Source: a virus. Taken from it: a stretch of 27,095 bases of DNA. The stretch is taken from positions 1-27,095 of the IMG/VR virus record IMGVR_UViG_3300048580_000483; one strand, 5' to 3'. A model generated the notes under the pieces. That model searched no databases, was not told the DNA's origin, and was given only the letters and a program-made list of their open reading frames with translations. Both the position numbers and the translations under genes were made by a program. Positions 1 to 27,095 of this stretch are shown piece after piece. Within the stretch, counting starts at the first letter, position 1; each line of letters starts with the position of its first letter.

Positions 1-276
1 GCTGCAGTCGATCGACCGGGGGACACCCCCCCTGTGGAAAAACAAAGTGTCCCCCGGTCAGAGGGCGGTTCCGGCAAGGGTGGCGCGACCGGGGGACACC
101 TACCCGAAAAAGGCACCCCCTGTCCCCCGGTCAAAGGCAGTGATACCAAGGGATCTGCCACCGGGGGACACTCTGGGGAATATCCCCCCGCGTGCGCACG
201 CGAGGCAGATGGCTCCGCAGAGAGTGGAGCGGTGTCTGCGGAGGCCCTCACCAACGCCGCCAACCTCTGGGAGTGA
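1..276 (+). CDS. C-terminal end of an unidentified protein (cut by the left edge)
   Basis: The frame is open from base 1 to a TGA at 274-276, giving 91 residues without the N-terminus. The visible part is low complexity, rich in Gly, Pro, Ser and Lys, with no recognisable domain. It ends in a short helical-looking tail (VSAEALTNAANLWE). Three bases separate it from the next gene, so it heads the + strand operon. Most of this segment is occupied by the inverted-repeat array at 14-171, whose copies fall in different reading frames, so the composition seems set by DNA rather than protein needs. By position, just upstream of the polymerase group, it could be the tail of a replication initiator, helicase or primase, but nothing in the visible residues proves that. 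Confidence 0.6.
   Translation, partial: AAVDRPGDTPPVEKQSVPRSEGGSGKGGATGGHLPEKGTPCPPVKGSDTKGSATGGHSGEYPPACAREADGSAESGAVSAEALTNAANLWE
14..171. repeat. Five-copy alternating inverted-repeat array, candidate replication origin
   Basis: GACCGGGGGACAC occurs at 14-26 and 87-99 on +. Its exact complement GTGTCCCCCGGTC lies at 47-59. One-mismatch copies lie at 120-132 (inverted) and 159-171 (direct). Orientation alternates + - + - + and centres are spaced 33, 40, 33 and 39 bp, so same-strand copies repeat every 72-73 bp. Adjacent copies can form hairpins with 12-13 bp stems and about 20-nt loops. TGTGGAAAA at 33-41, inside the first loop, is one base from a DnaA box on the complementary strand. Lambda-type phages place iterons inside the initiator gene, which is the model here. 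The array may continue left of the window. Confidence 0.5.
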
Positions 277-279
277 GCC

Positions 280-531
280 ATGACGCAATCCAAGTCGCGT
301 GAGTCTCACCGCAGGCCGATGGTGAGGTTTGTCCAGGGGGAGGTGGGGCCGGAGGTGCTGGCGGTGCTGCGCCTGACGTGGTTCCACGAGGGCCTGGCCG
401 ATACCGTCGAGGAGTTCGCGGTCTCGGACTTTGAGGGCGGCCCAACGGTCGTCCTCATGGCCATCGAGCAGGCCGAGGAGCAGGGGTACGACCTCACGGT
501 GCTCTCGGAATGCGATTGTTACGAAGTGTGA
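280..531 (+). CDS. Small acidic hypothetical protein, 83 aa
   Basis: Starts at ATG 280, three bases after the stop of the preceding gene, so it is probably translated from the same message. The product has a basic N-terminus (about residues 1-15) and an acidic remainder, with two predicted helices around LAVLRLTWFHEGLADTVEEF and VVLMAIEQAEEQ and a Cys pair near the end (CDCYEV). No family is recognised. A large antisense frame across this gene is a high-GC shadow. A function in the replication arm is suggested only by location. Confidence 0.65.
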   Translation: MTQSKSRESHRRPMVRFVQGEVGPEVLAVLRLTWFHEGLADTVEEFAVSDFEGGPTVVLMAIEQAEEQGYDLTVLSECDCYEV

Positions 532-536
532 CGTGT

Positions 537-606
537 GGGTGGTTCGGCCTGTGGTAGTCCGCTTAGGGTTGCCGCGGGCCTGACCGGCCACATTCGCTAA
601 CCACCC
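537..606. repeat. Inverted repeat framing the gap before the gene at 608
   Basis: GGGTGGTT at 537-544 is the exact complement of AACCACCC at 599-606, which abuts the ATG at 608. In RNA the right arm would lie over the translation start of the next gene. The loop is long (54 nt) and contains shorter GGCC self-complementary pieces. The intergenic space is otherwise empty. Confidence 0.3.
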
Positions 607-607
607 A

Positions 608-982
608 ATGAATCAACCACGTTGCCTAACCGAACCCGTACCCGTTGCCGTAGCCCCAAATGACAAGCTGTTTGCGTGGGTACTGGCGATTGAGCACGGC
701 TGCACGGTGCTGAATCGAGAGATTGCCGAGTGCCAAAGGCTCGGCATTTCCCCGTACCATCACAAGATGATGCTGGAGGGGATGCAGGACATTCAAATGT
801 TCCTGAGTATGTCTTACTACGAATACAGTGACTGGCTGGGAATGGATAGCCCGGCTATTGAGCGGTATCGGCAGTACAAGCGGAACTGCGAGGAGCGGCT
901 TGACCTTGTGCGCAGCCTCGCAGATGAGGCAAAGGTGCATGAGGAGGCCGCAGTTGCGGCACCCGAGGGAGGTGTTGCGTGA
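608..982 (+). CDS. Hypothetical helical protein, 124 aa
   Basis: ATG start at 608; no good Shine-Dalgarno sequence is visible before it and the upstream bases pair with 537-544. The product is mainly helical: a Pro/Val N-terminus, then helices around WVLAIEHGCTVLNREIAEC and ERYRQYKRNCEERLDLVRSL, ending in an Ala/Glu-rich tail. No motif identifies it. The stop overlaps the next gene's GTG start by four bases (GTGA), showing translational coupling. A role in DNA metabolism is possible from its place before the polymerase but unproven. Confidence 0.65.
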   Translation: MNQPRCLTEPVPVAVAPNDKLFAWVLAIEHGCTVLNREIAECQRLGISPYHHKMMLEGMQDIQMFLSMSYYEYSDWLGMDSPAIERYRQYKRNCEERLDLVRSLADEAKVHEEAAVAAPEGGVA

Positions 983-1224
983 GCGTGGTTCTTGAGATCC
1001 GTGATGTGAAGTGTGATGGCGACTTTCTTGTGGTTGATGCTGTCCTGGAGGACGCGGTGCTGCTCAGGCCGGCGACCGACTTGGACCCGCCGGAGTATGG
1101 GCCTGCCCTGTGCCGAGGCACCCTGTACGTTTCTGATGACACGAGAATCGGGCCGACAGATCGTGAGCTGATGGATATGTTCGGGCGTGAGATTGACGAC
1201 TGGAAACTCATCAACAACAACTGA
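979..1224 (+). CDS. Hypothetical beta-rich protein, 81 aa
   Basis: Starts with GTG at 979 inside the GTGA overlap with the upstream gene and stops two bases before the polymerase ATG. The N-terminal half looks like alternating beta strands (VVLEIRDVKCDGDFLVVDAVL), followed by an acidic helix (DRELMDMFGREIDDWKLI). No family is recognised. Tight packing between the 124-aa gene and the polymerase indicates one operon and possible translational coupling with the polymerase. Confidence 0.65.
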   Translation: MSVVLEIRDVKCDGDFLVVDAVLEDAVLLRPATDLDPPEYGPALCRGTLYVSDDTRIGPTDRELMDMFGREIDDWKLINNN

Positions 1225-1226
1225 CA

Positions 1227-3059
1227 ATGAAGACCTACTTTGGGGTCCAGCACCTACCCACGCTGGAGAATGCCGAGGTTGTGGCGTTCGACTGTGAGAC
1301 CACGGGGTTGAAGCCTGTGGCCGGGGGAATGCGACTTCTGCAATTTGCAGCGGATGGCGAGTTCCCAGTGGTGATTGACTGCTGGGAGCTGGATGACAGC
1401 GGCTGGGAGGCAGTGGGTCGGTTCCTTGGGAAGCGGCGCCGCTGGGTGGCGCACAATGCTGTGTTCGACTTGGGGTGGCTGCAGGCGCACGACCTCTACC
1501 CGGAGGGAGAGGTGTTCTGCACGATGCTGGCCAGCCGGGTGCTCACCAACGGGATGCCCAATATCCGGCATGGCCTGCAGCACCTCGTTTCGCGCTACCT
1601 GAAGCGCGAGCTGAGCAAGGAGGAGCAGAAGTCGGACTGGAGGGTGGAGCTGCGGCCCGAGCAGCTCCAGTACGCGGCGCTCGACGTGATGGTGCTGGTG
1701 GAGCTATGGCCGCTGCTGCTGGAGAGGCTGCAGTTTGGGGCCCTGATGGGGGCCTGGGCGCTGGAGTGCAAGGCGCTGCCGGCGATGGCGCAGTTGTGGA
1801 GGACGGGGCTGCCGTTCGACCGCGAGAAGCTGTTGGCGCTGCGGGATGAGCTGGGGGCGGACAACGTTCGACTCGGGGAGGAGTTCATCGTGGCGCTGGA
1901 TGCCGCGCTGCCCGAGGAGAAGAAGTTGCCGCGGGATCCTGATGGGTCGTTGAACCTGCGGCCGAAGGCGACGGGGACGGTGCGGGGTGGGGACAAGCGG
2001 CCGGCGGGGTTCAACCTCAACTCGCCGAAGCAGCTCCTCGATGTGTTCACCGCCCTGCTGGGGCAGGTGCCGAAGGATGCTGACGGGAAGGCCAGCGCCA
2101 GCAGGGCAGCGCTGCGGGAGTACGTGGCGGACCATCCGGTGGTGGCGCAGTACCTGGCGTGGAAGCGAGTGGAGAAGCGGCGGCAGATGGTCGAGTCTCT
2201 TTTGTCTCACCATGAGATTGACGGGTTCATTCGGGCCAGCTACTGGCAGATGGGGGCGGACACGGGGCGGATGAGCTGCTTCAACCCCAACCTGCAGCAG
2301 GTTCCGCGGGATCCGCGGTTCCGGGCTTGTGTGGTGGCGCCGGAGGGGCATGTGTTTGTGGTGGCGGACTACGCCCAGATGGAGCTGCGCCTGGCCGCCG
2401 CGGAGTCCGGCGATGTTCGAATGGTGAGCGCTTTCCAAGCCGGGCAGGACCTGCACACGATCACGGCCATGGCGATCTACGGGCTCGACGACGAGTCGGA
2501 GGTCAAGAAGGAGCAGCGGCAGATCGCCAAGAGTGCGAACTTCGGTCTGCTCTACGGCAGCGGGGCGAAAGGGTTGCGGTCGTACGCTGCGGCCAGTGGT
2601 ATTCAGATGACGCTCGACGAGGCCAGCGCGATTCGTGACAAGTTCCACGCGGCCTATGCGGGGATCTCGAAGTGGCAGCGCAACAACGCCGCCGCGGCGC
2701 AGAACTCGGGGAAGGATGCGTCGCTGCGGGTGCGGGTGTCGAACCTGCGGCGGTTCTTGCCGGGGGAGCACAACAAGCTCACCACTCGATGCAACACCCC
2801 GATCCAGGGGGCCGGTGCGGCGGTGATGAAGCTGACGCTCGGGAAGCTGTGGCCGCTGCTCAGGGAGGCGGGAGAGGCGGAGGTGCGGCTGGCAGGGGCG
2901 ATCCACGACGAACTGATCCTGCTGGTGCGCGAGGATGCGGCGGAGCGCTGGGCTGTGACGCTGGCCCAGGTGATGGAGGAGGCGGAAAGGCGGTGGCTCG
3001 GGGACGTGCCACCGCTGGCTGAGGCCAAGATCGGGAGGACGTGGAGCGAGGCCAAGTAG
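1227..3059 (+). CDS. polA: Family A DNA polymerase with 3'-5' exonuclease
   Basis: Replicative-type DNA polymerase I lacking the 5' nuclease domain, 610 aa, as usual for phage enzymes. The exonuclease is in residues 1-170: Exo I DCETTG (D22, E24), Exo II AHNAVFDLGW (N77, D81), Exo III YAALD (Y149, D153). The polymerase domain has TGRMS (346-350), motif A VVADYAQMELR with metal ligand D381, the O helix RQIAKSANFGLLYG (R431, K435, F439, Y443) and motif C IHDE (D561, E562). All catalytic residues are present, so it should proofread. Phe at 439 (E. coli F762 position) predicts discrimination against dideoxynucleotides. ATG follows the upstream stop by two bases. It probably copies the phage genome. 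Confidence 0.97.
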   Translation: MKTYFGVQHLPTLENAEVVAFDCETTGLKPVAGGMRLLQFAADGEFPVVIDCWELDDSGWEAVGRFLGKRRRWVAHNAVFDLGWLQAHDLYPEGEVFCTMLASRVLTNGMPNIRHGLQHLVSRYLKRELSKEEQKSDWRVELRPEQLQYAALDVMVLVELWPLLLERLQFGALMGAWALECKALPAMAQLWRTGLPFDREKLLALRDELGADNVRLGEEFIVALDAALPEEKKLPRDPDGSLNLRPKATGTVRGGDKRPAGFNLNSPKQLLDVFTALLGQVPKDADGKASASRAALREYVADHPVVAQYLAWKRVEKRRQMVESLLSHHEIDGFIRASYWQMGADTGRMSCFNPNLQQVPRDPRFRACVVAPEGHVFVVADYAQMELRLAAAESGDVRMVSAFQAGQDLHTITAMAIYGLDDESEVKKEQRQIAKSANFGLLYGSGAKGLRSYAAASGIQMTLDEASAIRDKFHAAYAGISKWQRNNAAAAQNSGKDASLRVRVSNLRRFLPGEHNKLTTRCNTPIQGAGAAVMKLTLGKLWPLLREAGEAEVRLAGAIHDELILLVREDAAERWAVTLAQVMEEAERRWLGDVPPLAEAKIGRTWSEAK

Positions 3060-3065
3060 CGCCGC

Positions 3066-3071
3066 TACACT
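3066..3071 (+). promoter_or_regulatory. Candidate -10 element TACACT after the polymerase gene
   Basis: TACACTGTCAT at 3066-3076 resembles TAGACTGACAT at 3306-3316 upstream of the next small gene (9 of 11 bases). TACACT is a good bacterial -10 hexamer, but no convincing -35 is seen 16-18 bp upstream. Transcription from here would begin about where the 13-bp hairpin (3081-3137) starts. Confidence 0.3.
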
Positions 3072-3080
3072 GTCATACAA

Positions 3081-3137
3081 CTGCCTGCCTGTGGAGTGTC
3101 GGAGCCTGAAAGCAAGCCGGCGCTCACAGGCAGGCAG
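3081..3137 (+). repeat. Perfect 13-bp inverted repeat at the start of a small gene
   Basis: CTGCCTGCCTGTG (3081-3093) and CACAGGCAGGCAG (3125-3137) are exact complements separated by 31 nt. The first arm ends two bases before GTG 3096. The second arm ends six bases before an alternative in-frame ATG at 3144 and contains AGG repeats that could serve as its ribosome binding site. A folded 5' leader could therefore hide that site; a protein operator is another possibility. There is no U-tract, so it is not a typical terminator. Confidence 0.5.
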
Positions 3138-3287
3138 ATTGTGATGGTGCGGCTTGGGAAGGCTGTGTCGCGTGCCACCGCGGGGGAGATCCTGCGGGCT
3201 GCGGCGTTTCTGGAGTTTGCGTACGACTGCAGAAAGGGGTGTCAGGACAAGCGGCGGCAGTCAAGGGCGCGGCGCAGCGGTTCTTGA
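3096..3287 (+). CDS. Small basic hypothetical protein, 63 aa (or 47 aa)
   Basis: GTG at 3096 gives 63 residues; ATG at 3144 gives 47 residues beginning MVRLGKAV. The longer form has a GTGGAG ribosome-site-like sequence that is very close to the start. The shorter start sits behind the AGGCAGGCAG arm of the hairpin at 3081-3137. The protein is helical (AGEILRAAAFLEFAY) with a very basic C-terminus (KRRQSRARR) and two Cys residues. Small basic phage proteins next to replication genes often bind DNA, but no family is recognised here and the function is open. Confidence 0.5.
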   Translation: MSEPESKPALTGRQIVMVRLGKAVSRATAGEILRAAAFLEFAYDCRKGCQDKRRQSRARRSGS

Positions 3288-3311
3288 TTGTTTGGAGTGG
3301 TACTGTAGACT
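3284..3311 (+). promoter_or_regulatory. Candidate sigma-70 promoter for the gene at 3332
   Basis: TTGATT (3284-3289), a 16-bp spacer and TAGACT (3306-3311) fit a weak host-type promoter. The -10 region shares TANACTGNCAT with 3066-3076. A start near 3318 would leave a short leader before ATG 3332. This is pattern matching only. Confidence 0.35.
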
Positions 3312-3331
3312 GACATTTTCTGTGTGACACA

Positions 3332-3589
3332 ATGGCGGTGCGCCAGGGCTGCAAGTTCTACGCTCAGGTGCTGCTGGACCCGCACAGGTACGAGCTGCTG
3401 GAGCGGGAAGCGCAGGCCAGGAACATGAAGGTGACGGCGCTGATCCGGCAGATGGTCTACGAGCGACTGCAGCAGGATCTGCCGGCGTCGGACTACCGGG
3501 CTGCCGAGGCGGCAGATGGGGCGTTGTGGGCTGAGGCGGTGCGGCGCCGCGTGCAGGGGCGCCAGCGCACGAAGCAACAGAGTGTGTAG
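3332..3589 (+). CDS. Ribbon-helix-helix-like small protein, 85 aa
   Basis: ATG start at 3332 after a 44-nt gap holding a candidate promoter. Residues 8-48 match the Arc/CopG layout: one strand (KFYAQVLLD), helix A (HRYELLEREAQARN), a turn, then helix B (VTALIRQMVYERLQQ). Members of this fold bind DNA as dimers and often repress phage or plasmid genes. The C-terminal third is Ala/Arg-rich (VRRRVQGRQR) and could add non-specific DNA contacts. No ligand or operator is identified. Its own possible promoter and position between polymerase and ThyX would suit an early regulator, which is an inference. Confidence 0.6.
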   Translation: MAVRQGCKFYAQVLLDPHRYELLEREAQARNMKVTALIRQMVYERLQQDLPASDYRAAEAADGALWAEAVRRRVQGRQRTKQQSV

Positions 3590-3661
3590 TTTTGTGACTA
3601 GGGCGCAGGCGGCGGTACTACCCTGCTAGTGTAAGCGGGTTGTTGAACAGGCCTCCTGACC

Positions 3662-3913
3662 ATGGATCTGCTTAGTTGTCCGACGTGCCGGTCGGTTTTT
3701 GATGACAGTTACCGAGACTTCTTTCCTGACTCTAAGTTGTTTTATAGGAGCGATATGTCACTAAATAACGAGCGTGCTGTTGAACGTGACGGACGTGTAA
3801 GCGCTTACAGGTATTGTCCTGTTTGCAATAACGAGATCTTAGAGATCGACATTGTTAGATATACAGTCGGCGCGGCTGTGCCCGCTAACACAACTACACC
3901 ACAAGACGCCTGA
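3662..3913 (+). CDS. Small zinc-ribbon-like protein, 83 aa
   Basis: Starts at ATG 3662 and holds two Cys pairs, CPTC (residues 6-9) and CPVC (52-55), spaced as in a zinc ribbon that binds one zinc ion. Between them is a Ser/Asp/Arg-rich segment. The codons are clearly more A+T-rich than in the polymerase or ThyX genes, hinting at a separate origin. The 72-nt gap before it contains TTGTGA (3592-3597) and TACTAC (3616-3621), a weak promoter-like pair. Zinc ribbons in small phage proteins mediate DNA, RNA or protein contacts; which applies here cannot be told. Confidence 0.6.
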   Translation: MDLLSCPTCRSVFDDSYRDFFPDSKLFYRSDMSLNNERAVERDGRVSAYRYCPVCNNEILEIDIVRYTVGAAVPANTTTPQDA

Positions 3914-3920
3914 AACCCCC

Positions 3921-4181
3921 ATGAACTCCACAACCCCAACGATTGAAACGCGCTACGGGGTATCCGCGCACGTAGACGGCACCACGGTATATGTAACCGG
4001 CTTTAGATCGAACAAATACGGTGCTTTGGACGCTATGTTCACCGATGTAGCCGAAGACGCTTGCACATGGAAGCCAGAGAGCACCGCACAGCTTGTGGCT
4101 GCAGCATTAACAGAAAGTATGCAAAAGCATGGTTGGCAGGTTAATATGTATCCCGTAGAGGAGCCTGTCTACAATGACTGA
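3921..4181 (+). CDS. Hypothetical protein, 86 aa, coupled to thyX
   Basis: The ATG at 3921 was chosen over an upstream in-frame ATG at 3852 because it starts seven bases after the preceding stop and avoids overlap with the zinc-ribbon gene. The product is beta-rich at the start (YGVSAHVDGTTVYVTGF), followed by a helical segment (STAQLVAAALTESMQKHGW) and an acidic end. It shares the A+T-rich codon use of the preceding gene. Its last eight bases overlap the thyX start, so the two are probably translationally coupled. No family is recognised. Confidence 0.6.
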   Translation: MNSTTPTIETRYGVSAHVDGTTVYVTGFRSNKYGALDAMFTDVAEDACTWKPESTAQLVAAALTESMQKHGWQVNMYPVEEPVYND

Positions 4182-4923
4182 TACGCAGAACGCGCCGATG
4201 GATCCGCTGTTTCGAGTGGATCTTATTGCGGCTACGCCGAATCCGCAGCAGTGCATCTATGCAGCGATGCACCAAGATTATAGCGAGAATTATGTCTACG
4301 ACGATCGGGCAAACTGGCCTGATGAGACCCGCGCTGGGGAGATTTGTGTGCAAAGGTTGCTGGTTGGGGATAGGGGACACTACGGGCCGCTGGAGCACCC
4401 GCAGATCACACTCAACGTTGGGTGGTTCCCTCATTCGGTGATGCAGCAGGCGCGAACGCACCGTGTCGGTGTGAGCTTCGATGTGCAGTCGATGCGCTAT
4501 ACGGGCGAGCGCATCTGCCGCGCCGCCAATGGGGATCTCGACTTGGAAGAAGTGTTCTACCTGCGCCCGGTTGGGGACTACGCCGACCGCAACGGTGCGA
4601 GTTACACCTATACGCCTCATGCCAGGAAACTCGATTTACGGTACTGCTGTGCCGCCGCCGAACGCTACCGCGACCTTATCGCTGCCGGCTACGCAGAAGA
4701 GCACGCCCGCGGAATGTTACCGTTCGACTACAGGCAGCATTTTGTGGTTAGCTTCAGCTTGCGTGCCATGCTGCACTTCCTGGATCTGCGGGCTAAGGCG
4801 GATGCGCAGCTGGAGATCCGGCAGCTCTGCGATTTGATGTGGCCGCATCTTGAGGCGTGGGCGCCGGAGATTGCGGCTTGGTATAAGAAGACTCGACTCA
4901 CTCGCGCACGACTCGCACCATGA
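4174..4923 (+). CDS. thyX: Flavin-dependent thymidylate synthase ThyX
   Basis: Makes dTMP from dUMP using methylenetetrahydrofolate, FAD and NADPH, supplying thymidine for phage replication. The ThyX signature is at residues 94-109, RTHRVGVSFDVQSMRY, with THR (95-97), S101 and the S106-x-R108-Y109 end matching the RHRxxSxNexSxRY pattern, though the first Arg of the usual RHR is Thr and the central NE is DV. The C-terminal core MLHFLDLRAKADAQLEIRQL is also typical. At 249 aa it is within the family range. GAGGAG lies upstream, the start overlaps the preceding gene by 8 bp, and the stop overlaps the sigma gene start (ATGA), so the three form one translation unit. Confidence 0.95.
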   Translation: MTDTQNAPMDPLFRVDLIAATPNPQQCIYAAMHQDYSENYVYDDRANWPDETRAGEICVQRLLVGDRGHYGPLEHPQITLNVGWFPHSVMQQARTHRVGVSFDVQSMRYTGERICRAANGDLDLEEVFYLRPVGDYADRNGASYTYTPHARKLDLRYCCAAAERYRDLIAAGYAEEHARGMLPFDYRQHFVVSFSLRAMLHFLDLRAKADAQLEIRQLCDLMWPHLEAWAPEIAAWYKKTRLTRARLAP

Positions 4924-5855
4924 AAACACTCACGAACGGCGAAAGCACTTCACACGCCTACCTCAACGAGATCGGACGGATGCCGCTGCTGACGCCCGAC
5001 CAGGAGATCGACCTTGGGAGGAAGGTGCGCAGAGCACAGGAACTCAAGGCGATGGAGCGGGAACTAACGCAGCAGGAGCGGCGGGAGGTGGCGCTTGGGG
5101 AGCGGGCGGAGCGCAAGTTTGTGCGCAGCAATCTGCGGCTCGTGGTGTCCTGCGCCAAGCGCTACAGCCGCGTCACCAAGAGCATGGACCTGATGGATCT
5201 GGTGCAGGAGGGCAACATTGGCCTCATCACGGCGGTCCACCGCTACGACCCCTCGATGGGGTATAAGTTCTCGACCTATGCCTATTGGTGGATCCGACAG
5301 GGCATCACACGCGCCATCATCAAGAAGGATCGATCGGTGCATATGCCCGGGAAGATCGGAGATATGGCGGCGAACTGGGGCGCTAGAACGCAGCGGTTGC
5401 GGATGGAGCTGGGCAGGGCGCCTACAACTGCTGAGCTGGCGGAGGAGTTCGGTGTGACTCCGCAGGATGTGTTGCTCTACTTGGAGCGGGGACAGCCGCC
5501 GGTGTCGCTCGACTTGGTTGTGCGGGAGGGCGATGGGACCTCCATCGTCAACACGCTCACGGATGACGTGGAGGGCGAGGGGCCGCTGGACAACATGGTT
5601 CAGGAGGAGAGGATTGGCCTGATCATGCAGGCAGTGGTGAGATTGCCTGAGCGCGATCGGGACATCGTGAACAGGAGGCTAGGGCTTGACGGGTACACGG
5701 CGCAGAATTGGTCGGATATCGGGAAGGCCCATGGCGTCAGCCGGCAGCGGGTTTTGCAGGTCTACACGAAGGCTACGAATCGACTGCGGCTTTACATGAG
5801 TCGCATAGAGCAGGAGTACGATCGTGCAGAGCTGCCAACGCTTCCAACTGGGTGA
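4920..5855 (+). CDS. RpoD-like sigma-70 factor with regions 1.2 to 4.2
   Basis: Directs RNA polymerase to promoters. 311 aa, the size of cyanobacterial group 2 sigma factors. Region 1.2 is at about 11-45 (YLNEIGRMPLLT), 2.1-2.2 at 64-110 (DLVQEGNIGLITAVHRYD), 2.3-2.4 at 115-142 (YKFSTYAYWWIRQGIT, with W123, W124, Q127 and T130 at the E. coli -10 contact positions), region 3 at 143-215 and region 4 at 226-292. The recognition helix of region 4.2 reads SRQRVLQ (274-280) where host factors have TRERVRQ: E585 is Gln276 and R588 is Leu279 in E. coli numbering, so -35 preference may differ. Region 1.1 is absent. Starts in an ATGA overlap with thyX. It likely redirects host polymerase to phage genes. 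Confidence 0.93.
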   Translation: MKTLTNGESTSHAYLNEIGRMPLLTPDQEIDLGRKVRRAQELKAMERELTQQERREVALGERAERKFVRSNLRLVVSCAKRYSRVTKSMDLMDLVQEGNIGLITAVHRYDPSMGYKFSTYAYWWIRQGITRAIIKKDRSVHMPGKIGDMAANWGARTQRLRMELGRAPTTAELAEEFGVTPQDVLLYLERGQPPVSLDLVVREGDGTSIVNTLTDDVEGEGPLDNMVQEERIGLIMQAVVRLPERDRDIVNRRLGLDGYTAQNWSDIGKAHGVSRQRVLQVYTKATNRLRLYMSRIEQEYDRAELPTLPTG

Positions 5856-6039
5856 TGTGGGCAATGGCTTGGTTGAGTAACGTTTTGTAGTGCATATTTT
5901 GGCGCATGAGATCGGCGGCAAGGGATAGCACCTTGTCGCATTCGGCGGGCCCTTCTGCTTGCAGCACCCGCAGGCTGTATTCCAGTTGGGCCTGAGCCGC
6001 CAAGGATGGACGTGGGATCATCCAATCGGCCTGTGCCAT
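5773..6039 (-). CDS. NblA-like small protein (tentative phycobilisome-degradation factor)
   Basis: 88 aa, last gene of the late arm, 27 bases after the endolysin and overlapping the end of the sigma gene by 83 bp tail to tail. Residues about 17-58 follow the NblA pattern by eye: an aromatic-x-Leu start (EYSLRVLQ), about 18 residues of helix, then LMRQNM, comparable to the VVRQKM block of NblA from Synechococcus 7942, then hydrophobic residues. NblA marks phycobilisomes for proteolysis, and some freshwater cyanophages carry it. The N-terminus and C-terminus (a CDSC Cys pair) are extra compared with the usual 60-aa protein. The match is from memory and needs a profile search; it could be an unrelated helical protein. 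Confidence 0.5.
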   Translation of the reverse strand: MAQADWMIPRPSLAAQAQLEYSLRVLQAEGPAECDKVLSLAADLMRQNMHYKTLLNQAIAHITQLEALAALHDRTPALCDSCKAAVDS

Positions 6040-6066
6040 GGAGCTGGAGCGCTGAACAGTGAGAGT

Positions 6067-7221
6067 CTAGCGCTTGGCGACGATTGCCCAGCCGCTGCCG
6101 GGGCCCTCGACCATCCAGCGGCGGCCGAAGTTCTCGCGGCTGTAGCGACAGAAACGGGCAGGGCGGTCAAGCGTTGCCCCGGTTACGAGGTCGGACTCGC
6201 CGAGTGGGTCGTGGACGATGACGTGGGTTGGGGTGTAGCCCACGATGGTGAGCCAGTGGCCGCCGCCCGCGGGAGCGGATACGGGGCCGCGATGGAGGTA
6301 GCCGCAGGGCACAGGGATGCCGGTATCGATCAGGCGCTCCACCAGAGCGAAGTCGGCGGTACGGATGTAGTCCGCGGAGAGGCCGTACGACGCGAGGGCG
6401 CGGGTTTGGGCCAAGGGGCTCGTGGTGTCGCCGAAGCTGCGGACCCGGGCGAGGTACTGATCGTCGCCGTTGGGGCCCGTGAGGAGCCCTGGTTTCAGGA
6501 ATTGGAGCATCATGGCGCACGAGCTGGAGAAGCACATGCGGCGGCCCTGATCGGTCTTGCTGTCGAGCTGCGCGAAGTAGGGAACTGGCAGCGGGTTGGT
6601 GCGGCCTGTGTTGCCGACAAAGAGAGCCACCTCCGCGGCCCGGCGGCGGACCATCCCGACCATGACGATGCCGTCCGCCTTGTTCCACCGCGGCAGCTCC
6701 TGCGGGATGACGGTGACGTACGACTCGCCCGCGAGGATGCGGCGGCGCAACATGCTGGTGTCCACCGCGGCGAGGCCCACGTCGAAGGCCCAGGAAATCA
6801 GGGCGGCCTGCTGCCTGCCGCCGAGCTTGTTGGCGCCGGGGAGGAGGCGGTGGATGCCCTCGGCGAAGTAGGTGAGGTCTTGATCGAGGAGGGTGTCGGC
6901 CTGGGCTTGGGTGATGGCGACGCCTTCGCGGACATCGAGGCCGGTGTGGCCCCATCCCAGGGTCCAGGCGTTGGCGGGGTCGAGGGAAGCCCGTAGGTGG
7001 CACGCCTCGAACTCCTTGACGATGGCGCGGGCAGGGGCCATCCAGATGGGGGTAGCGGCGGCTGCGGGGCTGCCGGTGGAGCGCCAGTCGTCGGTGAAGG
7101 TCTGGCGCTGGGTTGCGGTCAGATCGCGGTCGAGGGCCTCGAAAGCGGCGAGCTGGTGCGGGAGCAGATGGCCCTGGCGGATGGCGTGCTCTACGGCGGT
7201 GCGGATGGAGGCGTAAGTCAT
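6067..7221 (-). CDS. Endolysin: GH24 lysozyme fused to a C39-like cysteine peptidase
   Basis: Cuts the cell wall at lysis. 384 aa in three parts. Residues 1-55 form a helical N-terminal region of unknown role. Residues about 62-205 are a T4-type lysozyme: E72, D81 and T87 have the same spacing as E11, D20 and T26 of T4 lysozyme, followed by GWGHT (89-93). Residues about 209-384 look like a papain-like C39 peptidase, with a Cys in MCFSSSCAMM (C230), His in GGGHWLTIVGY (H322) and Asp in VHDPLGE (D338). It probably breaks both glycan and peptide bonds. No signal peptide is seen, so export would need the adjacent holin candidate. The start is four bases after the upstream stop. Confidence 0.85.
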   Translation of the reverse strand: MTYASIRTAVEHAIRQGHLLPHQLAAFEALDRDLTATQRQTFTDDWRSTGSPAAAATPIWMAPARAIVKEFEACHLRASLDPANAWTLGWGHTGLDVREGVAITQAQADTLLDQDLTYFAEGIHRLLPGANKLGGRQQAALISWAFDVGLAAVDTSMLRRRILAGESYVTVIPQELPRWNKADGIVMVGMVRRRAAEVALFVGNTGRTNPLPVPYFAQLDSKTDQGRRMCFSSSCAMMLQFLKPGLLTGPNGDDQYLARVRSFGDTTSPLAQTRALASYGLSADYIRTADFALVERLIDTGIPVPCGYLHRGPVSAPAGGGHWLTIVGYTPTHVIVHDPLGESDLVTGATLDRPARFCRYSRENFGRRWMVEGPGSGWAIVAKR

Positions 7222-7225
7222 CGGC

Positions 7226-7462
7226 TCAGCGCTTGGCCATGGGCAGCACGATCCCGGCGAGGATTTCGAGGGCTCGGTAGAGCCTGGGCAGGGCAGCTCC
7301 GATTGCGCCCACGGCCCGGTCGTCCTTTGGGGTAGGGGTAAGGTTGACGACCATCAAGGCCACGGCATGGGCCGCGATAACGACCTCGAAGACCTGCCGC
7401 CAGTTGTCGATCAAGTAGCTCACGACCGGCATGACTATTCTGATAGGCGTGTACGAGGTCAT
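7226..7462 (-). CDS. Putative holin, 78 aa
   Basis: Small protein with two hydrophobic segments: about residues 24-42 (VFEVVIAAHAVALMVVNL) and 63-75 (LEILAGIVLPM), separated by a charged loop (TPTPKDDRAVG) and ending in Lys-Arg. Size, membrane segments and position directly before the endolysin suit a holin that opens the inner membrane. The NLTPTPKDD loop is a feature remembered from other phage holin-like proteins. Four bases separate it from the endolysin, so they are co-expressed. It could instead be a membrane spanin partner. Confidence 0.65.
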   Translation of the reverse strand: MTSYTPIRIVMPVVSYLIDNWRQVFEVVIAAHAVALMVVNLTPTPKDDRAVGAIGAALPRLYRALEILAGIVLPMAKR

Positions 7463-7478
7463 GCTACAGCCGCGGGAC

Positions 7479-7688
7479 TCAGCGGTCGCCGTCTGGGGCG
7501 CGGCGTTCCACGTATCGGAGGCGCTGCTCGTGGTCGCTCAGCATCTCTTGGATGCCGCTGAGGATTGTGGTGGTGCGGGCCTCGAACTTGCCCAGGCCGT
7601 TGGCGATCTTCCAGAGGGCGGCGACGCCCGCGCCGCTGAGGCCGATCGCGGCAATCCCGGCGGCGAGTAGTTCAGGTCCCACAAGCAC
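7479..7688 (-). CDS. Small membrane protein of the lysis cassette, about 67-69 aa
   Basis: One membrane segment at about residues 5-28 (LLAAGIAAIGLSGAGVAALWKI), then an amphipathic, coiled-coil-like tail (ARTTTILSGIQEMLSDHEQRLRYVERRA). This resembles XhlA-type lysis accessory proteins or a second holin. Two in-frame GTG starts exist, at 7688 and 7682. The second gives a 22-nt spacing from the late motif at 7705-7715, close to the 23 nt seen elsewhere, and is preferred on that ground. It heads the lysis group: 16 bases separate it from the holin candidate. Confidence 0.65.
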   Translation of the reverse strand: MLVGPELLAAGIAAIGLSGAGVAALWKIANGLGKFEARTTTILSGIQEMLSDHEQRLRYVERRAPDGDR

Positions 7689-7704
7689 GGAAGCGGTCTT
7701 CTGA

Positions 7705-7715
7705 CCTAGTTTTCC
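7705..7715 (-). promoter_or_regulatory. Late motif GGAAAACTAGG upstream of the lysis cassette
   Basis: Exact consensus copy on the minus strand, 16 or 22 nt from the two candidate GTG starts of the small membrane protein gene. It would place holin and endolysin under late control. It lies in the 39-nt gap after the gene ending at 7728. Confidence 0.6.
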
Positions 7716-7727
7716 GGTGGCCGGTGG

Positions 7728-8180
7728 TTAGACGAAGACTCCGACCTCGAACACGTCGGGGACGTAGACGCCCTCGCCAGCCGGGACTTCGACAGGCGGC
7801 GGAGGACTCGGAATGACAAGGCGGGTTTGGCTGATGGGGCCGGTGCCACGCGGGACCGGAACGGTGTCGAGGCGGCTACCGGCGTAGGCGTAGATCAGCT
7901 TGGCGGCAGCAACCTCGACCTCGACGTAGGTGCTCCACACCACGAGGAAGATGATCCACCGCTTGAGGGTGCCGGCCTCGGAGTATTGCAGGATTGGGGT
8001 GAGGTCAGGGTCGCGGATGATGACGACCTCTAGGCCCTCGGCGGTGGTTCCGGCGGGGAGGGCCTCGCCATCGGCGCGGACGGAGATAGCTGGGGTGGTC
8101 TCGCCGTTGGGCAGGGTGTAGACGCCCAGCTCGTCGGTGAGGAGGTCTTCGATCTCGGCGCGGAGCTGCAGGATGTTCAC
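7728..8180 (-). CDS. Tail-region structural protein, 150 aa
   Basis: GTG start 23 nt from the late motif at 8204-8214. The product has an N-terminal helix (LQLRAEIEDLLTDEL), then beta-rich sequence (LEVVIIRDPDLTP, WIIFLVVWSTYVEVEVAAAKLIYAY) and a Pro-rich loop near the end (SPPPPVEVP). Size and layout resemble small tail terminator or minor tail proteins, but no diagnostic motif is seen. It lies between the frameshifted pair and the lysis cassette. Confident as a gene; product role is an inference from location. Confidence 0.7.
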   Translation of the reverse strand: MNILQLRAEIEDLLTDELGVYTLPNGETTPAISVRADGEALPAGTTAEGLEVVIIRDPDLTPILQYSEAGTLKRWIIFLVVWSTYVEVEVAAAKLIYAYAGSRLDTVPVPRGTGPISQTRLVIPSPPPPVEVPAGEGVYVPDVFEVGVFV

Positions 8181-8203
8181 CGCACCACTGCAGGGGGCCT
8201 GTG

Positions 8204-8214
8204 CCTAGTTTTCC
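8204..8214 (-). promoter_or_regulatory. Late motif GGAAAACTAGG overlapping a stop codon
   Basis: Exact consensus copy on the minus strand, 23 nt before GTG 8180. Its TAG (8207-8205) is the stop codon of the upstream frameshift extension, whose last codons are GAA AAC TAG. Confidence 0.65.
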
Positions 8215-9370
8215 CGGGTCTGCAGGAGAAGGCCGGCCTCCAGCCATGCGAAGGTGCGGCGGTCAGGGAGGATGACCGTGTAGGTGGAGAGGGGGCGATC
8301 CACGTCACGGAGGCGGATTGGGCCGTGGAGGTGGTCACCGACTGCCACGAGGCCGCCGCGGATGTTGGGACCTTCCCACTCGGGGCAGAGGACCCAAACC
8401 TGTTTGTCGTCGGAGTGGAGAGCGCGGATGCTGGGTGGGCGGGAGGTCTCGTCGGCGCTGGCGAGAATCTGATCCCATGCGGCCAGCAGGATGGGGGAGT
8501 CCTTGTGCTCGGCGCGGAGGGCGAGGGCGGTGGCGGCGACAGGACCGGGTAGGAGGGTGTCGTCGGTCTCGCTGCGGCGGAAGATGACAAACTCGGCAGT
8601 CGTGAACGCCTTGGGGCGGGACTTGGTGTCGCGGTTGATGTTGGCGGTTAGGGCTTGGAGGGCGGCGATGGGCAGCTCGTGGAGGTGCGCCTGATCGTGC
8701 TGGATGCGCTGGAGGTGGCGCCAAGCAGCGAGGACGACGCCGCGAAGCTCGTCCTCAAAGGTGGTGCGGTGGAACTGGCCTGGGAAGCCGTGGGCTAGGT
8801 CCCAGAAGATTTCGTCCCACGGCGTTTGGGGGTTTCCGCGCTGTCCTGCGGCGGCTTTTTTAGCTCGTCCTCAGAGGGGCGGGAGGCGGGCATGTTCTCG
8901 GCGGCCTGCTCCTCGGCGGCGAACTCCAGGATTCCTCGGAAGATCGCCCCATCGAGGCCGAGGGTGTCGGCGTGGGACCAGTCGGGGCGGTTGCAGCGGG
9001 TCTGGATGAGCGTGGTGACGGTGGCCTCGTCGGGGAGGTCGTTGCTGCTTTGGAGGAGGTTGGCGATTTTGGCGATTTCGGCGGCGTGGCGCAGCATGAT
9101 GGCGCGAGCCGCGGTCTCCAGATCGGCGCCGCGCACGGCCGCCTGCACGATGTCGAAGGCTTCCGTGATGGTGATGTTCTCGGCCGTGGCGATGGCGTCG
9201 GCCAACTTGGCGCTAGTCACCAAGGCGGATTCGTGCTCCGCCAGCATGGCCGAGATCATGCGGGACTCCTTGACGGTGAGGCCGCCGCGGATCTCCATTT
9301 CGATGATGCCGGAGTGCTCGTTGCCAATGCGGCGGGTGGCGGCAGCGGGGGGCTGGACGTACGGCAGCAC
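8205..9370 (-). CDS. 388-aa fusion made by -1 frameshifting (gpG-T-like, putative tail assembly chaperone)
   Basis: Joins the first 172 residues of the 191-aa protein to a 216-residue extension in the -1 frame, ending at TAG 8207-8205. The extension frame is open from a TGA at 8873 but has no ATG, GTG or TTG until about codon 170, so it cannot be made independently. The slippery site A AAA AAG lies at 8861-8855 in the zero frame CTA AAA AAG. The extension begins AAAGQRGNPQTPWDEIFWD and is rich in Trp and Leu helices. This is the layout of lambda gpG and gpG-T, which help build the tail around the tape measure. Here the pair lies downstream of the tape measure and tail tip genes, which is unusual, so the role is tentative while the frameshift is well supported. 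Confidence 0.75.
8795..9370 (-). CDS. Zero-frame product of the frameshifted pair, 191 aa (gpG-like)
   Basis: GTG start at 9370; no strong ribosome site is visible, and an internal ATG at 9298 (MEIRGGLTVKES) is an alternative. The body is helical with several conserved-looking blocks (LTVKESRMISAMLAEHE, ITITEAFDIVQAAVRGAD, LDGAIFRGILEFAAEEQA). Residues 153-191 are charged and Pro-rich and contain the slippery codons L170 K171 K172. By analogy with siphovirus tail chaperones this shorter form would be the abundant product. A 36-nt gap precedes it, holding an imperfect dyad (9386-9393 with 9400-9407). Confidence 0.75.
   Translation of the reverse strand: MLPYVQPPAAATRRIGNEHSGIIEMEIRGGLTVKESRMISAMLAEHESALVTSAKLADAIATAENITITEAFDIVQAAVRGADLETAARAIMLRHAAEIAKIANLLQSSNDLPDEATVTTLIQTRCNRPDWSHADTLGLDGAIFRGILEFAAEEQAAENMPASRPSEDELKKPPQDSAETPKRRGTKSSGT
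8855..8872 (-). promoter_or_regulatory. -1 frameshift site: A AAA AAG with SD-like stimulator
   Basis: On the minus strand the heptamer A AAA AAG occupies 8861-8855 and GAGG lies 7 nt upstream (8872-8869), much like the SD-like stimulator before the E. coli dnaX slippery site. The zero frame stops 60 bases later at 8795-8797. A clear downstream hairpin was not established by eye. Confidence 0.75.
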
Positions 9371-9406
9371 GAGGAGTCGGCAGTTACTGGCTAACAGTGT
9401 AGCCGG

Positions 9407-9526
9407 TCAGCCTTTGCGCACCACCTGTTTGATGATGCGCAGGTTGGCCTCGCGCAGCGCCTGCGCGTAGCGGGCGGCCTGGGTATGTTGTTGGGCCTGC
9501 TTGATGAGGGCGTTGGGGTCGCTCAT
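9407..9526 (-). CDS. 39-aa small protein in the tail module
   Basis: ATG at 9526-9524 overlaps the stop of the upstream gene (ATGA), and translation runs 39 codons to TGA 9409-9407. The product is MSDPNALIKQAQQ followed by a helix rich in Ala, Gln and Arg and ends VVRKG. Coupling to the upstream gene and the clean fit between two genes support it as real. It carries no recognisable motif. A helical linker or assembly factor in the tail is possible. Confidence 0.6.
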   Translation of the reverse strand: MSDPNALIKQAQQHTQAARYAQALREANLRIIKQVVRKG

Positions 9527-10308
9527 AGGTTTTGCGAGTAGACAATACGACCTTTACGATAGTCGATGGTTAGGTACGCTATCAAGTCGCCATCGACACA
9601 CTCGGGTACACGGGTGCGCACATCACGGCTTATGTACTGGCTAAAATCCGCCCATACGCGCGTAGCCGTGGGGTTTTCCCATGTAAAACGCGACGGGATG
9701 TACACCATACTTCCGCCTTTGTATCCGGTAACAGTTATAGTAACTTCTGGGGCAAAAGAACTAAACCAGAATGCACTCAAACTTATGCGCAGTGGGGCAG
9801 CGCGAATACCTAGTGCCGCAACCTGCTCAGCGTAGTCTTTGACGCTTACAAGTACACTCTCAACGCCAAAACCTGTATTATCTCCGCCCCATTCAATAAT
9901 AGTTATACCGTTGTATAGTATCTTGTCGTCTTTACACCAGCCGATCACATTACTTGCTTCACGCGTAGCCGGATCAAACAATCGGGTACGTGTATCTAGG
10001 TCTCTACCGGGACGCTCGAAACCGTATGTGATGACGTAGTAGTCAGCCTGTAACGGGATTCGTGTCCCAGCGGGGCGGTTGGAACGGAGGTATGGGGCGG
10101 TTTCTGTGTCGATGGGACGGGAAGGGGCCAGGGCGCGGGATAGGGCCGGCTGGGAGGCGGTGTCGCGGAGGATCTCTTCGCGGTTGGTTTCGGCGTCGCG
10201 GGTGATGGCCTCGCGGGTCAGGCGGCCGGTGCGGGCGTCACGCTGCTGCTGTTTGGAGCGTTCGACTAGGCCGTGGCCGGTGACACTGACGCTGAGATTG
10301 GTGGCCAT
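9523..10308 (-). CDS. Tail-associated protein, 261 aa, with two-part composition
   Basis: Starts at ATG 10308, overlapping the upstream stop by one base (TGATG). Residues 1-80 are basic and helical (ERSKQQQRDARTGRLTREA) and GC-rich. From about residue 80 the sequence turns beta-rich with many aromatics (YYVITYGFERPG, VTITVTGYKGGSMVYIPS) and the DNA becomes clearly more A+T-rich. The C-terminal part may be a domain acquired separately. No family is recognised. Its place among tail tip genes suggests a virion component, perhaps fibre or adhesin. Confidence 0.65.
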   Translation of the reverse strand: MATNLSVSVTGHGLVERSKQQQRDARTGRLTREAITRDAETNREEILRDTASQPALSRALAPSRPIDTETAPYLRSNRPAGTRIPLQADYYVITYGFERPGRDLDTRTRLFDPATREASNVIGWCKDDKILYNGITIIEWGGDNTGFGVESVLVSVKDYAEQVAALGIRAAPLRISLSAFWFSSFAPEVTITVTGYKGGSMVYIPSRFTWENPTATRVWADFSQYISRDVRTRVPECVDGDLIAYLTIDYRKGRIVYSQNL

Positions 10309-10712
10309 CAGTCATCGATGGCCAAGGCGATTCGGTAGGTCTGGGTCTGGCCGGCGGCCATGGTCACGTTGGGGTCTTCGACGATCTCGGAGTAGATGTA
10401 CGTCTCACCATCGATGTAGGCGATGATGCGGTCGTAACTGTAACCATCGCCGGTGGCCGTGAACTCGGCGTCCACCGTTGGCATGTTATAGCTGGCGGTG
10501 GTTTCGCTGTAGGTGCCGGTGCCGATGACCTCGGAGTAGCGGACGTAGCCGTTGCCGCTCAGCTCGACCGACTGCCAGTTGGCGACGGTGCTCTCGGCGG
10601 TGTAGCCGGTCATGCCGACTTCGCAGAGCATGACCTTGAGGGTCTCGCCTTCGTAGCCTAGGCCCGCAAGGCGCTTCAGCTCGCGCTGGCTGATGGTGGC
10701 GGTGATGGCCAT
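10308..10712 (-). CDS. Small tail or virion protein, 134 aa
   Basis: ATG at 10712, one base after the upstream stop; the stop overlaps the next start. The product has a short N-terminal helix (SQRELKRLAGLGYEGETLKVML) and then beta strands rich in Thr, Tyr and Ser, typical of phage tail tip or fibre-attached proteins. The final segment (QTQTYRIALAIDD) resembles the end of an Ig-like or jelly-roll domain. It pairs with the similar-sized gene before it, as neighbouring virion accessory proteins. Function is inferred from context. Confidence 0.65.
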   Translation of the reverse strand: MAITATISQRELKRLAGLGYEGETLKVMLCEVGMTGYTAESTVANWQSVELSGNGYVRYSEVIGTGTYSETTASYNMPTVDAEFTATGDGYSYDRIIAYIDGETYIYSEIVEDPNVTMAAGQTQTYRIALAIDD

Positions 10713-10713
10713 A

Positions 10714-11148
10714 TCAGACTCCGCTGTAGGTCCAAGTCACGATGCCGTTGGCGTTCCACACAACGCGGAAGTCGGTCCCGGAGTTTGCCGTTTCCGACCC
10801 ACCGAAGTCGAGGAAGGCGATGGGGGCGTTATCGACGTTGGTGTCGTTGTAGAGGATGCCGTAGGAGGCAGTGATGGAGCCGCCGGTAGCGGTCCAGGAG
10901 GCGTCGTTGGCGTCGAGCTTGGCGTCGTTGGTGGTGACGGTGGTGAACGCTACGCCGGTCAGAGCGACGCCGTTGGTGGTGTAGCCGTTGGCGTTGGCGA
11001 CCTCGGTGCCGCCGGTGTCGGCCAGGGTTACGTCGGTGGCGTCGAACGTGGCGGCGGTGAGCAGCTTGACACGGTAGGTGTCGGTAGCGGTGAAGGTGCC
11101 GCTGGCGAACAACCGTGTCGCGTGGTTGTATAGAGCAATCGTCGCCAC
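10714..11148 (-). CDS. Small virion protein, 144 aa, start revised to GTG 11148
   Basis: An upstream in-frame GTG at 11160 gives only an 11-nt gap to the motif at 11172-11182, whereas GTG 11148 gives exactly 23 nt, the spacing seen at five other motifs, and a product starting MATIALYNHATRLF. The rest is beta-rich and full of Thr, Ala and Asn (TATDTYRVKLL, GIVTWTYSGV). This composition is usual for phage virion decoration or tail tip proteins. It follows the large tail fibre gene and is followed by its neighbour after one base. No specific family is identified. Confidence 0.65.
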   Translation of the reverse strand: MATIALYNHATRLFASGTFTATDTYRVKLLTAATFDATDVTLADTGGTEVANANGYTTNGVALTGVAFTTVTTNDAKLDANDASWTATGGSITASYGILYNDTNVDNAPIAFLDFGGSETANSGTDFRVVWNANGIVTWTYSGV

Positions 11149-11171
11149 TGCGGAACGCACACGGATCTACA

Positions 11172-11182
11172 CCTAGGTTACC
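11172..11182 (-). promoter_or_regulatory. Late motif, variant GGTAACCTAGG
   Basis: Matches the consensus at 9 of 11 positions on the minus strand, in the gap after the tail fibre gene stop (11188). The distance to GTG 11148 is 23 nt. Confidence 0.5.
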
Positions 11183-11187
11183 GGCGC

Positions 11188-14100
11188 TCAAGCATCAGGG
11201 AATGGGGCAGTCGGTAGGGCCAGGGTGTTGGTGCCGGCGAACACGATCTTGTTCGCGTTGGCGCCGGTGCCCGTTTCGTAGCGAGCCACGCCCTTTGTGA
11301 CGCGGATCTCGTCGAGGTAGCCGTTGAAGAAGCGCTGGCTGTCCCATCCGCGGCCGATGCGGGTGGGCATATCGGCGCCGGGGAGGGTGCCGCTGCGGGT
11401 GATTGTGCCGATGAGATTCTCGTCCTTATAGAGGGAGAAAGTTGTGCCCTTACGCACGTAGGCGAAGAAGACCCACTGATCGAGCGGGATGTCCACGGTG
11501 TCGGCTATCCAGTTCCACGCGCCGTCGTAGAAACCGGCGTGCAGGAAGTGGTTTGTGCCAACGTCGCCGAGGCAGACTGCGAAGTTCACGGATGCACCAA
11601 AATCGTAGGTTGCGCAGATGATGCCGCCGTTGGGGCAGCTTGCCTTGCGGTGGATCCAGCCCTCGATGGTGAAGTCGCCGGTGCCGAAGCGGACGTTGGC
11701 GTTGGACGGGGTGGTCATGTAGTCGCCCGTTACATCGAAGAAGGCGGAGGCGCCGCCAAACTTGCTCTCGGTGGTGCTCAGCTTGGCTCCGTCGTAGACG
11801 GTGACGGTGCTCGGGGAGGGGGAGCTGTCGATGACGGTGGTGCTGTTGTTCGCTCCATCCATGTGGAACAGGAGGGAGACGTTGGCGATGTACGGGTCGC
11901 TGCTCATGCCGACATAGGCCGGAGCGAGTGCGGCCACGGTGATGGTGCTGGCTGGGATTTCGACAGCGGCGCCTGTGGAGATTGTCGGCGGCAGGGCGGC
12001 GACGGTGATGCCGGCCGCGGGGATGGGGACCAGCAGCTTGGGGCGCACCACGTATTCGGGGGCGTGGGCGGTGACAGCGACGTCGACCGCCGGGATCATT
12101 ATGTTGGCGGCGCTGCCCAGGATTTCGGGGTTGTGGGCGGTGACAGTGATGCTGGCCGTGGGGATTTCGACCTTGCGGATGCGTGCCACGCTCAGGGTTG
12201 TGCGCAGCTTGAGCGGGCTGAGCACGGTAAGGACGGGCTTCAGGCTGTAGGGCAGTGGGGTGACGTTGAGTACCGGCCCCACCGCAGCCCGGACTTCTAC
12301 CGTTTCGTTATACGGTGGAATCGTTGTGCCCGGGGTGAGGATGCCGTCAACGGGGGCAGGGGTGGTAGGGAGGGTGGTGATGCCGGGGGCCACCGGGAAC
12401 CAGAAGGTGCCCGTTCCACCGACAGCGGCCCAGAAGAGGGCGTCGGTGCTGCAAACGATGCCGTTCGAGTCGAACGACCACTGGTTGCCGTTGGCGCGGT
12501 ACTGAGCGGTGAGGCCGTTGGCCGCGACGTACATCGGGGCGAAGGGGGCTTCCTGGAGCAGCTCGGGAGCGATCTGGAGGTTGATACCGTTGCGGTTGCC
12601 CAGCGCCAAGCGGTTCTGGACGCGCCCAAAGTTGGTGGCTTTCTGTGGGGCGTCGCTGACGACGGCGCTAAAAGGTCCACCGGAGGGACCGACGAATCGG
12701 TCGTCGGGGGCATAAGGCATGGAAAACTCGATGCGGCGCTGGGCCGCACCGCTGCCCAGGGCGAGCTGAAGCTGGGCGGTGCTCTCTTGGCGGTAGTTGT
12801 TAGCAGCGTCGCCTTTTCTGGCCAAGGCCGCGGAAATAACACTGCGAGGTCTACCGGCGGTTGTGCTGCGTGTGTTGATCGTGACTATATTCCGTTCAAG
12901 TACCAGACCGGCCTGTGACGCCTTCCCAATAAACGACACGACAGCACCTATAGTATCGAGATTGGCGCGGTTTTCCGCTATCGCCTGTTGTCCGGGTACG
13001 CTTAACAACCACGCCACAAACGTCCTTGTTGTTTGTTGTTCGGCCGTACCAATGCGACGGTAAGTAGCGATGGTGCGTTCCCGCTGAATTAGAGCGCTGG
13101 ATGGGAATGTGACATACTGCGGACTTCCGCCGACCCGGTTGCTGGGGAACACATAATCCAGACTCGCACTACCGTAAAACGCAAGAGGGGATTCAAATAC
13201 ATCTATAACCGTTCGTACGCGGTTCCCTTTTGCGTCGTAAGAATTGCGCTCTATTTCACGACGCAGAACGGTGTTTATAGCGTTAAAATTAATGTTGTTG
13301 TTCACATATGCCGTTCCTATACTACCAGCAACTTTGGCGGTGGATCCTTTCTCGACTGATTCGCGCCGTACGGGAACGTCAATATCGTTAATAGTCGTGT
13401 AGGTTATCCGTGTTGTGACGACTTCTGTGCCGGAGTAGGTTCTGTTACCGATGTAGTAGTAGTTCGGTCCTGTTGTACTTTTGTCACTTTCCCAGTTGCG
13501 CCGCTCACGCGCCTCTATGCTCTCTGCCGGGTCGGGCGGTTTTAGCTTCATGGTGCTGTAGTTGACGGTTACAGCTTCGCCGGGGAGCTGACCACTGTTG
13601 ATGGGGCCGTGGTCTACAATGTTGGACTCTGTGTAGACTCGCCCCGAACCACCGGTGGATTTTAGGTCTATAATTTGTAGGACTTCGTTATAGTTTAGGT
13701 AGCCGCAGTAACACTCGGATACGAGAAGGTCGGAGAGGACATCGACAAAACCGGCGCTGAAATCGAACGACCCGATGCTGAAGGTGTTGGTGAGGGGGTT
13801 GCTGCTGGCGGTGATGCCGAGGTTGGCGAGGCACTCGTTCATCACGTTGGCGGCCCGAATCGGCAGCGTTACGACCTTGGAGTCGTCCTGCGTGTAGGCG
13901 GAGTTTCCGGGGTCGTTGAAGACCGTCCAGTTGACGGCGGGGCGGAGGTCGGAGAGGTAGGTGAGCTTGCAGCCCAGTTCGACTGAGGTGGTGCGGCGGT
14001 AGGGGTCGGCGAAGCTGGAAAGGACGCGGAGCTTGCGGGGGATGTTGCGGGTGACGCCGCCTTTGGTGTAGGAGAAGGTGACGATCGTGCCGATGGCAGG

Positions 14101-14235
14101 GGTGATCGTTCCATTGATGATGACGCTGCCGCGGGTGCGGATGAGGCCGTTGCCCTGGAGGTAGTCGTCGCTGATGCTGCCGCTGACGAGGGTGCCCAGC
14201 GAGCAGGTGACTGTGGCGCGGATGTCTACAGTCAT
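11188..14235 (-). CDS. Large tail tip or fibre protein with C-terminal LamG-like domain, 1015 aa
   Basis: Probably the tail tip or receptor-binding protein. The N-terminal part (about 1-260) is beta-rich and may attach to the tail hub. Residues about 640-780 hold repeated modules around an IPxAxITVxA core (for example IPTASITVTAHNPEI and IPASTITVAALAPAY), likely forming a rod. The last 200 residues look like a concanavalin/LamG sandwich (FTIEGWIHRKAS, DIPLDQWVFFAYVRKG, FNGYLDEIRVTKGVARY), a fold that often binds sugars. DNA for about residues 165-470 is more A+T-rich than the flanks, suggesting module exchange. The ATG overlaps the upstream stop by one base. Confidence 0.8.
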   Translation of the reverse strand: MTVDIRATVTCSLGTLVSGSISDDYLQGNGLIRTRGSVIINGTITPAIGTIVTFSYTKGGVTRNIPRKLRVLSSFADPYRRTTSVELGCKLTYLSDLRPAVNWTVFNDPGNSAYTQDDSKVVTLPIRAANVMNECLANLGITASSNPLTNTFSIGSFDFSAGFVDVLSDLLVSECYCGYLNYNEVLQIIDLKSTGGSGRVYTESNIVDHGPINSGQLPGEAVTVNYSTMKLKPPDPAESIEARERRNWESDKSTTGPNYYYIGNRTYSGTEVVTTRITYTTINDIDVPVRRESVEKGSTAKVAGSIGTAYVNNNINFNAINTVLRREIERNSYDAKGNRVRTVIDVFESPLAFYGSASLDYVFPSNRVGGSPQYVTFPSSALIQRERTIATYRRIGTAEQQTTRTFVAWLLSVPGQQAIAENRANLDTIGAVVSFIGKASQAGLVLERNIVTINTRSTTAGRPRSVISAALARKGDAANNYRQESTAQLQLALGSGAAQRRIEFSMPYAPDDRFVGPSGGPFSAVVSDAPQKATNFGRVQNRLALGNRNGINLQIAPELLQEAPFAPMYVAANGLTAQYRANGNQWSFDSNGIVCSTDALFWAAVGGTGTFWFPVAPGITTLPTTPAPVDGILTPGTTIPPYNETVEVRAAVGPVLNVTPLPYSLKPVLTVLSPLKLRTTLSVARIRKVEIPTASITVTAHNPEILGSAANIMIPAVDVAVTAHAPEYVVRPKLLVPIPAAGITVAALPPTISTGAAVEIPASTITVAALAPAYVGMSSDPYIANVSLLFHMDGANNSTTVIDSSPSPSTVTVYDGAKLSTTESKFGGASAFFDVTGDYMTTPSNANVRFGTGDFTIEGWIHRKASCPNGGIICATYDFGASVNFAVCLGDVGTNHFLHAGFYDGAWNWIADTVDIPLDQWVFFAYVRKGTTFSLYKDENLIGTITRSGTLPGADMPTRIGRGWDSQRFFNGYLDEIRVTKGVARYETGTGANANKIVFAGTNTLALPTAPFPDA

Positions 14236-15002
14236 CAGAGGATCTGCAGGGCGGTCAGGGTCACGTTGTAGCGGGTGGACTTGGCGCCGCCGGAGATGAT
14301 GACTTCAGCGGTGGCGGTGGGTGGATCGACTGGGAACCAGCTCGTGGCGGTGGGCACCGCGGCGATGGTTTCGTCGTACCACGCAAGGAGGTCGTCGTAG
14401 GTGCCGGTGCTCAGATAGCCCTCGATGCGGCGGACCTTGTGGGCCACTAGGGGGCCGGTGACGTAGGAGGTGCCTGTGGAGGTAAGGGCTACCGCGGGGC
14501 CGTCCCGTCGGGTCTGCGGTGGGGAGGTGAGGGTGACGATGGGGCTGGTGCCGGTGGCGCGGGTGAAGGTGATGGTGCCGAGGTTCGGGCGGGCGGTGGC
14601 CTCTTGGTTCTGGCGGGATTTTTCGGCCTCGCGCAGTAGGACGGCGAGGGCCTGCGCGGCATCGACGAGGACGCACGACGCAGAGATGTAGGCGCCGGTT
14701 TGGGTGCCCTCGGGTGGCTCGGCAAACCAGCAGGCCAGCGAGGTGACGCTCAGGCCGTTGGCCGGGGTGATGGTGAGGGCGATGGTGGTGCCGACCGTCC
14801 CACTGGAGAGGGTGTCGGCGTCGGTGATGCGGAGGTTGCGCCAGGTGTTGTACTCGGTGGTTAGGGCCTGCCACTGCGCGGGGGTTAGGAGGCCGGATAC
14901 GCGGAAGGTGCGGGCCGTGAGGCCGGTGCGGGCGGTGCCTTCGTACCCGAAGGGTTGGGCCAAGAGGGCGTTGGTGGTGAAGGTGCCGAGGGTGATCGTC
15001 AT
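14235..15002 (-). CDS. Tail protein after the tape measure, 255 aa
   Basis: ATG 15002 lies seven bases after the tape measure stop, with GTAGGTG as ribosome site. The product has a repeated layout: the first half (TFRVSGLLTPAQWQALTTEYNTW) and second half (RRIEGYLSTGTYDDLLAWYDET) both contain a strand-helix unit, followed by beta strands. Position directly downstream of the tape measure is that of the distal tail protein in siphoviruses. This function is inferred from position; no sequence motif proves it. The gene is uniformly GC-rich. Confidence 0.7.
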   Translation of the reverse strand: MTITLGTFTTNALLAQPFGYEGTARTGLTARTFRVSGLLTPAQWQALTTEYNTWRNLRITDADTLSSGTVGTTIALTITPANGLSVTSLACWFAEPPEGTQTGAYISASCVLVDAAQALAVLLREAEKSRQNQEATARPNLGTITFTRATGTSPIVTLTSPPQTRRDGPAVALTSTGTSYVTGPLVAHKVRRIEGYLSTGTYDDLLAWYDETIAAVPTATSWFPVDPPTATAEVIISGGAKSTRYNVTLTALQIL

Positions 15003-15009
15003 GGGGCAC

Positions 15010-17817
15010 CTACAGGTAGCTGGGGACTAGATCGCCCGCGGGCTTGACCGTGCCATCTGAGGCTACCGCCACATTCACGTTCCAGTCCTTTTGGCTGAGG
15101 GTGTTGATGGCCTCGATGAGGGTGGCTTGGCTGCCGATGAGGCCGGCGTTGGAATCGACGATCGGTTTGGTTGCGACGGCGAGGGCGTCGGCGAGTTGGC
15201 GGCTCTGATTCAGCAGCTCGGTCTCCTGGCGGCCGAAACCTAGGAACGCCTGCTTGGCGGCGATGCGCTCCTGCTCCGTTCCACTGACGGTGAAGCGGAT
15301 GTTGCGGCGCTCGGCCTCGGCCTGGACCTGGCGGTCGAGGTCGGTGAGGGCCTGCTGGCGCTGCTCGCCGGTGGCGAACTGGCTGGTGAGGTAGAGGTCT
15401 TGGAGAGCGCGGGCGTTGTCCTCGATGCTGCGGCTGATTTCGCGGCCGGCGTCCTTGAGGGCGGTGGCGCCGTTGATGAGGCTGAGCTGGAGCTGGCGGG
15501 CGGCCTCGGGGATGTCCTTGGACGCGATCTCGAAGGCGCGTTGCTGGCCGGTGTCGCCGCCCTGGCGTAGGGCCTCGGTGAAGGAGAACTGGGCGCGTTT
15601 CTGCCGGTCGCGGGCGGCGGCGATCGACTCGATGACGGCCTCGCGCTGCTCTAGGGTCTGGCGGGCGATGCCGGTTTCGAGGCCGAGGCGCTGGCGGGCG
15701 AAGGCCAGTTGGCGCTGGGCGACCTGGCCTTGCTCGCGGGCGTCGAAGGTGGTTTGGCGGGTGAAGGCGGCCCGCTCCTTGTCGAGCTGGTTGAGCTGGG
15801 CGGTGAGGCGGGCCTGGGTGAGTAGGCCCTGATCTAGGATCTCGCCGCGGCGCACAGGGTCGCGGTTGCCCTCCAAGCGGAGCTGCCGCTCGGTCTCCAG
15901 CGTGGCGAGGCGGCGCTCCTCGATGATGGCTTGCCGCTGGGCGCCCCGAGCCTGGGCGTCGATGATGGCGAGCGACTGTTGCTGAATTGCGGGGCGGAAG
16001 TCCTGCGTGATGCGGTTCTTGCGCCGCACTTCGGCAAGCTCCTCTTCGAGCTGGATGCGCTCTTTGAGGGTCTGTGTGCGGCGGGCGTCTATCTCGACTT
16101 GGAGGGCCTTGCGTTCCTCGTTGCTGGTGGCTTGCTTCTGGCGGAGGTTAAGGACTCCGAGATCGACGCGCTCTTTGTCGGCAGCGACGGAGAGCTTGAG
16201 GCTCAGCTCCTGCTCTTTGTAGCCTTGGGTTTGCGCGGTGATTAGGCGCAGCTCGTTGCTGAGGAGGGAGGCGCGATCTTTTTGGGCCTCCAGGACTTCA
16301 GGCGGCGGTGGCGGTGCCGGTGGTTGCGGAGTATTGCGGGACCTACGCGCTGCGGCGCCGGCTTCCTGCAGGGCTTTCGGAACTTGCGGAAAGAGGCCGA
16401 AACCCGAAAGGACGAAGTTACCCACCTCCGTTTCCGGGGATGGCGCGTTGAGTCCGGGGGTGGTTTGAACTAACTTTGCGTTTTTGTTGAGGTCGCTAAT
16501 AAGTCCCGCTATCCCATTCGTGAGATCGGTGATACCCGGTAGGACTAGCGTGGACAAGATACCGCCTAGTTTTGTCCAGCTACGCGCTAAGTCGTCCTGG
16601 GCAGTGGACAGAGCGCGAGCGCCGTCGAGGTTGCCGTAGGTGTTAGCAAGGTCCTGCTGGATAAGTACAGCGGCCTCGCCTTCGCGTCCCACTTTTATGA
16701 GGGCTTCGATGTAGCGTTCGGTGCTGCGGCTGGAAAGTTGGCTGTTCTGCTTGAGGAGGTCGAAGTTGGCGATGGGGTCGCGCAGGGCGCTGGCGAGATC
16801 CTTGGATTTGCTGATGATGATGTCGAATTGGGAGCCGACCGCGGTGCCGATGATGCTCAGTGCGAAGCCGAAGCCGCCGCCGAGCAGTCCGCCACCGGCG
16901 CCGCCGATGCCGCCGCCGATCGCCGCGCCGAGTCCTTGGCCGAATAGGAGTGGGAAGCCGAAGCCAATGGTGCCGGAGCTGATGGCGTCCCTAGCGGAGC
17001 CGCGGAGAAACGGTTGCTGCGGGGCTGCGGGAGCAGCCGGAGCCGGCCGCTGCCGCGGCGGCGGGGGTGGCGGAGGCGGCGGTACGTTACGGCGGGGAGG
17101 TGGAGGTGGGGGCGCTCCGAAAGGCCGGCGGGGTGCTGGCATACCGCCACCGCTGAAGCTCATCTGCAGGTCCAGCAGATCCTGGCCGATGCGGTTGATG
17201 ACAGCATCGCTGGCCTGCTGGATGGTTTCGCGGGCCTGCTTGAGGATCTGGGCGCGGCCGGCTGTCTTGGGGAGTGGGGTCTGGCCGAGTTGGCGAACGA
17301 TCTCTTGGAGGCCGGGGATGTTGAAGCCGCCGGCGCCGAGGCTGCCGCGTTCCGTTCGGGCGAGGAGGGTCTCGCGGAGTTGCTGGGATCGGGCGGCGCC
17401 CACGCGGCCGGCGCCCGCACCACTGCCGCCGCGGAGGATATCGGCGGCTTGGCCGCTTAGGCCCCCCTTCAGGATTTGCTCGATAGCGTCGTCAACAATG
17501 CGGCCGGGGTCGAGCTTTCCACCCCCGCCGGTGCCTGCGCCGGATTGTATAAAATTGAGGCGTACGTTGTACGGGTTTGCGGTTATCTCTTTGAGCTTTG
17601 CTAGTGTGGTGTTTAGGCGCAGGTTGGCGGCGTTTACTTGGCTGTCGGTGACGTTGAGGCGGTAGTTTTTTGCGAAGATATTGTTGAGGCTGGTGCCGAC
17701 AGAATCACCGATGCGCTGCAGGGCGAGAAGTTGCGCCTCGGCGGCGTCGAGCTTCGTCTTGAAGTTGCTGGAGTTGACGTCTAGCTGTAGTTCTGCTGCG
17801 CCTAGCTGCTCGGCCAC
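15010..17817 (-). CDS. Tail tape measure protein, 935 aa
   Basis: Sets tail length and is carried in the tail lumen. Features: N-terminal helices (1-90), polyproline tracts with Arg (about 235-270, and again near 490), a Gly-rich hydrophobic stretch (about 285-330, GFGFPLLFGQGLGAAIGGG), and a long coiled coil rich in Gln, Arg, Glu and Leu from about 500 to 870. This order and length are typical of tape measures; 935 aa would give a tail near 140 nm at 0.15 nm per residue. GTG start 17817 lies 23 nt from the late motif at 17841-17851. DNA for residues about 45-95 and 375-475 is less GC-rich than the rest. Confidence 0.9.
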   Translation of the reverse strand: MAEQLGAAELQLDVNSSNFKTKLDAAEAQLLALQRIGDSVGTSLNNIFAKNYRLNVTDSQVNAANLRLNTTLAKLKEITANPYNVRLNFIQSGAGTGGGGKLDPGRIVDDAIEQILKGGLSGQAADILRGGSGAGAGRVGAARSQQLRETLLARTERGSLGAGGFNIPGLQEIVRQLGQTPLPKTAGRAQILKQARETIQQASDAVINRIGQDLLDLQMSFSGGGMPAPRRPFGAPPPPPPRRNVPPPPPPPPPRQRPAPAAPAAPQQPFLRGSARDAISSGTIGFGFPLLFGQGLGAAIGGGIGGAGGGLLGGGFGFALSIIGTAVGSQFDIIISKSKDLASALRDPIANFDLLKQNSQLSSRSTERYIEALIKVGREGEAAVLIQQDLANTYGNLDGARALSTAQDDLARSWTKLGGILSTLVLPGITDLTNGIAGLISDLNKNAKLVQTTPGLNAPSPETEVGNFVLSGFGLFPQVPKALQEAGAAARRSRNTPQPPAPPPPPEVLEAQKDRASLLSNELRLITAQTQGYKEQELSLKLSVAADKERVDLGVLNLRQKQATSNEERKALQVEIDARRTQTLKERIQLEEELAEVRRKNRITQDFRPAIQQQSLAIIDAQARGAQRQAIIEERRLATLETERQLRLEGNRDPVRRGEILDQGLLTQARLTAQLNQLDKERAAFTRQTTFDAREQGQVAQRQLAFARQRLGLETGIARQTLEQREAVIESIAAARDRQKRAQFSFTEALRQGGDTGQQRAFEIASKDIPEAARQLQLSLINGATALKDAGREISRSIEDNARALQDLYLTSQFATGEQRQQALTDLDRQVQAEAERRNIRFTVSGTEQERIAAKQAFLGFGRQETELLNQSRQLADALAVATKPIVDSNAGLIGSQATLIEAINTLSQKDWNVNVAVASDGTVKPAGDLVPSYL

Positions 17818-17840
17818 GGGGGCGGGGTGCGTTCCTATGT

Positions 17841-17851
17841 CCTAGTTTTCC
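17841..17851 (-). promoter_or_regulatory. Late motif GGAAAACTAGG for the tape measure gene
   Basis: Exact consensus copy on the minus strand, 23 nt before GTG 17817. Its partner at 17860-17870 faces the other way, eight bases apart, making a divergent pair. The leader lacks a clear Shine-Dalgarno sequence close to the start. Confidence 0.7.
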
Positions 17852-17859
17852 GGCGGGGT

Positions 17860-17870
17860 GGGAAACTAGG
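17860..17870 (+). promoter_or_regulatory. Late motif GGGAAACTAGG facing the inverted cassette
   Basis: The only strong + strand copy found, with 23 nt to ATG 17894 (GGAGGG ribosome site between). Orientation follows the gene it serves, not the arm as a whole, which supports a directional signal such as a promoter. Confidence 0.7.
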
Positions 17871-17893
17871 AGTACGACCCACGCGGAGGGTGT

Positions 17894-18283
17894 ATGTCGG
17901 CGCTGCAGGCTCTGGAGAACTCGACGCTGACCTTTGTGGTTCCGGCGGCGGGGACCTCGGTGGATCCCGAGACAGGGAACGTGGTGGCCAACACGGAGAC
18001 GATTGAGTGTGCGGCGTACCTGAAGGCGGAGAGCGTGGCGGAGGCGACGTACCCCGGGGTGAACGTGGTGAGCACCTTGTACGAGGGCTACATCACGTCG
18101 GGGGCGCTCGACTCACGGGTTGTGGTGGGGAGCAGCGGGGAGGTGGAGTTTGCGGGGGCCGGCCCGGTGGAGTGCGAGGTGTTGGAGGCGAGGCTGCCGT
18201 ACGGGACGGCCGGGTTGCTGGGGGAGGTGCTGACCGGGGTGCTGGGTAGCAAAGTGAGACTCGTGAGTCGCACCCAGAGCTGA
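17894..18283 (+). CDS. Putative head-tail joining (stopper-type) protein, 129 aa
   Basis: Starts at ATG 17894 with GGAGGG upstream and ends overlapping the next ATG by one base. The product is beta-rich: TLTFVVPAAGTSVDPETGNVV, then YEGYITSGALDSRVVVGSSGEVEF and a C-terminal barrel-like segment. Size, beta content and location next to a tail completion protein suit a head-closure or stopper protein joining connector and tail. It lies on the opposite strand to all surrounding virion genes. The role is inferred from context and general pattern. Confidence 0.65.
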   Translation: MSALQALENSTLTFVVPAAGTSVDPETGNVVANTETIECAAYLKAESVAEATYPGVNVVSTLYEGYITSGALDSRVVVGSSGEVEFAGAGPVECEVLEARLPYGTAGLLGEVLTGVLGSKVRLVSRTQS

Positions 18284-18789
18284 TGGCGCGGACGAAGCTG
18301 GTGATCAAAGAGTGGAACGCGGCGGCGCTGGTGCAGCGTTCCACCCGGATCCTTGAGGACTACGCGCCGATCATCGCGGAGGAGGCGCGGACGCAGATCA
18401 AGACGGTCAAGTGGAACTGGCCGAACTCGACGCTGCGGTTCCGCAGTTTGTTCATGGGCGGGAAGACGGTGCGCACCACGCTGGGGACGGGAGTGGTGAT
18501 ACCGCAGGGCAAGCGGGACATCGTGGACACCGGGGCGCTGCTGGCGTCGCAGCAGGTGCCGCGGGTGGCGGAAGGGAGCCTGACCATCGCGTGGACGGCG
18601 CCGCATGCGCTGGACGTGCTGCGCGGGTCGTACCCGGATTCGTACTTCAGCCCGGTGTCGCGGAAGGTAGTGCCGGCGCCAGGCAAAAAGCCGCCTCGAA
18701 ACTGGATCGAGGCGGCGTTGGAGGCGCAACCACCGCTGCCGTTCTTTGTGCAGCGGTGGAGGCAGTTGGCGGCGGAGCAGGCGCCTTAG
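18283..18789 (+). CDS. HK97 gp10-like tail completion protein, 168 aa
   Basis: ATG 18283 overlaps the preceding stop by one base. Long N-terminal helix (ALVQRSTRILEDYAPIIAEEARTQI), then GALLASQQVP with a following ITIAWTAPHALDVLRG segment, which follow the gp10/minor-tail pattern of a TGxLxxS block and a later alanine-valine-glycine block. C-terminal PRNWIEAAL continues this layout. Such proteins help join tail to head. The stop sits in a tandem GGCGCCTTA repeat, five bases from the end of the convergent major tail gene. Confidence 0.7.
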   Translation: MARTKLVIKEWNAAALVQRSTRILEDYAPIIAEEARTQIKTVKWNWPNSTLRFRSLFMGGKTVRTTLGTGVVIPQGKRDIVDTGALLASQQVPRVAEGSLTIAWTAPHALDVLRGSYPDSYFSPVSRKVVPAPGKKPPRNWIEAALEAQPPLPFFVQRWRQLAAEQAP

Positions 18790-18797
18790 GCGCCTTA
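18780..18797. repeat. Tandem GGCGCCTTA repeat between convergent genes
   Basis: GGCGCCTTA occurs at 18780-18788 and 18789-18797. GGCGCC-TTA-GGCGCC can form a six-bp hairpin. It provides the TAG stop of the + gene (18787-18789) and the TAA stop of the - gene (18797-18795). No T-tract follows on either strand. It may mark the junction of the inverted cassette. Confidence 0.5.
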
Positions 18798-19556
18798 GGC
18801 GACGGTGGCCACGGTGAAGACCGGGACCACATCGGCGCCCGCTCCACCCACGTCGCCCATCGCCACGGTGAGGGTGTCGCCGACCTTGAAGTTGCCGCCG
18901 CCGGAGACGACCGTGGGGGCAGCGGTGACGGTGCCACCGGCGGCGACGACGATGCTGGCGGTGGCGCCTTTGCCGGAGCCGATGCCGGGGGCGGGGCTGA
19001 CCGGGATCAGGGCGACGTTGCTATAGGTGGCGGCGGTGAGGCCGGAGCCGGCGCTGGTGACGGTCAGGGTGGCGATGGCCTTGCCTTGGCCGTAGAAGTC
19101 GTAACGGCCGTAGCCGTTGAGGGTGAAGCTCACCTTGGCGATGTTGCCGGCGGTGATGTCCTCGGAGAAGTCGCTGACCTGAGCAAGGCCGGAGTGGACT
19201 TCGGGGTTGCTACCCGAGCCATCGGTGACGGGGGTTTCGCGGTACCACTCCAGGAGGACGCCGCTGGCGGCTTGGAGGGAGGCGATTTTGAGGATCTCGT
19301 AGCCAGCGTCGCTGACATCGAGGTTCATTGAGCAGGGGATGCTGTAGCTCTGGCTCGTGATGAGGTTGTTCTGGAAGCCGAACTCGGAGTCGTAGTCGAG
19401 GACAGAGGTGGATTCGCTGGTGCCCTGGATGCCGGTGTTGTCCAGCGACAGGATGCGGGTCATCCCGGCGGACGTGGTGGGGATGGTGCTGGCGCTGGTG
19501 CCGAGTTTGACGAAGGTCTTGTAGCCCAGGGCTGCAAAGAATCTGCCGGTGGCCAT
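18795..19556 (-). CDS. Major tail (tube) protein, 253 aa
   Basis: Likely the repeating subunit of the tail tube. ATG 19556 lies 23 nt from the late motif at 19580-19590. Beta-rich throughout: ATGRFFAALGYKTFVKLG at the N-terminus, DYDSEFGFQNNLITSQSYSI, then DFSEDITAGNIAKVSFTLNGYGRYDF, features seen in tail tube proteins. From about residue 165 an Ala/Gly/Val-rich region (TVTSAGSGLTAATY, SIVVAAGGTVTAAPTVVSGGG) looks like a surface Ig-like or bacterial decoration domain added to the tube core. Upstream is the short sigma gene, which ends inside the shared motif. Confidence 0.75.
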   Translation of the reverse strand: MATGRFFAALGYKTFVKLGTSASTIPTTSAGMTRILSLDNTGIQGTSESTSVLDYDSEFGFQNNLITSQSYSIPCSMNLDVSDAGYEILKIASLQAASGVLLEWYRETPVTDGSGSNPEVHSGLAQVSDFSEDITAGNIAKVSFTLNGYGRYDFYGQGKAIATLTVTSAGSGLTAATYSNVALIPVSPAPGIGSGKGATASIVVAAGGTVTAAPTVVSGGGNFKVGDTLTVAMGDVGGAGADVVPVFTVATVA

Positions 19557-19579
19557 CGTGAGTCCTGAGACGCTATACG

Positions 19580-19590
19580 CCTAGTTTGCC
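19580..19590 (-). promoter_or_regulatory. Late motif GGCAAACTAGG for the major tail gene
   Basis: Minus strand copy, 23 nt before ATG 19556. Its TAG (19583-19581) is the stop of the short sigma factor gene (GCA AAC TAG). Confidence 0.65.
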
Positions 19591-20126
19591 CCTATCAGCT
19601 CGGGGGACTCCAGCTCGCTGAGTTCGAGTACGTCCCATGGCGTGGGGCGGGGGCAGATGTGGTCGCGAAAGCCGCGGATGTCGTGGTCGAGCGACTGCAC
19701 GGAGAAGATGGCGAGCTTCAGGGCCTCGGGGGTGGTGCCGAGTTCCTCGCATACGAAGTCCGGGGAGAGACCGGCGCGGAGCATGTAGCGGGCGCGGAGG
19801 CCGAGCGACCGGACGGAGGCGGGGGCCTTGACGGACCAGTTCTGATCGCGGATGAAGTGGCGGACCTCGCCGACGCTGAAGACGCCTAAGAGGGTAGAGA
19901 ATGTACCCTTGTCGGGGTTCCACGCCCGGCAGGTCTTGATGAAAGCGACGTTGATGCAGCTATAGATGTCCTCGGCGCGGACGCCCTTGTACTTGCGGCA
20001 GAGTTTGCGGCCCATGTGGTTCACGAGGCCGCCGTGTTCGCGGTAGAGGCGTGCCACTCGGCGCTGTTCCTCGCGGTCGAGCGGGGTGGCGAGGTAGCCG
20101 CGGGGTTGAGTCTTCTTGGTGCTCAT
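19581..20126 (-). CDS. Short sigma-70 family factor lacking region 4 (late sigma candidate)
   Basis: 181 aa. Residues about 21-105 match sigma region 2: LYREHGGLVNHMGRKL (2.1), EDIYSCINVAFIKTCRAWNPDKGTFST as 2.2-2.3 in two parts, and GEVRHFIRDQNWSVKAP (2.4), as in alternative sigma factors of the SigB/SigF kind. Residues 119-146 form a region-3-like helical unit (LSPDFVCEELGTTPEALK). The remaining 35 residues are acidic and hydrophobic and there is no region 4 helix-turn-helix. Length and layout recall T4 gp55 (185 aa), which binds only a -10-type element. It lies among head-tail genes behind a degenerate copy of the late motif, so it may sustain its own expression. Confidence 0.8.
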   Translation of the reverse strand: MSTKKTQPRGYLATPLDREEQRRVARLYREHGGLVNHMGRKLCRKYKGVRAEDIYSCINVAFIKTCRAWNPDKGTFSTLLGVFSVGEVRHFIRDQNWSVKAPASVRSLGLRARYMLRAGLSPDFVCEELGTTPEALKLAIFSVQSLDHDIRGFRDHICPRPTPWDVLELSELESPELIGAN

Positions 20127-20147
20127 GCGAGCAGCCTAACGACTACC

Positions 20148-20158
20148 CGCAGTTTTCC
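20148..20158 (-). promoter_or_regulatory. Degenerate late motif before the short sigma gene
   Basis: GGAAAACTGCGG on the minus strand shares GGAAAACT exactly but has GC in place of the A before GG. The spacing to ATG 20126 is 20-21 nt. Weaker match than the others. Confidence 0.4.
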
Positions 20159-20171
20159 ATGTTTGTGGTGG

Positions 20172-20741
20172 TTAGCTGCGCACCCGGTTGATGATGCGGC
20201 TCGTACCACCCGGAATGGTGCTGGTGGTCAGGCAGCCAAGGGTTGTGGCTAAGTGGGGGAGGACTGTGAGGGGGTTGACGATGGCTTGGGCGCTGGCGGA
20301 TACGTCCGACCGGAAGGTGAGTTCGAGAACATCGGCTTTGAGTTTGGAGAGAGTGCGGTTGGGGATTCCGGGGATGAGGGAGGTGCTGCTGGTTGGGGGT
20401 GTGAGGAGAAGACCGGGAGTGGTGAGGAGGGAGTTGGCGAGGTCGAAGGTGGCGTAGAGGATTGGGGTGGGGATGATGTTGTCTGCGTAGTCCGTGCCAT
20501 CACAAGAGGCGTCGGTGCGGGGCCATGCGAGCGCCTGGGTGGCGGTGGTTTTGGAGCCGATCCATCTGAGGGTGTCGAGGCCGCGGGTGGCGGTGATGAG
20601 GGCGCGGGTCTTGGAGTCGGTTGTAGCGGTTGTCCACGCCAGGGTGCCGAGCATGGCCTCGGTGAGGGTGTCGGCGGCGGCCACCGTCAGGTAGCTGTTG
20701 GCGGTGGCGCCGCCGATTGTGGCGTCGATGGTGGCGGGCAT
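20172..20741 (-). CDS. Head-tail connector (DnaT-2-like adaptor) protein, 189 aa
   Basis: The N-terminus has ATANSYLTVAAADTL, then helices (SKTRALITATRGLDTLRWIG), then QALAWPR and a further helical part (IPTPILYATFDLANSLL). This ANSY...AD, W/LI.AT..LD..RW.G, Q.LAWPR, IP..I..A pattern is that of phage adaptor proteins annotated as DnaT-like, which sit between portal and tail. The C-terminal third ends in Thr-rich beta sequence and Arg. ATG 20741 follows the upstream stop by four bases. Family assignment is from memory of the pattern. Confidence 0.75.
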   Translation of the reverse strand: MPATIDATIGGATANSYLTVAAADTLTEAMLGTLAWTTATTDSKTRALITATRGLDTLRWIGSKTTATQALAWPRTDASCDGTDYADNIIPTPILYATFDLANSLLTTPGLLLTPPTSSTSLIPGIPNRTLSKLKADVLELTFRSDVSASAQAIVNPLTVLPHLATTLGCLTTSTIPGGTSRIINRVRS

Positions 20742-20745
20742 GGGG

Positions 20746-21111
20746 TTACACCACCGGGATGCAGTGCAGGAAGCCGTCAGCGGTGCTGCGAATCACCGTG
20801 AAGTGGGTGACGCCGCCGGGGACGCGCAGCGTGAATAGGGCGTCCGCGGGGAGTGGGAGGACGGTGGCGTCGGTCGCGGAGGAGGCGGCTACGTCGGAGG
20901 TGCCGAATCGGATGAAGCAGCGTGTCGAGGACACGAGCAGGATCTCGCGGGAGGCGCCTAGGGTGCCGATTGCGACAGCAGCGGAGGAGGCGGTGGCTAC
21001 CGCGGTGCGGGTGGCTGCTGCGAAGTTGTACTGGCGCGTTCCATTGCCGAAGGCGTCGGTGGGGCTGCTGGCGGTGTCACCACCGCCGCCGCCTAAGAAG
21101 GTTGACGCCAT
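20746..21111 (-). CDS. Small virion protein, 121 aa
   Basis: ATG 21111 lies exactly 23 nt from the late motif at 21135-21145. Glycine-rich start (STFLGGGGGDTASS), then beta strands rich in Ala, Val and Thr (VATASSAAVAIGTL, CFIRFGTSDVAA) and an ending TVIRSTADGFLHCIPVV. This looks like a small beta-sandwich virion protein, possibly a capsid cement or fibre tip. No diagnostic motif is seen. Four bases separate it from the connector gene. Confidence 0.65.
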   Translation of the reverse strand: MASTFLGGGGGDTASSPTDAFGNGTRQYNFAAATRTAVATASSAAVAIGTLGASREILLVSSTRCFIRFGTSDVAASSATDATVLPLPADALFTLRVPGGVTHFTVIRSTADGFLHCIPVV

Positions 21112-21134
21112 GGCTCGTTAGGTGGTTACTTGAC

Positions 21135-21145
21135 CCTAGTTTTCC
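21135..21145 (-). promoter_or_regulatory. Late motif GGAAAACTAGG overlapping a stop codon
   Basis: Exact consensus copy on the minus strand, 23 nt before ATG 21111. Its TAG (21138-21136) ends the upstream 55-aa gene (GAA AAC TAG). Confidence 0.7.
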
Positions 21146-21303
21146 GCGAAGCTCGGCTGCAGGGCCGCTAGGAACTCACTAGGCAGGGCATCTTCCTCCA
21201 GTGGCATGAGCCGACCGGAGTAGGCCCGGCCCTGCAGCGATGGCGCCGCGGCCTGGAGGCGTGCGACGAAAGCGTTGCGGAGGAGGGTGCGGCGGCTGGT
21301 CAT
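21136..21303 (-). CDS. 55-aa small protein in the head-tail region
   Basis: ATG 21303-21301 overlaps the stop of the upstream gene (ATGA), and the frame ends at the TAG inside the late motif. The product has a basic helical start (MTSRRTLLRNAFVARLQAAA), a middle RAYSGRLMPLEEDALP and ends SFAEN. It is too short for family recognition. Overlapping start and clean position between two genes support it. It may be an assembly factor. Confidence 0.6.
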   Translation of the reverse strand: MTSRRTLLRNAFVARLQAAAPSLQGRAYSGRLMPLEEDALPSEFLAALQPSFAEN

Positions 21304-22160
21304 GGGATCGCGGAGGCTAGGGCGTTCATTAGGGCCGTGATTCGGGAGTCGAGGATGGCGAGGTCGAGAGAACGACCGATATGATAAAAAGAAACGCGGT
21401 CATTTGCGTACTGAGTTCCGTCAGGCCGTCTGAATAGATTTAGCGGCGTACTATGTAAAGAGTCACTTGTGCTAGACCAAGAACTACTGGCACCGTTGAA
21501 CCGGACGGACATCGCTGTCGCCGAAGACCGAGAAGCACCCATGAATCCAATAACGCTGTTTGCCGTCGATATTGCAATCGATGTACTAACGTTTAGCCTG
21601 GCATAAATAGCAATGTCATCTCGCGCTAGCCACGTGCCGGCATTTCCACCTAAGAGGACTCGCTGGCCGTTGCCGGCCTGAGTTGTGTAAATAGCGAGAG
21701 ATTTGTCGTTTTGAGGCTCGGCAGTGTTGTTTCTGTTGCTATCTAAGTACATCGATGCCGCATTGCCGAGTAGCCCGGTTTTTCTGTTATATCGCGGCTC
21801 GGTAAAGTTGAAGTTTGTCGGCGCCGGCCCGACCACTGGAACCAGGCACCCGCTCAGTGTGCGAGCGCCGCACAGGAAGGACATCGCCTTCGAGATGCTT
21901 GGAGCCTGCGCAATCACATTGCCGCTCACTCCCAAGATGGTGTCGGCAACAAGATCCTGTAGTACCACGTTGAACGCATCAGTTACACCCCGCTCCAGCC
22001 CCAGGGTGTTGCCGGCCGCAACATCGGCAGCAGTCACCCGGTCCAGGTAGTCCTGCACATAGGCAGGGTAAAGCAACAAACTGCCTCTTCGCCTCGGAAC
22101 AATCAGCATTCGATTGCCTCCTGCATAGGGTCCCCTGCGCCACTCATGCCGGTAGCTCAT
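21300..22160 (-). CDS. Virion protein with a conserved C-terminal helix, 286 aa
   Basis: ATG 22160 overlaps the upstream gene by 17 bp. The N-terminal part is basic (MSYRHEWRRGPYAGGNRML), the middle is helical (YVQDYLDRVTAADVAAGNTL), then comes a beta-rich part with many Ser, Asn and Arg (LLGGNAGTWLARDDIAIYARL) that looks like a concanavalin-type sandwich. It ends FYHIGRSLDLAILDSRITAL, a segment remembered from other phage virion proteins of this kind. The DNA around 21370-21790 is more A+T-rich than its neighbours. It is probably a fibre or decoration protein. Confidence 0.65.
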   Translation of the reverse strand: MSYRHEWRRGPYAGGNRMLIVPRRRGSLLLYPAYVQDYLDRVTAADVAAGNTLGLERGVTDAFNVVLQDLVADTILGVSGNVIAQAPSISKAMSFLCGARTLSGCLVPVVGPAPTNFNFTEPRYNRKTGLLGNAASMYLDSNRNNTAEPQNDKSLAIYTTQAGNGQRVLLGGNAGTWLARDDIAIYARLNVSTSIAISTANSVIGFMGASRSSATAMSVRFNGASSSWSSTSDSLHSTPLNLFRRPDGTQYANDRVSFYHIGRSLDLAILDSRITALMNALASAIP

Positions 22161-22758
22161 TGACCCAGCCCGCAGACAGGTCGAATGGCTGGCCTGCTTC
22201 GATCTGGGCCTTCAGCTCAGCAGCGCGCTCGATGTTGGCGTAGCCAGCTGCAACCAGCGACTGATGCCGCTGCAGCAGATCTACCATGGTGGCGGTTGCC
22301 GTGCCCTCCTGGTCGCGCCTGATGGCCTCTGCCAGCAGCACGGCCAGCATCGGATCCTCGTTCGAGGGATACAGCCGGGCGTTGGCCTGCAGCCGAGCGG
22401 CCTCCACCTGGTTCAGCAGTTCCTCCACGGGCCGGCGCTTCACCTCTAGCGTTTCCTCCCACGTCCCCACCGGGCCGCCAGCCTTTGGGTTGGGGTAGTC
22501 CACAGGGCCCCAGATTGCGACCTCGTAGAAGATCGCAGGGTCATACTCCCTGACTTTGGGCTCACCTTTGAGGTAGAACCGGACCTGGGTGCCGTCGTAG
22601 GGCAGGCCAAACAGGTTGGGCCAGCGAGTGCCCCCCGGGTTGGTCACCGTCTCGCCGCGCATCGGCACGAACAGATCCACGCTCTGCCCCTCCCGAGCGC
22701 CCGGCTCGTCGTAGTAGCGCACGCCGGTGTCAGGGTTGGTCTTGATGGTGTCGGTCAT
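22144..22758 (-). CDS. Hypothetical virion-module protein, 204 aa
   Basis: ATG 22758 lies two bases after the upstream stop. The product starts with a Tyr/Asp/Pro-rich part (TGVRYYDEPGAREGQ), then strand-rich DLFVPMRGETVTNPGGTRWPN, and a helical second half (VEELLNQVEAARLQANARLY, ERAAELKAQIEAGQPFDLSAGW). Presence between two fibre-like genes suggests a fibre assembly or accessory role. No known domain was recognised. Confidence 0.6.
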   Translation of the reverse strand: MTDTIKTNPDTGVRYYDEPGAREGQSVDLFVPMRGETVTNPGGTRWPNLFGLPYDGTQVRFYLKGEPKVREYDPAIFYEVAIWGPVDYPNPKAGGPVGTWEETLEVKRRPVEELLNQVEAARLQANARLYPSNEDPMLAVLLAEAIRRDQEGTATATMVDLLQRHQSLVAAGYANIERAAELKAQIEAGQPFDLSAGWVNELPA

Positions 22759-22760
22759 GG

Positions 22761-24050
22761 TCAGACAGGGGAGCGGGTGAAGATGAATTGAGCGAAGAGG
22801 CCCTGGGCGCCAGTGCCGACGCCCAGCAGGTCGACGCCGACCCGATCACCAGCGGCAAAGGTGCCGCCAGTGATCGTGCCGCTGACATCTACCAGACTGG
22901 CGCTGGCGGCCAGCGTGGCGTTGCCGGTCAGCACCGAAATCTTGGTGCCGGCGGCTGTGCGCTTGTAGGCGTTGAAGGTGCTGGAGCTGCTACCGGTGTT
23001 GTCGATGTGGCTGCCGAACCTCACTGCCGTCAGGGTGAACGATCCAGACGGCACCGGCACCGGCACCTCGGCGTAGTTGGTGCCAGCGGTCGCAGTCTCG
23101 CCCTTGTTGCTGATCACCAAAACTAGGCCGTCACCAATGCTCGGCAGGCTCACCGTCTGACTCGGCGCGTCGTAGGACAGGGGTGCGGTGGCGTTGATGA
23201 CGACTGGTGGTAGAGCATGAGCGTGATCCGCTCGCGCCGCCTCGCTTGACGTTCCTGGCGCAGCTGTCGCCGCCAGGTTTGCCGGCGTGGTGCTTCCCAC
23301 CGCGAGGTTACTGGTGCCGGCGCCAATCGCCGTCCGGGCTGCCGCTGGGTCGGCGACCGTCAGCAGGCCCCGCCCGAATGACGCTGTGGCGAGCGCAGCT
23401 ATTGCCGTTAGGTCGGCGTCGAGCGGTTGGGCTCCGACGTCGCCGGGTGTCAGGGTGTGATTCTTCCAGAGGCCATCGGCAGCCCGGCGCAGCACCTGCC
23501 CCTCGGCAGCAGAGCTGATCAGAACATCGTGCAGCTCATCCAGCTCCTGCCCGTTGATGACGTTGATGTAGAGGATCCCTGCAGTGCCGGCAGCCTGCTT
23601 GACGCAGAAGCCGAAAAACACGCCATGCGCCGGCTGTGTGGGGCGTGTGTTGGTGAGCTGCCCGGTGGTCTCGCTCAGCCACACCGCGGCGCCCTCGGTG
23701 AGCGTGGAGGTGTTGATGCCGGTGAGGATGCCGTGGGTGCGGACCATGCAGTCCGCGTTGTTGTTCACCGTCGCGACAACCAGGCCCAGCGAGCGGGCAG
23801 CGGTCGCTTCCGAGGAGGCGTCCGCAAGGGCCACCGTCGGTTTGGTGCCAGAGCTGCTGACGATGTAGACCGGTGCGCCTGCGGTTAGACCTACGCCGCT
23901 GTTGTTGCGGCACTCCACATCGGACGGGATCGCCTGGCCTGGTTGGAGAGAGGCGGCGATAGCGGCTTCGAGGACGTTGAGGTTACCGTCGTGCTCGGCC
24001 GCTGTCAGCGGGGTGCCCTTGATGAGCCTGCGGATCAGTGCTAGCGGCAT
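22761..24050 (-). CDS. Fibre-type protein, 429 aa
   Basis: The N-terminus MPLALIRRLIKGTPLTAAEHDGN holds the KG-x-PLT-x2-E-x-D-x-N pattern of phage fibre proteins. It continues with DVLISSAAEGQVLRRAADGLWKN and GTSSEAARADHAH, repeats usual in tail or head fibres, with beta-rich ends (SFTLTAVRFGSHID, GRFDRVGVD-like strands). Its place after the capsid and decoration genes, away from the tail tip genes, fits a head fibre or a displaced tail fibre. ATG 24050 lies 19 nt from the late motif at 24070-24080, with AAGGAGAG as ribosome site. Confidence 0.7.
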   Translation of the reverse strand: MPLALIRRLIKGTPLTAAEHDGNLNVLEAAIAASLQPGQAIPSDVECRNNSGVGLTAGAPVYIVSSSGTKPTVALADASSEATAARSLGLVVATVNNNADCMVRTHGILTGINTSTLTEGAAVWLSETTGQLTNTRPTQPAHGVFFGFCVKQAAGTAGILYINVINGQELDELHDVLISSAAEGQVLRRAADGLWKNHTLTPGDVGAQPLDADLTAIAALATASFGRGLLTVADPAAARTAIGAGTSNLAVGSTTPANLAATAAPGTSSEAARADHAHALPPVVINATAPLSYDAPSQTVSLPSIGDGLVLVISNKGETATAGTNYAEVPVPVPSGSFTLTAVRFGSHIDNTGSSSSTFNAYKRTAAGTKISVLTGNATLAASASLVDVSGTITGGTFAAGDRVGVDLLGVGTGAQGLFAQFIFTRSPV

Positions 24051-24180
24051 CGGACAGGCTCTCCTTGCTCCTAGTTTTCCGCGGGCTGGGGGGTGGTGGG
24101 GACGCCGGAGCGGGGGTACTGCGGCCTGTGACCGCGGCGGCTTCTTGGGCGCGTAGGCGCCGGAAGGTCATCATGCCCAT
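23983..24180 (-). CDS. Possible small basic protein, 65 aa, overlapping the fibre gene
   Basis: ATG 24180 opens a frame MGMMTFRRLRAQEAAAVTG followed by a Pro-rich segment, then runs through the late motif and 68 bases into the fibre gene. The stretch 24081-24180 has no other gene. The overlap and lack of a stop before the motif make it uncertain. It might be a short protein truncated in nature or noise. A 40-codon frame ending EN-stop at the motif has no start codon. Confidence 0.3.
   Translation of the reverse strand: MGMMTFRRLRAQEAAAVTGRSTPAPASPPPPSPRKTRSKESLSDAASTDPQAHQGHPADSGRARR
24070..24080 (-). promoter_or_regulatory. Late motif GGAAAACTAGG for the fibre gene
   Basis: Exact consensus copy on the minus strand, 19 nt before ATG 24050. 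A terminator lies upstream at 24202-24225, so this may restart transcription after the capsid genes. Confidence 0.65.
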
Positions 24181-24201
24181 GGGCTATCCACTCGGAAGAA
24201 G

Positions 24202-24260
24202 AAAAAGCCCCGCGGGAAGCGGGGCCAGGGTGTGATGGAGAGCGCGAAACGCTCCCATCA
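24202..24260 (-). terminator. Tandem-hairpin terminator after the decoration gene
   Basis: On the minus strand the stop codon region forms TGATGG-GAGCG hairpin (24260-24233, one bulge), then GCCCCGC-TTCCC-GCGGGGC (24225-24207, seven pairs), followed by TTTTTCTTCTT (24206-24196). This is a standard intrinsic terminator placed after the capsid and decoration genes. Confidence 0.75.
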
Positions 24261-24665
24261 CGCGGCGGCAGCGGCGACGGAGCCGAGGCCGTAGAGGGTG
24301 ATGGCGGGGGTGGTAACGCCGGTGACGCGGCCGAGGAAGACCTTGGAGGCGTTCTGGGCCACGGTGGCGACGCCCGACACGGTTACGCCGTCGCCGCCTG
24401 CGAAGGTGATGGTGTTGGCGCCCGCGGAGGCGTTGATGACCACGACCTGGAAGGTGGTGCCGATCTCGCAGTCGCCGCCGATGGCGGAGACGATCGCGGT
24501 GGCGCTGGCGGTGGTGTAGGTGGCGGCGGCGGTGGGAACGCCGCGGATGATGACGTTGTAGCTGTTGGCCGTGCTGAGGGTGGCGGTGGCCGTGGGCTCA
24601 GCCAGTTTCATCTGGCTGGGAATCAGGCCGCCGGGGATGTCGCCCAGCTCGAAGAGGGAAGCCAT
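24258..24665 (-). CDS. Capsid decoration or head fibre protein, 135 aa
   Basis: ATG 24665 follows the capsid gene after a 76-nt gap holding a hairpin. The product begins MASLFELGDIPGGLIPSQMK, then beta strands rich in Ala, Thr and Val (ATYTTASATAIVSAIGG, NTITFAGGDGVTVSGVATVA), ending AVAAAAA-like. Such small beta proteins downstream of the capsid gene commonly cement the shell. The intrinsic terminator at its end is typical of highly expressed capsid genes. Assignment by position and composition. Confidence 0.7.
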   Translation of the reverse strand: MASLFELGDIPGGLIPSQMKLAEPTATATLSTANSYNVIIRGVPTAAATYTTASATAIVSAIGGDCEIGTTFQVVVINASAGANTITFAGGDGVTVSGVATVAQNASKVFLGRVTGVTTPAITLYGLGSVAAAAA

Positions 24666-24691
24666 GGGTGGGTCCTAGTGGAAAGGAGGGT

Positions 24692-24712
24692 GCCCCGCCG
24701 CGGTGGCGGGGC
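24692..24712 (-). other. Eight-bp GC hairpin between capsid and decoration genes
   Basis: GCCCCGCC (24692-24699) and GGCGGGGC (24705-24712) flank a five-base loop. No T-tract follows on the minus strand, so it may be an mRNA stability element or processing site rather than a terminator. Confidence 0.5.
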
Positions 24713-24741
24713 TGTTACCGGCGAGGGCGCTAGCCCGAGCC

Positions 24742-25797
24742 TCAGTCGAAGGAGCTGGTGACGGTGAGGCGAACGATTCCGATGTTCTCGGTCTCGAACA
24801 CCTTTTCCCAGTTGGTGGCGGTGGCGAGGGTCTCGCGGGTGGGGTTGACGGTGCCCTTGTAACGGGAGCCGAGGGGGTGGTAGGCGTTGTGCCAGTCCAC
24901 GGACATCGCGCTCGACTTGGCGAGGATGTCGCGGTCGGTCTCAGAGCGCAGGGCGGCCTGTTGGCCGGTGCCCACGGCGCCGGTCGCCATGACGTAGCAG
25001 GCGTACTTGGTGGATGAGCCGCTGCCGGAGGTGGGGAGATCCTTGGAGCGGATCACGCGCATCCCCATGTAGAAGGGGACCGCGAGGTTGGCGGTGTAGG
25101 CCGCCGCGATGGAGCCGCCGAAGGCGTTGAGGGCCTGGATGCTGCCGGCGGCCACCGTGGAGGCGGTGACGCGGGCATCGGTGGCGGTCACGAAGTCGAT
25201 CGCCTTGCGCTCCTTGAGGTCGGCGTAGACCTTGGGGGGCATGACGATGGCGCCGAGTTTGTCGGCGTCCTCGTTGAGGATGACTTCGGCGGCGGCGATT
25301 TGGCGGGGGCCGAGGTTGGTTTCGCCCGACCCACTCGCATCGACGCAGAGGTCTGCGAAGGCGGCGCCGGTGTTGGAGCTGCCGAGGGCACCGAACACGC
25401 CGTTCAGCGTGGCGATGAGGTCCTTCTGTTGCTGGTTGGCGATGTAGTCGGCGACCTTGGTGCCGATGGCGCCCATGGCGTCGGAGCCGGCGGCCATGCT
25501 GGCGAGGTCGCGGGCTTCCCACGCACGGCCCCGGTGGAGGATCACGCCGACCTGTTTGTCGGCGCTGATCTTGCCGGGGGTGAGGCTGGTGGTGTCGGTC
25601 AGGCGCTCGGCGTCACCGTCGAGGTTGGCCTTCCAGTTGGGGATGTTGACGGTATCGCCACCCTCGGTGGCGTTGAGGGCGTCGAGGGCGGTAACCACGC
25701 CCGACATCAGGAAACTGTTGCGGACGGTGGAAGCCTCGATGAGGTACGGCGTAAAAATCTCGGGGATGATTACGTCGCTGCGCAGGACAGCAGCCAT
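24742..25797 (-). CDS. Major capsid protein, HK97 fold, 351 aa
   Basis: Forms the phage shell. The N-terminus VIIPEIFTPYLIEASTVRNS and the following SGVVTALDAL, GGDTVNIPNW are typical of phage coat proteins of the P22/Mu-like kind. Further on come GVILHRGRAWEARDLAS, QKDLIATLNGVFG, VMPPKVYADLK and AVPFYMGMRVIRSKD, the last resembling the axial-domain part of HK97-fold proteins. Length is normal. It follows a scaffold gene and precedes a decoration gene and fibre. No late motif is seen directly before it, so it is probably read from the scaffold promoter. Confidence 0.85.
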   Translation of the reverse strand: MAAVLRSDVIIPEIFTPYLIEASTVRNSFLMSGVVTALDALNATEGGDTVNIPNWKANLDGDAERLTDTTSLTPGKISADKQVGVILHRGRAWEARDLASMAAGSDAMGAIGTKVADYIANQQQKDLIATLNGVFGALGSSNTGAAFADLCVDASGSGETNLGPRQIAAAEVILNEDADKLGAIVMPPKVYADLKERKAIDFVTATDARVTASTVAAGSIQALNAFGGSIAAAYTANLAVPFYMGMRVIRSKDLPTSGSGSSTKYACYVMATGAVGTGQQAALRSETDRDILAKSSAMSVDWHNAYHPLGSRYKGTVNPTRETLATATNWEKVFETENIGIVRLTVTSSFD

Positions 25798-25831
25798 GGC
25801 TGGATCTCAGGGGTTGTGGTGGGCGTACCGC

Positions 25832-26566
25832 TCAGCCTCGGGAGGCTTCAGCTTTGTAGCGATCGTGGAGAGCGCGGTCCTCGGTGTAGAGGCGAGCGAT
25901 CTCGTCGAGGTTCGGCGGGGACTGGAGGTAGGGGTTGGCCGCGGGGGCGGTGCCGGTGGGCACCGTGGGGGCGGTTCCCATTCCCCGGGCGCCGGTGGCT
26001 TTGAAGTGGTGGTCCCACCCGGAGTCCGGGGCGCGGAGGCGCGTCAGGTACTCGGAGAGGGGGACTTCGATGCCGCCGGTGATGACTGCGGGCTTTCCAC
26101 CTACCTCGGTGAGGTTGGATTTGAGGAGGTCGAGGAGTTGCTCGGGGCTGCGAGCGTCAGCTTGGCCGATCTCAACGAGGGCTCGGGAGACGAGTTTCTC
26201 GGCGGCGTTGGCTTGGCGCACGGCGTCAAGTTCGGCCCTGAGGTCTGCAAGTTGGCGTTCGAGCTGGAGGTTGGTTTCCTTGGCCTCTTCCCAGAGTCGT
26301 TTGTACTCGCCGGAGTCGGCCAGCTTTTGGGTCTGGCCGTCTTTGAGCTGGGCCTGCGTCGCACGGAGCGACTCTTCCAGTTCTTGGAGGCGGGCGTTGA
26401 GGGCGGCGTTTTTCTCGCCGGCTCGCTGCTTGTCGCTGGTGACGAGTTCGAGTTTCGCCCGGAGGCGGGCAAGCTCGTCGGAAGAGTTGCCGGGTGCGTC
26501 GGGTGAGGGCATCGCGGATGCACTCGATTCCTCCACGGGAGGAACCCCGTTGACTTGTTCAGCCAC
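25832..26566 (-). CDS. Capsid scaffolding protein, 244 aa
   Basis: Residues about 30-130 form a coiled coil rich in Glu, Lys, Leu and Gln (LARLRAKLELVTSDKQRAGE, LEESLRATQAQLKDGQ), followed by a Pro/Gly-rich spacer and a helical end (NLDEIARLYTEDRALHDRYK). This layout and its position before the capsid gene are typical of phage scaffolds that guide capsid assembly and then leave. The GTG start 26566 lies 21 nt from the late motif at 26588-26598. The capsid gene begins 34 bases after its stop. Confidence 0.8.
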   Translation of the reverse strand: MAEQVNGVPPVEESSASAMPSPDAPGNSSDELARLRAKLELVTSDKQRAGEKNAALNARLQELEESLRATQAQLKDGQTQKLADSGEYKRLWEEAKETNLQLERQLADLRAELDAVRQANAAEKLVSRALVEIGQADARSPEQLLDLLKSNLTEVGGKPAVITGGIEVPLSEYLTRLRAPDSGWDHHFKATGARGMGTAPTVPTGTAPAANPYLQSPPNLDEIARLYTEDRALHDRYKAEASRG

Positions 26567-26587
26567 GCGGTTAAGTGAGGGTACACT

Positions 26588-26598
26588 CCTAGTTTGCC
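26588..26598 (-). promoter_or_regulatory. Late motif GGCAAACTAGG for scaffold and capsid
   Basis: Minus strand copy, 21 nt before GTG 26566, in the gap after the head protein stop at 26628. It would drive scaffold, capsid and decoration genes until the terminator near 24202. Confidence 0.6.
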
Positions 26599-26627
26599 GA
26601 GTCGCGATCTACTTGGGCGGGCAAACG

Positions 26628-27095
26628 TTAGCCCCACACGGGGATAGGAATGCAGCGACAAAGGGGGTGGAGAGGTGGCGGGCCGTGGGGAAAGTCTTCG
26701 GGGGTGGCCGCGAGCGTCTTATGCAGAGGGCGGCAGATTGGGCAGGTGTCGGGGTCGAGGATTGCGTTCCATCGCCAGGCGCGGGGTGGCGGGTCGGCGA
26801 GGGCGGCGGCTTCGGTTTGGACGGAGGGGACGAGCGACCAGAGAAGGGCGGAGTTGGTGGCGCGGAGGCGTTCCACCCAGGCGTTGGCAACGGTGCCTTT
26901 GCGGATGGCGGGGCCGGCGTTTGTGGTGGTGAGGAGGAGGGAGGCGAGGCGGTCGTTGGGCTCGTCGCGGAGGATGGCGGCCTGGACGGTAGTGTCCAGT
27001 AAGCGCTCCATCTGGAGGGTTAGTGGAGAGATGCCGTTGGGGGAGGGGGAGAGGAGGGCGCTGGCGGAGCGGTTGAGGATGGTGGCGCTGGTGAG
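26628..27095 (-). CDS. SPP1 gp7-like head morphogenesis protein, C-terminal part (cut by the right edge)
   Basis: The frame is open from the right edge (155 residues visible). The C-terminus has the family signature: CPICRPLHKTL, then DFPHGPPPLHPLCRCIPIP, with Cys pairs and the PPLHPxCRC ending of SPP1 gp7 / Mu gpF-type proteins, which join the capsid portal region and aid DNA packaging or ejection. The upstream part is helical (SATILNRSASALL). An internal ATG at 27011 is probably not the true start because the frame continues upstream. Genes for portal and terminase are expected beyond the edge. Confidence 0.85.
   Translation of the reverse strand, partial: LTSATILNRSASALLSPSPNGISPLTLQMERLLDTTVQAAILRDEPNDRLASLLLTTTNAGPAIRKGTVANAWVERLRATNSALLWSLVPSVQTEAAALADPPPRAWRWNAILDPDTCPICRPLHKTLAATPEDFPHGPPPLHPLCRCIPIPVWG

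Follow-up and report, generated by a model that had tools for sequence, protein, structure and literature searches.

A sigma factor without region 4 as the probable reader of a −10-only late promoter in siphovirus-like phages of probably cyanobacterial hosts

Can a sigma factor that lacks region 4 serve as the late sigma of a siphovirus-like phage, and which promoter would it read? The question arises from a 27,095-nucleotide viral sequence (IMG/VR record IMGVR_UViG_3300048580_000483, positions 1 to 27,095; hereafter the window), whose late arm holds both a small sigma-like gene and repeated copies of a short motif, GGNAAACTAGG. The textbook example is T4 gp55, a sigma that lacks region 4 and depends on gp33 and the sliding clamp gp45. 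Its activity at a −10-only late promoter is the precedent for such an arrangement (PMC2988020), and a preliminary description of the window had guessed that the small protein reads the repeated motif in the same manner. On the evidence assembled here, we consider it probable that this 181-aa protein is a late sigma that reads GGNAANYTAGG, the family form of the motif, as a −10-only promoter, and that its own gene is transcribed from a host-type TANNNT promoter.

We began with the protein. The preliminary description had assigned it region 2 and a region-3-like unit with no region 4, an assignment that stands, with the strand corrected: the reading frame runs on the minus strand from the ATG at 20126 to the TAG at 19583-19581. 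The comparison with sigma-70 region 2 suggested at that time yielded a Pfam Sigma70_r2 (PF04542) match to residues 27-97 that scored just over the curated cut-off (24.6 bits, gathering score 24, E = 2e-5); the same Pfam search of the window protein returned no region 3, no region 4 and nothing else notable. PHROG 351, labelled "sigma factor", matched residues 22-149 (E = 6e-14). In an alignment set of 50 diverse relatives sharing 45-100% identity, Sigma70_r2 matched all 50 members, and neither Sigma70_r3 nor Sigma70_r4 matched any of them at E < 0.1. The relatives terminate at or shortly past a conserved tail, with a nearly identical endpoint, so the truncated appearance of the window protein is not the result of a frameshift. 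Judged by eye, this tail (SLDHDI...CPRPTPWxxLE) resembles region 3.2, and the small sigma thus seems to end at the border of region 4.

When the family profile was compared with solved structures, the best match was the sigma factor 8x6g_H (E = 1e-6, over regions 2-3), followed by 1l0o chain C, making SigB/SigF-type group 3 sigmas the nearest solved relatives by sequence. These two top matches and helices at residues 103-141 make the family a candidate member of group 3, with the Pfam region 3 model unmatched. SigB/SigF-type sigmas themselves possess region 4 and work with a −35 element. An AlphaFold2 model of the small sigma (pLDDT 72) placed helices up to residue 141 and another at 163-172, and Foldseek searches with this model against two libraries returned mainly sigma factors, with a best E-value against the PDB of only 2e-3. 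The two methods agree in predicting a sigma fold.

We next examined the motif. Eight exact copies of GGNAAACTAGG are present in the window, all in the late arm, and together with a variant at 11172 the total is 9 compared with 0.13 expected under a Markov model (Table 1). The motif picked out in the preliminary description is therefore real, but its exact form proved too narrow: as a family-wide marker it fails below about 60% sigma identity. A de novo k-mer search of gene junctions in relatives with less than 60% identity recovered GGAAACCTAGG, GGCAACTTAGG and GGAAATCTAGG, from which we derived the family form GGNAANYTAGG that is used throughout. The divergent copies at 17841-17870 lie 8 nt apart and form an inverted repeat; the pair flanks two late genes that are inverted relative to the rest, an inversion kept in relatives.

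Table 1 Coordinates of the small sigma gene, the putative late promoter motifs and associated features in the window.
Feature	Sequence	Position	Strand	Remark
Small sigma factor, 181 aa		19581..20126	−	Region 2, region-3-like unit and region-3.2-like tail, without region 4
Small sigma, region 2		residues 27-97		
Small sigma, region-3-like unit		residues about 98-142		
Small sigma, region-3.2-like conserved tail	SLDHDIRGF..HICPRPTPWDVLE	residues about 143-172		Assigned by eye
Putative host-type −10 (TANNNT) of sigma gene	TAGGCT	20133..20138	−	6 nt before ATG
Degenerate late-motif copy	GGAAAACTGCG	20148..20158	−	2 mismatches; upstream of sigma gene
Putative late promoter motif	GGAAAACTAGG	7705..7715	−	Gene start 7688
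Putative late promoter motif	GGAAAACTAGG	8204..8214	−	Gene start 8180
Putative late promoter motif, variant	GGTAACCTAGG	11172..11182	−	Gene start near 11160
Putative late promoter motif	GGAAAACTAGG	17841..17851	−	Gene at tape-measure position, start 17817; half of divergent pair
Putative late promoter motif	GGGAAACTAGG	17860..17870	+	Only plus-strand late genes of the window, 17894-18283 and 18283-18789
Putative late promoter motif	GGCAAACTAGG	19580..19590	−	Tail-protein gene; overlaps sigma stop codon; predicted +1 at 19576
Tail protein gene		18795..19556	−	First gene downstream of the motif at 19580..19590
Putative late promoter motif	GGAAAACTAGG	21135..21145	−	Gene start 21111
Putative late promoter motif	GGAAAACTAGG	24070..24080	−	Gene start 24050
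Putative late promoter motif	GGCAAACTAGG	26588..26598	−	Scaffold gene, start 26566, upstream of major head protein gene
RpoD-like full-length sigma, 311 aa		4920..5855	+	Regions 1.2, 2, 3 and 4; encoded in early arm; may read TANNNT promoters

Relatives of the small sigma occur in at least 85 viral contigs. The gene order is the same in six contigs of 43-50 kb: scaffold, head protein, adaptor, small sigma, motif, tail protein, a divergent gene and the tape-measure gene. The major head protein of the window is closest to those of the Synechococcus phages S-H1 and KBS-S-2A, and one contig carrying a relative with 48% identity (L144) was binned with an uncultured cyanobacterium. A cyanobacterial host is therefore probable, and from sequence comparison the carriers of the small sigma are probably siphovirus-like phages of such hosts. 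A further 3.3 kb contig (L143), from a metagenome-assembled genome binned as Rhodoferax, carries a sigma relative with 61% identity along with the motif and is probably a misbinned phage contig.

Across the family loci, GGNAANYTAGG matched 248 times, compared with 4-22 matches for four permuted patterns. The start codon of an open reading frame lay 11-30 nt downstream of the motif at 83% of 132 non-redundant sites, compared with 12% of random positions. Copies lie in the late arm and are oriented with the downstream gene on either strand, as also in the divergent pairs on both sides of an inverted block of genes; we found none in the early arms of the mapped family contigs. At the junction between the sigma and tail genes, 49 of the 53 loci examined have a copy that departs from the motif at no more than two positions and often overlaps the stop codon of the sigma gene, and a good copy was missing from the other four (L024, L027, L083 and L086). 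Some loci contain only copies with one or two mismatches; for instance, the apparent exceptions L131 and L090, which lack an exact copy, have one-mismatch copies before gene starts.

The distribution of the motif follows that of the small sigma. The six family contigs, which as related genomes are not independent samples, contain 46 copies in 276 kb; 13 phage sequences that lack the small sigma contain 3, near chance, in a total of 420 kb. The motif accompanies the small sigma in essentially all relatives, including those at 45-48% identity. The earlier guess that pairs the two thus gains comparative support, especially as the motif is near chance in controls that have an RpoD-like sigma only.

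These controls bear directly on the possibility that the motif is a promoter read by an RpoD-like or host sigma, with the small sigma acting on another target or as a helper. Host polymerase would be required in any case, and every family contig of at least 39 kb encodes an RpoD-like sigma, which makes a joint role with the small sigma possible. However, KBS-S-2A, S-CBS1, S-CBS2, S-CBS3 and S-LBS1 also encode an RpoD-like sigma and contain 0-1 motif matches, and the motif has no −35 partner and is unlike TANNNT, which instead precedes the sigma gene. We therefore regard this explanation as unlikely. Like the RpoD-like sigma of the window, the group 2 sigmas of the related phages KBS-S-2A, S-CBS1, S-CBS3 and S-LBS1 are phage-encoded; they differ from the small sigma in being full length with region 4 and in not having the motif alongside. 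As for a partner protein consisting of region 4 only, the extra Sigma70_r4 matches looked like an HNH-type protein (L112) and small membrane-plus-HTH proteins (L113, L114, L116). The latter represent a conserved protein of 63-98 aa (L113 1489-1680, minus strand; L114 1396-1587, plus strand; L116 1288-1584, plus strand) that combines a hydrophobic helix at the N-terminus with a helix-turn-helix resembling region 4. It is encoded where the late arm begins, close to a TerS-like gene, and is possibly a regulator.

The columns surrounding the motif bear on whether it is itself the −10 element. Aligned on the motif, 91 of the 132 sites have A at position 14, with no strong conservation elsewhere outside the motif. 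With position 14 taken as +1, the A and the T that never vary within the motif come to lie at −11 and −7, the positions whose bases are flipped out by sigma region 2. In this favoured register, which is based on column statistics, the motif would span −14 to −4 with GG at −14/−13 and AGG as the discriminator, and transcription would begin at the A 4 nt downstream of the motif. By another account, the motif would be the binding site of a phage activator just upstream of a TANA-type −10 box, much as MotA boxes work upstream of a −10 box at T4 middle promoters. Positions 13-16 are A-rich and some sites read GTATAA or TATATA, as this arrangement would have it, but only position 14 is strongly conserved, the T-7 expected at position 18 is depleted, occurring in 17 of the 132 sites, and the A-11/T-7 spacing is already present within GGNAANYTAGG. 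Because T-7 is not enriched, we dropped the TANA register and consider the activator-site account quite improbable. We give very little credence to the idea that the motif works in RNA, as a translation or processing signal: although it sits close ahead of start codons, only some late genes have it, mainly those at transcription-unit starts, while tightly coupled genes do not, and its distance to the start codon varies from about 15 to 32 nt. Nor were Shine-Dalgarno sequences enriched behind the motif among the 132 sites, which also speaks against a role in RNA; they occurred only as anecdotal cases, so their spacing could not be used to fix the transcription start. A −10-only promoter read by the small sigma thus remains our preferred reading of the motif.

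The gene for the small sigma itself appears to be governed by a promoter of a different class from the late motif, a new finding from sequence comparison. A TANNNT hexamer, mostly beginning at −12, lies near the sigma start codon in 38 of 42 relatives when starts are chosen mechanically. Allowing alternative starts raises this to 41 of 42, with TANNNT 11-15 nt upstream of an in-frame start, but that count lets the motif choose the start and the former is therefore the stricter figure. In comparison, TANNNT was found at 7% of 82 motif-led late genes and in 11% of shuffles. T-12, A-11 and T-7 are fixed and the three middle bases are free, giving 18 different hexamers; there is also a preference for C at −8 and G at −6, so autoregulation of the sigma is possible. 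A hexamer about 6 nt before the ATG implies that the sigma mRNA is leaderless and read by a host-type sigma. Leaderless genes in Deinococcus have TANNNT at the same spacing, about 6-7 bp before the open reading frame (PMC12340547). Elsewhere in the window, TACACTG and TAGACTG lie 26-30 nt before the early-arm open reading frames at 3096 and 3332; they resemble the sigma-gene promoter and perhaps represent a middle promoter class.

How does this system relate to known ones? Like T4 gp55, the small sigma has about 180 aa, a region-2 core, no region 4 and, in what we take to be its promoter, a short −10-only late element (PMC2988020). Sequence similarity between the two is undetectable (hhalign probability 0.2). 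The small-sigma family is instead similar to group 3 sigmas, with a region-3-like unit, its gene sits within the late structural operon, and its motif, GGNAANYTAGG, is not the T4 late box. A bacterial-type beta clamp (PF02768), a candidate for T4-like coupling, was absent from ten family contigs. In T4, gp33 mimics sigma region 4 on the beta flap; its homologues are highly variable. Taken together, the window sigma likely works like gp55 yet lies outside the gp55 family. The portion of the literature we covered contained no phage sigma without region 4 beyond T4.

The preliminary description also considered a second sigma unusual in a siphovirus-like phage. RpoD-like sigmas are in fact common among cyanosiphoviruses, and two sigmas in one cyanosiphovirus are already known from the Prochlorococcus siphovirus P-SS2, whose sigmas belong to groups 2 and 3 (PMC2784084). 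The second of these, ORF003 (213 aa), is likewise a small sigma beside a group 2 sigma; it matches Sigma70_r2 with no Pfam region 4 match (L138 2091-2732) and aligns with the small-sigma family over regions 2-3 (hhalign 97.9%). The passages of the published account considered here make no mention of region 4 loss in the protein (PMC2784084). In contrast to the window sigma gene, ORF003 follows terL and not the head-tail adaptor gene, and the protein has a different tail. The 50 kb of P-SS2 searched contain one GGNAANYTAGG match, about chance, and a de novo search for a late motif in this phage gave no convincing candidate. A TAGACTG lies upstream of ORF003 (L138).

Since the motif precedes structural genes and occurs above chance only where the small sigma does, these phages probably switch on their late genes by means of a split-off sigma. 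In the circuit we propose, a host-type sigma would produce the small sigma from the TANNNT promoter as a leaderless mRNA; placed on such a promoter, the gene could be expressed before any late promoter works. The small sigma, made first, would displace the host sigma on core RNA polymerase, read GGNAANYTAGG without region 4 or a −35 box, and then activate the late operons on both strands. We lean somewhat towards the view that a region-4-less late sigma arose in cyanobacterial phages independently of T4 gp55, as a group-3-type protein trimmed at the region 3.2/4 border, with a −10-only promoter class and a leaderless gene inside its own operon, perhaps working without a sliding clamp or gp33-like partner.

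If true, this would constitute a second solution, unrelated to gp55 and with a well-defined class of promoter, and sigma and promoter could be studied jointly across at least 85 variants found in nature. It would reveal the minimal sigma needed for initiation at specific promoters, and late promoters could be annotated in a large group of uncultured siphoviruses whose hosts are probably cyanobacteria.
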